Below are positions 1 to 64,000 of a stretch of 64,000 nt of DNA, one piece after another. The stretch is taken from contig NZ_QYUL01000004.1 of assembly GCF_003590795.1 (NCBI RefSeq), positions 1 to 64,000 of the forward strand. Reading direction: 5' to 3'. The DNA comes from Azospirillum cavernae. Its GTDB lineage: Bacteria > Pseudomonadota > Alphaproteobacteria > Azospirillales > Azospirillaceae. Each line of letters opens with the position of its first letter. Within the stretch, counting starts at the first letter, position 1. The position numbers and the translations under genes are program-made. Below the pieces are notes generated by a model. The model worked only from the letters and a program-made list of their open reading frames with translations. It was not told the DNA's origin and did not search any database.

Positions 1-2492
1 GCTGGATCCGGCGGCGGCGGCGGGCCTCGACCCCGTGCTCGCCGCCTTCGGCGCCGCGCGCGACCCGGCCGACGTGCCGACGGAGGCCCTGCTGCTCCAG
101 CCGGGAGAGGTCCGCCGCTTCGACCATCCCCAGCCGGTGGTCGGCCATCGCGTCGCCTGGGCGGTGGTCGAGGGTGACGAGGTTCCCCATCTGCTGACGA
201 CGCGCGCTCCTGGCATAGGGTGGCGGCGAACCGCAGCGTTCGCGGCCTGTCCACCGCCGAGATTCTCGCCCGCCACGGCTGGGGGCCGCTCGACGCGGTG
301 TGCGCCGACGCGCTGCCGTGGCTTGCCGCCGAGATGGGCCTCGGCGCGTTGGACGCCGCGAGCGCATCGGGTTGCGCGGGACCGGGACCGCGCTGCGGTG
401 GACGGGGCGGTGCGCGACGCCGCCGGGCTGCTGAGCGGGCTTTCCACCGTCGAGACCGTGGTTCCGGATGAAGCCGCCGCCGCCGCGCTGCACGGGTGGC
501 CGAGACCTCGGCATTGCGCTGCGCCCGGTGACGGACGCGGAGGGGGACGGCGATCTGCTGGCGGTGGCGCAGCGTCATGCCCGCGCCAGGGCTTCCGCTG
601 CCGCGTCGTCACCCTGCCGGACGGCTGTGGCGGCGCGATCCGCCATCCTTCGTCGGATGGCGGGCCGACACGCGGCGCCCTGCGCGTGCTGCGCCGTGGT
701 CCCGGTCGGTTCGAGGCGGTGGAGGCCGATGGCCGCCGTCATGCGGTGACGGCGCCGTACGCCGCTGGCCTCGCCCGCGACGGCATCGCGCTCTACCGTC
801 CGCTGCCCGCCCGCCCGCTGTCGCCGCGCGACATCCTGACCGCCGCCTTCACCGGGTCGGGGAGGGACGTCGGCGTCGCCGTTCTGTTGACCGTGACCAT
901 GGTCCTGCTCGGCCTGCTGACCCCGGTCGCCACCGGGATTCTGGTCAACGAGGCGGTGCCGTTCGCCGAGACCCTGGGCATCGTCCACATGGCGCTGGGG
1001 CTTGCCGCCATCGCGGTGGGCGGGGCGATGTTCGCCCTGGTCCGCTCCCTCCTGCTGTTGCGGTTCGAGGGGCGGGCCGACCCAGCTTCAGGCCGCCATC
1101 TGGGACCGGCTGCTGCGGCTGCCGCGACCTTCTTCCGCCGCTTCCACACCGGCGACCTGCTGATGCGGGCGCTGGCCCCGACCCAGCTTCGCCGGGTGGT
1201 GGCCGACACGCTGCTGTCCGCCGGTCTCCGGCGTGTTCTCGCTGGTCAATTTCGCGCTGATGCTGACCTACGACGCCCGGCTGGCGGTCCGCATTGGGTG
1301 GCGCTGGTCGCCACCCTGCTGCTGACCGCGACCGGCCTGGTCCAGCTTCGCTACGAGCGGCGCTCGGTCGAGCGGTCGCGGAACCTCGTCGGCGCTGCTC
1401 GACCTGCTGACCGCGCTGCCGACCATCCGGGTGAACGGGGCGGGACCGGCTGTTCGCCGCTGGCTGCACCTGTCTCCGCCCAGCGGCGGGAGGGGTATCG
1501 GGTCGGGCTGGCCGGGCCGCGTTCGCGGTGCTGAACGCGCTGGCGCCGCTGCTGGCGACGCTGGTGTTCTTCTCATCATCGCTCGGCGGCCAAGCCGGTT
1601 GCGGTCGGCGACTTCGTCGCCTTCAACGCCGCTTTCGGCAGTTCCTCGGCTCCGCTTCCAGGTGGTGACGGCGCTGACCGCCTCGCTCGACCGGCGCCGA
1701 TCCTCAAGCGCATGCGGCCGATCCTGGACGCGACGCGGAGACCCGACGACAGCCGGAGGTGCCCGCTCCAGGGGCGGTCGCGGTGACTGGCTCACCTTCC
1801 GCTACGGCGACGGCCCGCCGTGCTGAACGATGTCAGCCTGACGGCGGATCCCGGATCCTTCGTCGCGGTGGTCGGCCCTCGGGATCGGCAAATCGACCCT
1901 GTTCCGCCTGCTGCTGGGGTTCGAGACGCCGGAGCGGGAACTGTGTCGTTCGACGGGCAGTCGCTGGCCGACGTCGATCCCGCCTCGGTCCGCCGCAACT
2001 CGGCGTGGTGCTCCAGCGCGGCGCGCTGCTGCCCGGCAGCATCCTGAGAACATCCTCGGCTCCGCCCCTCGGATTGACGACGCGTGGGAGGCCGCCCGGA
2101 TGGCCGGCTGGAGGAGGATTCCGGGCGATGCCGATGGCATGCACACGCTGCTGTCGGATGGGGCGGCAACCCTGTCGGGCGCCAGCGCCAGCGGCTGATG
2201 ATCGCCCGCGCCATCGTCCGCCATCCGCGCGTCCTGCTGCTGGACGAGGCGACCAGCGCGCTCGACAACCGCACCCAGCGATCGTCGCCGACAGCCTGGC
2301 CCGGCTGAACGCCACGCGGATCGTCATCGCCCACCGGCTCAGCACGTGGTCCAGGCTGACCGGATCTGCGTGATGGAACGCGGTCGCATCGTGCAGTCCG
2401 GATCCTACCGCGACCTGATGGACCAGGACGGTCCGTTCCGTGCCCTGGCAAGCCGCCAATTGCTGGAGGACAACGGGCCTGACGTTCTTTGA
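1..2492 (+). pseudogene. NHLM-type peptide-export ABC transporter, permease/ATPase (frameshifted, 5' end outside window)
   Basis: Pieces of one long protein appear one after another in all three plus frames. An N-terminal region (PTEALLLQPGEVRRFDH, about 80-130) is followed by a transmembrane domain (LLGLLTPVATGILVNEAVP near 905-960, then a FEGRAD segment and a helix-rich stretch to about 1600). The ATPase follows: a Walker A region at about 1867-1900 (GIGKST readable across a frame change), [15 protein letters not shown] (about 2231-2275) and an H-loop segment (IVIAHRLS, about 2320-2345). The order matches the second ABC component of NHLM bacteriocin/leader-peptide export systems, known to export ribosomally made peptides across the inner membrane. 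The reading frame changes many times at single-base losses, so as written it is not translatable. The last frame ends at the TGA at 2490-2492. It could be true decay or poor sequence; codon bias is still coding-like throughout. Confidence 0.75.
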
Positions 2493-2503
2493 TCGGTGTG
2501 CGG

Positions 2504-3547
2504 TCAGCGGGCGGTCAGGGAGCGGATCCAGCGCCGGAGGACGCGGTCGACCGCGCCGTCGTCCTGCGTCGGCAGCCGCCGCATGCCCTCCGCCGTGTCC
2601 CGCGCCTCCCCCGGCGCCATGCCGTAGGCGACCCGGAACGCCCGGCTGAACGAGGCTTCCGATCCGAACCCCAGTGATAGCGATGTCGGCATCCGGGGAC
2701 GATCCGGCCGGGCGTGACCAGATCTCCAGCGCCCGCACCAGCCTGCGGTCCCGCACATGCTTGGCCACCCGCCCAGCGGCACGAACAGGCGGTAGAGATT
2801 CGACCGCGACAGGCCGAACCGGCGCAGATCGCATCGGCGCCGAGATCGGGGCTGTCGAGCTGGTCCTCGATGAACAGCTTGATGCGGTCGAGCAACGCGC
2901 CGTGCAGGTCCCCGGCCTGGGCGCGGGCATCGAGCGCCGGTCCGACGCAGGCGGCGATCAGCCCGGCGGTCCCGCTCGCCACCGCCGCCGCCGCCCTGAC
3001 GTTTAGCCCCGGAAGCTGGCGTAGAGGGCGCGCACATGGTCGGCCAGCAGTTCGCCGACGGCGGAGGACGCAGCAGGACCAGTCCATGCAGGGCATCCGG
3101 CGCGGTGACGAGCGGCGCAAGCTTTCGCGGGGACCACCAGGCGAGGGTTCGAAATCGGTGGTCTCGACCGCCAGCACCGGGTCAAGTCCAGCACGCCGAC
3201 GTCGCCCGCTTGCAGCTCGAACTCCCGCCCGGCCGCCAGTCCGGCGCAGCCGCCGGTCAGATGGACCTGCACCAGATAATGTTCGACCGCGCTGCGGGCG
3301 ATGGTGGCGCTGGTCCGCCGCAACGACACGGCGGACCCGGCGATGCGCGTCATCAGCAGGCCGCCAGATGAAAGGTCGTCATCGACCCGGTGAAGACCGA
3401 CTCATCCCTCGGTGGAGCGGTTCGACATCGAAGAAGATCGACAGATCTCCCTCCACTGGACGAAGCTGGCCTCTCCGGCCATCCCCTCCGGGTGAGCGAC
3501 AGCACCGGGATCGGTGACTCGCCCTGCCGCGCCGCGCTGCCCGCCAT
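2504..3547 (-). pseudogene. AraC-family transcriptional regulator (frameshifted)
   Basis: Minus-strand fragments in different frames add up to an AraC-type regulator. The N-terminal AraC-binding-like domain is seen as ARSAVEHYLVQVHLTGG followed by FELQAGDVGVLDLTR (about 3190-3300). The C-terminal HTH region is seen as DSPDLGADAICA, then FGLSRSNLYRLFVPLGG and LVRALEIWSRP in neighbouring frames (about 2700-2880), with a second-helix region SFSRAFRVAYGMAPGEARD near 2590-2650. The stop lies at 2504. At least three frame changes are needed, so no single ORF gives the whole protein, and the exact start (near 3547-3590) is uncertain. It sits tail-to-tail with the ABC transporter and could have regulated it. 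Family assignment is firm at the fold level; the effector is unknown. Confidence 0.6.
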
Positions 3548-3597
3548 CGTGATGCCCCCCTCTCCCCCCATGCTTTCGCTCGCAGGTTCAACTATGG

Positions 3598-4300
3598 CAG
3601 GATCGGGGGCGGACGCCATGGCGGTGGGCTTCCGGCGCAGGGCGATATCTCAGGACGTTGGCGCATAAATCCGTTGAGAGTTGGCGGCATCGGGGGCGCC
3701 GAGCATAGAGGCGCGCCCAAACCCGCGATCATCTCCGCTGAGCCATCCGCGATCTCGTCGACGGCTCCTTCGTCGTCGCTTAAACGTTCGCGACGCCAGC
3801 CTCCGAGCAATTACGAAGCACCTCCATTCATCATATCCAATTGCTTTATCACCTATAACGAAAAGGAAAGACATACATTGATATATCAGTGAATATTGGA
3901 TTGATCATGGAAAATTTTTCCTATATATCGCCGTGACATCACAATCTGTAGTCGTGAGAATAAATTTAGTTAGATATCTAATTATAATGTGAATATTATG
4001 ATTGTAGAATAAAAGAACTTTTGTTTATTTTGTGCGTATCTTTTTATCATGGTTGTAAATTCTAAAACCGCAAAATCTGGCAGAAACCCCGCTCCAACCC
4101 TGTTGTTCATTGACGAACATCATTATGACAGACCTGCTTGGCGTCTTCCTCTCCTTCTTCGCCTAAGATTTGTGGGATATCGCGCGCAAAAACCAAATCA
4201 AACACCCCTTTGGAGAGCGTAAGCCTCCCAGCGTCGATGGGCGTCATGTCGCGAATGGCGGCTGGCCCATGCGCAGACGCGCAACCAAATAGAATGTCTT
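3598..4300. other. AT-rich gene-free gap
   Basis: About 700 bases lie between the broken regulator and the permease gene. From about 3800 to 4080 the composition falls far below the surrounding high-GC DNA, with runs such as AATTATAATGTGAAT. Short ORFs on both strands here have no coding-like codon use. I see no convincing RNA gene or repeat. The right part probably carries the promoter of the 4301-8875 cassette. Confidence 0.5.
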
Positions 4301-5190
4301 GTGACGCCACACACCACTGACCGCCCTTGGCGACGTGACAGCCTGGCCGCGTGGCCGGCATTTGCCCACTATCTGCCCGGAGCGGGTTTCTGCCTGGCCT
4401 TCGCCATCGCTTTCATCGTCATGTCGGGCATCGTGCGTCACGATGGACCAGCCTTGGCGACGTTGATGACCTACGGCATGACCAGCGCCTTTTTCATCGC
4501 CATCGGTCTGCGCCGCGCGCCAAACTGGATCAACTCCGCCGGACGGGACGCGCGGGGTCTGCTTCTGATCAACGGCTTGACGATCGCCAACACGTTTCTG
4601 GTTTACGTCATCCTGCTGAACGTATCGGCCTTCACCTATGTGCTGGTTTTTTTCGGCACGCTGCCGCTTGCGTCGCCGTGCTGCGAAAGTGTTTGGGAAA
4701 GGCGGATTCCTGGCGGTTCACGCATGTTGGGCTGCGGGGGCATTGGTCTGGCCGCCTGCGTTTCCTCCCAAACGTCGCTTTCGGCGTCGCTGACCGGCGT
4801 CGGACTCAGCATCGTTTCGGCGATCGCCGGAGCAAGCTATCTTGACGTTTCCAAAGATTTTCAAGTCAAAACCAATTTGGGAACGTCGGATATTCTGGCC
4901 CTGCGCTTTATCGGCACGATAATATTCGCGGGCGCCTTGGTTTTCCAAGAACCCGCTCGTCCTGTTTTGACTCTTGGCGCCTGGTTGACCTATGCGTTTA
5001 TCGCCCTCGTCGGCAGCGTGATCCCCCTCTACCTTTTGCAGAAATCCAATGAATGGATTGGCCCGGAACGCACCGCGCGCCTGATGCCGTTGATTCCGCT
5101 TTGTGCGCGTTTCTGTCCTTTGTCGCGGCGCCGGTCGCTCCTTCGCTGGCGGATCTCGCCATCGTGACGGCGGCGACGATCGCATGCTGA
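4301..5190 (+). pseudogene. EamA/DMT-family permease, about 296 residues, with indels
   Basis: A ten-helix drug/metabolite-type transporter is visible. Hydrophobic segments include FCLAFAIAFIVMSGIV, LMTYGMTSAFFIAIGL, FTYVLVFFGTLPL, GLSIVSAIAGASYL, LRFIGTIIFAGALVF and WLTYAFIALVGSVIPLYLL, and EamA proteins have two five-helix repeats. GTG at 4301 opens the frame. Around 4668-4730 the protein reads sensibly only in another frame (VAVL, RKCLGKADSWRFTHV) before returning to the first, so two compensating indels are likely. A third near 5108 changes the end from the long ORF to SFVAAPVAPSLADLAIVTAATIAC, stop 5188-5190. This is typical of sequence error or very recent decay. It starts the cassette with the FAD, ATP-grasp and dioxygenase genes, 43 bases before the next start, and is the natural exporter or importer for the cassette product. 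Confidence 0.6.
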
Positions 5191-5233
5191 TTGCTGTTCA
5201 TCGCCCGACCAATGGGCGCAAAGGAGATTGACG

Positions 5234-6655
5234 ATGACTGTTCGCATCGGCGTCGTCGGCGGCGGCCCATCGGGCTGCGCCGCCGCCGTCGCCCTCTGCT
5301 CCGCCGCCGAGGCTCATCACAGCCCGGTGGACGTGACCGTCTTCGAGAAACAGGCCCCTTACAAGGGCCGCACCTTCAACACGGGCGATCCCGTCCTGCT
5401 CCTCAACACCAGCGCGGGCGTCACGTCGGTTCGCGCCGAAAACCCCAACGACTTTGTTTCCTTTCTGGCCACTCATCGACCGACGAACCCGGCTGATTTT
5501 GTCGCGCGAACCGAAGCCGCAGCGTATCTGCAACAGACGATGAATGGTCTTGGCGGCCGGTTCTCGCGGTTGCGCGTGCGTCAGATGGAGGTCCGATGCG
5601 TCGAGGAAACTCCCGAGGCCGACCTTGCCGTTCGGAGTGAAGGCAGTCGTTTTCTGTTCGACGCCTCGTGCTGGCGATGGGCGCTCCGTTCCGAACCCTT
5701 GAGACGGCGTCCGCCGTGCGATGCGTCAGCCTTATCCCGTCTGCCAGTTGGACGATGTGGAGCAGGACGACGCGGTTCTGATTCTTGGCTCTCATCTCAG
5801 CGCCATCGACGCCTGCGTGTGGCTGCATTCAAAGGAGCACCGAGGACCCATCACGCTCCTCAGCCGTTCGGGAAGGCTGCCGGCGGTTCGCCGGTCCCTG
5901 TTGCACAGCGACGCAGGTCGGGACGCTGAGCGCGCCGTCGTCAACGCCGCCGCGCGACAGGGCGTGAAGCGCCTGCAATGTCTGGCGCCGGTTTTGGCGC
6001 AACAGGGCGGCGCCTCCATGGCGAAGGCCCTGAACGGCTCCGCTTCCTTTCGGGATGGCGCGGACGAATTCATGGCCGCTTGGCAGGAAAGCGAGGCTGG
6101 GCCGGCCCCGTGGGAACGTCTGATGATGTTCGCCATCGACGCCCTCAACACGGAATGGCCTTTGACGCCCGCAGCCGAGCGCGGCGATTTTCAGCAGCGG
6201 ATCGGCGCCCGGCTTGGGCGCTTCATCTCCGCCATGCCGCTGCGCAACGCGCGCATTCTGGCGGGGATGTTGGCGACCGGACAATTGAGGCTTGCCGCCG
6301 GTGGTCTTGACCAGGCGGGGCGGCCGAGTTTCGATGACGCGCCGCCGCCCGGCGCGCCAAACCAATTTGACGTCATCATCAACGCCACCGGCTTGGGACG
6401 TCCCGCCGACGATCCTTCCTTGCGGAACTTGCCCGCAAGCGTCTGGTGAGAATCAACGCCGACGGCGGCGTGGATGTTGACGCCGCGACCGGCAGGGTCA
6501 AATCGGCGTTGCCGATTTACGCCCTTGGCCCCGTCGCGCAGGGCGCGATCTACACGCCAAATTTTCTCTATTCATCCGTTCGCAGCGCGCAAGGCCTCAA
6601 GGCCATTCTTCCGCGCGGCGTCGACTCCATCCGTCAACACACCGAAGCCGCGTGA
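5234..6655 (+). pseudogene. FAD/NAD(P)-binding oxidoreductase-like protein (frameshifted)
   Basis: ATG 5234 is preceded by AAAGGAG at a good distance. The first residues (MTVRIGVVGGGPSG) form a Rossmann dinucleotide motif, followed by FEKQAPYKGRTFNTGDP and LLNTSAGVTSVR. This is typical of the FAD-NAD(P)-binding family (PF13454-type) of flavoprotein hydroxylase/oxidase-like proteins. After about 5650 the protein continues in another frame (MRQPYPVCQLDD...VLILGSHLSAIDACVWL, a second nucleotide-binding segment). It changes frame again near 6440 into INADGGVDVDAATGRVKSALPIYALGPVAQGA and stops at 6653-6655. Total coding length fits about 470 residues, normal for the family. Two frame changes make it formally broken. 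Substrate unknown; context suggests a tailoring enzyme. Confidence 0.65.
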
Positions 6656-6664
6656 GTGTGGATC

Positions 6665-7912
6665 ATGGTCACGGTCGTCCTTTTATCGTCTCGTCAATTG
6701 GGTTTTCTGAACATTCCGCCGGAGATCCGTCACACCGTCGATTTTGTCGCGATCATGTCGAAGGCGGAGGCGGAGGCTTTGCCCCATCCACGCGCGCGTG
6801 GTTGAGCCGGTGGAGCATGTCCCGATCGCTTCGAACGACGGCGTTCTCTGGCAATATGATGAGATGGAAGCCCTGGCGCTTATTCGCGCCTTGCCGGGCA
6901 AACCGACCGCCATCGTGACGTTTGACGAAGGGGCGACGCTTCTCGCGGCTAATCTGCGCGCTCAACTCGACGTTCCCGGCGCTCGTCCCGACGAAATTCT
7001 GCGTTATCGCGACAAGTTGCTGATGAAGCGCCACGTGCGCGCCGCCGGTTTGAAAACCCCCGAGGCGGATCGGCTGCCGCAACCCGGCGACTGGCCATCC
7101 TACACCGCTCTGGCGGCGCGTTTCGGTCCTCGGATGGTGATAAAACCTGTGGATTCCGCAGGCACGAACGCCGTTCATATTGTTGCCGACGAAGACGCGT
7201 TCACCCACGCCGTCAAGAGATCCCAGCAGCTCAGCCTGGATTATGAAATAGAGACCTTCGCGGAAGGAAAGCTGTATCACTGCGACACAATTTGGTCGGG
7301 CGATGAGTTGCTGTTCACCGCCTGCACGGAATATGTCGCGCCCACCATCGAATTTCAGAATGGTTTTCCGCTTGGCGGACGGGCGATGAATCCCATTCCA
7401 CGCTGTCTTCGCGCCTGATTGACTTTGCTGTGGACGCCGTCCGCGCCCTTGGCGTGGCCAGCGTCGCCCAACACACCGAGTTGATGGTCGGCCCCGATGG
7501 CGCGATCACCTTCATCGAAAGCGGCGCCCGCCCGCCCGGCATGCTCGTCGCCCAGATGTACGAGCGCGCTTTTGGCCTCAACATCTTAACGCTCGCGCTT
7601 GCCGCCAATGTGGGGGGAGCCTTGGCGTCGGTCATCATGCCGCCCGCTGTCGCCCGACCACCGCTTTTGCAAGACGCCTTCTATCTTGTTTATCCCCGTG
7701 GCCACGGGTGGGTGACGGGGGTTCGGTCGCCGCCTGACGATCTGGTTGGCCGGCTTGACATGCGCTCTCACACGACAAAGGGAGATTGGCACGAAGGCTG
7801 CCGATCCAACCTTGACTTCACAACGACGGTCCTGTGCGGCGGCGACCGGGATTTCGTCGATCACGCCTACGCCGCCATGACGATTTTTGCGCCAGTCGAA
7901 TACGCGAATTGA
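6665..7912 (+). pseudogene. ATP-grasp ligase (frameshifted)
   Basis: ATG 6665 opens MVTVVLLSSRQLGFLNIPPEIRH. The frame changes near 6798 and continues as VEPVEHVPIASNDGVLWQYDEMEALALIRALPG, then LRYRDKLLMKRHVRAAGLKTPE, MVIKPVDSAGTNAVHIVADEDAF and YEIETFAEGKLYHCDTIWSGDEL. These are the lid and ATP-binding segments of ATP-grasp carboxylate-amine ligases. The frame changes again near 7385 and continues as DESHSTLSSRLIDFAVDAVRALG, then a metal-binding segment ITFIESGARPPG, to the stop at 7910-7912. Such enzymes join a carboxylate to an amine through an acyl phosphate. It lies 9 bases after the FAD gene and 12 before the dioxygenase, so co-transcription is likely. Acceptor and donor substrates cannot be read from sequence. 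Confidence 0.7.
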
Positions 7913-7924
7913 GGGGGAATTTTG

Positions 7925-8875
7925 ATGTCACTTGCTATGGCGCCGGTCGCGCATGATCCGCTCACGCGTGAGGAGCGGCGGGGACGGATGGTTCATATTC
8001 GGCCAACCGCCAGCGCCGTTCAGACCTTTCTGCAACGGGTTGAGGCGATCACCATCGATGATCTGAAGCGCATTCCCTACAAGCGGTATATTTGCGCGCG
8101 CGAAATGTTGGCGGCTTTTGGCGATGATTTCGGTGATCGCCTGCGCGCGGTTTTGGATGACTATGAAACAGGATGCTTGGCGCTCCATTTCGGGGAGTTG
8201 AGCAACCAGCAGGATTGCGTTTTGATCGCGACCGCCGTCAGCCACCTTCTCAGCAAACCGATTCCAGAACCCTCGGGCGGTTATTTCGGCATCACGACGG
8301 TCGTGCATGATGACGCGCCATCGCTCAAGATTCTGGATCCTTATCGCTATTTCAGCCTGCACACGGACGGCGTCTTTGCGGACAATCCGGTCGATTGGTT
8401 GATGATGATGAAATTGGAGGAGCAGAACGCCATCGGTGGAGAATCGCGCCTTCTCCACATGGCCGACTTCGACGCTTTTGAGCGTCTCTGCCGTCTTGAT
8501 GGCAGCAACACGATCTTCTCATTCGGCCTCGACGAGAAAGATCGCCGGTATGAAATTTTTTCGAAGGTCAGCAGCATGGAGAGGGGGCGTTCGCGCATCC
8601 TCGACACAGTCGGCGGCCAACGGCGCATCAAGTTTGTCGACCAGTTCATCCTTCCCGAAACGATTGCGGAGGCGACCTTCATCGAGAAGGTTCATGCCGC
8701 TCTCGAAGACTGTGAAGCCATCGTGGTGGAGCCGCTTCCGGTTGGTTCCATGCTGATTTTGAACAATTCAGTCTGGGTTCATGGCCGCGCCCCGTTCAAG
8801 AGAAACCCAGGATTGCAGCGTTCCCTTCTGCGGCAATATGGGTATTTTCCACATCGGCATCCATATATGAGATGA
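7925..8875 (+). CDS. CsiD-like Fe(II)/2-oxoglutarate dioxygenase
   Basis: An intact 316-residue protein starting at ATG 7925, with AGGGGG eight bases upstream; it is the only gene of the cassette without indels. The metal-binding facial triad is visible: H146-x-D148 (FSLHTDGVF) and H286 (SVWVHGRAPF), with R299 (LQRSLLRQYGYF) placed to hold 2-oxoglutarate. The segment DWLMMMKLEEQNAIGGESRLLH strongly resembles CsiD, the glutarate 2-hydroxylase family. CsiD itself hydroxylates glutarate in lysine catabolism, but the usual partners LhgO and GabD/GabT are absent. Beside an ATP-grasp ligase, a flavoprotein and an EamA permease, a role in modifying a small amino-acid-derived product is an inference. 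Confidence 0.8.
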   Translation: MSLAMAPVAHDPLTREERRGRMVHIRPTASAVQTFLQRVEAITIDDLKRIPYKRYICAREMLAAFGDDFGDRLRAVLDDYETGCLALHFGELSNQQDCVLIATAVSHLLSKPIPEPSGGYFGITTVVHDDAPSLKILDPYRYFSLHTDGVFADNPVDWLMMMKLEEQNAIGGESRLLHMADFDAFERLCRLDGSNTIFSFGLDEKDRRYEIFSKVSSMERGRSRILDTVGGQRRIKFVDQFILPETIAEATFIEKVHAALEDCEAIVVEPLPVGSMLILNNSVWVHGRAPFKRNPGLQRSLLRQYGYFPHRHPYMR

Positions 8876-8939
8876 CGCCAGGAAGCGGAAGCTGCTGAAA
8901 AGCTGGGCTTTGGATCCGCGAAAGCTCCCCCTCTGGGTT

Positions 8940-8980
8940 TAGAGCGCCGCGCGCTAAATCTGAAACAGTGCGGCGCTCTA
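8940..8980. terminator. Palindrome after the dioxygenase gene, possible terminator
   Basis: TAGAGCGCCGC at 8940-8950 is repeated as its exact reverse complement at 8970-8980 around a 19-base spacer. It lies 65 bases after the stop of the dioxygenase gene, so it may end the cassette transcript. There is no strong T-run. It may instead be an intergenic palindromic repeat together with the next element. Confidence 0.45.
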
Positions 8981-8994
8981 ATCTTTGATTTATC

Positions 8995-9041
8995 GAGCAG
9001 ATTCACGCGTTAAATCGATCCTGATTTAACGCGATCTGCTC
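8995..9041. repeat. Long imperfect palindrome (19 bp arms)
   Basis: The left arm GAGCAGAT + TCA + CGCGTTAAATC (8995-9016) pairs with the right arm GATTTAACGCG + ATCTGCTC (9023-9041) around a six-base loop. Only the TCA triplet is unpaired. With the neighbouring palindrome at 8940-8980 it forms a double-hairpin block of the kind found as dispersed intergenic repeats in alphaproteobacteria. It directly borders the phage-remnant junction. Confidence 0.6.
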
Positions 9042-9202
9042 TAGGGGAGCGAGTAGCGATGGAATAAGATGTCGGCATAAGGGCTGACCGCCTACGCGGT
9101 CTTGACCAGCCTCCAACCGGCCAAGCGTCTGCGACAGTTCATCGATTCCCACAGTAGATCCTCCTATATGAAAGTGATAAGCGGTCTGGATTGTTGTCGC
9201 GG

Positions 9203-9423
9203 TCAGAATCGGACCACGTCCGCGTCCGGGACAGACCCATCCGCGCCGACCTTGGCCAGCTTTGCGGCGTTGGCGGCGGCGTTCCGCTGCCCCTCGTTGA
9301 ATTGTTCGGCGTCCAGCGAACAGGTGTGGTCGCCTTTGTCCAGCTTGTGTTCCACCGACGTGACCCGCCAATCGGTCGGCACACCCGGCCTGAAGCCGGA
9401 CAGCGTGAGCCGCTGTTCCGCCA
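9203..9423 (-). pseudogene. C-terminal remnant of a phage late control D protein
   Basis: The minus frame reads LTLSGFRPGVPTDWRVTSVEHKLDKGDHTCSLDAEQFNEGQRN, ending at a stop at 9203. The pattern (SGFRPGV, W-V-T-x-V-x-H-x-L-D, T-S-L-x-A-E) is that of the end of late control gene D proteins, baseplate hub/tail-spike-like proteins of P2-type phages. About 74 residues remain, whereas full-length proteins are above 300. The break is at about 9423, where the plus-strand recombinase remnant begins. It belongs to an older, different phage from the lambda-like prophage at 15.7-64 kb. Confidence 0.6.
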
Positions 9424-9634
9424 TCAGGTGACGCAGCATTGGTTCCGCCACCTGCTCGCCACCAACATGCTGGCCAAGGGCGCCGACATCCGATCCGTGA
9501 TGGCGCAAGGCGGCTGGCTCGACGCCAGTTCCGTGATGATCTACGGCCACGACGTCCCGGAACGCCGCCGAAATCTGGTCAACCTGCTCGACGGCGCGCC
9601 GCCGGGCGGCAAACCGGGAAAAGCGACAGGGTGA
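9424..9634 (+). pseudogene. C-terminal remnant of a tyrosine recombinase/integrase
   Basis: The plus frame reads HWFRHLLATNMLAKGADIRSVMAQGGW then MIYGHDVPERRRNLVNLL, stop 9632-9634. This contains the conserved box II of tyrosine recombinases: H-x-x-R, the H/W position (GGW) and the catalytic Y in MIYGH. Only about 68 residues remain; the N-terminal domains and the first catalytic arginine are missing. It starts exactly where the late control D fragment ends on the other strand, so both were probably cut in one rearrangement. Confidence 0.65.
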
Positions 9635-9971
9635 GCGATGGCGCGGCTCGGACCGAATCTGCGCCTATTCGGCTGAGACAGCAGTCACCCACAATTTTAT
9701 AGGATGTTCTAACCGCTACAACACATCCCTAAGCATAAACTTGCCCATCATGTCGAGAAGCAACCGGCGAGAAACAACCGGCAACGGCACGCTCAGCGGC
9801 TTCGGCAGACTGCTGACGCCTCCTTTTCGCGATATCCCCAACCAACGGCCTTCACTCCGATCGGATCGCTTCCTCTGGTGATGCCCGTCCGCTTTGCCAC
9901 CCTTTGACGGACAAGTCAGGAATCGGTCGCAGGATGAATGGGGGAGGCTGGGCGCCTCCCCCTTCAACGGC
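9635..9971. other. Gene-free gap between recombinase remnant and RTX gene
   Basis: No ORF here has coding-like composition in a sensible context. The right end holds the hairpin described at 9940-9962. The rest shows no repeat or RNA gene that I can recognise. Confidence 0.4.
9940..9962 (-). terminator. Hairpin just downstream of the RTX gene
   Basis: GGGGGAGGC (9940-9948) pairs perfectly with GCCTCCCCC (9954-9962) around five bases, nine bases beyond the stop of the minus-strand RTX gene. The stem is very GC-rich; the T-run after it is weak (ATTCATCC on the minus strand). It is a likely transcription end. Confidence 0.6.
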
Positions 9972-12900
9972 TCAGATGGCGATAAACCACGCGCTTGACA
10001 CGGCAGCGGGCTGGATGCCGACCAAGGTGAGGGTGTCGGTCCCGCCATAAGCGATCAACGCGTCGCCGTTGGCGTTGACGCCCACCGTGTAGGTCTGGCC
10101 GACCGCCAGCCCGATCCTGTCCCCCTGGGACGCGTCGAAGTCGGTGATCTGGTCCTGCCCGTCCCCCAGAGTGAAGGCGAACAGATCGGCTCCGCTGCCG
10201 CCGGTGAGGACATCATTGCCCAGACCACCCAGCAACGTGTCGTTTCCGGCGTCGCCGATCAGCGTGTCGTTGCCGACATTCCCCGCCAGCCAATTGTCCA
10301 GCCCGTTGCCGAGACCATTGGCATTGCTGGTTCCCAGGAACGCCAACCGCTCCACGTTGTCGCCAAGCGTGAAGGCCGACAGGGTGGTGCGCACCGCGTC
10401 GATTCCGGCGTTGACGGCTTCGACCACCGCGTCGCCGACACTGTCCACCACATAGACGTCGTCGCCGAACCCACCCAACAGCGTGTCGGCGCCGATTCCG
10501 CCATCCAGCGTGTCCGCGTTTGCACCACCCGCAATGAGGTTGTCCAGCGCGTTGCCGGTCCCGGCGAAGGCCGCCGCGCCTGTGTAGGTCAGGGTCTCCA
10601 CCCCATCGGCCAGCGTGTAGCTGGTCAGGGCGGTCCGCACCTCGTCAACGCCCTCGCCAGACAGCTCGACCACTTGGTCGCCCGCGCCGCTGACGAAATA
10701 GAGGTCGTTGCCGAGGCCGCCGACCAGCAGGTTGCTCCCCGATCCGCCATCCAGGGTGTCGGCCCCGTTGCCGCCGTTGAGCGTGTCGTTGCCGATTCCG
10801 CCGGTCAGCCGGTTGTCGAGAGCGTTGCCGGTGCCGGTGAAGTCACCTGCGCCGGTGTAGATCAGGGTTTCGACGTTGGCGCCCAGCAGATAGCTCGACA
10901 GGCTGGCGCGCACCTCGTCGGAGCCTTGGCTGGCCAGTTCCGTCACCACGTCGCCCGCGTCGTCGATGATGTAGACGTCATTGCCGGAGCCGCCGATGAG
11001 CGTGTCGGCGCCCAGACCGCCATCCAGAAGATTGGCCCCAGCGTTGCCGGTCAGGCTGTTGTTCAGCTCATTGCCCGTGCCGTCGATGGACGCGGACCCG
11101 GTGAGCGTCAGCTTCTCAAGGTTGGCCGCCAGCGTGAACGAGACCGAAGCGTTGACGGCATCCGTGCCCTCACCGGCCAGTTCGGTCACGACATCGCCGA
11201 CGTTGTCGACGACATAGAGATCGTTGCCGAGGCCGCCGATCAGCGTGTCGGCTCCGCCGCCGCCGTTGAGCGTGTCGGCGCCCTCCAGGCCGCTCAGCAG
11301 ATTGGCCGCGCCATTGCCGGTCAGCAGGTTGTTCGCCGCGTTGCCGGTTCCGGCGATGGCGGCGGAGCCGGTCAGGGTCAGGTTTTCAAAATCGGCCAGC
11401 AGGGTGTGAGAGATCGAACTTTGCACCGTGTCGACGCCTTCGCCCGGCAGTTCGACCAGCACGTCGCCGATGTTGTCGACGACATACAGATCGTTGCCGA
11501 CGCCGCCGATCAGCGTGTCGGCGCCAGCCCCGCCATTCAGCGTGTCGTTGCCGTCCAGGCCGGTTAGAACATTGTCAGCGGAAGTCCCTGTCATGCTGTT
11601 GTTGAGCGCATTGCCGACGCCCTGAAGAGCGGCGCCGGTCAGCACGAGCTGTTCAACATTGGCGTCCAGCGTGCGATCCACAGAACTTCGCAGCGTGTCG
11701 ACGCCTTGACCCGCCAGTTCGATCACCACATCGCCAGCGTCATCCACGATGTAGGTGTCGTTGCCAGCGCCGCCGGTCAGCGTGTCCGCCCCGGCCCCAC
11801 CGGACAAGGTGTCCGCCCCGACGCCGCCGGTCAGCGCGTTGGCGCCCGCGTTGCCGACGCCGGAGAAATTGCCGCCGCCAGTGTAGACCAGGTTCTCAAG
11901 CCCGACGGCCAACGTGTGGCTGGGCAAGCTCACGCGCACCGTATCGACGCCGCCGCTGTCGAGGATGACGTCGCCGACCTCGCCGACGATATAGACGTCG
12001 TCACCGGCTCCGCCATCAAGCGTGTCGGCTCCGGCCCCACCGTCCAGGGTGTCCGCCCCGACGCCGCCGACGATCCGGTTGTCGAGCGCGTTGCCGACGC
12101 CGTAAAACGCCGCGCTTCCCGTATAGACCAGGACTTCCAAATTCGGGTCGCCAAGGGCGTAGGTCGAGGCGGTGGAGCGCACCTCGTCGTTGCCATCCGC
12201 CGCCTGCTCATAAATCTGATCGGTTGGGTCATCGACCAGATAGACATCGTCGCCGCTGCCGCCAACCAGAAAATCAATGCCGGTTCCCCCGTCGAGGGTG
12301 TCGTTGCCATCCTCGCCGTACAGCACGTCGTTGCCACCGGCGCCCGTGACGCTGTCGTTGCCGGCGCCCGCCCGGATGCGATCCAGGCCAGCGCCGCCCG
12401 CCAAGGTGTCGGCGGCCGCCGTTCCCGTCAACAGACTGTAGGCGGGCGGCAGGGTTCCGCCAGCCCAGACGCGGTGGGAGATTCCATAGGAATCACCATC
12501 CGGCGTCACCCAACTGGCGACAAACCCGCCATCGGCGCGGGCCGAAAGGCTGGGCTGTGTCTGGTCGCCCGACACGGCCTGCGCCAGCGAAAACTCACCG
12601 CCGATCTTGCCGCCGCTCGCATCAAAGCGCTGGGCCATGGCGCCAGCCCCGGATCCATCCTGGGTCCCCAACGTGGACCAGGCGACGACGAAGCCGCCGT
12701 CGCCCAAGCCAACAACCTTGGCCCCCGTCTGATCGCCGGAGGTTCCGGTGTTGACTTGGAATTCGGAGCCGTCCTTGGCGCCGTTGGCGTCATAGCGCTG
12801 CCCGTAGAGGCCGATCCCCGAACCATCCTGGCCGATGGAGTCCCAAACCACGACAAAGCCGCCATTCTTCAGCGCCGCGACGCTGGGCCAAGCCTGGTTG

Positions 12901-15143
12901 CTGGCGCTGGTCGGGGCGTAGCTGTTCACCTGAACGATGCCGCCAATCGCCTGTCCGGCGGCGTCATACCGTTGAAGAGCGACATCGGCGTCGGCCCGCC
13001 AGGTGCCTGTCGTGCTCCAGGCCACGACCAAGCTGCCATCGGACAGGGCGGCCACCGCCGGAGTTCGCTGCACGGTGTCGTCAACCGCATGCACGTCGAT
13101 GGCTGGACCGGCGATGACGCCAGAGGCGGTGAAGCGTTGCATGCGAACATCGGTTTCCGCGCCGTCCGGCTCAACGCTGGTCCACGCCACGACGAAACCG
13201 CCGTCGGCGAGCGCTGTGACCGCTGGCTGCGTCTGATCGTACAAGGCTCCCGCGCCGGTCGAGATTTGGAACTCCAGACCCAGCGGCGTGCCGTTGGCGT
13301 CATAGCGCTGGCCCGTGACGCCATAGCCGCTGCCATCGGCGCCCGCCGATTGCCACACCATGACGTAACCGCCATCATGCAGCGCCTGGACCTGGGGATA
13401 GAACTGGTCGGAGGAGTTGTAGGTGCTGACCCAGCCTTCGCCGGTGAGGGCGTTGCCCTGGCTGTCAAAGGTTCGGCGGATCAGCGTGTAACCGCTGCCG
13501 TCGCGTCCGTTGCCGTCGGCCCAGACGGCGACTTGGTTGCCGTTGGCGAGAACCGTTGTGGACGGATGAGTCTGATAGCCGGGGGTGTAGGCGTTGGTGC
13601 GCAGTTCGCTGCCAGCGGTCAGGCTGGGAAGTGACTGTTCGGTTTGGACGGCGCCGTCCTTCCACGCGCTCCAGTTGGTCCCGTCGGTCATGCGGATGAG
13701 AAAATCATTGTCACCCGCCGCGCTGCCGCCGACGAACCGCACCCGTTGCAAATCGCCGACCGCCACTGTGATGGGCTGTCCAGCCGCTTGCGCGACGCCA
13801 TCCACAGTGAAATAGCCCGAGCCAGCCGCGCGGTTGATGTCAACAAACTGGATCTGGGTGACGGCCTGCAATTCAGCGGTCACATAGGCGTTGCCTTGGA
13901 GATGGCCCTCCCGGAACAGCCCGGCGACGTCGATGCTTTGACCTTGACCAACCACGGGGTTCTGCGTGGAAAACACCGGGGCCTGCGTGCTGGGCGAGTA
14001 AACGCGTGTGTAGATTCCCCAGCCGGACCCGTCGTTGCTGGTCCACGACGCCACGAACCCGCCATCCGGGCGGGCGACGATGGCCCCTTCGGTCTGGTCG
14101 CCCGATGTCGTGGTGGAGACCACAAACTCACCGCCAACCGGATTGCCCTGGCTGTCGAAGCGGCGGGCCAAGGTCGCGGCGCCGGACCCGTCGGCCCCAG
14201 CCGAGGGGTAATGAACGACGAAACCGCCATCGGCGAGCGCCGCGACCGCCGAACTGTTTTGGTTGCCGTTGGTCCATGCGTTGACCGGAATCTCGCCGCT
14301 GAGCGGCGTGCCGGAGGCGTTGAAACGCCGGGCGTACACGCCCATCCCGCTGCCGTCCTGACCCGCTGAGATCCAGGTCACGACAAAGGAGCCATCGGTC
14401 AAAGTGGCGGTGGAGGGATAATACTGGTTCCCGCTCGTCGTGATGTTGACCTGGGCGGCGGCCCCTTTGGGCGCGCCGGACGAATCATAGGTCCGCATGA
14501 GGACGCTGGCGCCGCTGCCATCGCTTTGCGTCGACCATGTCACGGCAAAACCGCCATCGGCGAGCGTGGTGACGCCATGTCCCACGGACGACACGGAGGG
14601 GCCGCCTCCGACGAGAATTTCGCCGCCCACTTTGGCGCCGGTCCCGTCGAAACGTTGGGCGTGAAAGTCCGTGTTGGCGCCGTTCTGCTCAGACCATGCC
14701 AGGACGAAGCCGCCATTGGCCAGCTTGGTGGTGCGCGGGTAGATTTGCAGCGCTCCGGCCGGTTTCAGCGCGGTCTGAGGCCCGAAGGGGTTTCCGTTGG
14801 AATCGAAACGCTGGCTTTGAATGGAGTAGGTGGACGCCACGTCCTGCGTGCCGATGTCGTTCCAGAAGGTGGTGAATCCGCCATCGGCCAACGCCACAGT
14901 TGAGGCGTAATGTTGCAGCCCTGTGGTCGACGTGTTGATGTGAAACTCGCCGCTGACCGGAACGCCAGCGGTGTCGAAGCGCTGGCCATAGATCCCCCAG
15001 AGACCGGATCCCTCCTGGGTCGTGCTGGTCCATGTGACCAGATAGCCGCCCCCAACGAGCATGGTCACGTCGCTGTTGAACTGGTCGCTGGACGTGTAGG
15101 TGTTGGCGCGCCGTTCAACGGACGCGACGAGGGATGTTGTCAC
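9972..15143 (-). CDS. Large RTX/type I-secreted calcium-binding repeat protein
   Basis: About 1723 residues from GTG 15143 (GGGA about ten bases upstream). The longer frame to 15311 adds a low-complexity N-terminus without coding character, so I prefer the GTG. The first ~950 residues are at least fifteen imperfect repeats of about 50 residues built on DGGFVVTW...QDGSGxGVYGQRFD, with VNTxTxGDQ between them: a beta-propeller or beta-rich adhesin region. An interruption near residue 400-500 reads [21 protein letters not shown]. From about residue 960 come RTX nonapeptides (GGAGNDxLxGGxGADTL) alternating with a 90-residue unit GNDxYxVDxxGDxVxExxxxGxDxVxxS...ENLxLTG. The C-terminus is a typical type I secretion end. 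No transporter genes (ABC/MFP) are adjacent. Likely secreted and Ca2+-dependent, perhaps in adhesion or biofilm; the exact role is unknown. Confidence 0.85.
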
Positions 15144-15718
15144 GGTTGTGTTCCCGAAATGAAAGGGGGGTGGAGGGGGCTTAGAGCGACGCCACGCGAA
15201 TGGAAGGGCCGTGCGAAGCGCTCTTTTTGAGCGTGAAGCGGTCGGAAGAACATCAAGATCAGCCCATATGGCGCCATCATCGCCCTTCTTCAGCGCTGGC
15301 GTGAGACGCATTCATACGAATGATAATTCATAGGCTATGAAAATATTATAAAGGTTTCAACTGAGATAAATGACGCAACCATGACCTCTCTGCTCGCGCA
15401 TGCTGTACTTGGTGGGGTTGGCGTAGCGAGGCGATGGCCCGGTTGTCAGACGATGGGAGGGGTGTTCAACGCAGATGAAATTGCCTTGTATGGCAAGATC
15501 AGATCGACGCTGACAGCAGCCGACTGACCACTTCCGCTGGCAAGGTGTCCGCATTTTTGCGAATCGCTCGATTCGCCAGAAAGGAACAAGGAGGGAACGG
15601 GGGGCCACATGTCAAAAACGTGCCAATCACTTGCCGCGTTCATGCATTGTTCCACACGCCTGCGCGCATGCTCCCCGAGGGGGAAGAACTTCAATGCATT
15701 GATAAACAACGGGAAAAT
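15144..15718. other. Gene-free region upstream of the RTX gene, up to the att site
   Basis: The leader and promoter of the RTX gene should lie in 15144-15400, which includes an AT-rich patch (15310-15360: TGATAATTCATAGGCTATGAAAATATTATAAAGG). The rest, to 15718, holds only short overlapping ORFs without consistent coding signal. It is host DNA just outside the prophage boundary. Confidence 0.45.
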
Positions 15719-15766
15719 TGGCGGACCCGAATGGATTCGAACCATCGGCCTCTGCCTTCGGAGGGC
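15719..15766 (-). repeat. Prophage attachment site: 3' half of tRNA-Arg(CCG)
   Basis: Reading the minus strand, the sequence gives an anticodon loop CTCCGAA (15763-15757, anticodon CCG), stem strand GGCAG, variable loop AGGCC, T-stem/loop GATGG-TTCGAAT-CCATT, acceptor strand CGGGTCC, discriminator G and encoded CCA (15721-15719). The 5' half of a tRNA is absent: upstream bases do not pair with the acceptor strand or form a D-arm. The anticodon stem is already mismatched (CAGCC where CTGCC is expected). A duplicated 3' tRNA half is the usual scar of integrase-mediated insertion. The side with host DNA is the left, so the prophage lies to the right and the intact tRNA should sit at its far end. 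Confidence 0.8.
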
Positions 15767-15961
15767 TGAGATCTTTTGCGAACCCTAGGAAATCCGCCAG
15801 TTTTCAGCGCATGAACGGCGTCTTTTCGCACTCCATTCTGCACGATACCGCCCCATGACTGCCCCATGGCGAACGCCAGATTTTGGAGTGAAGAAGATTG
15901 TTTTTTGGCTGCATCACTAACCGCTCTGGTTGAGACTTGCTGAGTTCCGAGTTTCATAAAG

Positions 15962-15989
15962 GGGACCTCTCCATTCACTGAGAGGTCCC
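15962..15989 (+). promoter_or_regulatory. Perfect 10-bp hairpin enclosing the ribosome binding site of the dNMP kinase
   Basis: GGGACCTCTC (15962-15971) and GAGAGGTCCC (15980-15989) are exact reverse complements around eight bases. The right arm contains the Shine-Dalgarno GAGAGG and ends directly at ATG 15990. In RNA this would hide the ribosome binding site; in DNA it is also a good operator shape at the head of the left operon. Confidence 0.55.
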
Positions 15990-16604
15990 ATGAACACCCC
16001 GCTCATCATCGGCCTGAACGGCAAGGCCGGGGCCGGCAAGGACACCGCCGCCAACCATCTCGTCTCCCAATATGGCTTCGTCAAGATCGGATTCGCCGAC
16101 CCGCTCCGGCAGGTTTGCAAGACGGTCTTCGGGCTGACCGACGCCGAGATGTCCGACCGGGCGCTGAAGGAAACAATCCTCGACCGCTACCCGCACCTCA
16201 CCCCGCGCAAGATCATGCAGGTGGTCGGCACCGAGGCGTTCCGCAACAACTTCGATGGCGTCTGGATCGAAGCTTTCCTCCAGCAGGCCCGCAAACACCA
16301 GCGGGTGGTCGCCTCGGATTGCCGCTTCCCGGACGAGGGCGCCGCCGTCCAGGCCCTGGGCGGCAAACTGGTCCGGGTGGTGGCAATCGACAGCCCGTTC
16401 GAGACCCCGGACAGCGGCCATGCCAGCGAGGCCGTGGTCAACACGGTCAACGCCGACCACGAAGTCACCAACGTCTTCAACGACCCCAACGGCATCCATC
16501 TCCTGAAGCACCAGATGGACGCCATCATGATGGGCCTGGGGATTTGCCGCTGCGTCCAGCCGGGGTGTGACTGCGACTACATCCCGCCCGCGATCCGGGA
16601 CTGA
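15990..16604 (+). CDS. Phage deoxynucleoside monophosphate kinase
   Basis: A 204-residue P-loop protein: IIGLNGKAGAGKDTAANHL, with the Walker A at residues 11-19, and a kinase-type continuation FGFVKIGFADPLRQ. The segment VVASDCRFPDEG (about 110-120) is the Walker B/strand region seen in T4 gp1-like and Gp57B-like phage dNMP kinases, which phosphorylate dNMPs for phage DNA synthesis. It ends in a Cys-rich tail (CRCVQPGCDCDY). It is the first gene of a tightly packed plus-strand operon with MazG-like, DUF4406-like and ligase genes, which supports a role in nucleotide supply. The target nucleotide is not predictable. Confidence 0.8.
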   Translation: MNTPLIIGLNGKAGAGKDTAANHLVSQYGFVKIGFADPLRQVCKTVFGLTDAEMSDRALKETILDRYPHLTPRKIMQVVGTEAFRNNFDGVWIEAFLQQARKHQRVVASDCRFPDEGAAVQALGGKLVRVVAIDSPFETPDSGHASEAVVNTVNADHEVTNVFNDPNGIHLLKHQMDAIMMGLGICRCVQPGCDCDYIPPAIRD

Positions 16605-16605
16605 C

Positions 16606-16812
16606 ATGGGCGCCCGGTACAACCTCGCCACGCTGAAGATGATGTGGGAGGCGGGCGCCCCGGTCGAGGACATCGCGAAGGTCTTCGACCGTTCCCCCTC
16701 GAACATCCGCACGGCGTGTTGCCGCCACAAATTCCGCCGCCCGGCCGCCTTCAAAACCCAACAGGGGAAGAAGGCCCGCGCCGTCCGCGCCGCCAAGGAA
16801 CAATCCCAATGA
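16606..16812 (+). CDS. Small helix-turn-helix protein
   Basis: A 68-residue basic protein starting at ATG 16606, one base after the kinase stop. NLATLKMMWEAGAPVEDIAKVFDRSPSNIRTACCRHKF reads as a short helix-turn-helix (resembling homeodomain-like or GcrA-like N-termini), followed by a Lys/Arg-rich tail. Its stop overlaps the next start (ATGA at 16809-16812), so translation is probably coupled. It may be a DNA-binding regulator of the early genes; no closer family is recognised. Confidence 0.65.
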   Translation: MGARYNLATLKMMWEAGAPVEDIAKVFDRSPSNIRTACCRHKFRRPAAFKTQQGKKARAVRAAKEQSQ

Positions 16813-17309
16813 ACCTGACCGACTATCGCGCTTCCGCGCTGCGTTTCGAGTGGTCCGAAATCCGCAGCGTCGTGGATGTCCGACTCCAGCACGGCATCAT
16901 CGGCCTCGCCTCGGAACTGGGCGAGTTGCTGGAGGTGTCCTTCGCCCCCGAGTTCGACCAGGACCGCTTCCTGGACGAGGCGGGCGACCAGCTTTGGTAC
17001 ATGAACCTGATCGCCGACGCTCTCGGCGACAACCTCGACACCCACATCGTCATCCCGCGTGAACGCCCGGTCATGGAGGAGGTGCTGGCAGAATACGCCT
17101 TGCACGTCTCCAGGCTGTCGGACGTGCTGAAGAAGGCGCTGTTCTACCGCGACCGCGCCGTCTGCCCGACCAAGGTTCGCCTGCATCTGGGCGGCGCATT
17201 GTCGTGCCTGAACACCCAGGTCGTCTCGGTTGGATCGTCCCTCCAGGGGGTTGCCGACCAGAACATCATCAAGCTGGAAGCCCGTCACGGCGCCAAGGCG
17301 GGTGCGTGA
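16809..17309 (+). CDS. MazG-like nucleotide pyrophosphohydrolase
   Basis: 166 residues. The MazG-type metal-binding pattern is present: E36-L-G-E39 (GLASELGELLEV) and E57-A-G-D60 (FLDEAGDQLWYMN), with helices as expected for the all-alpha NTP pyrophosphatase fold. Such enzymes hydrolyse (d)NTPs or related nucleotides to monophosphates; phage versions may shape the nucleotide pool or lower ppGpp. It overlaps both neighbours by four or fewer bases, in the same operon as dNMP kinase and DNA ligase. The C-terminal 80 residues look like a second helical half without clear motifs. Confidence 0.8.
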   Translation: MNLTDYRASALRFEWSEIRSVVDVRLQHGIIGLASELGELLEVSFAPEFDQDRFLDEAGDQLWYMNLIADALGDNLDTHIVIPRERPVMEEVLAEYALHVSRLSDVLKKALFYRDRAVCPTKVRLHLGGALSCLNTQVVSVGSSLQGVADQNIIKLEARHGAKAGA

Positions 17310-17758
17310 TGGGCGCCCCCGCCGTCTACCTCGCCGGCCCGATGAAGGGCCTGACCTTCGAGGCGTGCAACCGGTGGCGGATTGAGGCCGCCTTCCGCCT
17401 CGGCGAACGCGGCATCGCCACCATCAACCCGGTCGAGGCTGAACTGATCGCCCACCAGGGCGCGCTGTCCTGCTCGGGCAACGGGATGATGACCAGTCCG
17501 AAGGCCATTGTCGCGAAAGACCGGCATTACGTGCTGAACCGCGCCACGGCGATGCTGGTCAACTTCACCGACGCCCCGGCGGTCAGCATCGGGACCTGTG
17601 TGGAGTTCGGCTGGGCGGACGCCGCCCGCATCCCGGTCGTCACGGTCCTGCCCGACGCCAACCCGCACCACCACGCCTTCATCCGCGAACTCTCCGGCTG
17701 GGTCGTCGCCGACCTGAACGATGCCATCGGCATCCTGGCCGCCCTCCACAAGGACTGA
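17309..17758 (+). CDS. DUF4406/nucleoside 2-deoxyribosyltransferase-like protein
   Basis: 149 residues from ATG 17309 (overlaps the previous TGA). The N-terminal AVYLAGPMKGLTFEACNRWR and the later AVSIGTCVEFGWADAARIPVVTV are hallmarks of the nucleoside 2-deoxyribosyltransferase-like Rossmann fold, in the DUF4406 branch. Typical members either move bases between deoxyriboses or hydrolyse nucleotide bonds, with a catalytic Glu in the second motif (here E in CVEFGW). The operon places it in phage nucleotide metabolism. The exact activity is not assignable. Confidence 0.75.
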   Translation: MGAPAVYLAGPMKGLTFEACNRWRIEAAFRLGERGIATINPVEAELIAHQGALSCSGNGMMTSPKAIVAKDRHYVLNRATAMLVNFTDAPAVSIGTCVEFGWADAARIPVVTVLPDANPHHHAFIRELSGWVVADLNDAIGILAALHKD

Positions 17759-17763
17759 CCCCG

Positions 17764-19047
17764 ATGACCTTGAACGATGCCTTCGAGACGCTGGAGACGG
17801 TCGCCGCCACCAGCTCGCGCACCGAAAAGCAGACGCTCCTGGCCGTGGCCCTGAAGGACCCGATCTTCCGCGCGGTCTGCATCTACGCCTACGATCCGTT
17901 CATCACCTTCGGCATCGTCCCGTCGCTGGAGCGCCAGGGGCAATCCACCTGGGGCGAGCCGGACACCACGCAAATCTTCTCCTACCTGGATCGCCTCGCC
18001 CGTCGCGAGTACACCGGCAAGACGGCGGAACGCTGCGTCGAGGAGATGCTGCACCAACTCCCGACCGGCGCCGGGCAGCTCCTGGTCCGCATCCTGAACA
18101 AGGATCTTCGGGCCGGCTTCACCGCCACCACCTTGAACAAGGTGGTGAAACGGCTGGTGCCCGAATATGAGCCGATGGCGGCCCACCCTTTCGAGGCCAA
18201 GCGCATCAAGGGCTGGCCGGTCGCGGGCGAACCGAAGCTGGACGGCCTGCGACTCCAGGTCTGGGTGGATTATGAGAACGGCGAGGCCGAGGCCCGCAGC
18301 CGCAACGGCCTTCCGATGCCGGCCCTCAAGCCGCTGGCCGAGGCGTTCCTGGCGCTGTCCTGCCCCTACGCCAAGGTCGTGTTCGACGGCGAGGTGGCGA
18401 CCGGCGCGTTCAACGACAGCGTGGGCCGGACCCGCCGCAAATCCACCCCGGTGGACGCCGCCTCCATGTTCGTCTTCGATCTGCTGACGCAGGAGGAGTT
18501 CACCTCCGGCAGCCTGCGCCCGTATCTCACCCGCCGCTCCACCCTGGAGGATGTCCTGGGCGAGCCGGTCGATGGCGCCCTGGCCCTCCGGGTGATGCCG
18601 CAGCGCCTGCTGCACTCGGTCGCCGAAGTCATGGCCTATTACGAGGAGGTCCGGGCCATGACCGTGGGCCAGTTCCTCGGCCTGTCCTGCGACAAGCCGA
18701 TGGAGGGCGTCATCGTCAAGACGCTGACCGGCGGCTATGAGAACAAGCGGTCGCACCATTGGCTGAAGGTGAAGGCCGAGGAGACCGAAGACCTCCGCGT
18801 CATGGGCGCCTATGAGGGCGAACCGGGCACCAAATACGCCGGCAAACTCGGCGGCGTGATCGTGGACCGCAACGGGGTCGAGGTCCGGGTCGGCGGCGGC
18901 TTCTCCGACGCGCTGCGGGACGAGCCGCTGGGCGGCTTCATCGGTCGCCTGATCGAGGTCGAGTATCACGAGGTGACGCCGGACGGCAGCCTTCGCCACC
19001 CGCGCTTCGTGCGTTTCCGCGACGACAAGGACAAGGGGGTCGCGTGA
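17764..19047 (+). CDS. ATP-dependent DNA ligase
   Basis: 427 residues. The adenylation motif is PKLDGLR with the nucleophile lysine at residue 158. Later motifs are seen as VFDGEV (motif III region), MEGVIVKTL (motif IV-like) and HHWLKVKAE (motif V, WLKVK). The C-terminal OB-fold region follows (KLGGVIVDRNGVEVRVGGGF...IEVEYHEVTPDGSLRHPRFVRFR). The N-terminal 150 residues form a helical DNA-binding domain as in phage ligases. It seals nicks using ATP, unlike the host NAD+-dependent LigA. It lies five bases after the DUF4406-like gene, and its stop overlaps the tandem GapR start. Confidence 0.9.
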   Translation: MTLNDAFETLETVAATSSRTEKQTLLAVALKDPIFRAVCIYAYDPFITFGIVPSLERQGQSTWGEPDTTQIFSYLDRLARREYTGKTAERCVEEMLHQLPTGAGQLLVRILNKDLRAGFTATTLNKVVKRLVPEYEPMAAHPFEAKRIKGWPVAGEPKLDGLRLQVWVDYENGEAEARSRNGLPMPALKPLAEAFLALSCPYAKVVFDGEVATGAFNDSVGRTRRKSTPVDAASMFVFDLLTQEEFTSGSLRPYLTRRSTLEDVLGEPVDGALALRVMPQRLLHSVAEVMAYYEEVRAMTVGQFLGLSCDKPMEGVIVKTLTGGYENKRSHHWLKVKAEETEDLRVMGAYEGEPGTKYAGKLGGVIVDRNGVEVRVGGGFSDALRDEPLGGFIGRLIEVEYHEVTPDGSLRHPRFVRFRDDKDKGVA

Positions 19048-19568
19048 TGACGGATGTGGGCGGCATCGCGGCTGACCGGTTGAGGAGCGTCGTCAGCCGG
19101 ATCGAGGCCCTGGACGCGGAGAAGAAGGGCCTCGCCGAGGACATCAAGGAGGTGTTCGCCGAGGCGAAGGCGACCGGCTTCGAGGCCGAGATCATCCGCC
19201 AGCTTCTCCGCTTGCGGCGGATGGACAAAGCCGACCAGCAGGAGCAGGAAGCCCTGCTGGGACTCTACAAGACGGCCCTGGGCATGGAGGATGACGACGC
19301 GCTGGGGATGATCGGCCACAACTCGACCGCCGGAAGTTTGGCCGCCGACCGGCTGAAAGCCTTCGTGGATCGCATCGAGCGGCTGGAGGAGGAGAAGCGC
19401 GGCCTCCAGGAGGACATCAAGGACCTGTTCACCGAGGCCAAAGGGGTGGGATTCGACAGCAAAATCATCCGCATCTGCTTGCGGCTGCGGAAGATGGACA
19501 AGGCTGACCGACAGGAGAAGGAGGCCAAGCTGAAGCTCTACAAAACCGCCATGGGGATGACGGACTGA
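19047..19568 (+). CDS. Tandem GapR (DUF2312/UPF0335) protein
   Basis: 173 residues made of two successive copies of the GapR fold. Copy one, about 5-85, reads ADRLRSVVSRIEALDAEKKG, then DIKEVFAEAKATGFE, IIRQLLRLRRMDKAD and LLGLYKTALGM. Copy two, about 96-172, reads ADRLKAFVDRIERLEEEKRG, DIKDLFTEAKGVGFD, IIRICLRLRKMDKAD and LKLYKTAMGM. A linker DDDALGMIGHNSTAGS joins them. GapR of Caulobacter is a single-copy protein of about 90 residues that forms tetramers clamped on overtwisted, AT-rich DNA. A fused pair would supply a pre-formed dimer or half-tetramer. ATG 19047 overlaps the ligase stop; GTG 19044 is an alternative start. It is the last gene of the operon, before a terminator. Confidence 0.85.
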   Translation: MTDVGGIAADRLRSVVSRIEALDAEKKGLAEDIKEVFAEAKATGFEAEIIRQLLRLRRMDKADQQEQEALLGLYKTALGMEDDDALGMIGHNSTAGSLAADRLKAFVDRIERLEEEKRGLQEDIKDLFTEAKGVGFDSKIIRICLRLRKMDKADRQEKEAKLKLYKTAMGMTD

Positions 19569-19600
19569 GCGAACCCCGGCCCTTGCCCGCGTGATCCGTA

Positions 19601-19637
19601 AGCCCTGGTGCGGAAACTGCGCCAGGGTTTTCTCTTT
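19601..19637 (+). terminator. Rho-independent terminator of the nucleotide/ligase operon
   Basis: CCCTGG (19603-19608) pairs with CCAGGG (19622-19627), extended by GC/GC inside, followed by TTTTCTCTTT at 19628-19637. It lies 34 bases after the tandem GapR stop and before the TPR-glycosyltransferase gene, which therefore probably has its own promoter. Confidence 0.75.
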
Positions 19638-19679
19638 GAAACGTATAACCTCAGCGATCCACAACACCCAGAGGTAGGC

Positions 19680-21299
19680 ATGGCAGAGGCGGCTGTAAAA
19701 CCAAACCTGAGAGAAGCCGTCTCTCTCTTTGAGGCAGGGTGCCTCATGGAAGCTGAACGTCTCTGCAAATTGTTGCTAAAAGACAATTCAGTAAACGTTG
19801 GAGCAAACCATTTATTGGGTGTTTCGCTGTGCAGCCGTGGACAATACAAGGAAGGCGCTGATTTTCTTGAGAATGTCGTTGACCTGCAACCTCTGAATTT
19901 TAATGCGCTTCGCAGCTTGGGGGACTCGTATCAATGTCAGCATCGGCATGAGGACGCCGTGCGCGTCTACAGACGGTGCCTCTCGGATAAGGGCAGTCTT
20001 CTCTCAACTTACATCAAAATATCCATCTGTTTGAATGAGCTGGGCCTGCATGATGAGGCAATCAGAGCATGCAAAGCGGCGATTGCCCTTAGCCCTTCGG
20101 CTTTTGAAGCTTACTTTGGTCTTGGGAGTTTGCTTCAGGATCAATACGAAACAGACGGCGCCTTGATCGCCAATGGCCGCTCGGCCGCGCTGGCCCCAGA
20201 CAGGCCAGAACCAATAACGAATATAGGGCTTCTTCTCAAAGAAAGCGGGAGCATTGATGCAGCCATTGCTGTTCATCGCCACGCCATCTCGATTTTCCCA
20301 AACTACGCCTACGCCCATATCAATTTGGCCGCAGGACTTCTCGCCAGTGGGCAGTGGGATGAGGGTTGGAACGAGTACGAGTGGCGGTGGCAGGCTCAGG
20401 ACCTCGGATTCAGGCGCCCCACGTCGGACAAGCCGGAATGGACCGGGCAGGATCTCACCGGCCAGACGCTGCTGATTTGCGAGGAACAGGGCTTCGGCGA
20501 CACCCTCCAATTCATCCGTCTTGCCGCGCTGGTCCGACCGCTCTGCGCGAGGGTGGTGGTCCAATGCCGCGCGCCGCTCGCCCGGATCATCGCCAGCGCG
20601 GCGGGGGTGGACGAGGTGGTGACGGAGTTTCCCGACCGCTCCGGCTATGATTGCTGGGTGTCCCTGATGTCCTTGATGGCCCGTCTGGGCGTCACCCTGG
20701 ACAGCGTCCCGGCGACCACGCCCTATCTGTTCACCCCCGCCGACGCCCGGCGGTCGTGGGCCTCGGTCGTTCCGACCTCCGGGACGCTGAAAGTTGGTCT
20801 GGTGTGGGCGGGCGACCCCAAGCTGGGCTGCGCGGCGGCCCGCAAGATGGATTCGCGGCGCAGCATGGCCTTGAGCCAGTTCGCCCCGCTGGCCCAGATT
20901 CCCGATGTGACCTGGGTCAGCCTGCAAAAGGGGCCTGCGTCCAAGCAGGTGGAGAGCGCTCCGGGGGGCCTTGCCCTCATCGACCCGATGGACGGGGTGC
21001 GGGATTACGCGGACACCGCCGCCATCATCGAACAGCTCGACCTCGTGATCGGGGTGGACACCTCGGTCATCCATCTGGCGGGCGCCCTGGGCAAGCCGGT
21101 GTGGGCGCTGTCCCGCTTTGACGGCTGCTGGCGTTGGCTGTTGGACCGCGACGACAGCCCTTGGTATCCGACGCTGCGCCTCTTCCGCCAGGAACGGCCG
21201 GGCGACTGGGGGCCGGTGGTGGAGCGGGTAAAGCGAGAATTGACGCTGGTGGCTGAAGGAGCGGGCGACACCGTCTTGTGCCGCTCTGAAGCAGAGTAA
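19680..21299 (+). CDS. TPR protein with GT-B glycosyltransferase-like C-terminal domain
   Basis: 539 residues from ATG 19680, with AGAGG five bases upstream. Residues about 5-210 are TPR units (LREAVSLFEAGCLMEAERLC, VGANHLLGVSLCSRGQYKEG, FNALRSLGDSYQCQHRHEDAVRVYRR, YAYAHINLAAGLLASGQWDEGWNEYEWRW). Residues about 240-530 form a family-9-like domain: LLICEEQGFGDTLQFIRLAAL, LKVGLVWAGDPK, WVSLQKGP and LDLVIGVDTSVIHLAGALGKPVW. Such TPR-GT proteins occur in phage and bacterial loci and may add sugars to surface or virion components. The 5' part (to about 20340) is clearly lower in GC than the 3' part, suggesting a recombination joint. It converges on the TcmP gene and probably alters host surface or tail proteins; inferred only. 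Confidence 0.75.
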   Translation: MAEAAVKPNLREAVSLFEAGCLMEAERLCKLLLKDNSVNVGANHLLGVSLCSRGQYKEGADFLENVVDLQPLNFNALRSLGDSYQCQHRHEDAVRVYRRCLSDKGSLLSTYIKISICLNELGLHDEAIRACKAAIALSPSAFEAYFGLGSLLQDQYETDGALIANGRSAALAPDRPEPITNIGLLLKESGSIDAAIAVHRHAISIFPNYAYAHINLAAGLLASGQWDEGWNEYEWRWQAQDLGFRRPTSDKPEWTGQDLTGQTLLICEEQGFGDTLQFIRLAALVRPLCARVVVQCRAPLARIIASAAGVDEVVTEFPDRSGYDCWVSLMSLMARLGVTLDSVPATTPYLFTPADARRSWASVVPTSGTLKVGLVWAGDPKLGCAAARKMDSRRSMALSQFAPLAQIPDVTWVSLQKGPASKQVESAPGGLALIDPMDGVRDYADTAAIIEQLDLVIGVDTSVIHLAGALGKPVWALSRFDGCWRWLLDRDDSPWYPTLRLFRQERPGDWGPVVERVKRELTLVAEGAGDTVLCRSEAE

Positions 21300-21366
21300 T
21301 ATATAGAGGAAAATCTGCCGCATAGTCGTCACTGTAATAATAGCCATTACCCGAAGATTGGGCTGT

Positions 21367-21387
21367 GCCTGTCTCGTTAAGACAGGC
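21367..21387. terminator. Hairpin between convergent genes
   Basis: GCCTGTCT (21367-21374) and AGACAGGC (21380-21387) are perfect arms around five bases. They lie between the TPR-glycosyltransferase stop (21299) and the TcmP stop (21494), where a bidirectional terminator is expected. There is no long T-run on either strand. Confidence 0.5.
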
Positions 21388-21493
21388 TCCCAACATCTAT
21401 GTGCAGAATTTTCGTACTCACCACATGAAATATCACCATTTGTCAGAAACATAAGTTATAAATATACAATTGATGATATAAATTATATTATGT

Positions 21494-22876
21494 CTATAGA
21501 AGAAATGAGAAAAGAGATGGTTGTCTAGGGCGCCGAATCTCATCATCCCATCCAAAGTCATAAGCACGTTCACGCACTATCTCGCCAATGACATTTCCAG
21601 ATTTATCGTGTTTTTTACCGACAATAACTACCTCTCCCGCATCCCGCAATTCTGTGAGTTGGCTATCAACCAACTTACCAACCACCGGTGTATCATTAGC
21701 GCGGGCCGCGAACAGCGAGCGCTTGGTGACGGCGACCCCATCTTTCCACCCAGCTTGAAGAAGGGGTGGAATCTGCTCCAATAGATGTTTCTTTGATCGA
21801 GCGGCAGCATCATCGTTGAAAAGGTAATCCATCATGCCCTGCCGAACGTCCACGTTGGGGTCGAAGCCAAGAGCGTCGAATCCTGAGCCGCCAAAGTGCT
21901 CCATCGTATTGTTTGTTGCCCAGAAGACGTTTCCCATCTCTTCACGGGCCTGATGGTGCTTTGAAAGATGAATTAGCCAATAATCCCGATGAGACTCCGG
22001 CGGATGAACAAAAAAAGGCGTGTAATATGCCGCGCCAGTACAGCTAAGTATATGACGATACACTGTGTTCTGGATTGCTCTCTTCCAACCCTTTTGACCG
22101 TATTCGTTCTTAATATCTAGAAGTGCGCGAACGTCTTCGCGTTTATAGTCGATTGCAGCGAGCGCGCTAAGACTAGATGTCCTGTCATGAAGCAAATTAA
22201 TTAGAGAGTCCACCATAAATGTCAGTATAACCTCAGGATTAGCCAGCTCTCCCATGATTTTCCGAACCGTTAGAAGTTTTACATCACTCCATCCATACTG
22301 ATCTAGAAAAAATAAAGAGTGATGCGCCCTCCCTTTTTTCTTAATAGTTGATATAACGTCCGGTATGGCCTCTTCAAAAGTTGACTGTATTAACCGAATT
22401 TTCGTTCCAATTAAGGAGCTGTATCCCCGCTTGACGAGTTGATCTGTCAGAAATGCAACATGGTTTCTGTTTTCATCGATAAAAACAAAATCAACATCAA
22501 GGACAAAGTCACTTCGTCGCGCGATGAGGAGTTCACGAGCTTGGTCAATAGCGGTTAGAAGCCGCAGCGGGGAACCATCGATGACCTTCTCACCCATCGA
22601 ATACAAGCCACCGCCACAGAACCCATCAACGATGGTCATTCTAAGCTGAGATTGGACATGCCGTTTTGTAAGAGTTGCAACGTACCGATCAACATACGTG
22701 CTATAGATGTCGTGTTTAGCGGCGCTATGCTCCCCAAGTTCGGGCAGCGCCATTCCGGGTCCCCAATGATACCCCAGTTTTTCAGGCTTACCCAGCGCTA
22801 ACTTGGGTTTGGCAAGCTCATACAACCCAGGTATGGTCAAGCCAAGCTGATCGCTATCGACCTTCTTCCTCGCCAT
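21494..22876 (-). CDS. tcmP: Three-Cys-motif partner protein TcmP (SAM methyltransferase-like)
   Basis: 460 residues. The N-terminal half carries a methyltransferase-like nucleotide site: TIVDGFCGGGLYSMGE, then GSPLRLLTAI, an acidic strand end FVFIDENRNHVAFL and a FLDQYGWSDV motif in place of the usual D-P-(F/Y)-G. TcmP proteins are named for their gene being next to three-Cys-motif (DUF5131) genes, as here. Their biochemical role is unknown; they are often found in mobile DNA. GC content is far below the phage genes on both sides. It is the third gene of the minus-strand cassette, 232 bases after the unknown middle gene, so it may have its own promoter in 22877-23108. Confidence 0.8.
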   Translation of the reverse strand: MARKKVDSDQLGLTIPGLYELAKPKLALGKPEKLGYHWGPGMALPELGEHSAAKHDIYSTYVDRYVATLTKRHVQSQLRMTIVDGFCGGGLYSMGEKVIDGSPLRLLTAIDQARELLIARRSDFVLDVDFVFIDENRNHVAFLTDQLVKRGYSSLIGTKIRLIQSTFEEAIPDVISTIKKKGRAHHSLFFLDQYGWSDVKLLTVRKIMGELANPEVILTFMVDSLINLLHDRTSSLSALAAIDYKREDVRALLDIKNEYGQKGWKRAIQNTVYRHILSCTGAAYYTPFFVHPPESHRDYWLIHLSKHHQAREEMGNVFWATNNTMEHFGGSGFDALGFDPNVDVRQGMMDYLFNDDAAARSKKHLLEQIPPLLQAGWKDGVAVTKRSLFAARANDTPVVGKLVDSQLTELRDAGEVVIVGKKHDKSGNVIGEIVRERAYDFGWDDEIRRPRQPSLFSFLL

Positions 22877-23108
22877 GGCAGATCTTTCAGATGGAACGAA
22901 GCCTCAAGTGAAGTTCCACCATGACTTGAAACGTGAGCTGTTGCCTAGTGCAATCGATTGAAAACTGAACTGCCTTTTGTTGGAGGCTGTGTCTTTCCGA
23001 ACTGCGTCGTCAGCGGTCGTTTCTCTTTGATGAATTGCGCATCTGCCCTATCAGCCAAGCAATCATATGTTTAGAATTTGAACATAATAGACTTTGCCAC
23101 TACGTCCC

Positions 23109-23651
23109 TTAGATTGCGATGATCTGCTCTATTGCCTTAATGAGACGCTCACGTGAGGCTATCGCCCGGTCAATTGTTGATGCCTCCGCAAAGAACCAGA
23201 GCCAGATAGATTGGACTTCGACTTCCTCAATCGCAAGAAAGACCGGTGCAAGTTGGAGGTTTACTTCCTACCTATCAGCATTAGCCGCTACCTTTAGGCC
23301 ATACTCTATTTCTTTTGCTACAGATTGGAGAAATTTTAATTCATAATCTTCAGCGTTCCCGGCAACAATTTGAACATATCCGCCTGCTATTCGGCGTGCC
23401 TCAATGCGTGCCCTGGGTACATCATGCTGCCCAAGATCACATCCGAGTGAGACTAGGCGCGCATTCGGTATGGCAAGTTTAGTGAGTAAGGCGGCCAGCG
23501 CTCGGCTTTCCTGTGCCTCCGGTATCTCCGCGACGCGGTCGGGATGCCCTCGTGTATCGATGAATCCATAATTTCGCCGAATTTCATCAAAGAGCGGTGG
23601 GTAAGGAATCGTATTCCCATTTCCAGTGCTATACTTGATGCGCGCACTCAC
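23109..23651 (-). pseudogene. Unknown protein between DUF5131 and TcmP, interrupted by an in-frame amber codon
   Basis: GTG 23651 is preceded by AGAGGATTAGGA and lies 17 bases after the DUF5131 stop; an ATG at 23696 is an alternative that overlaps that gene. The first 127 residues (SARIKYSTGNGNTIPYPPLFDEIRRNYGFIDTRG..., ending LKVAANADR) stop at a TAG at 23270-23268. The same frame then stays open for 53 more codons (EVNLQLAPVFLAIEEVEVQSIWLWFF...IEQIIAI), with good coding character, to a TAA at 23111-23109. The downstream part has no start codon of its own. One nonsense mutation in a protein of about 180 residues explains this; readthrough is possible. I do not recognise the family. Confidence 0.6.
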
Positions 23652-23667
23652 AATTCCTAATCCTCTA

Positions 23668-24489
23668 TCAAGCAGTGATAATCCGTGGAAGACCATCCCA
23701 TGTCATGCCATCAAGTATACGACCAGCAGCTTTCTTTCCGATTCGCAGCATCGTTGTTCCGTCATCGGCTGCTGCGCTTCGCGCTTTAGCCAAATTGATC
23801 CCCTGACCAGGCGCCCAATCACCCCATTGTTTGAAGTGAAAAGGGATATCAGCCGTCATACACTCATTGAGCAATGATCGAAACCAAGAAGGGCTTGACG
23901 GACGTGCCTTGGGTCCACTTTCTCCACCTGTGATAACCCAATCAATCGAGTCGGTCCAACCTTTCAGGCTAAGTGGACCAAGCAACGGTTCAGCCGAAAT
24001 GAAACGCACGGCAGCAGGAATATCAGCGAGCGCAGGCAATCGCCGGTCAGCCCACTCCTGATTTTCGGTTGTTGTTCCAAGCCAAACATTCTTTGGAAAC
24101 TCGTCACGCCAGGGTGTACAGGACCGTACACGATCAGGACGCTTCGTTAAAAGGAGCCAATCCAACGCGGGAGTCTCAGTAATTAGCTGCCACAACCGTT
24201 CACGCTCCGGGTCGAGATCGACACGGTCCTCAAATACATCTGCCATAGAGGCGCAGAACACACGGGCACGCTGGCCCGTTGCTAACGCTGTTCTGTTCCA
24301 CTGAAGCGGCTCGGCCCAATGTCGCTCGCCAAAAAAGCGTCGATCCGCATGAAGACCCCAAACCGGCTCCCCCAGTCTTTTAGCCCAACTCTCCGCATAG
24401 CAAAATTTACATGCCGGTGACATTTTTACGCAACCCCACCAGGGGTTAAACGTATGAGTCGTCCACTCAATCTTCGAGTTCTTTGCCAA
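23668..24489 (-). CDS. Three-Cys-motif protein, DUF5131 (phage Gp37/Gp68 family)
   Basis: 273 residues, start ATG 24489. The N-terminus KIEWTTHTFNPWWGC carries the family's cysteine cluster C20-x6-C27-x2-C30 (SPACKFCYAE). Later family blocks are visible: VFCASMADVFEDRVD, WLLLTKRPDRV, NVWLGTTTENQ, VRFISAEPLLGPL, WVITGGESG and FHFKQWGDW. The layout recalls radical-SAM/TIM-barrel proteins, with a cysteine spacing different from the classic CxxxCxxC; an Fe-S role is plausible but not proven. It is the first gene of a cassette with TcmP. The island is AT-rich relative to the phage, which marks it as cargo. Confidence 0.85.
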   Translation of the reverse strand: MAKNSKIEWTTHTFNPWWGCVKMSPACKFCYAESWAKRLGEPVWGLHADRRFFGERHWAEPLQWNRTALATGQRARVFCASMADVFEDRVDLDPERERLWQLITETPALDWLLLTKRPDRVRSCTPWRDEFPKNVWLGTTTENQEWADRRLPALADIPAAVRFISAEPLLGPLSLKGWTDSIDWVITGGESGPKARPSSPSWFRSLLNECMTADIPFHFKQWGDWAPGQGINLAKARSAAADDGTTMLRIGKKAAGRILDGMTWDGLPRIITA

Positions 24490-25060
24490 ACGCCGCTCCT
24501 GCCTCGCTGGCCCTCATCTTAATCCGCCGAGCGGCCTTGTGAATAAAAATGCTCCATACCGTGAGTGGGCATGAAGCGGTTCTTTCGCGTCGGGATCGTA
24601 CCCGCATTTGGCTCGGCACATCACGTTTTTTGCTGAATAGCATAAATTACGCTATAGAACAATAAGAGAACAAGCATGCGATTACCAGCAGACTCAGTGG
24701 GGGTTTTCACCTTGTGAAGGCTGGCGTTGGACTTCTTTTGACCACCACTCTGCTGAAACTCAATACGGCTGAACAGCATCAAAACGGTGAAGCGCAGCGT
24801 AAATCAGGCATATATCTCGCGCCTTCTTGAGTAAATTTTTTATAATATATATGGAAAATCAGGGTTTTTGTTAATTTGTTCAGAATATTATTCTATACTT
24901 TTAGTATATTAACTCTATGATTATGGGAATGACGGTTGTTTTATTTCAAATCCCAAGATTTTATGGCGAACTCCTGCTCGATAATGGGAATAGTTCTATC
25001 TGATTCAACCCCGCAGGCGCTCAACCTGGGCCAGGGCTTCGTGGGCCTGCGCAGGCACAA
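24490..25060. other. AT-rich gap between DUF5131 gene and holin
   Basis: Composition falls sharply here (for instance 24830-24920). It contains the operator-like palindrome at 24637-24655 and presumably the promoter of the cassette at 23109-24489. No ORF has a convincing coding signal. It marks the right edge of the inserted low-GC island, next to the high-GC late operon. Confidence 0.5.
24637..24655. promoter_or_regulatory. Operator-like palindrome upstream of the DUF5131 gene
   Basis: Two nine-base arms, ATAGCATAA and TTACGCTAT, surround one central A. They are complementary except at one position (half-site ATAGC[A/G]TAA). The site is about 150 bases upstream of the DUF5131 start, in AT-rich DNA, as expected for a repressor-controlled cargo promoter. 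Confidence 0.45.
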
Positions 25061-25615
25061 TCATCCCCGCGCCTTCGTCATGGCCGCCGACATCGCGGCG
25101 GTCTTCCTCTCGGAGCCATGCGAGGAGCCGAAGAAGTAGCTGACCACCTGATCGGCCTTCGCCGACACATAGCCCACCACCGTGCCGACCAGCACGCCCT
25201 GCTCCCCGGTCAGACCGACCCGGCCCGACAGGACGTAGCCGACCGTGGCGAAGAAGCCGACGATCACGATGCCGGCCAGGATGTTGATCGCCGTGCTGCC
25301 GACCGCCTTCTCGCGGTCGCGCGCCGAGGCGCGGTCGTCGGCGGCGATCCGTTCCAGGTCCACGTCGAGCTTGGCAAGCGTGGCCTGGAAGTCCTGCTCG
25401 GCCTGCTTCAGCTTCAGCAGGGTCTCCGGGTCCGCCTTCTGGACGGCGGCCACGATCTCCTTGGCCGGGGTCGTGGCGTCGAGGCCGAGCGCGCCCGTGA
25501 TGGCGCTGACCGCCGTGCCGGCGAGCGGGCCGCCGAGAGCGGTGGCGATGGTCGGGGCCACGGTGGATATCAGGCTGGTCACGCCGGTCCAGATGTCGTC
25601 GAAGATATTCGCCAT
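25061..25615 (-). CDS. Holin (three-helix phage holin type)
   Basis: 184 residues, start ATG 25615 overlapping the endolysin stop. There is a hydrophobic N-terminal region (LISTVAPTIATALGGPLAGTAVSAITGALGL), a charged helical linker (about 60-105, LKQAEQDFQATLAKLDVDLERIAADDRASARDREK), then two membrane helices INILAGIVIVGFFATVGYVL and GVLVGTVVGYVSAKADQVVSYFFG. This matches a holin family common in alphaproteobacterial prophages. It would form the inner-membrane lesion that ends infection. It is the last gene of the late operon. Confidence 0.75.
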   Translation of the reverse strand: MANIFDDIWTGVTSLISTVAPTIATALGGPLAGTAVSAITGALGLDATTPAKEIVAAVQKADPETLLKLKQAEQDFQATLAKLDVDLERIAADDRASARDREKAVGSTAINILAGIVIVGFFATVGYVLSGRVGLTGEQGVLVGTVVGYVSAKADQVVSYFFGSSHGSERKTAAMSAAMTKARG

Positions 25616-26211
25616 CAGCGGAGTCCCCCTTCCCAGAGGCAGGCTTCTTTCTCACGTCGGTCGCGCAGACCCTCGACGGTGGGCCACAGGCGCTTCATCT
25701 TGCGGAACTGGTCGGGCACCTCGGTCAACGTGCCAGCCCGGATCAGGTCGCGGATCGCGGCCATCTCGACCCGGCGGTCCCCCTTGACGGAGGCGCCCCG
25801 GTTGTAGACGAGGCTGACCAGGGTGCCGAAGCACAGCGCCGGCAACGTCTCGCAGCCGGGGAAGGCGCCGACCGTCTGGTCCACGTAGCGCGGCAACGTG
25901 GCAGTGCGGAAGCTCTCGCCCGCAGCGGCCCACGGAATGGCGATGTCCCGCAAGGTCGGCAGCGCGGCCTGGGCCTTGGCGCCCGTCAGCCCGGTCACGG
26001 TCTTCAACCGGCTGCGGATGTCCTTGGGCAGCATCGGCCAGTCACGATCCAGCCCCTCGCCGGTCTCGTAGCCGAGGTCGAACCCGATCCCGATGGTGAC
26101 GCCGCTGTCGCCCCCCGGCCAAGTTGGGCGGGCGTATTTCTTCTCGTAGACGGCTTGGCTCGTGACCTCGAAAAGGATGATGAGGTCCAGCGCTTCCTGG
26201 CAGACGTTCAT
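25615..26211 (-). CDS. Endolysin, lysozyme-like
   Basis: 198 residues from ATG 26211. The segment CQEALDLIILFEVTSQAVYEKKY...GGDSGVTIGIGFDLGY resembles T4 lysozyme/pesticin-type muramidases: E15 as likely catalytic acid and a TIGIGFDLG strand after it. LCFGTLVSLVYNRGASVKGDRR resembles the later lysozyme helix with the NRG motif. It would cleave the glycan strands of peptidoglycan. There is no signal peptide, so export should depend on the holin encoded directly downstream (ATGA overlap at 25615). Confidence 0.75.
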   Translation of the reverse strand: MNVCQEALDLIILFEVTSQAVYEKKYARPTWPGGDSGVTIGIGFDLGYETGEGLDRDWPMLPKDIRSRLKTVTGLTGAKAQAALPTLRDIAIPWAAAGESFRTATLPRYVDQTVGAFPGCETLPALCFGTLVSLVYNRGASVKGDRRVEMAAIRDLIRAGTLTEVPDQFRKMKRLWPTVEGLRDRREKEACLWEGGLR

Positions 26212-26687
26212 GGCGAAACCCCCTGCGGAATGAACGGCGGGTGAATGTGGGAGAGCACGCATTCCGCGCAAGCGTTGGCCTTCACCTGGGTTTGAACCTG
26301 CTCCCAGACGGTGGCCCATTCCTCCATGGCTTGACGGGTCATGTGCAGCTCGACCTGGATCGTGCCCAGCTCCTTCCGGGCTGACATTTCGGCCTCCTGC
26401 TGCCGCCGGAGTTCGGCGTACAGGTCCTGAATCTCTTTCTGGAGCTGGGAAATCGTGGTGGCTTGGTCGGTGATCTGCCGTTTCAGGGCGGCGTAAGCCT
26501 TGCTGTGGACGGCGGTGAGGGTCACATCCTCCTCCGTCCGCTGCTTGCGGCTGCGCAGATAGAGACAACCGGCAACCCCGGCGCCGCCGAGCGCGGCTTT
26601 CACCCACCACGGGGCCGCCGTATCGGCGGCGAGGCCGATAAGATTTTGCAGAACATCATCCACGGCTTCATCCCCCGCCCACGGCAC
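26208..26687 (-). CDS. Inner-membrane spanin-like (Rz-like) protein
   Basis: 159 residues; GTG 26687 is the listed start, with another in-frame GTG at 26663. One membrane segment (WWVKAALGGAGVAGCLYL) near the N-terminus is followed by basic residues and a long coiled coil (about 65-130, LKRQITDQATTISQLQKEIQDLYAELRRQQEAE). It then has a Cys-containing tail. This layout and its position directly before the endolysin and holin fit an i-spanin. A nested lipoprotein (Rz1) could not be identified with confidence in the other frames. Confidence 0.6.
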   Translation of the reverse strand: MPWAGDEAVDDVLQNLIGLAADTAAPWWVKAALGGAGVAGCLYLRSRKQRTEEDVTLTAVHSKAYAALKRQITDQATTISQLQKEIQDLYAELRRQQEAEMSARKELGTIQVELHMTRQAMEEWATVWEQVQTQVKANACAECVLSHIHPPFIPQGVSP

Positions 26688-26754
26688 TGGGACATAAAAG
26701 CACCGTGGGAGAAGAAGGGAATCCGTAGCTGTGTTTGGGCTGGATCTCTAACCG

Positions 26755-27954
26755 CTATGCGGGCGAGGTCAGGCTGTATGTCTTGGCGAAGCCCGTGATC
26801 CGGTCCCGCAACACGACCCAGACCGCCGATCCACCGAGCGAACACAGGTCGGCGGCCGTCAGGTCGGCCTCCGGGCCGGGGGTCAGGTCGAGGATGGTCG
26901 ATTTCAGCAGGACCGGGTTTCCGGCGTGCAGGTTCTTGAAGAAGAAGACGGCGTACTGGAAGCCCTCGGTGGCGTACAAATCCACCAGGATGGCGCTCCG
27001 GTTGGTGGAGATCGGGACCATGCGCAACACCCGACCGGACGGCACGCCCTCCAGGACCATCGGGTCCAGGGTCACGTTGAAAGCGCGCCCGTCCGCCGAC
27101 AGCTTGGTCAGGGCCAGGGCGATCCGTCCGTCCGCCAGTTCCCCGGCGATGCCGAAGACCGCCCCGGTCCCGTTGAGCCAGCACCCGCCGCTGGTCACGA
27201 ACTGGAGCGTCATGTTGAGGTGATCGTAGGCAACGCGATCCGCCATGTAGTTTTGATCGCTCGACAATTTGGCCGTCATCCAGTGGGTGTTCTGGAAGGT
27301 GAGCGGGAGTTCCTTCGGCACGAAACCGGACTGGGCCGCCTTGTAGGTGTAGTTGGTCGTCGTCCGCCCCTGGGTGTTCTCCCCCGGATAGACGTAGCGG
27401 GTGGTGGCCGAACGAATGGTGACGAGGGTCTTGCCGGTCAGGGTCTCCCCCTCGACCGGCCAACGGTCCTGGGTCTTCGTGCCGTTGACCGTGTAGACGC
27501 GGGCGTAACGGTTCAAATCCTCCCCGTCCTTGAGGTCGCGCCAACCCAGGGCGTAGGTTCCCGACGCCACCCGATAGCTGCCGGTGAAGTAGCCGCGCGG
27601 AACGCCGCCCTTGCTCAGGTCCTGGAAACTCCAGCCGCTGCTCCAGATCACATGCTTGCCCTGGCTGGCGTACTGGTCGTTGATCGACGTGATGTAGGCG
27701 TGGAGGGTCTTGTTGGCGGCAGCCGCCGCGTCCGGCCCGATGTAGATCCTCGTCAGGTTGATGAGGGACTTCGCCAACTCCGGGGTCGTGTCGCTGATCG
27801 TCTGAACCCGGACCTTCGGCACCGTCTCCCGGACCTGATAGACGGCGGCCTCGGACACCCGCTGGGCGACCTGGGCCGGCAGCAGGCCCGTGACCTCATC
27901 CGCCGTGGTGGTCGGATCGAAGGAGCTGGAATGAAAATGGCTGAGGCTCATCAA
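26755..27954 (-). CDS. Unrecognised phage structural protein after J
   Basis: 399 residues (ATG 27954, overlapping the stop of the upstream gene). No family recognised. The sequence is rich in aromatic and beta-type segments (GYFTGSYRVASGTYALGWRD, TLVTIRSATTRYVYPGE, MTLQFVTSGGCWLN, GFQYAVFFFKNLHAGN), with no signal peptide or membrane helix. Position between the tail-tip genes and the lysis genes suggests a receptor-side tail component or chaperone; this is inferred from location only. Confidence 0.6.
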   Translation of the reverse strand: MMSLSHFHSSSFDPTTTADEVTGLLPAQVAQRVSEAAVYQVRETVPKVRVQTISDTTPELAKSLINLTRIYIGPDAAAAANKTLHAYITSINDQYASQGKHVIWSSGWSFQDLSKGGVPRGYFTGSYRVASGTYALGWRDLKDGEDLNRYARVYTVNGTKTQDRWPVEGETLTGKTLVTIRSATTRYVYPGENTQGRTTTNYTYKAAQSGFVPKELPLTFQNTHWMTAKLSSDQNYMADRVAYDHLNMTLQFVTSGGCWLNGTGAVFGIAGELADGRIALALTKLSADGRAFNVTLDPMVLEGVPSGRVLRMVPISTNRSAILVDLYATEGFQYAVFFFKNLHAGNPVLLKSTILDLTPGPEADLTAADLCSLGGSAVWVVLRDRITGFAKTYSLTSPA

Positions 27955-30041
27955 TACCGCTCCCCATCGGGTTCATACTCATAGGCGCTGATCGTCTGCG
28001 GGTAGAGGTTGCCGTCTTGCTCGGCGCCGTACAGGTCGTTCTCGGCGACCGGATAGAACCCGCCATTGATCTCGGCGTCGGCCAAACCCTCGTAGTCCTC
28101 CCCGTCCAGCTCATGGCTGTAGATCGTCTCGCCGATTGGATAGAACCCACCGTCGAAGTCGAAGACGTAATCATCGGCGGCAAGGACCGGGGACCAGCCG
28201 CCATCGGCCAGCGCGGTGTCCACCAGATCGGCGCCGTTGTTGAGGAAGGTGGCGGCCAGAGCGATGGGCTTCATGAGTTCGTCGGTCTTCAGCGTGCCCT
28301 TGCTCTCATCGTAGCGGATCACATAGCTGCCCTGGTCGATGGACATCATCATGGCGCCCGCGTTGACCAGCGCGTAGACCGGCATGGTGAAGCCCTGGAG
28401 GCGCAAGGTCCGCCGCCAGTCGGTCCCCTCCGTTCCGTCCGGCTGGGCGGTGAGGGTCGCGCCCTCCCACCGCGACCAGAAGGGGGGGACGATCTCGCGC
28501 GACGGCAGGGTCTGAAGCTCGACCGAGGTCTTCGGCAACCGCCACCCGGCGGGCGGGGTGTTGACCCTGGTGGCGAGCGCCCGCGCCGTGTTCATGGTGG
28601 TCTCGACCGCCCAGTGCGCGTCCTGGACCAATTGCCGCGTCCAGGATGCGTCATAGCCCCCGGTGTCCACCAGCCACACCGCCGCCGTGGTGGCGACATA
28701 CTTGATCGCGCTGGTGCTGGCGGGCGCGGCGTCGGCGTAGACCACCCCGGAATACACCCATTTCCCGGCGGCGCTCAGGGTGTAGCGCACCGCCGATGTG
28801 CTGACCGGCGTGGCGCAGGACGTGATGGTCTCGACGTAATCCCAGCCCGAGGCCAGGGATAGGATCCATTTGTATCCGGCCCCGTCCGCCGGTTGGGTGT
28901 CCGTCACCATTGTCTCGGTCGTGGTGGACCAGTAGCCGAGCGAGGACAGCACCCACCGGGTGGTGGCGGTCTCGGCCGGTTGGGTGGCGAAACGCCCCGT
29001 CGTCCCCGTGTTCGTCCAGTACCCGTCCTTGGCGCAGGTGTTGACCGTGTATTGGCGGTAGGTGAGCTTCCAATAATTGGTGCTGTATTTCGTGACGCTG
29101 ACCAGTTCGCGCCGGAACATGTAGGTGGTGCAGGTTTTGTCCGCCGAGTACGGGTCGATGTAGATGGAGGCGCCGTAGGCCGTCGCCACCGAGACATCGG
29201 TCGTCGCCTTGACGAAGTAGATGCTGTAGGTCCCGGTCAGGGTCTCGGCGTAGGCGGTCGGAGCGACCCAGCTCTGTTCCTTGTAGAGGGCGTCGTACCA
29301 GACCTGCTTGATCCAGGTCGCGGGGCGGTAGGTCTCACGCTTGTAGGTCGCGCAGGCCCAAATGTATTTGAAGTAGCCGACCGGCCGGCGGACGAGATTC
29401 CAGGCGGGTTCCAGCACCTCTTTCTGAGGCTCCGGCTGGACATACACCTCATAGGACGCGGCGGTGTGGGTCTCGTGGTTGTAGAGATCGGGGATCGTCA
29501 GGTTGGACGAAACGCCGTAGACATCCGCCCCAAAATTGCCGAGCGACACGGCGGATGCCGAGTGGTTGGCGGGCAGCAGCTTTTCCTGCAACTGCTTCTT
29601 GGCGCCCGACAGGTAGCCGCCGGAATAGACAGTCCTCCAGGTCGCCACCTTCACCGATTGATCGGGCTGGGCGAAGACGGTCATGACGCCGTAGAAGCTG
29701 TAACCGCTGACCGCCCGGCAATAATCCATGGACGAGATGTCGAAGGCTTTCGCCGTGATCCCGGCGACGTAAAGGGCCTCCTCCTCCTTGAACGGCTTTC
29801 CGCTCTCGAAGATGTAGAGCGTGTCGCCGTTGCCCAGCGCGACCATGGGCATCGTGCTGCGCGTGTAGGAGGCCATCCGCACCTTGTCGATGGGGAAGTT
29901 GATCTCCTCGACCGGGGTGACGACCTCAAAGTTGGTGACGGTGACGGCGCTGCCGTCGATGTCCAGGCGGCCGACGCCGACCATACGGTCCACGAGGATG
30001 TCGTCGTCCTGGAGCCAGAAGGCCCAGAAGTTGATGGTCAT
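27951..30041 (-). CDS. Large unrecognised tail-tip-associated protein
   Basis: 696 residues starting at ATG 30041 (MTINFWAFWLQDDDILVD); the frame is open further upstream, but that part overlaps J. The middle (about 330-560) holds several copies of a unit with a T-R-W-V-L-S-x-G-x-W-xx-T pattern (ATTRWVLSSLGYWSTT, AGYKWILSLASGWDYV, SAVRYTLSAAGKWVYS, SAIKYVATTAAVWLVD). This looks like a short beta repeat. The C-terminus (DADDYVFDFDGGFYPIGETIY, AENDLYGAEQDGNLYPQ) has a second short repeat. Such repeated Tyr/Trp-rich regions fit receptor-binding proteins, but no family is recognised. Confidence 0.65.
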   Translation of the reverse strand: MTINFWAFWLQDDDILVDRMVGVGRLDIDGSAVTVTNFEVVTPVEEINFPIDKVRMASYTRSTMPMVALGNGDTLYIFESGKPFKEEEALYVAGITAKAFDISSMDYCRAVSGYSFYGVMTVFAQPDQSVKVATWRTVYSGGYLSGAKKQLQEKLLPANHSASAVSLGNFGADVYGVSSNLTIPDLYNHETHTAASYEVYVQPEPQKEVLEPAWNLVRRPVGYFKYIWACATYKRETYRPATWIKQVWYDALYKEQSWVAPTAYAETLTGTYSIYFVKATTDVSVATAYGASIYIDPYSADKTCTTYMFRRELVSVTKYSTNYWKLTYRQYTVNTCAKDGYWTNTGTTGRFATQPAETATTRWVLSSLGYWSTTTETMVTDTQPADGAGYKWILSLASGWDYVETITSCATPVSTSAVRYTLSAAGKWVYSGVVYADAAPASTSAIKYVATTAAVWLVDTGGYDASWTRQLVQDAHWAVETTMNTARALATRVNTPPAGWRLPKTSVELQTLPSREIVPPFWSRWEGATLTAQPDGTEGTDWRRTLRLQGFTMPVYALVNAGAMMMSIDQGSYVIRYDESKGTLKTDELMKPIALAATFLNNGADLVDTALADGGWSPVLAADDYVFDFDGGFYPIGETIYSHELDGEDYEGLADAEINGGFYPVAENDLYGAEQDGNLYPQTISAYEYEPDGERY

Positions 30042-33000
30042 CCGAACCTCGCCCCACCCTCGGCGCCCAGCCAGCCGACGCTCCCGCCCATGTCGAACAG
30101 CAGGTGCATCGCCAGATCGCTGGTGATCGGCGGCAGCTTGGCGTTCCGCCACCGGACGGGGTTGGCGTAGCTCGCCTGATGCTCGCCCTCGGGCCGGGTG
30201 AAGATGATGGTCACGGGCTTGCCGTCGCCACATCCGCCCAGCACCGCGATCTCCACATCCCCCACCAAGTTGATGATGAAGTTGTTGCTTTCCTTGATGT
30301 TCAGCTCCACCAAGCCGGACTTGCTGCCGAGGTCGAGGATGTGCTCGCTGTATCCTTGGAGGATCGGGTTCTTCAGGGTGGCGCAGTTGTAGTTGATGGT
30401 CTGGGTGCTGTCGTAGCTCTCGTCGGTCGCGTCCGGTCGGTTGGTTCCGGTGACGGTGGCCGGGTCGCCCAGGTTTCCGCACTCATCCCGAAAGCGGATC
30501 TCAAAGGTGAAGCCTCGGGCGTCCGAAGGGGCGCCGTCCTGGATTTGCATCGCGGCGGTGTAGCGGAAGTACGGCGTCTCAATGTCCGCCGTGTGGTAGA
30601 CCGCGCCGGTCTCGATGTCGCGGCACACGACCTGATAACTGGCGACGTAAACGCCGCCGGCCGTCCAGTCGATCATGTAGCCATAGCGGCCACCGTTGCC
30701 GTCCCAGGAGACGGCCACGTTGACATCCTGCGGCGTGCCCAGAACCTCGGTGGGCGGGCATTGCGGGACCGCGTAGAGACAGGTCGGGGCGCTGCTGAAA
30801 TCCGCCGCCACGCCATAGATGTTGTAGGGAAGAACCTTGAACTCGCAGGCGCCAGCCGGGTGGTTGAGGATCGCGTTGGCCGAGGTGGACCGCTGGGTCC
30901 AGGCGTCGGTCGTCCCCTGCAACCGGGAGAAGACCTTGTACTCGCCGTTGTAGCGCGTGTAGGTGTCGTTCAACCCATTGGGTGAGATGAGGATCTGCCG
31001 GCCGTCATCGCTCCAGTCGATGGAGAAATCCGGGCAGCTCATCCCCGGCGGGACATCTTCCGTGGTCGGGGTCGTGCCTGGCTTGAACACCCCGTCCAGG
31101 ATCGGGCCGGGCGTGTAGTCGGCAACCCCCTCCCGGTTCTCCTCATAATCATCGAAGCACCAGTCGATGACGGCCTCGATCACCACCTTGTCGGGCGAGC
31201 CTTCGGATTCCTGGATGTCGAGGACGCGCCACATCTTCTCCTTCGCGGGTTTCTCGGAGATGATGTTGAACGGGAAGTACAGCTCCGGGTAATCGCCTTC
31301 CAATGGGGTCCGCAAGATGATGGTGGTCAGGTCGGCGCCCGTGCTGGCAATCGCGAACGCCTTGGACCCGCCGCCTGGAACCTGCGGGATGAAGTATGAT
31401 CCGATCTCGGCGACCACGGTTTCGGTCATCCGGGTGTTCCACAGCTCGGTGGCGGCTGCGGTGAGGATCTTGGCGGCGAAGCTGTAGGGGTTGGTCGAGG
31501 GGCTGCTGGTCAGGTTCCCGTTCGCGACCACGAGCTTCAGAGTGTGAGACCCCGCCGTGGCCTCGAACGCCACGTCGGTGTAGCCGATCCCGTTGGCCGT
31601 CGTGATGCTCAGGTTGGTCTGGCCGATCTGCGCATCGTCCAGATAGGCCGTGATGCTGTCGTCCGCCCAGAGACGGATGATGTAGGTCCCCGTCGCCGGC
31701 AGGGTGACGGTGTAGCCGACCGACTTCTCGGCGTCGTAATAGAACACGCCGGTAGAGCCATCCTCGCTCATGCGAACACCGATGGCGTTCATCTCGTCGG
31801 CGATAGGCCCGGCGCTGTCGAGGGCCTGATAGTCGAAAGGGGCAACGGCGTTGAAGTCGAACCCGGTCGCGGCGGTCACGCTGACCGGCTCGTGCAGGTC
31901 GATGGTCTTCAGGTCGTCATGCACCAGCTTCACGCGCCCGGACTGCTTGCCGTCCGCGTGCCGGTCGGCGATGCGGATGCGGTCGTAGGGGCGGACCCAG
32001 CAGCTCTGACGGTTGGTGGTGAATGTCACCATCTTCGTCTGGCCGGTGGCGATCTGGTAGCGGTAGTAGCCCCGGCGGATCGCCTCGCTCTCATAGATAC
32101 AGGCGATGGCGATGAAGTCGGTGGGCAGCCGGCCATACTTGGCGATGTGATCCGGGTCGAAGATGCGCAGGCGGTCTTCGGTCCACAGAAGGTCCGGGTT
32201 GACGAAGGAGATGGTCCAGTCGTTGTAGCGGGTGGTCAGGTCGGTCAGGCTGTACTCGAAGACCCCGTTCTCGACATTCTCCTGGTTGAAGATCGCGGTC
32301 GGCGGCTGGGCATCCGGCACGCACAGACGGATGCTGCCATCCAGGTCGTCATAGAGGACGCCATGGAACGCCCCCGCCATGTAGCGGACCTGTTCCATCG
32401 ACAGCCGCGCGTCGCTCAGGACACCGTTGAAGGTGAAGCGCGGCTCCCAAACCTTGTCCTCGGGGTTGGTCTTCTCGCACCGGTCATTCTTGTAGGTCCA
32501 GCCCTCGGGACACAGCGGCTCCGTGACCAAGGTCTCGGTCATCCGGCTGTTCCACAGGAGGTTTCCGTCCGGCTGATAGATCGCAGCGGACAGGGCGTAG
32601 GGGTTGGTGGAGGGATCGGCCGCGAAACTCTGGTTCACCACCAGGAATTTGACGACGTGCGCGCCCGCCGTCATCGGAACGGCCACGTCGGTTTGCCCGC
32701 CCGTGGTGTTGGTGATGGGCAGCGAGGTCATGCCGATCTGCACGCCATCGACGGAGACATAGACGGTGTCGTCGGCCCAGAATCGGAACGTGTAGGTTCC
32801 ATCGGTGGGAAGATTCACCCGATAGCCGACCGATTTCTCCGCGCCCGCGAAATAGGAGACGTTGGTCCCATCCTCGCTGAACTGGACAAGATAGCTCTGC
32901 ATCGGGTCCGAGATCAGCCAGTCATGCCAGCGGTTCACCCCCGTCGCGTTGATCGGGATGACGCTGTAGAAGTCGAAACGGGTGGCGTCCTGGGTGAGGG

Positions 33001-34030
33001 CCGCCGCCGGGATGTCCACCGGCAGGCCCGCGTCACTCAGCATCTTCGCCGGGACGAACCTGTTGCAGAATTTCGAGGCCCGATAGGCGTCCCATTTGTT
33101 CAGGGTGATGGGACCATAGGCGTTCAGGCCATAGCGGTCGTTCATCACCAAGTCGTAGAGGCACCACGCCGGGTCGTCGGTCCAGGCCGTCACGAAGGAC
33201 CCGTCCCAGATGCCGATGTAGGTGCGGGTCGTCGGGTTGAAGTTCGACGGGACCCGGACCCGCATGCATTTGTAGATGCCGCTGATTTCGGGCAGCGCCG
33301 AGATCTGATTGGTCGCCTTGCACCAGAAATGCAGGACTGCGGTGTTCTCGAAGCCCCGCTCGGGATAGCGCTGGACCTCCTGAAAGCTTTCCCAGGTGGC
33401 CTGGGCCACGAAGTTCCCCGACGACTGGGTGAGGAGCGTCACCCGGATGTCGTAGCGGTTGTTCGTCGTCTCATCGGGGGAGACGGGGACGCGGACTTCG
33501 CGAACGAACGAGCTGGAGGTCGTCTTGCCGGTGACGGTGACGGTCTTGGATGTCCACCGGGTCAGCGCCGTCAGCTTCCACTCGATCTTGAACGAGCAGG
33601 AAAGGCTGCCCTCCCAATAGCTGTCGTTGTCGTAGAGGGCGTTGATGACCAGCCGGACATCCAGGAAATTGATGTCGGTTCCGCCCATGGAGGTGCGGGT
33701 GACGGGCACCGCGTAGGCCAGACTGACCCCGACCGAACGGCTGCGGGCCAACCCGCCGAGGATCGGCTGGATCGGTCCCTGATCCGCCGTCCCGTTGTAG
33801 AGGTGGACGGTGCTGTCATCGAAGTTCAAGCTGCCGTCGAGATTGCGGAACGAGGTGTCGTTCAGCATCAAGCTGTCGAGGCCGTCGTAACCGTCCGTGG
33901 CGCTGTAGAACCCCTCGATCTCGCCCTCGCAAAGACCGAGGACACATTCCATCTGGTCTTCGGAGCGGAGATTGTCCGGCGCGGCCTTCTTTGCCCCAAC
34001 CTTGCCATGCACCTCATAGTCCATGCTCAT
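30038..34030 (-). CDS. J: Tail-tip/host specificity protein J-like, with two inserted PA14-like modules
   Basis: 1330 residues from ATG 34030, which overlaps the stop of the I-like gene. The N-terminus (DNLRSEDQMECVLGLCEGEIEGFY, YNGTADQGPI, ALPEISGIYKCMRVRVPSNF, YDLVMNDRYGLN) matches phage lambda J and other central tail-tip proteins. Two related modules of about 150 residues interrupt it. Module 1 is at about 32520-32960 (AEKSVGYRVNLPTDGTYTFRFWADDTV...WNSRMTETL) and module 2 at 31410-31860 (AEKSVGYTVTLPATGTYIIRLWADDSI...WNTRMTETV). Each resembles a PA14/carbohydrate-binding sandwich. The C-terminus has fibronectin-like segments (TEVLGTPQDVNVAVSWDGNGG). It recognises the receptor and plugs the tail. 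Confidence 0.85.
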   Translation of the reverse strand: MSMDYEVHGKVGAKKAAPDNLRSEDQMECVLGLCEGEIEGFYSATDGYDGLDSLMLNDTSFRNLDGSLNFDDSTVHLYNGTADQGPIQPILGGLARSRSVGVSLAYAVPVTRTSMGGTDINFLDVRLVINALYDNDSYWEGSLSCSFKIEWKLTALTRWTSKTVTVTGKTTSSSFVREVRVPVSPDETTNNRYDIRVTLLTQSSGNFVAQATWESFQEVQRYPERGFENTAVLHFWCKATNQISALPEISGIYKCMRVRVPSNFNPTTRTYIGIWDGSFVTAWTDDPAWCLYDLVMNDRYGLNAYGPITLNKWDAYRASKFCNRFVPAKMLSDAGLPVDIPAAALTQDATRFDFYSVIPINATGVNRWHDWLISDPMQSYLVQFSEDGTNVSYFAGAEKSVGYRVNLPTDGTYTFRFWADDTVYVSVDGVQIGMTSLPITNTTGGQTDVAVPMTAGAHVVKFLVVNQSFAADPSTNPYALSAAIYQPDGNLLWNSRMTETLVTEPLCPEGWTYKNDRCEKTNPEDKVWEPRFTFNGVLSDARLSMEQVRYMAGAFHGVLYDDLDGSIRLCVPDAQPPTAIFNQENVENGVFEYSLTDLTTRYNDWTISFVNPDLLWTEDRLRIFDPDHIAKYGRLPTDFIAIACIYESEAIRRGYYRYQIATGQTKMVTFTTNRQSCWVRPYDRIRIADRHADGKQSGRVKLVHDDLKTIDLHEPVSVTAATGFDFNAVAPFDYQALDSAGPIADEMNAIGVRMSEDGSTGVFYYDAEKSVGYTVTLPATGTYIIRLWADDSITAYLDDAQIGQTNLSITTANGIGYTDVAFEATAGSHTLKLVVANGNLTSSPSTNPYSFAAKILTAAATELWNTRMTETVVAEIGSYFIPQVPGGGSKAFAIASTGADLTTIILRTPLEGDYPELYFPFNIISEKPAKEKMWRVLDIQESEGSPDKVVIEAVIDWCFDDYEENREGVADYTPGPILDGVFKPGTTPTTEDVPPGMSCPDFSIDWSDDGRQILISPNGLNDTYTRYNGEYKVFSRLQGTTDAWTQRSTSANAILNHPAGACEFKVLPYNIYGVAADFSSAPTCLYAVPQCPPTEVLGTPQDVNVAVSWDGNGGRYGYMIDWTAGGVYVASYQVVCRDIETGAVYHTADIETPYFRYTAAMQIQDGAPSDARGFTFEIRFRDECGNLGDPATVTGTNRPDATDESYDSTQTINYNCATLKNPILQGYSEHILDLGSKSGLVELNIKESNNFIINLVGDVEIAVLGGCGDGKPVTIIFTRPEGEHQASYANPVRWRNAKLPPITSDLAMHLLFDMGGSVGWLGAEGGARFG

Positions 34031-34563
34031 TCCCCAGCAACAGGGACGCCGATCACATTCACATCGTAGGAGAGGAATTGCCCGTACAGCCGGTTGACGC
34101 CATAGGCGATGATGATGCGCGTGCCCATTGCCACGGTGTTTTTCGGCGCCCCCAGATATTTCGAGGCGTCGGGGTTGCCGTCCTTGTTCGGCGACGGCGC
34201 CAGCAGTTGGAGGATGCCGCCCATGATGAGGGCGACGCCAGCGTTGATGAGGAAGGCGTTGCCGGTGTAGGCGCCGACCGCGACCAGGATTGCGCCGATC
34301 CCGATCTGTATCCACGAACCGGCTTTGCCGGCCACCGTGTAGTCGGGCATGACGTGGATCTCCTCCACGTCGCTGCGCCGCATCAGGGCCTGGGGGGTGC
34401 GGAACCCGACGACCCGGCACGGGTAGCCTTGGCCGCCACGGACGATTTGCAGAACGGGAATCTGGGCGACCAGCGCGGTCAGCGCCTCATACGGGCTGTC
34501 CACCTTCATGTCATGGACGACGGGGCACAGCTTCTGAAGATGACCGTGGAAGATCACGCGCAT
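34027..34563 (-). CDS. I: Tail assembly protein I-like
   Basis: 178 residues from ATG 34563. The N-terminal ubiquitin-like part (MRVIFHGHLQKLCPVVHDMKVDSPYEALTAL) and a glycine-rich hydrophobic middle (GSWIQIGIGAILVAVGAYTGNAFLINAGVALIMGGILQLLAP) are the hallmark of lambda tail assembly protein I (TAPI family), needed for building the tail tip with J, K and L. The C-terminus ends in a beta-type segment (IIIAYGVNRLYGQFLSYDVNV). It is coupled on both sides in the order K-I-J. Confidence 0.85.
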   Translation of the reverse strand: MRVIFHGHLQKLCPVVHDMKVDSPYEALTALVAQIPVLQIVRGGQGYPCRVVGFRTPQALMRRSDVEEIHVMPDYTVAGKAGSWIQIGIGAILVAVGAYTGNAFLINAGVALIMGGILQLLAPSPNKDGNPDASKYLGAPKNTVAMGTRIIIAYGVNRLYGQFLSYDVNVIGVPVAGE

Positions 34564-34874
34564 CGGATCACCTCGCCGCGATCCACCACATATTTGGCGA
34601 TCCCGTCCTGGCCCACGATGTAGTGGGCGTGATCGGGGAAGGCTTTGAAGGACCGCATGTCCTGGACGGTGAGATTCGACGGCTTGCCGGGGTGGGTGTG
34701 CCAAAGGCCGGAGGAATGGGGCAGCCATTCCAACAGGTCTTCCGGCGCGATGCTGGCCCCTTCCAGGGGGTTCTCGTAGACGTTCACCACCTCGGCGATG
34801 GTTCCGTCCTTGAAGATGAACCCAATGCGCTCGGGTCCCTCGTCGGAGTAAAACTCGGTCAGGCGCTCGGGCAC
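34554..34874 (-). CDS. JAMM/Mov34-type metallopeptidase, half of lambda K
   Basis: 106 residues. The zinc site of the JAMM family is visible as H-x-H-P (WHTHPGKPSNLTVQD), with Thr in place of the usual Ser before x-x-D, and an upstream acidic residue in IGFIFKDGTIAEVVNVYENP. In lambda this domain is fused to NlpC/P60 in protein K; here the two are separate adjacent genes overlapping by 16 bases. It probably processes a tail component or trims peptidoglycan crosslinks during entry. Confidence 0.75.
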   Translation of the reverse strand: MPERLTEFYSDEGPERIGFIFKDGTIAEVVNVYENPLEGASIAPEDLLEWLPHSSGLWHTHPGKPSNLTVQDMRSFKAFPDHAHYIVGQDGIAKYVVDRGEVIRCA

Positions 34875-35362
34875 AGCAGCCTCCGTTTGATGAAATCCGG
34901 GGCGCTTTCAATCAAATTGACCGGTTCGCCCAACTCTTCCTTTACCACCACGTCGCCATGCCTCAAGCAAGCGCACAGGGTGTTACGGATGAGGCCCTTA
35001 ACGGGATCGACCGAGGGGCGTCCCCGCCGGGCGGGTTGCCGCTCGCTCGGGGGGAGGTGGTGGACCACCCGGCCATCCCCCAGATAGACCGCCGCGTGGG
35101 CCGGGACCTTGGTCATGATGGCGCACACGAACACGTCGCCCGGCTGCATCCCGAAGGGGTCGTAATCCACGATCTTGAACCCCTCCCGTTCCTGGAACTG
35201 GATGTAGAGGTTGAAGCCGTGCTCCCAGAACGCGGTGGGGCGGGCGTAGTTGGTGATGGCGATGCCGAAGTTGTCCCGATAGATGTCCCGCACCAGCGTC
35301 AGGCAATCGGTCTTGCCGAAGACAAACTCACGATCCATCAGATGTTCATACCGCAGGGTCAT
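34859..35362 (-). CDS. NlpC/P60-family peptidase, half of lambda K
   Basis: 167 residues. The catalytic cysteine is in FGKTDCLTLVRD and the histidine in VPAHAAVYLGDGRVVHH, in the usual NlpC/P60 order. In siphophages this domain belongs to tail-tip protein K and cuts peptidoglycan stem peptides locally at DNA entry. It lies between the L-like gene (4-base overlap) and the JAMM gene, exactly as expected for a split K. Confidence 0.85.
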   Translation of the reverse strand: MTLRYEHLMDREFVFGKTDCLTLVRDIYRDNFGIAITNYARPTAFWEHGFNLYIQFQEREGFKIVDYDPFGMQPGDVFVCAIMTKVPAHAAVYLGDGRVVHHLPPSERQPARRGRPSVDPVKGLIRNTLCACLRHGDVVVKEELGEPVNLIESAPDFIKRRLLCPSA

Positions 35363-35844
35363 TGCAGGCTCACCATCGGGAAGTCCGGGAGGATGTACAT
35401 GCGGGCCGGTATGTTGGCGTTGAACCGGTCGCTGTAGCCGCGCAGCTCGAAGGTCACGCTTCGTTTCGTCAGCGAGGTCGCCCGCGAGATGAAGTATTTT
35501 TCCTCGTAGGGGGCGCCGGTGTCGCCGTCCAACTCGGTGCGGAGAAGTTGACGACGAACGACTTTGCCGAAGTCGAACAGCTCATCCAAAACATACTGGC
35601 TCAAAACCCCTTCCGGGTTCACCAGCGTCAGCGACGGGCGCGGGGTTTCCTCCTTCGAGGTGCGCCGGGAACCCCCGAACTGAAGGGCAACCCCCTCGTA
35701 GGTGACGCTGTTGTACGTCACCGTGTCGCTGTTCTTCAGGAAGAACTTCATGCCATCCAGGCAGACGATCTCGAAGAGATCGACCTTTCCGTCGCCCGTC
35801 AGCTTCACGGCGTCCCATTGATGGTCGGTCGGTGGCAGGCTCAT
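35359..35844 (-). CDS. L: Minor tail protein L-like
   Basis: 161 residues. Beta-rich, with FEIVCLDGMKFFLKNSDTVTYNSVTYEG near the N-terminus and FISRATSLTKRSVTFELRGYSDRFNANIPAR near the C-terminus, a typical pattern of lambda L tail-tip proteins. The C-terminal cysteines that bind an Fe-S cluster in lambda L are absent. Gene order M-L-K-I-J supports the call. Confidence 0.75.
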   Translation of the reverse strand: MSLPPTDHQWDAVKLTGDGKVDLFEIVCLDGMKFFLKNSDTVTYNSVTYEGVALQFGGSRRTSKEETPRPSLTLVNPEGVLSQYVLDELFDFGKVVRRQLLRTELDGDTGAPYEEKYFISRATSLTKRSVTFELRGYSDRFNANIPARMYILPDFPMVSLQ

Positions 35845-36251
35845 CGTACCTCCTGGAGAACAACCTCAAAGTTTTCGGTCCAGCCGTAGCCGTCCACAAT
35901 GCCGTCGGGTATTTCGAGGGGTTCTTTGAAGCGGCAGTAAATATAGCCGTAGCCGGGTGTGGCGATCTTGAACTTCTTGTGCCGGAGGTGCCGGGTGTAG
36001 AACGCCTCCAACAGCCACATGTTGGTTGCCGGACTCCTCTCCTTGTTGGGAACGAGGTATTCTCCGGCGGCGTCCCAGTCCGAATAGTAGCAAAGGCTCT
36101 CATACTGGAGGGTGAGCTGCTTCAGCGCCGGGGCTTCCGGGGCCGCCACGAACTCCCAGTTCATCCCGAATTGCATGCTCGGGTTCACATCGCCGTATTT
36201 CACGGAGCATCGGAAGGCGCTCCAGATGTACTCTTCGATATCGGCCATCAC
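35841..36251 (-). CDS. M: Minor tail protein M-like
   Basis: 136 residues (MADIEEYIWSAFRCSVKYGDVNPSM...). It occupies the lambda M position directly after the tape measure gene and directly before L, with 4-base overlaps at both ends. The fold appears beta-rich (FKIATPGYGYIYCRFKEPLEI). Homology to M is weak at the sequence level, so the call rests mainly on synteny and size (lambda M is 109 residues). Confidence 0.65.
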   Translation of the reverse strand: MMADIEEYIWSAFRCSVKYGDVNPSMQFGMNWEFVAAPEAPALKQLTLQYESLCYYSDWDAAGEYLVPNKERSPATNMWLLEAFYTRHLRHKKFKIATPGYGYIYCRFKEPLEIPDGIVDGYGWTENFEVVLQEVR

Positions 36252-39200
36252 ATCCTCCCGGCGACAACGGACTTGATGAGCTGCTTGACGGAGCCGCCGG
36301 TCGCGATGTCGTTGCTGATCGTGGCGACCACATCGCTCGGCCCCATCTGCGGGGCGCGATCCGGCGACACGACGTAGACGTTCGTCTTGACCGGGGCCGG
36401 TTGGGTGGGCTTCGGCATGGTCGGCATTTGACTTGGCAGAGCCGCCGCGCCGCGTGCGTTCAAGTCGGCCAGGAAATCCTCCCCCACCGCGTCGGTCGCC
36501 GACTTGTTCATGACGAACTCGCCGGGGCGCAGGATCGCGTCCACGCTGTCGCGCCCGACATCCACCCCCGACACGCTGCCGGTGGAGAGGCGCAGCCGGG
36601 TGCCGCTGGCGTTGCGCACCGGGCCGCCCGTGTAGAACAGGGAGCTGACCCAGCTCCCCAGCGAGGAGATGATGCCGCCGGACGCGCCGCTGGCGGCCCC
36701 GCTGGCGCCTGAGTTGCCGGTGGCCGCGTTCCCGAACAGCGCCCCCATGACGGACGCGGCGGCCTGCTGCGACGCCATGTTCAAGAGAGCCGTGGCGAAG
36801 GACCGGGCCATGTCGCGGAAGGCTTCGCCCGCCGTCTTGGCGCCCGACGCGAGATCGGAAATGAACGTCGAAAGGCCGCTCATCCCCTCGGTGATGGCCG
36901 TCTGCCCCAGGGCGATGGTCGCGTCCTGGAAGGTCTTGAACGCGCCCGCCGTCTCCAGCGTCTTTTGGGTGTTGGCCTTCCAGGCTTTCGTCCAGTTGCC
37001 GGACAGGTCGTCGTTCTTCGCCCGAACCTTCTCTTGCTGCTCCTCGACCTGACGAAGGGCGTCCTTGTGCGCAATCGTCAAGGAGGTGACTTCGTTCAGG
37101 GTGGTTTTGTGCTCGCTGACGGTCTCGTTGTATTCCTTCTGGGCTTCCTTGCGCGCGTTCAGCCCCCTGGTCGCATCCTCGGACGCGGCCTTCAGCTCCT
37201 CCATCTTCCTGATCTCGGCGTCGGAAGCCTCCGTGGCTTTCCGCATCAGTTCGGCGATGTCGTCCGCCCGCCGCTTGTAGAGGCCGACCATGGTCTCTTC
37301 GAGCTTGTCCTGGTCGTCGCGCTGGTCCATTTCCAGGGCAACGATGTCGGTTTCGTTCGCGAGACCACGCGAGACCATCTCCTTCTTGGCGTTGATCGTG
37401 ACCGACCGCATCCGGGTCGGGGTCGCGGCCTCGAAGGTCGATTGCTCCAGCGTCTCCTTGCTCTCCTTGTCCAGCCGCTTCAGGGCGGCCATGGCGCTCT
37501 CGGTCTTCAGCGTGAGCGACTTTTCCATGCCGTCATACAGGCGGCCGAGACCTTCGACGGAGGCGTCGATCTTTTCCTGGATCGCCATCTTCCGCTCGTT
37601 CAGCGCGGCTTCGATCTCCTCCGGGTTGCCGGCCAAATCCTTGTCGCCCTCAAGCTGGGTGCGCAAGGCCGACAGCTCGGCGTCCATCAGCTCGGCGCCG
37701 ACCGATTTCACCTGGGCGATCCGGCTCTCGACATCCCCCTGGTTCGGGTCCTCGCCCTTGCGGAAGCGGCCAAGCCGGGTGATCTGGGCTTCGAGCCGCT
37801 TGGCCCGCTCCTGCTTCACCCGCTTTTCGGCCTTGTCCAGGCTGTCGGCGATGTCGTCGCCCATGCCTTCGACCACATGCTCGACCTCGTTCATGGTCGA
37901 ACCCATCAGCTTGTCGAAGACCTTCTGCTGATCCCCCGCCAAACCGCCCCGCGCGGACATGAGCGCGGACTTCGCCGCCTCCAGCTTGGGCTGGTTCTCC
38001 TTCAGGACCTTGTCCTTTTCGCGGGCCGAACCGGCGGCATCGATCTGTCGCTTCACGCTGTCGGTGAGCGATTTGTACTCGCGAACCTGCTGCTCCAGCG
38101 CGGGGCCAACCGTCTCCATGAACTTGGCGGCGGGAAGCTGGTTGTCCTTGATGTCCTTCTGCTTCTGTTCATCGGCACGGATGTTGACCAGTCCGGTGCT
38201 CAACTTCTCCAGGGTGTCCTTCAGCTTCTCAAGCCCGGAGGTGTCCTGGCCCGAGCGCCGGGTCTCGATGATCCGGCGCTCGATGTCCCCAATGCTGCGG
38301 TTGACGTCGTTGACGTTGGCGTTCGGGCCTTGCTGAAGGTGGCTGGTGATCTGCTTCCCGAGGTCGGTCTTCAGCGCCGACGTGTTCAGGCCGGTGATGC
38401 TGTCGGGCCGGAGCTGGGCCAGGGTCGCCTTGTCATTGAACAAGGCCGCCATGTCCGCCTTGAACCGTTGAACGGGGTTCGTGACGATGTCCATGACACC
38501 CTCGTAGGTGTCGTTGACGAAGTTCCCCGTCCGGGCCTTCTTCGGGACGGCTGTCCGCTCCACGGTCAGGGCGTCGCTCTCGCCGATCCCCGCCAACAGC
38601 GGGCCGATCTGGTTCAGGTCTCCAAAGCTTTGAAGTTGGAGCTGGGTGGTCCTGACCTTGTTGCCCAGGGCGTCGAGTTGGGCTTCAAGGTTGCCGGTGA
38701 AATCCTCGGCCAGCTTGCCTTGCAGGTTCTGCAAGGCCCGCATCATGTTGTCGAAAGTCGGCTCCAACCCGTCCATGGTGAAACCGAGCTTCCCGAATTT
38801 CTGTTCGGCTTCCAGGACGGCCACGCTCAATTCGTCCTGGTGCGACTTCAGGCGCTCCGACCGATCCTGGTAGATGTCCATCTGCTTGGAGACGGACTGC
38901 ATGGCTTCCTGTTGCTGCTGCACCCGACCGTTCAGCTCATCGACCCTCGCCTTCGCTTGGTCGATGGCCGAGGCGTAGCGATCCGCCTCTCGGGCGCCGG
39001 AGATGAAGCTCTCGGCGATCAGGAAGATCGCGGCGGGCACGATGAAACGGGACAGGACCGCGACCAAGCCGGTCATGGCGGTGCTGAAGGCCGCCGTGGC
39101 TCCCTGGGCCGTCAGCAGCCCGCCGCGCAAGCTGGCGAGGCTGGCGGTGAACGCCGCCGAGACGCCACCGGCCGTCTTCACGGCGGTCGCCATGGAGACC

Positions 39201-41380
39201 GCCGTCGCCGCCGTGGCGGTCATGGCGGCGCCCACACCGCCGATCAGGGCGCGCACCGGGGTCAGGTTCTTGATGAGGTTCAGCGCCGCCATCGCCATGG
39301 CGGTGAAGGCGGCGGCGATGCCGGCGTCCCCGATGGTCCCGATGGCGGACATCCTGGACATGGCCGAAACGACCTCCGAGATGCCGGCCACGAGGTCGCG
39401 CAGCGCCAGGAGCGCCCCCCGCCCGATCTGATCGGCGAAGGTCCCGAACACCGACGTGAACTGCTTCCAGGTGTTCTCGAAGGATTTCATCTGGATGTCG
39501 TTCGCCTCGACCGCCGCGTTCGACAGGAGGATTTGCCGCTGCATCTCGGCCATGCCGTCCGTGAACTTCGCCGCCGCCGAGTAGGCCGCCGCCGACCGCA
39601 CCTCCAAGGTCTGGATCGCGTCGGCCGTCGTGAAACCGGCGTCCTTCAGGGTCTGGAGCACCCCGATCAACCCCTTCGAGCGCACGTCCACGTCGGCCAT
39701 GGTCAGGCCAACCTTCGCCAGCCCCGAAATCAGCTTCTCGGTCGGGTTCTGAAGGTCGATCATCAACTGCCGGATGCCGGTGCCCAGCGTCGAACCGTTC
39801 TTGATGCCGGCGTTCGACATCGCCCCCATCACCGTGACCAACTCCGTGAAGCTCACGTTGTTGTCCGCCGCGATGTTGCCGGCGTACTGGATGCCGGTCG
39901 CCAGCTTCTCCATGGTCAGCTTCGAGAGGTTCAGGGCCGAGGTGACTTGGTTCGCCACCTGTCCCATCTCCTCGGCGCGAACGTTGAACACGCCTACGAT
40001 GGAGGTCGCCACGTCCACGGACTGGGCAAGGTCGGACCCGGTGGCGGTCGCCAGCAGGGTGACGCCCTTGATGGCGCCCTGGATTTGGTCGGTCGAGAAC
40101 CCAGCCTGCGACATGGTGGTGGCGGCCTTCGTCACCTCCACCGCCGTGAACTTGGTGTCCTCGGACACGCCGATCAGCGTCTGCCGCAGACCCTGCATGG
40201 CGGTGTCCGTGGTGTTGCTGATCGCCTGGAGGTTCCGCATCTCGGCGTCCAGTTCCTTGACGAACTGGGCGCCGAAGCTGAAGGACGACAGGGCGGCGTT
40301 GATGGCCTGATAGTTCACCAGCAGGCGGGCCTGCATCTCCAGCAGCTTGGCCCCGCCGCCCGAGTTGACGCGGGCGAACGTCATGTCCCAGGAGGCGTCG
40401 GCCTTTTCCTGGGTCGATTTGACCGGCGTTGCCGAAGCCGACTTCCGGCGCGACAGCTCGGCCGTGATCTGGGCTTCCAGGGTCGCGGTGCGTTCCAGCT
40501 CCCGGTTCTTCTGGGCGATGGCCGAGGCGCTGGACTGCTGGGCCTTCAGGCTCTCCAACTCGCCGCGCGTGGTCTCGCGCACGCGGGCCGCCGCCTTTTC
40601 GGCCAGCTTCAGTTGCTGATCCGACAGGTCGCCGATCCCGCCCCGCTTGACCGTGGAGAGGGCGTCCCCCTCATAGGCGCGGGCGCCGAGGGTCTGCTTC
40701 TTCCGGTCGGACTGCATCACGACCGAGGCAAGCTCGGCGCCGAGGTCGCGAACCTGCTTGCGCGCGTCGGCAACGGTTGCCGTGATCGGGTCGGCGACCT
40801 GCTTCAGTTTGGTCTGGGCCTGGGACAGCGCGCCGCCCAGATTTTCCAGGACGGAGCTGCCCTCCCGCTTCCGACCGAGATTGTCGTAGAAGCTGTTGTA
40901 GAGGGAGGTCAGGTCGCCGATCTGCCGCTTCAGGCCAGCGGTCGAGTTCGCCGCCTTGAACTTCCCACCCAGCACGTCGTTCAGCAGGCCGTCCTGGTTG
41001 AGAGACCGGGCGCCCTGGTTCAGCGTGTTCTGGAAGCGGTTCAGCGACGCCTTGGCTTCGAGGCTGGCGGTGTCGCCGAACTTCCGCAGCTCGACCTTCG
41101 CCTTGTCGGTCATGCCCTTGATGACGCCCTCGAACGCCGCGTTCGAGCGCGAGGCGTTGACATCGCCTACTTTCAGCAGAGAAAATTCAGTCTTTAGGGC
41201 ATTGAGAGTGGATTTTACGTCCTTTATCTTAAGGTCTTGTCCGCCAATTGCTTTCAAGGCGGCGTCAAATCGGATGGCCCCCAGGGCGACACGACGCAGC
41301 AGGCTCTCAAGATTTTTGAGAGATTGTTCGGCCGATGTCGTGTTTACGGAGGCGGAAAACTCGTAGTCCGATGTCGCCAT
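36248..41380 (-). CDS. Tail tape measure protein (TP901 type)
   Basis: 1710 residues from ATG 41380 (AAGGG nine bases upstream; ATG 41386 is an alternative). The core at about residues 385-610 is a clear TP901-type tape measure domain (ISNTTDTAMQGLRQTLIG, EVTKAATTMSQAGFSTDQIQGA, ATSIVGVFNVRAEEMGQVANQV, ATGIQYAGNIAADNNVSFTELV). It is followed by hydrophobic segments (AAFTAMAMAALNLIKNL and others), long coiled coils, and a lambda-H-like C-terminal segment (AITEGMSGLSTFISDLASGAKTAGEAFRDMARSFATALL). At roughly 1.5 angstroms per residue, the tail should be about 250 nm long. It fixes tail length and helps DNA pass the membrane. Confidence 0.92.
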   Translation of the reverse strand: MATSDYEFSASVNTTSAEQSLKNLESLLRRVALGAIRFDAALKAIGGQDLKIKDVKSTLNALKTEFSLLKVGDVNASRSNAAFEGVIKGMTDKAKVELRKFGDTASLEAKASLNRFQNTLNQGARSLNQDGLLNDVLGGKFKAANSTAGLKRQIGDLTSLYNSFYDNLGRKREGSSVLENLGGALSQAQTKLKQVADPITATVADARKQVRDLGAELASVVMQSDRKKQTLGARAYEGDALSTVKRGGIGDLSDQQLKLAEKAAARVRETTRGELESLKAQQSSASAIAQKNRELERTATLEAQITAELSRRKSASATPVKSTQEKADASWDMTFARVNSGGGAKLLEMQARLLVNYQAINAALSSFSFGAQFVKELDAEMRNLQAISNTTDTAMQGLRQTLIGVSEDTKFTAVEVTKAATTMSQAGFSTDQIQGAIKGVTLLATATGSDLAQSVDVATSIVGVFNVRAEEMGQVANQVTSALNLSKLTMEKLATGIQYAGNIAADNNVSFTELVTVMGAMSNAGIKNGSTLGTGIRQLMIDLQNPTEKLISGLAKVGLTMADVDVRSKGLIGVLQTLKDAGFTTADAIQTLEVRSAAAYSAAAKFTDGMAEMQRQILLSNAAVEANDIQMKSFENTWKQFTSVFGTFADQIGRGALLALRDLVAGISEVVSAMSRMSAIGTIGDAGIAAAFTAMAMAALNLIKNLTPVRALIGGVGAAMTATAATAVSMATAVKTAGGVSAAFTASLASLRGGLLTAQGATAAFSTAMTGLVAVLSRFIVPAAIFLIAESFISGAREADRYASAIDQAKARVDELNGRVQQQQEAMQSVSKQMDIYQDRSERLKSHQDELSVAVLEAEQKFGKLGFTMDGLEPTFDNMMRALQNLQGKLAEDFTGNLEAQLDALGNKVRTTQLQLQSFGDLNQIGPLLAGIGESDALTVERTAVPKKARTGNFVNDTYEGVMDIVTNPVQRFKADMAALFNDKATLAQLRPDSITGLNTSALKTDLGKQITSHLQQGPNANVNDVNRSIGDIERRIIETRRSGQDTSGLEKLKDTLEKLSTGLVNIRADEQKQKDIKDNQLPAAKFMETVGPALEQQVREYKSLTDSVKRQIDAAGSAREKDKVLKENQPKLEAAKSALMSARGGLAGDQQKVFDKLMGSTMNEVEHVVEGMGDDIADSLDKAEKRVKQERAKRLEAQITRLGRFRKGEDPNQGDVESRIAQVKSVGAELMDAELSALRTQLEGDKDLAGNPEEIEAALNERKMAIQEKIDASVEGLGRLYDGMEKSLTLKTESAMAALKRLDKESKETLEQSTFEAATPTRMRSVTINAKKEMVSRGLANETDIVALEMDQRDDQDKLEETMVGLYKRRADDIAELMRKATEASDAEIRKMEELKAASEDATRGLNARKEAQKEYNETVSEHKTTLNEVTSLTIAHKDALRQVEEQQEKVRAKNDDLSGNWTKAWKANTQKTLETAGAFKTFQDATIALGQTAITEGMSGLSTFISDLASGAKTAGEAFRDMARSFATALLNMASQQAAASVMGALFGNAATGNSGASGAASGASGGIISSLGSWVSSLFYTGGPVRNASGTRLRLSTGSVSGVDVGRDSVDAILRPGEFVMNKSATDAVGEDFLADLNARGAAALPSQMPTMPKPTQPAPVKTNVYVVSPDRAPQMGPSDVVATISNDIATGGSVKQLIKSVVAGRM

Positions 41381-41382
41381 GT

Positions 41383-41760
41383 TCATCCACCCTTTGAAGC
41401 CCGCATGAGAGCGGACCAAGCCATCTGCGCTTCGCGGGCGTTCTTCACGGGGCGGGCGGCGGCGCCTCCATTCGGGCCGGACTTGCCGCCGAATATCTTC
41501 GAGGCGACGAAGATCAGGGAGACGACGCCCTGGTTCGATTTTGCCTGTTCGTTCCCAAGTTTGAGGCGGACTTGGGTGCGCAAATCATCCCAGGAGATGG
41601 ACCAATAGAGTTCGCGGAGGCGGCTTGGCAGCGTGTCGAACGCCCAGCAGATCGCCTCGTCGAACGTCAGGCTGCGGTACCATTCGGTGAGGAGGTCAGG
41701 GACTTCACCCGTTCCATGTTCGCGACGAAGACCGACTTCACGGCTTCGCCGGATTGAATG
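41383..41760 (-). CDS. T part of the G/GT tail assembly chaperone, reached by -1 frameshift
   Basis: An ORF in the -1 frame relative to the G-like gene covers 41383-41778 and overlaps it by 112 bases. Its first codons lie inside G, and no ribosome site precedes its ATG 41778, so it is best read as the T extension. After a slip at 41766-41760 translation would continue HSIRRSREVG...LTEWYRSLTFDEAICWAFDTLP to MAWSALMRASKGG. The GT product would be about 224 residues (99 from G, 125 from T). GT chaperones hold tape measure and tail tube proteins during tail assembly. Confidence 0.75.
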   Translation of the reverse strand, partial: HSIRRSREVGLRREHGTGEVPDLLTEWYRSLTFDEAICWAFDTLPSRLRELYWSISWDDLRTQVRLKLGNEQAKSNQGVVSLIFVASKIFGGKSGPNGGAAARPVKNAREAQMAWSALMRASKGG

Positions 41761-42053
41761 AAAAAATCGACCACCCATTCCCCGACCCAGGCGAGGATCT
41801 TCGGAACGTCCTGGGGGTCCATGTCGATCTCCGACAGGTCGGCCTCGGTCACGATTTTTCCGGCCTTCGTGCGCTCGGAGAGGACCGCCTTCAGGATGAC
41901 GGTGCGCAGCTCGTGATTGATCGGCAGTTCGGTCAGCCGGTCCACATCGCCAAGGAGGGAGGCCAGTTCGTTCAGCAGGCCGAACGACATGAAGAGGTCA
42001 CGGCTCTTGCCGTTGATCTCAAGGGTCAGGGTGCGGTTGAGGCTGTTGGTCAT
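41667..42053 (-). CDS. Tail assembly chaperone G-like
   Basis: 128 residues from ATG 42053 (GAGG five bases upstream; a second ATG is at 42056). Mainly helical (FMSFGLLNELASLLGDVDRL, LRTVILKAVLSERTKAG), small, and between the tail tube gene and the tape measure gene, the fixed position of the G gene in siphophages. Its 3' end carries the slippery heptamer feeding the T frame. Most ribosomes should end at the stop at 41667, giving G in excess over GT. Confidence 0.75.
   Translation of the reverse strand: MTNSLNRTLTLEINGKSRDLFMSFGLLNELASLLGDVDRLTELPINHELRTVILKAVLSERTKAGKIVTEADLSEIDMDPQDVPKILAWVGEWVVDFFIQSGEAVKSVFVANMERVKSLTSSPNGTAA
41760..41766 (-). promoter_or_regulatory. -1 programmed ribosomal frameshift site, TTTTTTC
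   Basis: On the minus strand the G frame reads GAT TTT TTC ATT, so the heptamer T-TTT-TTC is in the right phase for simultaneous -1 slippage of both tRNAs. The -1 frame is open to 41383. It is the only canonical X-XXY-YYZ heptamer I see in the overlap. Confidence 0.75.
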
Positions 42054-42109
42054 CATGTCCTCGCGGGGGATGGGGACCCCACCGGCTCAAACCGGAGGGG
42101 TCATCTCGG

Positions 42110-42826
42110 TCAGTTGCCGGTCAGCATCATCGCCACGCCCACATCCTTGAAGATGGTGTGGTGGGCGTCGCCGGGAACCGTGTCGAACGGCGTGAACTCA
42201 TAGGGCATGTTCGAGTAGTTGTCGGTCGTGAAGGCCAGCGTGAAGCCCTTCTGAATGCGCATCTTCGGGATGATGATCGTGACCGGCTCGTTGCCCTCGG
42301 GCAGGATGCCGACGATCTTGGCGCCGAGGAACGGCTGCTCATCCTTCTTGCCGACCGGGACCATGTTCATCTTGCGAATGCGGGCGGCGGCGGTGAAGCC
42401 CATGCTGTCGGGGATGTCCGCGTTCTGCTGCCCGGCGAACACGAGGTCGCGGCCCTCGGTGTTTTCCTGGCAGACGTACCAGCCGGTGGCGGTCGGGAAA
42501 ATGGTCGGCACCGTGCCGGTGGTCGAGGCCGCCGTGGTGTCCAGGCCGGTGCCGTCGAGACCCAGGCCGTACATCAGGTTCTTCGAGGTGAACTCGAAAA
42601 CCTCCATCGTCGCCTTGATCGGGAAGGAGGTCATCACCGAATAGACGATGGTGTTGCGGACACCATGCGTCAGGTCGAGGTAGGAGGGATCGCCGCTGAG
42701 GGTGAAGTTCTTCACCAGCCCAATGGAATGTTCTTCGGGGGTCAGCTCGAACACATCCGCACGCGGGCCGATCATCACGGTCGCCGTGCCGAGCACGAAG
42801 CTGGTGGATTTCGCCTCACCGGCCAT
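42110..42826 (-). CDS. Major tail tube protein
   Basis: 238 residues. Beta-rich, of the size and place of siphophage tail tube proteins: between the tail terminator-like and G genes. Segments such as FELTPEEHSIGLVKNFTLSGDPSYLDLTHGVRNTIVYSVMTSFPIKATMEVFEFT and the C-terminal GFTLAFTTDNYSNMPYEFTPFD fit the tube sandwich fold that builds stacked hexamer rings. Assignment rests on order and general pattern, not on a short motif. Confidence 0.75.
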   Translation of the reverse strand: MAGEAKSTSFVLGTATVMIGPRADVFELTPEEHSIGLVKNFTLSGDPSYLDLTHGVRNTIVYSVMTSFPIKATMEVFEFTSKNLMYGLGLDGTGLDTTAASTTGTVPTIFPTATGWYVCQENTEGRDLVFAGQQNADIPDSMGFTAAARIRKMNMVPVGKKDEQPFLGAKIVGILPEGNEPVTIIIPKMRIQKGFTLAFTTDNYSNMPYEFTPFDTVPGDAHHTIFKDVGVAMMLTGN

Positions 42827-42921
42827 GGGTCACTCCTGTGGAAAGCAGTGCTCCAATGGATGACCAACGGGGGAATCTGGCGCTACAGCATAGCGATTAG
42901 CAACGCGACGCTAATGCAGGA

Positions 42922-43371
42922 TCAGAGCTGGTAGGTCAGGCTGGTCACGAAGCTGGCGACGATGAACTGAAGCGGTCGGCTTTCGGTGCGCTCCATGCCG
43001 CGCACCGTCGTCCCATTGGTGACTTTCATCCAGCCGAGTTTGTCGCCCGTGTCCGCATGGAAGACAGGGTGGGTCGCCATCGGCTTCAGCTTATCGACCA
43101 GACGATCCATGATCGTGATGTGCCGGAGGAGTTGCCGGTCCTGGTAGGGCGAGACGCCGAAGGCGCAGGTCATGTCGATCAGATGGTCGTCGAACGTGAT
43201 GGAAAACTGGGCCATGCCGATCAGGTCCACGTTGGGCCATTCGGCGATCTCGGCCATGTCGTCCATGTTCATGAACTGGGCGTCGGCGATGCCCGCGTCC
43301 TTCACCTCCTGGATCGTGTCGGTCACGACGCGGACGGTGGATTTGAAAAGGTGCAGGAAATGGGATGACAT
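42922..43371 (-). CDS. Tail terminator/completion-like protein
   Basis: 149 residues (SSHFLHLFKSTVRVVTDTIQEVKDAG...). Lying just upstream of the tail tube gene and after the gp10-like gene, it fits the tail terminator (lambda U/gp17 type) in order and size. Mixed alpha/beta pattern with no membrane segment. Sequence similarity alone would not identify it. Confidence 0.55.
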   Translation of the reverse strand: MSSHFLHLFKSTVRVVTDTIQEVKDAGIADAQFMNMDDMAEIAEWPNVDLIGMAQFSITFDDHLIDMTCAFGVSPYQDRQLLRHITIMDRLVDKLKPMATHPVFHADTGDKLGWMKVTNGTTVRGMERTESRPLQFIVASFVTSLTYQL

Positions 43372-43379
43372 GACGGTTC

Positions 43380-44069
43380 CTATTCGATGGCCCCACCGAT
43401 GGTGCGGCCCAGCGTGTTGGCCTCACGCGAGGAGTTGGAACGACCCAGCGTGCGCAGGATCACCTTCTGGAGGCGCAGGTTCCACGTCACCAGGAAGGGC
43501 TGGAGCAAGGGCCGCTTGATGATGGGCTTGCCCTTGCCGCCGGCTGGCCGCGCGTAGAACTTCTTCCCGACTCCGCTGGCGGCGAATTTCGGGTGCTTCT
43601 CCAGCCCGGCGAACTGGGGGTACCGGCGGCTGAGAGCGGGGAAAAGACGGATGGTCCAGGTGTATTTGGCGTCGTTCTTCAGGCGCTTGCCCCGGTAATA
43701 GTCCGGGGTTCCGAACAGGTCGAAGGGCGACATCGCCATCAACTGTTCGGCAAGGCTGCCGGTGTTCATGAAGAACCGATCCCGGTGGGCCGGGTTCTTC
43801 TCTTTGCGCCAGCCATCGGACAGAGTCTCCCAGGGGACGCGCCCACCCTTCACGGGACCAAGGGCCGCCCCGAAATCCACATTGGCTGGCGTGTTCAGCG
43901 TGCCGATGGTCTGGGTCGCCAGGATGGTGAAGAATTTGGACTGCTCGCGCCGGACGTTGCGGACCACCGTCTGGATGCGGCGCTCCATCTCCTGGTCGGT
44001 GCGCTCCTCGAACGCGACCCGGACGTTGCGAAGGATGAGGTCGGGGTCGAACCTCTTCCCCGCCATCAC
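43380..44069 (-). CDS. HK97 gp10/minor virion protein-like
   Basis: 229 residues, basic (many Arg/Lys), with FEERTDQEMERRIQTVVRNVRREQSKFF at the N-terminus. Position between connector and tail terminator genes is that of the HK97 gp10-like or lambda Z-like protein acting at the neck or tail completion. It overlaps the upstream connector gene by four bases. I base the call on location. Confidence 0.5.
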   Translation of the reverse strand: MMAGKRFDPDLILRNVRVAFEERTDQEMERRIQTVVRNVRREQSKFFTILATQTIGTLNTPANVDFGAALGPVKGGRVPWETLSDGWRKEKNPAHRDRFFMNTGSLAEQLMAMSPFDLFGTPDYYRGKRLKNDAKYTWTIRLFPALSRRYPQFAGLEKHPKFAASGVGKKFYARPAGGKGKPIIKRPLLQPFLVTWNLRLQKVILRTLGRSNSSREANTLGRTIGGAIE

Positions 44070-44614
44070 TGGGCATCCGCGACGATGACCCCGGCCACCT
44101 TCTCGACGCGGACGATCAGGTAGTCCCCAACCTTGTCGTCAATCTGGAGCGGGGCGTTGGTGTAGAGCTTGAACTTCTCGTAGCTGCTGGCGACTTTCGA
44201 GGACCGCTCCAGCCGCTCGTCGCGGGGATCGACGTTGCACCAGATCAGCCCCAGGTCGGCGACGGCGTCGTCGATCTCGACCTTCATCACCGGGTCGATC
44301 TTCGCGGTGCGCCGCGTCCATTGAAGATAATGGTCCAGTTCGATGCAGCGGAAGGTCCGCTTCACCACCTCCTGCCGATAGACGCCCGCCGGTCCTTCCG
44401 CCAGCAGATAGCGCGTGCCGGGGAGATCGAGGAGGATGTCGCCCGGACGCAGGATCGTGTTGGCCGGCGTGCGGAAGAGGCGCTTCTGGGGGACGACCTG
44501 GGTTGGGTTGCTCTCCGGCACGGCGACGAAGCGGCCCGTCACCCGTCGCCCCCGGCTGTCCCGGTAGGTCGTGTCGTAACGCGCGCCCAGGCGGGACATC
44601 TCGGGCATGGTCAA
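44066..44614 (-). CDS. Head-tail connector/stopper-like protein
   Basis: 182 residues, beta-rich with RPGDILLDLPGTRYLLAEGPAGVYRQEVVKRTFRCIELDHYLQWTRR, which resembles head closure proteins (lambda FII or SPP1 gp16 position). Coupled to both neighbours. The call rests on order and on the beta-barrel-like pattern. Confidence 0.5.
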   Translation of the reverse strand: MTMPEMSRLGARYDTTYRDSRGRRVTGRFVAVPESNPTQVVPQKRLFRTPANTILRPGDILLDLPGTRYLLAEGPAGVYRQEVVKRTFRCIELDHYLQWTRRTAKIDPVMKVEIDDAVADLGLIWCNVDPRDERLERSSKVASSYEKFKLYTNAPLQIDDKVGDYLIVRVEKVAGVIVADAQ

Positions 44615-45324
44615 TCATCCCACGGGTTGAGCGGATCGGGAGCGACGGAGAGCATGAACAGCGGAGCGCCCGTGCCCGTCGCCGAGCTGGAGGTCGAGGA
44701 CGCCGCCTCGTCCTTCAGGGCGGTTTCCAGGGCGCCCCAGTCGATGTCGAAGCGGGTGAAGCTCTCGTCGCCCGACTTCTCGGCCTGGGCCGCCTTCAGG
44801 CGCAGGGAGGGCAGCAGGGACAGGGCGGCGGTCAGGACGATGGCGCGGTTGGCGCGCAGCATGTCCGTGGTTCCCGAGGCCAGCCGGTCGGCCAGCGCCG
44901 TCCCGCCGAGGGTGTCGGCCAGGGTGTGGTAGGCGCCCAACAGGTCGATCTCGGTGTCGGCCAGTTCGGCGCGGGAGACCCCCAACCGCTCGCGCACCAT
45001 GTCCGGGGTGGCGTCCATCGCCACGTAATCGGCCAGGACATAGGTCACGGTGCGGCTGGCCGGACGCCCGCTGGTGGTCCAGCGGTAGGTGATCGTCCGG
45101 CGCTCGAACGCGCGGGTCTTCTCGTTCAGATGGGCGGCGACGCTGAACAGGAACTCGGTCGCGTCCTCGGACAGGGAGATCGTGTCGGCGTAGACGAGGG
45201 CGCCGATGTGGTCGCGCAGCTTGATGGCGACGGTCCCGTCATCGGCGGTCGTGCCGTCGCCGTCGATGAGGAGGGGAAGGACGAGCGTCACATCCTCCCC
45301 GGCGATCTCATACCGGATCGCCAT
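44611..45324 (-). CDS. Head-tail adaptor-like protein
   Basis: 237 residues. An N-terminal beta domain (YEIAGEDVTLVLPLLIDGDG, DATEFLFSVAAHLN) is followed by a helical region (MVRERLGVSRAELADTEIDLLGAYHTLADTLGG) that resembles head-tail adaptor helices binding the portal. A Ser/Thr-rich tail ends it. It sits between a small head protein and the connector gene. Function inferred. Confidence 0.5.
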   Translation of the reverse strand: MAIRYEIAGEDVTLVLPLLIDGDGTTADDGTVAIKLRDHIGALVYADTISLSEDATEFLFSVAAHLNEKTRAFERRTITYRWTTSGRPASRTVTYVLADYVAMDATPDMVRERLGVSRAELADTEIDLLGAYHTLADTLGGTALADRLASGTTDMLRANRAIVLTAALSLLPSLRLKAAQAEKSGDESFTRFDIDWGALETALKDEAASSTSSSATGTGAPLFMLSVAPDPLNPWDD

Positions 45325-45646
45325 CGGTCTTCGCCTTGGCGGGCGGCAAGGTCTCCGGCATGAACGACGCTTCGTCCTCGTCGGGCGTGGCCGTCAGGGC
45401 GGCGAGCGTCAGCAGGTAGGTCTCGACCCCCTCATCCACGCCATGCTCCTTGATGCACGCCGCCAGTTCCTTGTCGTCGGCGATGTCCGGGAGGTTGGCG
45501 TGGATCACCTCAAGCTGACCGATGCCGAGGCGGGCCTGAAAGAAGTTCGTCACCTCGACCACCGCCGGGCGGTGATAGGGAACCTCCTGGCCCGACGATG
45601 GGTCCAGCAGCAGGAAGTTGCCCTTGGTGTTCAGGATGGCTTTCAT
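45308..45646 (-). CDS. Small conserved head-region protein
   Basis: 112 residues (MKAILNTKGNFLLLDPSSGQEVPYHRPAVVEVTNFFQARLG...), ending in an acidic and Lys/Pro tail. It follows the capsid gene by 58 bases and overlaps the adaptor gene by 17. It may be a head-assembly accessory protein; no family is recognised. Confidence 0.55.
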   Translation of the reverse strand: MKAILNTKGNFLLLDPSSGQEVPYHRPAVVEVTNFFQARLGIGQLEVIHANLPDIADDKELAACIKEHGVDEGVETYLLTLAALTATPDEDEASFMPETLPPAKAKTDGDPV

Positions 45647-45704
45647 CGGGGTCCCCCAAAGTCAGAAGGGGCGGCGTTGGCCGACGCCCCGTCACGGCCC
45701 ACGA

Positions 45705-46913
45705 TCAGGCGGTCGTGTAGTCGTAGATTTCGCGGGTGTCGCCGAAGGCCAGCTTGTAGCCCGAACTCTGGGTCTTCACGTAGGTGATGACTTGGTTGCG
45801 GATCGACTGCTCGCTCTCGGAGATCATCGAGTTCGCCTCGACCAGCTCCTCCAGCGTTTCCGCCTTGGTGTAGCCCAGCAGCTTGCCGTCCCCCATGGTC
45901 GAGGACAGAGCGAAGCCGACGTTGAAGTTCAACACCGGCAGGCTGGCCTGAAGACCGACGCCCACGGACGCCAGCCGCTCGGCCGCCGTCTTGGTGTCCA
46001 GCCCTTCGCCGGACGCGACCTTCGCGATGGCCGGCGCCATGAACAGCATCAGCCACTCGACGTAGGCGTCCCAGTTGCCCATCACCATGTCCACCGGCAC
46101 GCCCGCCTTGGCGCGCGAGACCAGCCACTTCAGCAGCGGCTTGTACTCGATCCGGCCGGACTGGGTGCCGCCGAACGCCGTCTGCTTGACCACGCCCGCC
46201 GCCGGATGCACGCCGTCGCCGTTCAGCATGACGGTCGTCGCCACGCCGACCTTCGACCGTTCCAGCTCGCGCTGAACGCGCGCCGCGAACGGGGTCAGCA
46301 TGTCGAGCGAGGCCCGGCGGCTGAACTCGTAGGTCGTCTGGTAGCCCGAACCGTGCTTCCAGATTTTGACCGAATTCTCGGTCATGCGGATCGTGCGAAC
46401 CGGGATGCGGCCACCTTCCGACACCACGGAGGTGCGGTAGTTGTCCTTGTCGTTGTCCGGGTCCAGGATCACGGCGGTGATGAGTTCCGGGCCGGAGATG
46501 GTGCGGCTGTTGGAGACCAGCGGTTCGACCGTCTCCAGGGTGTCCTGGCGGTAGGCCCACCGCATCATGTCGTCCACCACCTCCGGGAACATCGCCCGGC
46601 TGCCTTCCCAGGTCTGGAAGGTTTGGGACGCCGCCTGAAGGGTGATGCCGTTGGCGAAGTCGTTGCGCACCGGCATGTTGAGGAAGGCCAGCGAGGCTTC
46701 GTAGCCGTTCAGCCCGTCGAAGCGTGCCGGCGTCTCGGACAGGCGCGGGTCGATGGACAGCAGCAGGTAGTCGCGGACGCCGATGCCGAAGCTGTTGGCG
46801 TCACGCAGCAGGCGCAGTCCGGCGTCGCGGGACTGGCCTTCGGTGGTGAGACCGGCGAGCACCGCTTCGGGCGACCGGCGCTGGATCTCATTGAGGGAAC
46901 GAACTTCGGGCAT
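45705..46913 (-). CDS. Major capsid protein (HK97-fold type)
   Basis: 402 residues. It is the right size and in the right place (after protease-scaffold and decoration genes) for the main shell protein. Capsid-like elements are visible: a long N-terminal helical region, the segment RKDNYRTSVVSEGGRIPVRTIRMTENSVKI-type strand pattern before a central domain (KHGSGYQTTYEFSRRASLDMLTPFAARVQRELE), and a late MVMGNWDAYVEWLMLF domain. No scaffold delta domain is fused to it, in keeping with the separate scaffold in the upstream gene. Confidence 0.8.
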   Translation of the reverse strand: MPEVRSLNEIQRRSPEAVLAGLTTEGQSRDAGLRLLRDANSFGIGVRDYLLLSIDPRLSETPARFDGLNGYEASLAFLNMPVRNDFANGITLQAASQTFQTWEGSRAMFPEVVDDMMRWAYRQDTLETVEPLVSNSRTISGPELITAVILDPDNDKDNYRTSVVSEGGRIPVRTIRMTENSVKIWKHGSGYQTTYEFSRRASLDMLTPFAARVQRELERSKVGVATTVMLNGDGVHPAAGVVKQTAFGGTQSGRIEYKPLLKWLVSRAKAGVPVDMVMGNWDAYVEWLMLFMAPAIAKVASGEGLDTKTAAERLASVGVGLQASLPVLNFNVGFALSSTMGDGKLLGYTKAETLEELVEANSMISESEQSIRNQVITYVKTQSSGYKLAFGDTREIYDYTTA

Positions 46914-46946
46914 AGGATTGAGACCCTTGTTGAAGCCGACGCGGGC

Positions 46947-47345
46947 TTACTGGAAGACGACGACGACGTAGCCGGTCAGAACCTCGGCCACGAAATTGTT
47001 GGGTTGCGCGGTGGTCGCCGCCTTGACGGTCCCGTCCCCGGCGCCGACGACCGACTGGCCGACGTTGATGGTGGCGCCGCTCTTGACCGGCAGCTTGTAG
47101 CCGCCCTTGGTCTGCATGGCGCCGACCAGGATGCCTTCCTGGCTGCGGTCCTCGACGGTGAAGAGGACGCCCCGGACGATGTCGCCATCGGCGGCGGGCT
47201 TCATCGTGTTGGCGGTGGTGTCGGCCGACAGCGCGCAGCCGACGTGGGCCTTGCCGGTGCCCGAGGCGAGATAGACGGTGTAGCCGAACTCCGGGTGGTC
47301 GAGACCCAGCAGCGTCACACCCATGCCAATGCCGTTGTAGGCCAT
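46947..47345 (-). CDS. Capsid decoration-like protein
   Basis: 132 residues, Gly/Ala/Val-rich and beta-type (VGCALSADTTANTMKPAADGDIVRGVLFTVEDRSQEGILVGAMQTKGGYKLPV...). Placed between protease-scaffold and major capsid genes as lambda D is, and of similar size. It would stabilise the shell at the trimer positions. Confidence 0.65.
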   Translation of the reverse strand: MAYNGIGMGVTLLGLDHPEFGYTVYLASGTGKAHVGCALSADTTANTMKPAADGDIVRGVLFTVEDRSQEGILVGAMQTKGGYKLPVKSGATINVGQSVVGAGDGTVKAATTAQPNNFVAEVLTGYVVVVFQ

Positions 47346-47357
47346 GGAACCTGCTCC

Positions 47358-48557
47358 TTAATTGCGCGACTTGAAGGCGGCGTTGGTGAAACCGGCGCCC
47401 TTGGCGGCGTCGGAGACCGCGCCGGTGGCGACCCCGCCGACCGGAATCAGCGACGAGAGCTTGCCCTGCGCCGCCGTGATGCCAGCGATCAGCTCCGTCG
47501 CCGTCTTGGGCGCGGTCGCGTCCTTCTGGCCGAGGGCGACGTGCAGCTTGGTGAACTGGTCCGTCAGGAAGGAGAGCGTCGGATCGGTGTCGATCTTGAC
47601 CGGCTCGACCTTCTCGGCCTCGGCCAGCTTCGCCGCGAGTTCGGTGATCTGGGTGTTGAGGCCGTCGATCTTGGCGGTCAGGCTGGCGACCTCGCCGCCC
47701 TTGGCGTCGAGGTCTTTCTTGGCGGTGGCGAGGTCCGCCTGGGCGGTCGCCAACTGGGACGCGAAGCCCGTCAGTTCGGACAGGTTCACGGTCACGGGAT
47801 CGGGCATGGTGGGTTCTTTCGATGCCGTCAGTTGAAGGAGGAGGGCCTTGCCCGTCGTGCCGCTGGCGGTCAGGGCGGCGCCCTGCGCGGCGGCCTGGGA
47901 CAGAATCTTCGCCCCGTTCGCGGCCCCCTTGCCGACCAGGGACATCTCGTGCCAAGCGCTGAGACCATCGACGTGGGTGTGGACGCTGTCCTTGCCGATG
48001 GCGTGGCCGTTCTCACAGGTCAGGGAGAGGACGTTCATGAAGTCCGCGTCCGGGCCGAGATAGTCGAACCCACACTTGGAACAGGTGATCGTCTTGGCCT
48101 GGAATCCGACCGACACCTCATCGACGGTGGCGTTCTCGATCTTGTTGATGAGATCGGTCTCGGTGTTCGGGATGTAGAACTGGACCGGAAGCTGCGGGCG
48201 GTTGGAGCGGTCGCGCGTGATCTCGGCCCAGAACGCCTTGCCGACCGGGAGCACCTTGGTGTCGTGCATCACCTGGATCGGCACGCCCTCGCCCCGCTGG
48301 AGCATGGCGGCCATCTCGGTCATCGTGCGTTCGGAGACCACGGCGCCGTCGAAGATCGACCCCTTCTGCCGGATCGGCAGGGTGTTCAGCGCCAGGGCCT
48401 CGTAGACCACGAGGTTGTCGAGATTGACGTCGTTGCCGGCCGTCGTCTTGATCCGGCTGGCAATGACATCGGTGACTTGGACCCGCTTGCCCATGCCGTC
48501 ATCCAAGTAAAGGGGTGAGGTCTGGGCAAGTTGACCGAATGGGTTCGGCTGCTTCAA
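47358..48557 (-). CDS. Prohead protease-scaffold fusion
   Basis: 399 residues. The N-terminal half matches the S78 prohead protease fold: H98 in VPIQVMHD and S149 in DEVSVGFQ are the likely catalytic pair. A four-ligand zinc-finger-like insertion follows (C159, C162, C181, H185). LSAWHEMSLVGKGAANGAKIL closes the protease half. The C-terminal half (about 251-340) is a coiled coil (LATAQADLATAKKDLDAKGGEVASLTAKIDGLN) typical of scaffolds. An in-frame ATG at 47807 (M251) starts exactly at the scaffold domain. It cleaves capsid and scaffold proteins during head maturation. Confidence 0.8.
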   Translation of the reverse strand: MKQPNPFGQLAQTSPLYLDDGMGKRVQVTDVIASRIKTTAGNDVNLDNLVVYEALALNTLPIRQKGSIFDGAVVSERTMTEMAAMLQRGEGVPIQVMHDTKVLPVGKAFWAEITRDRSNRPQLPVQFYIPNTETDLINKIENATVDEVSVGFQAKTITCSKCGFDYLGPDADFMNVLSLTCENGHAIGKDSVHTHVDGLSAWHEMSLVGKGAANGAKILSQAAAQGAALTASGTTGKALLLQLTASKEPTMPDPVTVNLSELTGFASQLATAQADLATAKKDLDAKGGEVASLTAKIDGLNTQITELAAKLAEAEKVEPVKIDTDPTLSFLTDQFTKLHVALGQKDATAPKTATELIAGITAAQGKLSSLIPVGGVATGAVSDAAKGAGFTNAAFKSRN

Positions 48558-48582
48558 CGTGATAGGGATTACTGGTCCAGCC

Positions 48583-50037
48583 CTAACTCTTCTTGACCAT
48601 TTTGCTGTTCGCCACGGCGCTGCCCTCCGGGGTCAGGCTGCGGTCGAGGGCGTTGCCGCTCTCCTCGGCACTGGTGTCGGTGGTGGTCGAGCTGACCGTC
48701 ATGAAGCCGGTGCCAGCCAGGGCGGGCGCGTCGTCCGGTCGGTGGCGACCGAACATTTCCATGTGGAACTCGTCGTCGTTGATGAGGCCCAGGGACAGCA
48801 GCGACAGCAGACGGGACTGGCGCATGGTCATGTGGTTTTCCAGCTCCAGCGAAGGCCGGAGTTCAGCCTTGCGGAAGCGGACCACCGCGTAGTTGGCGCG
48901 GCCCTGCATCATCAGCGCGAAGGTGAAGAGGCGGGACAGATTGTCGGCCACCGGCTCGTTGATCTCGTCCGCGTTCATGGAAAAGATGCGGGCCTCGACC
49001 GACGCCGTGTTCACGCCGCTCTCCCCCCGGCCGATGATCGTGGACATCACCTTCAGGGCCGCCTGGTTCTGGGCGTTCAGAACGTCGATGACCTTCGAGA
49101 TGTCGATGCCCACGCCGGGGTTGTCGTCGTTGATGATGGAGGCTTCCACGCTGTCCCAATGGATGAACGCCTGATCCACCCGCAGCGAGCCGAAGGACTT
49201 GGCGATCTCCTGCAACTTGCTCCGCGCCCAATTCGCCATCTTGTCGGCGTCCGCCTGAACGTCGGCGGGCGCGGACTGGCGAACCACATCCTCCAGCACC
49301 TTGATGTCAATGCGCGGGAAGCCGGTGACGTACATGATCCGGTACAGATCGTTGATGACCTGCTGACGCGCGGCGATGGTGTTGATCGCCGAGACGAAAT
49401 GGCTGTTCGTGTAGATCGAGGTCGGGTCGCGGCGGAAGAAGCTGACGAAGAAGGTCGGGATGTCGAGCGGGATTTCGCCCACTCCCCCCGCCGGGATTTG
49501 CACCGGCTTGTACTGGCCGGGCTTCGGCTCCTTCCAGCGCACCGTGGCGAGGTCCACCTGCCGGATTTCGCTGGGGGCCAGGGTGCGGTCGAACACCAGT
49601 TCGTTCGCCACGCCGCCGCGCAGCAGGATCATGTAGCGCATCTCGGCGGCCAGCAGCCGGAGAGAGGGTTTGAGCTGGAAGGCCGAGAAGTCGGACTGCA
49701 CCGTCAGGCGCCGGATGATCTGCTGAAGGACGGCGTACCCCTCGCGGTCCAGGTTTCCCTGCTCATCATGCACGCTGACCAGCATGTCGGTGTTCGAGAC
49801 GGTCAGGTAGGCGTTGACGGCGGCGCTCACGTCCGGGTCGCCCTGAAACGCCTCCTTCATGATGGAGCGGCTGTCCTTGCGGAACCTGTCCTTGAACAGG
49901 TCGCGCATGTGTTCCTGGTACATCGGGACGGAAAGCAGCCCGCCCGGCGTCTGACCGTTGAAGGTGTTGGTGATCGAGGCGCCGCCGCGATTGGCCCGGC
50001 GTTTGAAGCCCCCGAGCTTGAACAGGTCCATCACCAT
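48583..50037 (-). CDS. Portal protein
   Basis: 484 residues from ATG 50037, which lies inside the end of the terminase gene (a further ATG at 50031 overlaps its TGA). Portal features: VPMYQEHMRDLFKDRFRKDSRSIMKEAFQGDPDVSAAVNAYLTVSN, a stem region ADADKMANWARSKLQEIAKSFG, and IDVLNAQNQAALKVMSTIIGRGESGVNTASVEARIF (clip/wing region). It forms the dodecamer through which DNA enters. The frame is open upstream to 50163, but that part overlaps terminase and lacks coding support. Confidence 0.85.
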   Translation of the reverse strand: MVMDLFKLGGFKRRANRGGASITNTFNGQTPGGLLSVPMYQEHMRDLFKDRFRKDSRSIMKEAFQGDPDVSAAVNAYLTVSNTDMLVSVHDEQGNLDREGYAVLQQIIRRLTVQSDFSAFQLKPSLRLLAAEMRYMILLRGGVANELVFDRTLAPSEIRQVDLATVRWKEPKPGQYKPVQIPAGGVGEIPLDIPTFFVSFFRRDPTSIYTNSHFVSAINTIAARQQVINDLYRIMYVTGFPRIDIKVLEDVVRQSAPADVQADADKMANWARSKLQEIAKSFGSLRVDQAFIHWDSVEASIINDDNPGVGIDISKVIDVLNAQNQAALKVMSTIIGRGESGVNTASVEARIFSMNADEINEPVADNLSRLFTFALMMQGRANYAVVRFRKAELRPSLELENHMTMRQSRLLSLLSLGLINDDEFHMEMFGRHRPDDAPALAGTGFMTVSSTTTDTSAEESGNALDRSLTPEGSAVANSKMVKKS

Positions 50038-51761
50038 GATAGCAGCCCCTGGCTGTGGCTCGACGGAACCAGGAGACCCACGTCGTCGGGCACCCAGTCC
50101 GCGCCAATGGTTTCGTAGAGGGTTCGCGTCTCGGCCTTCCGCAGCGGCTGAAGCGCCTGCCAAAGCCGGAGGCTGAACAGCATGAAACCGAGGGCGTGGA
50201 AGTAATGATCGTCGCCCTTGAGCTTCACCCAGCGGGCCGGGCTTTCCGGCTTCTCGTCGCGCACGTTGTCGCGGAAGTGGGTGATGATCGTTTCCTTCTG
50301 GTGGCCGTAGCCGCAGAGGGTGATCCTCTTCGAGCGGACGGACTTGGCCGCCACGTCGAGGAGCGAGGTGCGGTCGGCCTGGGCGTAGGCCGGGTTCTTG
50401 AACTCGTCGAAGACGATGTTGATTTCGGCCGATCCACGGTACTCGACGGGGAACACCTTCCTCCCGCTGACCTCGAAGATGTCGTGGGCGGTCGGGGTGT
50501 AGGGGTGACGGTCAACCGCGCCGGCCACGATGTTGACCTGACCGCACAGGCCCTTCACCCGGTCCACGATGTCGTTGGCCGGGATCGTCTCGAACAGCAG
50601 CGCGTCGCAGTCCTCCGGCGTGCCGACGCCCAGGATCAGGTGGCAGACCGCGCCCATGTCGATGCCCAGGAAATGCGGGCGGGTCGGGTCCACCTCATCC
50701 GGCCGGGTCGGGACCGGGGCGATGCACGCCTCGATGTCGGCGCGCTCCAGGCGGATGTTGCCGTCGATGTAGGGCTTGCCCAGCACCGTGTTCGACCAGC
50801 CGCGCAGATAGTCGCGGCGCTTGTATTCCAGAAGCTGGCCGATGATGTAGGGGATGCCGATGCGGCCGGTGGACAGCGGGCGGACCCGATAGCCCCGCGC
50901 GTGCTGGATGTCGGGCCGCTGGGCGACCCAGCGGCGCCCCTCATCGTCCAGATCGAGTGGGCCTTGGTGGCAGCGCTCGCACATGACGTAGGCGCCGAGA
51001 AGGTCCAGCTTGGGCATCAGGCTTTCGGTGATGTGCCCCAGGTCTTCGATGTCGTCGGGCAGACCGGGGATCACCACGAAGTCGCGGGTGAAGTCCGGGA
51101 TCTGAACGTGACGGCAATAGGGGCAGCGGATGACCCACTCGCGCTGGTCCGTCACCTCATAGTCGCCGTCAATCCCGAAGCCGAAGAAGGTCGGGGTCGA
51201 GAAGCGGTGCTTGATCCGCCATTCGGAATTCTGGAGACGCGACTGGAACAGGGACAGCATTCCCTGATCGGTCAGGTCCACCTCGTCATGGACGAGGTAA
51301 TCGGCGGGCGTCGAGGTGGCGGCGCCCTCCGTCGCGTTGGTCATCAGCAGGAAGCTCGTGCCGAACTGCATCGTGGACATCGAGCGGACCATCTTCTCCC
51401 CGCTCTCCGGCTGGAAGACGGCGTTCTCTTCGATGCAGGGTTTCACCCGCATCTGGCTGACCTTCTTGAACATCGCCTCGTCGGGCAACGTGTAGATCGC
51501 GTTGACCCCTTTGTTGCGCTTCACGAAGGCGAGGATTTTGCGGACCTGAACCTCGGTCAAACCAACCTGGGAGCATTTGATGACCGACAAATTCTCGTGC
51601 ATGTCATCGGCGATGGCCTGTTGAAACGGATACTTCGCCATCGAGAATGGCCGCCCCCGCAGCAATGTGTTCTGCGTGATCCAGTCACCATAGCTCGCCG
51701 CCTGATCGACATCGAAGCGGGCGCGGGCGCGCGACAGGAAGTCTTGGATTGGACGGGTCAT
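50031..51761 (-). CDS. Terminase large subunit (gpA family)
   Basis: 576 residues. ATPase domain: an adenine/Walker-A-like segment KCSQVGLTE (62-70) and Walker B LVHDEVDL (D159/E160), followed by a coupling region. Zinc-type cysteine pairs are C213-P-Y-C216 and C261-E-R-C264. The nuclease domain begins with FLGIDMGA (D368), the first acidic residue of the RNase-H-like fold. These together match lambda-gpA-type terminases, which cut and pump DNA at cos or similar sites. It heads the late operon; the divergent promoter region 51762-51894 contains a perfect palindrome. Confidence 0.92.
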   Translation of the reverse strand: MTRPIQDFLSRARARFDVDQAASYGDWITQNTLLRGRPFSMAKYPFQQAIADDMHENLSVIKCSQVGLTEVQVRKILAFVKRNKGVNAIYTLPDEAMFKKVSQMRVKPCIEENAVFQPESGEKMVRSMSTMQFGTSFLLMTNATEGAATSTPADYLVHDEVDLTDQGMLSLFQSRLQNSEWRIKHRFSTPTFFGFGIDGDYEVTDQREWVIRCPYCRHVQIPDFTRDFVVIPGLPDDIEDLGHITESLMPKLDLLGAYVMCERCHQGPLDLDDEGRRWVAQRPDIQHARGYRVRPLSTGRIGIPYIIGQLLEYKRRDYLRGWSNTVLGKPYIDGNIRLERADIEACIAPVPTRPDEVDPTRPHFLGIDMGAVCHLILGVGTPEDCDALLFETIPANDIVDRVKGLCGQVNIVAGAVDRHPYTPTAHDIFEVSGRKVFPVEYRGSAEINIVFDEFKNPAYAQADRTSLLDVAAKSVRSKRITLCGYGHQKETIITHFRDNVRDEKPESPARWVKLKGDDHYFHALGFMLFSLRLWQALQPLRKAETRTLYETIGADWVPDDVGLLVPSSHSQGLLSW

Positions 51762-51803
51762 CGGGCGACGGTAGTCGGGCGACGACTTGGCGCACAGCGA
51801 AAG

Positions 51804-51829
51804 GACGTTAGCGAATCCTCGCTAACGTC
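51804..51829. promoter_or_regulatory. Perfect 11-bp palindrome between divergent terminase and replication genes
   Basis: GACGTTAGCGA (51804-51814) and TCGCTAACGTC (51819-51829) flank a four-base spacer. It is centred in the 133 bases between the terminase start (51761) and the 51895 start, as expected of an operator acting on both promoters. A lesser relative, ATTAGC...GCTAAT, lies at about 42896-42915 between tail genes. Confidence 0.6.
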
Positions 51830-51894
51830 TCTGGCGTTGCGCCCAGGGGGCGTTGTCGCGAACGATCTGGGCCTCCCCCCACTCCAGGCCGCCC

Positions 51895-52377
51895 ATGCGC
51901 TTCTACCCTGATCTCAGTCAGAAGACGTTGGCCCCGCTCCAGGTGGTGCAGGAACAGCTCCGGCTGGACCCGGCCTATCTGGACGCGGATGACTGCTCCT
52001 ACGACGCCAAGGTCAAAGAGCTGCTGAAGCTCCTGGCTCCGGGTTCCGGCGACAGCCCCCAGGCTTTTCTGCGCCGCGCCGGATCGAAGCAGCAAATCCT
52101 CGAAGACGAAACCCAAGCCCTCTACCTGGAAATCCGCGACTTCGGCCAGAAGCTGAAGGCCGACGACGTGTCCGAGCGGATGTCCTACTACCGGACCCGC
52201 ACCGCCCTGCTGGAAAAGCTCATCTCCTTGACGGAGCGGGCCAGCAGCATGAAGGCGGTTGGTCAGTTCCAGGACATCGTGCTGGGCATCTTCGAGGACA
52301 TGCTGACGCCCGACCAGCGGGCCGAAGCCATGGAACGCCTGGGCGCCGCCCTCGAAACCCAGGACGACCATGGCTGA
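51895..52377 (+). CDS. Small helical protein, possible terminase small subunit
   Basis: 160 residues from ATG 51895. All-helical, with many charged residues (LKLLAPGSGDSPQAFLRRAGSKQQILEDETQALYLEIRDFGQKLK) and a C-terminal helix FEDMLTPDQRAEAMERLGA. It is divergent from the large terminase and overlaps the primase-helicase start by eight bases. Size and proximity would suit TerS, and the acidic helical shape would also suit a replication accessory protein. No motif decides between them. Confidence 0.55.
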   Translation: MRFYPDLSQKTLAPLQVVQEQLRLDPAYLDADDCSYDAKVKELLKLLAPGSGDSPQAFLRRAGSKQQILEDETQALYLEIRDFGQKLKADDVSERMSYYRTRTALLEKLISLTERASSMKAVGQFQDIVLGIFEDMLTPDQRAEAMERLGAALETQDDHG

Positions 52378-54802
52378 CCTCTTCGCCGCGCACGCCCCGG
52401 CCTTCTGGTCGCGCGGCATTCCCGCCATCCCGCTCGTCAAGGGCCAGAAGCGTCCCGCCATCGACGCTTGGCAGATGTTCAGCGACAGCCTGCCGACCGA
52501 AGAGCAGAAGGCCCGCTGGCTGTCGGAGTTCGCCCACGGGAACATCGGCGTCGCGCTCGGCCCCCAGTCCGGCATCGAGATGCTGGACGTGGACACCGAC
52601 GACCCCAAGGTTCACCAGTTCATCGACACCGTGCTGCCGCACAGCCCGTGGCGGCGTCTTGGCCGCAAGGGATTCGCTCTGGCCTTCCGCTGGTCGGGAC
52701 ACCGCACCTTCCGCATCAAGCAGGCGGACGACGCGACCATCATGGAGCTGCTGTCCGCCAAGACGCAGCTCGTGATCCCGCCGTCGATCCACCCGGACAC
52801 CGGGCTTCCCTACCGGGCGAACGTCGATCTGCTGGAAGTCTACGACGAGCTTCCGCCGCTCCCGCGCGACGTGGAGATCATCCTGCGCGAAGGGCTGAAG
52901 GAACTCGGCTACGAGCTGTCGGCCAACGGCTTCACCAAGCTGACGGAATGGGTGGCGCCGGGCGCCCGCGACAACCGGATGATCCAGGTCGCCGGTCTCT
53001 ACGCCAACACCATCCTGCGCGGCGAGGTCACGTTCCTCGAAGCCGTCGCCCAGATGCGCGGTTGGCACGACGCCCGCGTGGAGAAGGTCGCGGGCGACGA
53101 CGTTGACATCAACAAGGGCATCGTCCGCATGGCGGAGTTCCTGGTCTCGGATGTGACCGGGGACAAGCGCCGCATGTTGCCGGTCGGTTGGGACGCCAAC
53201 CTGTCGGGGGAGATGAAGTCCGGGCTGGGCCTGAACGTCATCACCGACGAGAACCAGGAATGGACGCCCGAACAGGTGCGGACCCACCTGGACGCCGCGC
53301 TTGGCGCGCTTCCTCCCGAGGATCTTCGCCGCGTCGATGAGGTGAACAAGGCGCTGGACCGGATCGCCCGCCAGCAGTTCGACGCTCTGCACGAGGAGCA
53401 AATCCTCCGCTGGATCGCCGAGACCTCGATGACCGGCATTTCCTTCACGTCGCTGAAGCGGCGGCTGCGGGAACTGCGCCAGGGCGAGGTGGTCGGCACC
53501 GACCACAGCGAGATCGCCGAACAGGTGCTGGCCGACCTGCGCCGCTTCGGCGAGGTGCGGTTCGCCTTCAACAAATTCTGGTCCTGGACCGGCTCGCACT
53601 GGGAACGGAAGATCGACGAGGACATCTACCGCCTGATCTCGAACGATTACGGCGATCTTCCCGCCGCCCGCAAGGCGGCGGATCACAGCGGCATCCTCAA
53701 GGTGATGGGCCGCAAGGTCTCCCGCCCGCTGGTCGATAGCGCCCTCGTCGGCATCAACTTCGCCAACGGCTACCTTTCCCAGGATGGCCGGATGCTGCCG
53801 CACGATCCGGCCTATGGGGCGACCTACTGTCTGCCCTACCGCTACATGCCCGAGCTGGCCGACCGTTGCCCGCGCTGGCTGGCCTTTCTGAACGAGCGCT
53901 GGGCCAAGGACGCCGACCGCCCGGACAAGATCACGGCCCTCCAGGAGGCGATGTGCGCCACGCTCATGGGCATGGCGCCGCGCCTCCAGCGCGCGGTCCT
54001 GCTGGTCGGCGTGGCCCGCTCCGGCAAATCCCAGGTGCTGAAGGTGATGCGCGGCCTGCTGCCCGAGGAGGCGGTGAGCAACATCCCGCCGAACACCTGG
54101 GGCGACAAGTTCATGCCGGTCGGTTTCGTCGGCAAGCTGCTGAACGTGGCGGGCGAACTGTCCGAAAGCAAATACATCCAGGGCGACATCTTCAAGCAGG
54201 TGGTCGAGGGCGAGAGCATCCCGGTCCAGTACAAGGGGAAGGACGCCTTCGACATCCGACCGATGTGCGCCCACTGGTTCGGGTCGAACCATCTGCCGAA
54301 GACCAGGGACACGTCGGAAGGGTTCAACCGCCGCTGGCTGGTCCTGACCTTCAACCAGCCGGTCCCGCTGGAAGACGTGCAACTCGACTTCGCGGACATC
54401 CTGATCGCCGAGGAGCGCGAGGCGATCACCGCCTGGGCGATCCAGGGGATGCCGCGCCTGATCCGCCAGCACAGCTACACCATCCCGGCGTCTCACGCCC
54501 AGGCCGTGGAGGCAATGGCGGACGCCAATGACAGCGTGCGTTTTTTTATGAAGCAGAAGGGCGTGGGCGTCCTATGCCTGAATTCCGCCCCCACCTCATC
54601 GACACAACTCTACACCGAATACTATCGCTTCTGCGCCGAGGCGGGGGATGCCCGGCCTGTTACCTTGAGGAGCTTCTTGGGTCGGATGGAGAATTTGGCG
54701 AACGTCTTCGGCTTCACGCCCATTTCGCAGAAGGACAAGGATGGAAACACCCAAGTGTTGTACGTGAACGGCACCTCTGCGACGCCCGCCGAGGCCGCGT
54801 GA
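52370..54802 (+). CDS. Primase-helicase (prim-pol + D5/P4-type SF3 helicase)
   Basis: 810 residues. The N-terminal 250 residues form a prim-pol domain (AFWSRGIPAIPLVKGQKRPAIDAWQMF, NIGVALGPQSGIEMLDVDTDD, LVIPPSIHPDTGLPYRANVD, the typical D-x-D and P-P-S-x-H segments). The C-terminal half is a P4-type SF3 helicase: Walker A GVARSGKS (547-554, K553), then EAVSNIPPNTWGDKFMPVGFVGKLLNVAGELSE (Walker B/NTPase region) and HWFGSNHLPKTRDTSEGFNRRWLVL (arginine region). The enzyme would start and unwind for phage DNA replication. ATG 52370 overlaps the previous gene. Confidence 0.9.
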   Translation: MADLFAAHAPAFWSRGIPAIPLVKGQKRPAIDAWQMFSDSLPTEEQKARWLSEFAHGNIGVALGPQSGIEMLDVDTDDPKVHQFIDTVLPHSPWRRLGRKGFALAFRWSGHRTFRIKQADDATIMELLSAKTQLVIPPSIHPDTGLPYRANVDLLEVYDELPPLPRDVEIILREGLKELGYELSANGFTKLTEWVAPGARDNRMIQVAGLYANTILRGEVTFLEAVAQMRGWHDARVEKVAGDDVDINKGIVRMAEFLVSDVTGDKRRMLPVGWDANLSGEMKSGLGLNVITDENQEWTPEQVRTHLDAALGALPPEDLRRVDEVNKALDRIARQQFDALHEEQILRWIAETSMTGISFTSLKRRLRELRQGEVVGTDHSEIAEQVLADLRRFGEVRFAFNKFWSWTGSHWERKIDEDIYRLISNDYGDLPAARKAADHSGILKVMGRKVSRPLVDSALVGINFANGYLSQDGRMLPHDPAYGATYCLPYRYMPELADRCPRWLAFLNERWAKDADRPDKITALQEAMCATLMGMAPRLQRAVLLVGVARSGKSQVLKVMRGLLPEEAVSNIPPNTWGDKFMPVGFVGKLLNVAGELSESKYIQGDIFKQVVEGESIPVQYKGKDAFDIRPMCAHWFGSNHLPKTRDTSEGFNRRWLVLTFNQPVPLEDVQLDFADILIAEEREAITAWAIQGMPRLIRQHSYTIPASHAQAVEAMADANDSVRFFMKQKGVGVLCLNSAPTSSTQLYTEYYRFCAEAGDARPVTLRSFLGRMENLANVFGFTPISQKDKDGNTQVLYVNGTSATPAEAA

Positions 54803-54894
54803 TCGAAATCACCCGGCCCGACCTGATCGAGCTGTTCTACTGGCAGAACGTTGCAAGCGTGCCTACCCGGTTTAGGCAGTCACCCACGGCATAG
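54799..54894 (+). pseudogene. Possible stump of a gene cut by the nuclease island
   Basis: GTG 54799 overlaps the primase stop, and 31 codons follow (VIEITRPDLIELFYWQNVASVPT..., stop 54892-54894). The first 20 residues have good coding character; then composition drops to that of the low-GC island. Such translational coupling is the rule in this prophage, so this looks like the start of a downstream gene whose remainder was replaced. Too short to be sure. Confidence 0.3.
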
Positions 54895-54992
54895 AGGGAA
54901 GGTAAAGCGTGCATCGCGACCTCCCAATCAACATCATATGAACCGACTAAGTCATGCTATACGTGTTATGCTCTCTGATTTTCGCGGCATCC

Positions 54993-56537
54993 TTAAGAAA
55001 CCACACCTTTTTGGTTATGGGAAATCACGTCATTGGCTATTTCACCGAACATCTTTATGCGGCTATACGGCACGAATCTCGGATTGTCACTAACGACCGG
55101 GAAGCGTGACACCACCATGTGTTGGACCTCGTTCAGCGCCAGCTTCTCCTTCAGTAGATGTTCTCGGTTCTTTTCCTTTAACAAGGCGCTCTCATAAGCA
55201 CGCACTAGCCTATAATTGAATCTAGCAAAGCGCGAAGCGTCCGCCTCGAGATAATCGATATCAGTAAAATTGTTTTTGCATTGAATGTTCCAAATTACGC
55301 CATCCCGAACAGTTACAACATCAAACTCACGACGATTGATGCGCCGTACATCTTGCACAACGAAGCCCTGTCGGCTTATCTCCTGGCGAACCGCTTCTTC
55401 AAATATGAAGCCTGTGCGGATCTGATAACGCTTTTGACGATCAAGGCACCGAGCGCGCCAGTAGTAGATAAAACGACTCAGAAGTGTAACGGTTGATCGA
55501 TAGACGCCATTGATTAAAACAAAAGGGGAATAAGTAGACAGACAATCTAGATAGGTCACTCCCGATGAGAGAAATGCAGATTTCAAGTCTGGTGGCGCTC
55601 TAAATTCATCAAATAGCGCTGAAATATCTTCTGGACTTACTACGATCCAAAAGTCCTTTTCCACAAAATTGATGGATAAACGACGCACTATTCCTGCCGC
55701 AGATGGAAATTCTGTCTTCGCCAATTCGAATTCTGAATAGGCTATTTCGATATTGAGAATATCATTTCGGAGTTCAGCAGCTGAGAAAATTCTGTCTGGA
55801 CTTAACGTTTCCCTCATCGCCCATTGTGTAACATCGTCCGTGATTGGCATATTGATGATCGGTGCTCGCTCGGGCTCAAGAAAAAATGGATCTAGCATTG
55901 CCAATTCAGCAGATTCTTGCGCCGGCAGACCAAGTTTTGTCCGAGACAGCTTCACCTTCAGCGCGTTCTGTGCGCCTTTCAATTGAACTCCGTTGAGCTC
56001 AATCATCGGCAGGAAGATAAGGAGCGCATCGTAAGGTATTACAGCCTTATTTCCGCAACATGCCTTCGGAATCATATGAAGTAGAGCTATGAAATGGCGC
56101 CGTCGCGATTGAAGATAGATTATCATAGATCCGACTGTTCTAAAATAAGAAGCGATCTCAGAGTGTCCGTGTGCATCAAAACCTGTCGCTATACCTACGC
56201 CATACCTTATAAGATTGGTAAAGCGGTTTGCGAAATTTCTGCTGAATTTTTTAATAAATAATTGGCGCACAGCCTGAAACTGCGGTGTCAATTCGACGTG
56301 CAGGCTGAGCGGGAGAGAGTATATGTATTCTTCAAATTCGTCATCGTCCCAATCGACGTTTATTAAGTTAATGCACTCTTCGATAGCGCGAAGAGTATCA
56401 AGCCAAGCATATGTTGCAGAAATCGGCTCGTACGGAGCGAGGCAATCATGAACCATCTGGCGCTCTTGAAGCGCAATGCGTTCAACGAGCAAGTGCTCGG
56501 GAGACGATGCTGTCAAAATGCGTGATTGCTCGGTCAT
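54993..56537 (-). CDS. PD-(D/E)XK nuclease-like protein, likely cargo
   Basis: 514 residues, low GC, no strong neighbour on its strand. The nuclease core is near the C-terminus: an acidic helix GFIFEEAVRQEI (E380/E381), then RREFDVVTV (D406) and WNIQCKNN (Q419-x-K421), i.e. the E...D...(Q)xK pattern of restriction-endonuclease-like folds, with Q instead of E before x-K. The large N-terminal part (1-370) is helical with no recognised domain. Single-gene position between the replication genes and tail fibres, its own orientation and its AT-rich composition all mark it as a moron. It may be a restriction-type or abortive defence protein, but no family match is claimed. Confidence 0.7.
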   Translation of the reverse strand: MTEQSRILTASSPEHLLVERIALQERQMVHDCLAPYEPISATYAWLDTLRAIEECINLINVDWDDDEFEEYIYSLPLSLHVELTPQFQAVRQLFIKKFSRNFANRFTNLIRYGVGIATGFDAHGHSEIASYFRTVGSMIIYLQSRRRHFIALLHMIPKACCGNKAVIPYDALLIFLPMIELNGVQLKGAQNALKVKLSRTKLGLPAQESAELAMLDPFFLEPERAPIINMPITDDVTQWAMRETLSPDRIFSAAELRNDILNIEIAYSEFELAKTEFPSAAGIVRRLSINFVEKDFWIVVSPEDISALFDEFRAPPDLKSAFLSSGVTYLDCLSTYSPFVLINGVYRSTVTLLSRFIYYWRARCLDRQKRYQIRTGFIFEEAVRQEISRQGFVVQDVRRINRREFDVVTVRDGVIWNIQCKNNFTDIDYLEADASRFARFNYRLVRAYESALLKEKNREHLLKEKLALNEVQHMVVSRFPVVSDNPRFVPYSRIKMFGEIANDVISHNQKGVVS

Positions 56538-56795
56538 TGGAAGCGTGCTCCTACTTTGGATTTTAGAAAATTCCCCATCATTTTAAACGGGTTCTCAGCG
56601 CAGAATTTTACAACCTGCCTCCCATCAAAGGATCATGATAGCCTGATTCATATATTAATACGCATGAAAAATCGCCAAAAGAAAAGCCCTCTCCCCACAC
56701 ATCCGCTCCTAGCGCACAGTAGCCTTTCAAGTAGCGGATGCAGCAACCCCACATACAGTAAGTGTCTTAACTGGACAGGAACGGCCGCAAGCAAC

Positions 56796-56820
56796 AAGCC
56801 CCGCCGATGAAGCGGGGCTT
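56796..56820 (-). terminator. Terminator hairpin after the tail-fibre block
   Basis: AAGCCCCGC (56796-56804) pairs with GCGGGGCTT (56812-56820) around a seven-base loop, five bases beyond the stop of the propeller-like gene (56825). The stem is strong; the T-run is short on both strands (TTTCCTT on plus). It separates the tail-fibre block from the nuclease gene. Confidence 0.65.
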
Positions 56821-56824
56821 TCCT

Positions 56825-57892
56825 TCACAGCGAACCTCGTGGGTCCCATCGGAAATCATTGACACTCAGGCCCGTGTCAAAGCCCGCATAATAGGCGGAC
56901 AGAGAGGCGTCGTAGTAATTGAATTGCTTCGTCATGCCCGAGGTTTGGGATATACGCCCCAGGAGATACCGTCCTTGCGGAGAGGCCGCCACCAGCGTGC
57001 CCCCTCCGGTCCAGGTCACGGCGTTGTAGTTGGTCGCGGTCGAGGCTGCCGGTAGGCCGCTCACCGCAGTCCAATTGGTGACGCGGAAGGCGGTGTTCGC
57101 CACGGACCCATTCACGATGCCCGCAAGTTTGCTTGATGTGGAAACAAAATTGTTCAGAAAGCCGATGCTTGTTATTAGGCTTAAGGTTATTATTTTTGAT
57201 GTTGATGTGTTTAGATACGCGCCATAAAGGTTGTTGCTCAGGACATAGTAAACAAATATTGCCGTTCCTTCTCGCCCCTTCGCCACAGTCAGCGAGGTTA
57301 TGGCGGTCGAAACCGTGAGCTGGTTGGAGAAAGCGGTCATGGTCGCCCAGGCGATGACCTGGAAGGATGGGCTTGAGGAACTGCCGGATGCGAAGCCCAG
57401 AACGATGTAAGCCCCGTCAGGGGACCACTCCCCCGCGTTCACCGCCGTGGAACGACTGTAGGCGCCAGACACCGGGGTCCAGGTCGCGGCGTCATAGAAC
57501 TTCACGTACCCGCCGGCGTCCGTGACGGCCAGCACATCGTTGGCGGTCGGTCGCCACCCAATGATCTTGGTGAAGGTTCCGTCGATCTCGGCGATCACAT
57601 CCTGGGTGTCGGCGTTGAAGATCACCAGCTTGTTGACGGTGCCGGTCAGAATCACCGCGAGACGCCCATCGCTGGATGGGCACACCTGCTTGCAACTCGG
57701 CCCTTGGCTGGCGTAGGTCGAGAATGTCCGGCTGTCCCACCGGGCTTTCTGGAAGTTCCAGGTCGAAATGTATTTGGCGCCGTCGAAACTGTGACCGAAG
57801 TAGATGACCGGATCGGTCGGCAAGATGACGGCCTTTGCACTGGCGGCCTTTGCAAGGCAGGCCGAGTGGTACGCGGTCAGGCACTCCAGCAT
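56825..57892 (-). CDS. Propeller-like (WD40-type) tail-fibre-region protein
   Basis: 355 residues. At least five blade-like units: VIYFGHSFDGAKYISTWNF, PSSDGRLAVILTGTVNKLVIFNADTQDVI, RPTANDVLAVTDAGGYVKFYDAATW, WSPDGAYIVLGFASGS...FQVIAWATM and SPQGRYLLGRISQTSGMTKQFNYYDAS. These follow the S-P-D-G-x-x-(I/L)-A...W/F-D pattern of WD40-like propellers. The stretch coding about residues 215-250 (57130-57260) is distinctly AT-rich, as if a piece was exchanged. It ends the minus-strand fibre block and may be the receptor-binding tip. Confidence 0.6.
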   Translation of the reverse strand: MLECLTAYHSACLAKAASAKAVILPTDPVIYFGHSFDGAKYISTWNFQKARWDSRTFSTYASQGPSCKQVCPSSDGRLAVILTGTVNKLVIFNADTQDVIAEIDGTFTKIIGWRPTANDVLAVTDAGGYVKFYDAATWTPVSGAYSRSTAVNAGEWSPDGAYIVLGFASGSSSSPSFQVIAWATMTAFSNQLTVSTAITSLTVAKGREGTAIFVYYVLSNNLYGAYLNTSTSKIITLSLITSIGFLNNFVSTSSKLAGIVNGSVANTAFRVTNWTAVSGLPAASTATNYNAVTWTGGGTLVAASPQGRYLLGRISQTSGMTKQFNYYDASLSAYYAGFDTGLSVNDFRWDPRGSL

Positions 57893-58929
57893 CAGAACCC
57901 CACCACGGCGAAGGCACGGACCACCGATCCATCGACTGACCGGCGAAGATGAATCTCGTCCGTCCCGGACGAGGACAGGGAGGGGACTTCACCGCCCAGC
58001 CAGACGATCCCACTCGGCCATGTCGGGGTGAACGCCCCGCCGTTGGTCAGGCGCAGGATGTAGACGGCTTCGCCGCTGGTCGGCGCGCCCGACAGGATGA
58101 CGGTGTAGGCCGCAGTCGCCGTGTGGCTGAACAGCACGCCCGTCGCGTGGTCCAGCGTGACGTTGGCCCCGGACACCGTGACGGCGCCGACCTTCAGAGA
58201 GGGGTTGCTGATCGCGGTGGCGTCGGCCTTCGCGTCCAGCGCGGCCTGGAGACCCGTGACGGTGGCGATGGCGTGGGTGTGGCTCGTCGCCGCCTTGCCG
58301 TCCAAGGTGGTCTGGAGGTTCGTCACGTCCGAGATCGCGTGGGTGTGGGCGCTCGGGGTGAAGCTGTCCGGCTTCCCCGTCACCCCCGTCCACGGAACCG
58401 AGGCCGCCGTGCCAGCGCTGAACGCGGTGTAGCCCGCCTCCACGGTCAACTGCGTCTGGTCGGTGACGATGTAGACGTTGCCGGTGTCGGCCTCCTTCAC
58501 GAAGTCGCCGAGTTGAACCGTGGCCGTGGTCAGCGCCAGCCGGGCCGCCGTGTTCGCCACCCCGACCATCCGCTCCAGCGCGGCGGTTGGGATGCGGGCG
58601 ATGTCGAACACCCCGCTCGTGATCGTGGAGGCGTCCTGCGTGTGGACGGCCTCGGCCTTGCCGTCCAGCTTGGTCTGGAGATCGGTCACGCTGGCGATGG
58701 TATGGGTGTGGGAGTTCGCGGCCTTGGCGTCCAGGGCCGCCTGGAGACCGGGAACATCGTCGATGCCGTCGATGCTCGACCCGCCGACCTTGACGATGCT
58801 CCCGTCCGTCTTGCGGACGTAGATCGAGTCCACGTCGTCGAAGGCGATCTCGCGCAGGGCAAGGTCGCTGGTCGAGGGAACAGCCCCCGCCGTGCGGGCG
58901 GTCTTCAACAGGATGCGCGAATAGCTCAT
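57892..58929 (-). CDS. Tail-fibre-like protein with LQxxLDGKA/SHTH repeats
   Basis: 345 residues. Five copies of a short unit VTxLQ(T/A)xLD(G/A)KAxxxHTHAI (for example SVTDLQTKLDGKAEAVHTQ, DVTNLQTTLDGKAATSHTHA, TVTGLQAALDAKADA), the common repeat of phage tail fibres that forms trimeric shafts and binds metal through the His residues. The C-terminus (AYTVILSGAPTSGEAVYILRLTNGGAFTPTWPSGIVWLGG) looks like a beta-rich tip. It overlaps the neighbouring gene by four bases. Confidence 0.75.
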   Translation of the reverse strand: MSYSRILLKTARTAGAVPSTSDLALREIAFDDVDSIYVRKTDGSIVKVGGSSIDGIDDVPGLQAALDAKAANSHTHTIASVTDLQTKLDGKAEAVHTQDASTITSGVFDIARIPTAALERMVGVANTAARLALTTATVQLGDFVKEADTGNVYIVTDQTQLTVEAGYTAFSAGTAASVPWTGVTGKPDSFTPSAHTHAISDVTNLQTTLDGKAATSHTHAIATVTGLQAALDAKADATAISNPSLKVGAVTVSGANVTLDHATGVLFSHTATAAYTVILSGAPTSGEAVYILRLTNGGAFTPTWPSGIVWLGGEVPSLSSSGTDEIHLRRSVDGSVVRAFAVVGF

Positions 58930-59258
58930 GAATAATCCCCACCATCCAGGGTGAAGTTCGGGTTGTCGAACGCCGAGAGGGGGAAGACGGTGATGTTGCC
59001 CTTTCGATCAACCGAAGGGACGACGCTCTGGGTGACGGGATCACGGGTCTCGCCAACGCCGAAAATCCCGCCGTCCGCTTCCGCGACCGGGACCTCAAGG
59101 CCGGGAAACCGTCCCCCGTCTGTGTCGGAACCCCAGCCCGTGTAGACCCTGTAGGTCACGCGGTCTGGGTCTTCATCCCCGTCCAACCCCATGAGCCAGC
59201 GGGCGGCTCCTCGGGCCATGCGGATCAAGGGGGCGTCCGCGTTGACGAGACCTGACAT
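58926..59258 (-). CDS. Small fibre-block protein
   Basis: 110 residues from ATG 59258 (MSGLVNADAPLIRMARGAARWLMG...). Acidic middle (GLDGDEDPDRVTYRVYTGWGSD) and no recognised family. It lies between two tail-fibre-like genes and overlaps the next by four bases, so it is probably a small structural or chaperone protein of the fibre. Its frame is open upstream but without coding support. Confidence 0.45.
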   Translation of the reverse strand: MSGLVNADAPLIRMARGAARWLMGLDGDEDPDRVTYRVYTGWGSDTDGGRFPGLEVPVAEADGGIFGVGETRDPVTQSVVPSVDRKGNITVFPLSAFDNPNFTLDGGDYS

Positions 59259-59336
59259 CGCTCCCCTCCGCGCAAAGAGAAAAGGGGTGGCGCAACGCAC
59301 CACCCCCTCCTCGTGTTGGCTTACGCCAGGGCGATG

Positions 59337-60290
59337 TTAGGTGACGCGCACCTTGTCGGTCGCCGACAGGGCGGCCACCGGCAGGATGTTCACCCCGTCC
59401 ACGGTGTAATCGTCCACCACGTCCACCAGCAGGCCGTTGATGTAGACCTGTTCGGTGCCGGCAACCGGGGTTGCGGCCAGGGCGAAGGAGGTGAAGCCGC
59501 CGTTCGCCACCGCCGCCTCGCGGACCACGAAGGTCGCGGCGACCGCCGTGCCGTCCGCGTTGCCGACGAAGATGCGGCCCGCCGCCAGGGCCGCGTTCAG
59601 CTTGGTCGGCAGCGCGCCCTCGACCGCCGTCACCCGGTCGGTCAGCGCGCTGTCGGCGGCCTGAAGGGTGTCGATCTCACCTTCGCTCGCCGTGACGCGG
59701 GCCTCCAGCGCGGTCGCGTCGGCCTCGGCGTTGGTGACGCGGCCTTCCAGCGCGTCGATGTCGGCCTCGGCGGTCGTGACGCGGCCGGTGAGCGCCGTCA
59801 CGTCGCCATCGACCTCGACCAGCGCGCCCTGCACGTCGGTGGCCTGGAGACTGCCGACCGGGGTGAACGTCACCTGTTCCGCCGCATAGTCGCCCGCTTC
59901 GGCCAGGATCGGACCCGACCGACCGAAGACCGAGACCACCTTGTCGGTGTTGTCGATCTTCTCCCAGTCGGCGCCGTTCGAGACCACCCAGTCGCGCTGT
60001 TCCCAGTCGGCCACGCCGTCGATGACGGTCGTGCCGGCGACGGCCACGACGTAGTAATGCCCCTTGTTGTCGGCGGCGGCGGTCGGCAGGACCGGCAGGT
60101 TCTGGGTGGCGTCCCAGATCCCCTTGTAGGTCATTGCGCCCGCAACCTTGGAGACCTCGGAATCCACATACGCCTTGCGGGTCACGTCGTTGGCCGCGAC
60201 CGGAGCGCCCAGGTTCGACAGGATGAAGCCGCCGAAGTCGAAGTTCTCGGTGGCCTGAACCTGCTTCAGCTTCAGCAAAGTCTTTGCCAT
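59337..60290 (-). CDS. Tail-fibre-like protein with coiled-coil shaft
   Basis: 317 residues. Residues about 1-35 (KLKQVQATENFDFGGFILSNLGAPVAANDVTRKAYVD) are a typical fibre attachment segment. The middle (about 170-230) is a heptad series (ALTGRVTTAEADIDALEGRVTNAEADATALEARVTASEGEIDTL) forming a trimeric coiled coil. The C-terminus is beta-rich. This layout is that of a shaft protein of side tail fibres. Confidence 0.7.
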   Translation of the reverse strand: MAKTLLKLKQVQATENFDFGGFILSNLGAPVAANDVTRKAYVDSEVSKVAGAMTYKGIWDATQNLPVLPTAAADNKGHYYVVAVAGTTVIDGVADWEQRDWVVSNGADWEKIDNTDKVVSVFGRSGPILAEAGDYAAEQVTFTPVGSLQATDVQGALVEVDGDVTALTGRVTTAEADIDALEGRVTNAEADATALEARVTASEGEIDTLQAADSALTDRVTAVEGALPTKLNAALAAGRIFVGNADGTAVAATFVVREAAVANGGFTSFALAATPVAGTEQVYINGLLVDVVDDYTVDGVNILPVAALSATDKVRVT

Positions 60291-60317
60291 GGTGGCGATG
60301 CTCCCTTCAGGTAAATG

Positions 60318-60743
60318 TTAGGTGGAGGTCATGTAGTAGACGGCGACCGTATCGCTGCTATCCAGCGAGTAGCCGACGACACCCATATCGATCTTGACCA
60401 CGTAGGGGCCGGCTCCATCGAGCGAGACCGCCGTAAGGTCGATGCCCATGCCGTTGATGGTCACGATCAGACCATCCTTGTTCCCACCCTGAAGACCATC
60501 CGGCAGGGTGGTGTTGAGGGTGTGGATGCCGGTCGTCGCAATCGCCGGACCAGCCTCGGTGAAGCTGCGGCGCTCGAAGACGATGCCGCCCTGGGAGGGC
60601 ATCCACACCGGGGCGCCGCCTTCCATCGTCAGGACGTAGCCGTCGCCGCCGGGCGCCAGCGACGCGCCACGGCCCTCGGCGTCGCCGAGGGCGAGGTTGT
60701 AGGCCGGGATGGCAATCTGTTTGAGGCGTTGCGTGCTCGCCAT
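60318..60743 (-). CDS. Small fibre-block structural protein
   Basis: 141 residues, beta-type, with IAIPAYNLALGDAEGRGASLAPGGDGYVLTMEGGAPVWMPSQGG near the N-terminus. The segment resembles fibre-associated proteins with short Gly-rich turns. Its place among the fibre genes suggests a fibre or appendage role. No family named. Confidence 0.5.
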   Translation of the reverse strand: MASTQRLKQIAIPAYNLALGDAEGRGASLAPGGDGYVLTMEGGAPVWMPSQGGIVFERRSFTEAGPAIATTGIHTLNTTLPDGLQGGNKDGLIVTINGMGIDLTAVSLDGAGPYVVKIDMGVVGYSLDSSDTVAVYYMTST

Positions 60744-60753
60744 GGTCAGACTC

Positions 60754-61119
60754 TCAGGTTTGGGTTGCTGCGGGCAGCGCCGAGTAGACGATCAAAAGTT
60801 CGTCCACGGTTTCGAGCCGATACGGAAGGTTGAGGATGGTCAGCGTCGGCGCCGAGTAGGTGAAGCTCTCGGGCGACAGCCCCTGGCCGTTGATCTGGAC
60901 TTGCTCGACCTCGTAAACGTCGCCCGGCATCGTGAAGACGGTCTGACCGTCCTGGTCGATGGCGACCTTGAGGGAGCGAATGTCCGATCCTGTAAACCCG
61001 GCGCGCAGGAGGTCGCTGATCTTGAGTCGGCGCGTCACCCCGTTCTGGACGATGGGTAGCCATTCATCCCCGGTCAGGGGGAGCGCCAGATCGAGTTGTG
61101 AGATTGTCCGTCCGCTCAT
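60754..61119 (-). CDS. Small fibre-block structural protein
   Basis: 121 residues from ATG 61119 (MSGRTISQLDLALPLTGDEWLPIVQNGVTRRLKISDLL...). The N-terminus has a pattern seen in short appendage/attachment domains (QL-x6-G-D-E-x2-P-I-V-Q-N-G). The C-terminus YEVEQVQINGQGLSPESFTYSAPTLTILN is beta-rich. The upstream open frame to 61482 has no coding support. Confidence 0.5.
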   Translation of the reverse strand: MSGRTISQLDLALPLTGDEWLPIVQNGVTRRLKISDLLRAGFTGSDIRSLKVAIDQDGQTVFTMPGDVYEVEQVQINGQGLSPESFTYSAPTLTILNLPYRLETVDELLIVYSALPAATQT

Positions 61120-61265
61120 CGGCCTTCGGAAGCGTGAAGGCCGGGACGCCCCAGTCCCGGCCCTCTTCCCCCGCCCCAGGAGAACCCGCCACGAGTGCGA
61201 GCAACACCCAGACCCTACCAGCCCCAGGAGCGCTGTCATGCAGCAGACGGGTAAGGGTTGCGGCC

Positions 61266-61556
61266 CTAACCCAGCTCCGTGACCACAAGAAGACCGGCGG
61301 TGGCGGTCGGGCCGGGGCGCGCATCCAGCTTGGTGTATTGGCGGGTGTCGTAGACGAAGTATCCCCCGCCGCGCAGATACACTTCCGGGCCGCCGTCGTA
61401 GAAGCGGATGACGGTGTCGTATTCCGGCTGAAGTTCGACGGCCAGCACCTCCTCCACCTTGAACGTGGCGGTGGAGGTCCACTCCCCGGCGGTCAGAGAC
61501 ATCTGGTGGCAGCCGACCGGGTGCAGGGCCTGGACAGGCTGCCGGTTGTCATCCAT
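61266..61556 (-). CDS. Small unknown fibre-block protein
   Basis: 96 residues from ATG 61556, eight bases inside the previous gene (stop at 61549). Contains TAGEWTSTATFKVEEVLAVELQPEYDTVIRFYDGGPEVYLRGGGYFVYDTRQYTKLD, with beta-strand character. Unknown function. Confidence 0.4.
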   Translation of the reverse strand: MDDNRQPVQALHPVGCHQMSLTAGEWTSTATFKVEEVLAVELQPEYDTVIRFYDGGPEVYLRGGGYFVYDTRQYTKLDARPGPTATAGLLVVTELG

Positions 61557-62634
61557 CGGAAGCGGCATCGTAGAAATCTCCGTCATAGTCTTCGTTGAAG
61601 TCGGGGAAGACCCCGTTGCCGTATTCGCTACAGTCGATGGTCTCGTAGGCGTCCACGTCGGCGTCATCGACCGGGTAGAGGTAGCCGTCGGGGACGGGCC
61701 GGGTGGCGTTCGGATCGAACAGGGCGCCCATGGCGAAGAGGTCGCCGTAGGCGTCGAGGTCGGCACGGCCCTGGTGGAAGGCGGTTGCCACGGAGAGGGT
61801 CGCGGCGCCGACGAGCACGACGATCATCGGCGGCGCGAAGATCAGCGTTCCTTCGCCCACCAGCGTGGCGGCGCCGGTCATCAGCGTGAAAGAGACCGGG
61901 TTGGCTGTCAGGGTGGAGGTTTCGCCGACGCTCCAGAGCTTGGCCTTGTAGGTCTGCTGGTGGGAGATCTCCCCGACAACCAGGCTTGCGACCCCCGGCA
62001 TGATGATGCCGATGTCGTCAACGGTGGCATCCTGGACGGCCAGCGTGCCCCTGCCCAGGAAACGGGCGGTCGGAACGGCGAGGGTCGCCCCCTTCGCCAC
62101 CAGCTTGCCCTTGGCGAGGAGCGCTGCGGCGCCGACGCTGTGGGCGCCTTGAAGGGCCTTCAGCGTGGCCTTGCCCTGGACCTGGGCGCCGGCCACCCAA
62201 TTGACCTTGGCTGTGATCGGGTTATGGAACCGACCGAACCCCTTCAGCTCGACCACCTGCTTGCGGTGGATCGCGCCGATGGCGGCGAAACGGCCCCGAC
62301 CGCGAAGGCGGTTGTGGGGCACATTCACGAACAGGTCGCCGATCAGGTCGGCCTCGCCGATCATCGGTTCGGCGTAGGCGGTGTGGGTCGTGACCTCGGT
62401 CGGGGCGCAGACCGCCAGCAGTATCTGGGTTCCGTCCTCGCAGAGGAGCGGCACGCCGTCCTGACACAGCAGGACGGGACAGGCGGCCTCGCACGTCAGC
62501 AGCAGGATCGGCTCGCCGTCCTCGCACAGCAGACACAGCCCATCCTCGCACAGCAGGAACACGTCCCCCTCGCAGGGTGAGGAGGTCGCCCGCCTCACCC
62601 ATCGGCGTTCGGAAAGGAGACGGGTGAGCTGCAT
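61549..62634 (-). CDS. Fibre-block protein with Cys-rich LLCEDG repeats
   Basis: 361 residues. The first 80 residues carry repeated units of about ten residues around L-L-C-E-D-G (FLLCEDGLCLLCEDGEPILLL...VLLCQDGVPLLCEDGTQILL), with nine cysteines in this part and very few afterwards. The rest is beta-rich (RGRGRFAAIGAI..., VQGKATLKALQG, repeats of about 30 residues). The Cys-rich N-terminus could be a metal- or disulphide-stabilised attachment domain. Unusual, not recognised. Confidence 0.55.
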   Translation of the reverse strand: MQLTRLLSERRWVRRATSSPCEGDVFLLCEDGLCLLCEDGEPILLLTCEAACPVLLCQDGVPLLCEDGTQILLAVCAPTEVTTHTAYAEPMIGEADLIGDLFVNVPHNRLRGRGRFAAIGAIHRKQVVELKGFGRFHNPITAKVNWVAGAQVQGKATLKALQGAHSVGAAALLAKGKLVAKGATLAVPTARFLGRGTLAVQDATVDDIGIIMPGVASLVVGEISHQQTYKAKLWSVGETSTLTANPVSFTLMTGAATLVGEGTLIFAPPMIVVLVGAATLSVATAFHQGRADLDAYGDLFAMGALFDPNATRPVPDGYLYPVDDADVDAYETIDCSEYGNGVFPDFNEDYDGDFYDAASDG

Positions 62635-62637
62635 GAC

Positions 62638-63030
62638 TTACTGGTTGCTGGCCTGGATCGACCCGATGGGGAACTCCATCCGGCCCCCGGCGGCCACCGT
62701 GTTGGAGGGCGTGACCGCGCCGTAATAGAGAAGCTGCCCCCCGCTCTGGGCGGACATCACGCCGACATGGGAGATCGTTCCCCAGGCGGCGGTCGCGACG
62801 GGGAAGGTCAGCAGGTTCTCGTTCGCGCTGACGCCGTCGCTTGGGTCCGAGAAGGTGATGAGCTGGCGGACGTAACTGCCGCCCGTAACCTCGACGCCGG
62901 AATTGTCGTCGTTCGGGTTCGAGGTGTAGAGCGCGAGGTAAACCGCACCGGGCGGGGTCGTGTTGTTCGGGTTGCCCCGAAGAAAGAAGTTGATGATCTC
63001 GTTTTCCATGTAGTCGGAGAACGCGGACAT
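62638..63030 (-). CDS. Phage tail fibre/base protein, SDYxEN family
   Basis: 130 residues from ATG 63030. Begins MSAFSDYMENEIINFFLRG and continues YLALYTSNPNDDNSGVEVTGGSYVRQLITF...LTFPVATAAWGTISHVGVM, a common short phage protein with the ALYTxxP...GGxYxRQxxxF...WGxxxHxG pattern, found beside tail fibre genes. It is the first gene of the minus-strand fibre block, four bases before the LLCEDG gene. Confidence 0.75.
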   Translation of the reverse strand: MSAFSDYMENEIINFFLRGNPNNTTPPGAVYLALYTSNPNDDNSGVEVTGGSYVRQLITFSDPSDGVSANENLLTFPVATAAWGTISHVGVMSAQSGGQLLYYGAVTPSNTVAAGGRMEFPIGSIQASNQ

Positions 63031-63473
63031 GGAGCTGGCTCCCAAACAAGTGAATCGTTGGATCGGGCCAAGCTACGGGATCGGGGCGACCGGCGCCGTT
63101 CAGGACTGGGTTCACGGCGCGGCAGTAACTCAGGTTCAAGTTGAAGTAATAAAAGTACATTTCCGAATTTCTGGAAATTTCATCGGTCGAGATGAAGGGG
63201 GGACCCCCACCCCGTACCCTTCAACCCATTGTAAATAAAGGGTGTACCCTTCGCCCCGGCCCTGCGCTTATGGCAAGTCACGGCCTACCCCTGTGCTATG
63301 GTGTGTCTACGGTGATTAACAAATCACTCGCCCATCGAAGGAGAAGGCAAGGGCGTCGATAGGAGAAGTCTGTCTAAATCCGTCCCATGTCCAAATGTTG
63401 GACAGAAAGGACGAAGACAGGACAGGTGCGCCCACTTCCCGGACCCATCCAAATTTTGAACGGGGTATCGAAC
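63031..63473. promoter_or_regulatory. Divergent regulatory region with palindromic operator-like sites
   Basis: This gene-free region lies between the fibre block (minus) and the 63474 gene (plus). Palindromes: GTGATT-AACA-AATCAC (63312-63327, perfect) and TGTCCAA-ATG-TTGGACA (63388-63404, perfect), with a further partial ATCCAAATTTTGAAC close to the start. The string GTACCCTTC occurs twice at about 63220-63260. It is placed where early-gene operators of a repressor would be expected. Confidence 0.55.
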
Positions 63474-64000
63474 ATGACGACGCAAGTAACCTACACGTCC
63501 GCCATGAAGTTGACGGCGGCGGCTTTCGACGGGGTGTCGGATCGCCTCATCCATTTGGCGGCTTCCACGGCGCTGACCTACCTTGCGGGCGTCAACGGGT
63601 GGAACACGGACAAGAAAATTCCCGCTGAAACGGTGCGCGAACAGTTGGTCGATACGTTCCAAACGAGCGGGAACAAGCGGACCACGGCCTACACCTTCGC
63701 GCAAACGGGGTGGAAGCTCGCCGCTCGCCTGTCCAAGGGAGACAAGGCGTTCCGGGAAACCTTGAAGGCGAGCGACTTGCAAGAAGCCGTCAACCTGATT
63801 GTGGTTCAGATCAAGGCGGATTTGCAGGCTGGCAACCTGCCCCTGACCATGGATGGTTTGAAAGCCCTGTTGGAAGGGCCGAAGAAAGACGCCAAGCCCG
63901 CGAAAGGCGCGGCGGAAAAGATCCTCACCTTGCTCAATGCGGACGACAGCGAGTTCAGCGACCAAGAGCTTGAGGACATTCTCGCCGCCGTCCGGGGGCT
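63474..64000 (+). CDS. Early phage gene, runs off the window
   Basis: ATG 63474 opens a frame that stays open to the last base (175 codons), with good coding composition and a GGGG nine bases upstream. It begins MTTQVTYTSAMKLTAAAFDG and continues GVNGWNTDKKIPAETVREQLVDTFQTSGNKRTTAYTFAQTGWKLAARLSKG to VRG. The sequence is rich in Lys, Ala and helical residues and is probably a DNA-associated or early protein. No family recognised. Incomplete at the window edge. Confidence 0.65.
   Translation, partial: MTTQVTYTSAMKLTAAAFDGVSDRLIHLAASTALTYLAGVNGWNTDKKIPAETVREQLVDTFQTSGNKRTTAYTFAQTGWKLAARLSKGDKAFRETLKASDLQEAVNLIVVQIKADLQAGNLPLTMDGLKALLEGPKKDAKPAKGAAEKILTLLNADDSEFSDQELEDILAAVRG

Follow-up and report, generated by a model that had tools for sequence, protein, structure and literature searches.

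What does a temperate phage gain by carrying genes for a DUF5131 protein and a TcmP protein with the remains of a third gene between them? The question arises from an AT-rich cassette in a prophage of Azospirillum cavernae, seen in the 64,000-nucleotide stretch of DNA analysed here as a whole and called the window. The original prediction described three minus-strand frames as prophage cargo and as a candidate defence or superinfection-exclusion system. Our analysis partly confirms that observation and partly supports its interpretation. We tentatively favour, at a probability of roughly 0.42, a mobile two-enzyme nucleic-acid-modifying module that is carried as temperate-phage cargo and likely benefits the lysogen or carrier. 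The pair is not new: both families, their association and their candidate defence status are already catalogued. New are the RlmJ relation of TcmP, the spore photoproduct lyase (SPL)-like fold modelled for DUF5131 and the third partner family, and the locus adds a member to a known association, one in which a rare third gene is present but broken.

Attachment repeats mark the surroundings of the cassette as an integrated phage. Its genes include ligase, tail, tape-measure, terminase and primase, and the right copy of the repeat (C4:90873-90922) overlaps a tRNA-Arg(ccg) gene (C4:90875-90951, minus strand); because of the spacing of the two 50-bp repeats, we put the prophage at about 75.2 kb. 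TcmP is sporadic in the genus, scoring over its cut-off in 7 of 45 species, and this scattered spread, the repeat and the phage genes together bear out the cargo claim. An IMG/VR contig of 74.8 kb holds an identical cassette, with no mismatch over 3,301 bp, and may be the same isolate. Between the left attachment site and the cassette lie genes for an ATP-dependent phage DNA ligase (window 17764-19044, plus strand) and a TPR protein matching glycosyltransferase-9 (19608-21296, plus strand). Just outside the left prophage end, a minus-strand gene (9975-15311) encodes a 1779-aa protein in which 13 stretches of RTX calcium-binding repeats occur.

Table 1. Features of the cassette and its surroundings, in window coordinates.
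Feature	Position	Strand	Remarks
Left attachment site	15717-15766		50 bp identical to contig C4:90873-90922
TcmP gene	21494-22876	-	460 aa; apparently intact
Third-gene 3' remainder	23109-23267	-	52 codons; ends at TAA 23109-23111
Third-gene 5' piece, phrog_18578-like	23268-23651	-	Likely GTG start at 23651; 127 codons
DUF5131 gene	23668-24489	-	TTG start; 273 aa; apparently intact
AT-rich leader between lysis-side gene and DUF5131	24490-25060		GC 0.454
Flanking late/lysis-side gene, phrog_1544 protein	25061-25615	-	
Flanking lysozyme-like gene	25615-26610	-	Match below Pfam cut-off

Open reading frame analysis recovers the three minus-strand frames where they were proposed (Table 1). They come last on the late side, outside the early operon, with the phrog_1544 and lysozyme-like genes on one side and the DNA ligase and other plus-strand genes opposite. 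The predicted AT-rich island holds in composition, with a GC content of 0.491 against 0.622 for window 15717-64000, but this part of the prophage contains two such stretches of cassette size, the second lying at about 54-57 kb. That second island contains a 514-aa frame (54993-56537, minus strand, GC3 0.45) with no match in Pfam (E <= 0.01), PHROGs (E <= 0.001) or PADLOC (E <= 0.01). The AT-rich leader may hold the cassette's own promoter; it contains a promoter-like match at 24949-24920 (minus strand), in a scan of 21200-25200 that gave 7 matches where 4.6 are expected by chance.

Both outer genes belong to the families first proposed for them, as full-length members scoring over the family cut-offs, and neither family description gives a function. 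For DUF5131, Pfam PF07505 matches at E 2.6e-83 and 279.7 bits (cut-off 28.9) over positions 1-243 of 243, and phrog_2045 at 7.8e-96. For TcmP, NCBIfam TIGR04474 gives 212.3 bits (cut-off 53) over amino acids 49-320. The same genome has a second DUF5131 gene with a longer frame (C2:305705-306748, plus strand, L002; 373 aa), and its sole TcmP match is the window copy.

We model DUF5131 as a radical-SAM enzyme. Cysteines 20, 27 and 30 lie as originally read (codons 24432-24430, 24411-24409 and 24402-24400), are invariant in 49 of 49 aligned DUF5131 proteins, and provide the three ligands of a candidate 4Fe-4S cluster with the spacing CX6CX2C. The usual spacing of radical-SAM clusters is CX3CX2C. 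Our structure model of the protein has a partial TIM-barrel of the radical-SAM kind, and its nearest solved fold is that of spore photoproduct lyase, at 11% identity. The best 42 structure matches of the model are radical-SAM enzymes, by their titles or by their identity; Foldseek alone returned no match at E <= 1e-3. We do not place DUF5131 in the spore photoproduct lyase family itself: two SPL-like proteins, both under their own family cut-off, have CX3CX2C clusters, and profile comparison with them (0.4%) detected no sequence relation. The model for radical SAM mobile pair protein A (TIGR04471), by its name also a mobile radical-SAM pair, matches DUF5131 at E 5.6e-11 over residues 74-221; the score of 42 bits falls below the cut-off of 355, the cysteine cluster lies outside the match, and the partner of that protein is by name another radical-SAM protein, unlike TcmP.

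Profile comparison links TcmP distantly to RlmJ, a methyltransferase that makes m6A in rRNA. An hhalign comparison of 44 TcmP with 8 RlmJ proteins, computed here, gave 95.6% (E 1.1e-8) across the N-terminal domain, motif by motif, in contrast to 0.1% for the RlmJ profile against DUF5131 and 0.3% against the third family. Additionally, all 8 proteins scanned from the 27 distinct sub-cut-off rows of the TcmP model in two samples are RlmJ. RlmJ (23S rRNA m6A2030 methyltransferase, PF04378) shares with TcmP the catalytic Lys and Asp and a GSP element: K54 and D192 of TcmP, invariant in 44 of 44 proteins, align with RlmJ K18 and D164, which the available part of one paper reports as essential (PMC3814359). 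Lys54 and Asp192 are thus predicted, from the alignment, to be the catalytic residues of TcmP. The profile alignment begins at RlmJ residue 9, downstream of Y4 and H6 in the N-terminal tail. Motif IV reads DQYG against the DPPY of RlmJ (second position Q in 24 and P in 20 of 44), so that N6-adenine methylation by TcmP is not implied. TcmP also has an extra C-terminal part, in which amino acids 351-422 gave a sub-threshold winged-helix match (GMT-wHTH, E 0.059), and it is mobile, whereas RlmJ is a housekeeping enzyme. Assignment of the window TcmP to PF04378 was rejected, with no match to that family at E <= 1 and no DPPY motif. Elsewhere, a 247-aa protein near a three-gene locus (L093:1369-2109, minus strand), starting MQHRYVGDAGDFAKYSLL, recalls by eye the RlmJ N-terminus, and a table row for BCG, in the portion of the paper available, lists a TcmP-domain protein (PMC7387457). 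An RlmJ-like methyltransferase beside a modelled radical-SAM fold makes joint nucleic-acid chemistry, as originally suggested, a good guess.

The claim that DUF5131 and TcmP recur as neighbours is upheld by our counts. Pooling two samples, 34 of 35 distinct TcmP matches over the cut-off, from 32 genomes, lie within 1.5 kb of DUF5131; the class sample (289 genomes) contributes 16 of 17, the remaining one being at a contig edge, and the phylum sample (299 genomes), which partly shares its genomes, 21 of 21. TcmP lies on the same strand downstream in 21 pairs and upstream in 6, and is convergent in 7 and divergent in none. Among 28 TcmP-model rows under the cut-off, 1 is near DUF5131. The genus sample of 45 has 5 of 7 TcmP genes adjacent to DUF5131 and the other 2 at contig edges. 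We conclude that the link is not chance. Conversely, 32 of the 75 DUF5131 matches in the genome samples have TcmP near and 43 are without it. TcmP is held by 10 of 16 viral-contig loci with DUF5131 (window twin counted), and against 152 phage records with DUF5131, two TcmP queries, which could miss divergent TcmP, gave 1 and 4 records. At four collected loci (L025, L026, L093, L109) and in two genomes (G582, G609), a single DUF5131 gene is flanked or followed by two distinct TcmP genes, which suggests that one radical-SAM enzyme may have alternative partners among the methyltransferases. The tcmP of Rhizobium indigoferae (L110:7812-9197) is split over two frames, with no DUF5131 detected beside it, and is apparently a decaying copy.

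The middle protein, originally listed as unknown, does correspond to a frame, but the gene is broken. An in-frame TAG at 23268-23270 cuts it, and its remains lie in the 954 bp between the matched stretches of DUF5131 and TcmP. The mechanical open reading frame runs over 23268-23696; a GAGGA ribosome site and comparison with relatives make the GTG at 23651 the likely start. The 5' piece matches phrog_18578 (2.8e-6) and is 43% identical over 122 aa to a Methylobacterium oryzae protein, and the 52 codons after the TAG, in the same frame, align with residues 129-181 of that protein at 32% identity (tblastn against the collected loci, E 3.6e-7). The relatives in M. oryzae and a Mannheimia phage have 189 and 192 aa, and ten other members from two collection scans, four of them near-identical Mannheimia-type proteins, span 189-274 aa (longest start). 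In a model of an intact relative (pLDDT 84), the part missing here comprises two long strands and the last helix, and the truncated protein is therefore unlikely to fold normally.

As had been supposed, the pair is accompanied in other lineages by a third small protein, although rarely. With the window and its IMG/VR twin left out, seven lineages of the family were found. In five of them (L092, L093, L094, L095 and L097, with a 97% relative in L023) DUF5131 adjoins the third gene, and TcmP is also present in all of these except L092; around the third gene of L096 and of the Mannheimia type, the available DNA contains neither. L094 repeats the window order of DUF5131, third gene and TcmP on one strand, its DUF5131 being 37% identical to ours, and TcmP is convergent in L097 and M. 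oryzae. Most DUF5131-TcmP pairs in the genome samples have a gap too small for the third gene, and a search of 82 genomes of the taxonomic family with its PHROG model gave no second copy. On a Devosia MAG contig (L092:1-1772), HD-domain-like and nucleotidyltransferase-like frames were seen by eye directly ahead of the DUF5131 gene and the third gene.

Known candidate systems contain both enzymes. The PADLOC models PDC-M30A (3e-24), PDC-M30B (2e-55), PDC-M41A (1.3e-8) and PDC-M41B (4.4e-58) match the window proteins, an assignment made from component models and adjacency in place of PADLOC's score and spacing rules, and the window locus differs from both systems in the third gene that stands between the components. 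PDC candidates come from guilt-by-embedding, according to the excerpts available; in what was accessible of two papers naming PDC-M30, one calls PDC systems putative and without experimental validation, and the other lists PDC-M30 only. No activity or phenotype of DUF5131 or TcmP appears among the matches listed in a full-text search that excluded subscription papers and preprints, including the available parts of PMC10855318, PMC11878078 and PMC5649159, and the word "DUF5131" is absent from the full-text literature searched.

Genomic company on plasmids points partly towards defence. DUF5131 is near TcmP in 11 of 12 TcmP plasmid loci, which were chosen from 62 records and read with 8-9 kb flanks. 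By labels that we assigned after reading the loci, named defence genes occur in six of them: a methyltransferase, helicase and GIY-YIG in L025, CBASS in L027, L111 and L114, DUF262 in L109 and AbiE in L115. The others (L023, L026, L028, L110, L112 and L113) include L026, next to imuA and Y-family and error-prone polymerases, and L110, where Fic neighbours the split tcmP. HicAB, Lar, lone methyltransferases and an upstream helicase with ZorD/DpdE-like matches in L112 were kept out of the count. Only one of eight DUF5131-only loci has a named defence gene (L116, AbiGi), and the difference is not significant (Fisher, one-sided 0.106, two-sided 0.158). Gordonia phage Jablanski has a convergent pair, DUF5131 as gene 42 and TcmP as gene 43 (E 2.7e-28), flanked by its integrase and immunity repressor genes, a site common for prophage-expressed cargo; Gordonia phages Pytheas and Fairfaxidum also have both genes. 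In Sinorhizobium meliloti, neighbouring table rows list a TcmP gene, SMa2243, and hna (SMa2245), a defence gene, each increased roughly two-fold with NolR, in the part of the paper available (PMC12445080). PADLOC gave PDC-M32 and PDC-S45 and not M30 for S. meliloti prophages in which there are four TcmP genes, as far as the accessible text goes (PMC12429752).

In the module that we favour, TcmP would bind nucleic acid and its RlmJ-like site (Lys54, Asp192) would methylate a base nitrogen with SAM as donor, DUF5131 would follow with radical chemistry on that base or on one next to it, and the third protein would be an accessory factor for targeting or regulation. The nucleic acid would be marked or spoiled, a competing phage would fail and the lysogen or carrier would gain. 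We infer the catalysis, the nucleic-acid substrate and the coupling of the two steps from these enzyme assignments; a defence role perhaps follows from the neighbourhood, namely the PADLOC candidate-model matches and the named defence genes at half of the TcmP plasmid loci. The literature searched shows no activity or phenotype for either protein, motif IV of TcmP departs from that of RlmJ, DUF5131 often occurs alone, the S. meliloti PADLOC calls lack M30 and the defence neighbours are not significant, all of which count against this reading. With its third gene broken, this locus is unlikely to be an intact three-part system; either the pair works without the third protein or the locus is decaying. 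That the cassette is a former three-gene module, now a non-working passenger in this prophage, we consider improbable: the in-frame TAG favours it, as does the identical sequence in the IMG/VR contig, which may be the same isolate, but DUF5131 and TcmP are full length with their invariant residues kept, and most genome-sample pairs leave no space for a third gene between them.

Two other explanations keep both enzymes active and give them other tasks. The pair could be a DNA-repair accessory of phages and plasmids, in which DUF5131, by analogy with spore photoproduct lyase, would reverse or process a base lesion radically while TcmP modified or recognised the same site, so that mobile DNA survived entry or damage. 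The nearest solved fold fits this idea, and so do the imuA and polymerase genes near the Burkholderia glumae plasmid copy, a Methylobacter copy on an element carrying uracil-DNA glycosylase, and RecT, SSB, DnaN or thyX within 8 kb in 5 of 8 TcmP-less DUF5131 plasmid loci; in an Erythrobacter phage, DUF5131 comes after ERF-family and SSB genes, according to the portion available (PMC5463345). We nevertheless hold repair to be rather unlikely, given that no sequence relation to the two SPL-like proteins was detected, and given the different cluster spacing, a methyltransferase partner without an obvious role in direct reversal, and several TcmP pairs that instead lie near CBASS, AbiE or DUF262 genes. 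Alternatively, the pair might modify the phage's own DNA (or RNA) and so evade restriction or other host defence. Base-modifying chemistry, itself likely, would suit this, and DNA methyltransferase genes lie near DUF5131 in Streptomyces and Hymenobacter plasmids, while at one plasmid locus DUF5131 precedes a Lar restriction-alleviation gene. Such self-protection seems unlikely, however, as the pair also occurs on plasmids with no visible phage genes alongside, TcmP is found in few of the DUF5131-bearing phage records, and the window cassette is at the late-side end, outside the early operon.

We regard the enzyme assignments as a useful advance and defence as plausible. DUF5131 and TcmP co-occur on phages, plasmids and genomic islands, and defence-finding software offers them as candidates. 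Should TcmP prove to be an RlmJ-type methyltransferase that acts together with a radical-SAM enzyme, their function could be tested directly, with catalytic residues named. Small natural test cases are provided by the three Gordonia phages and by the intact three-gene plasmid locus of M. oryzae.
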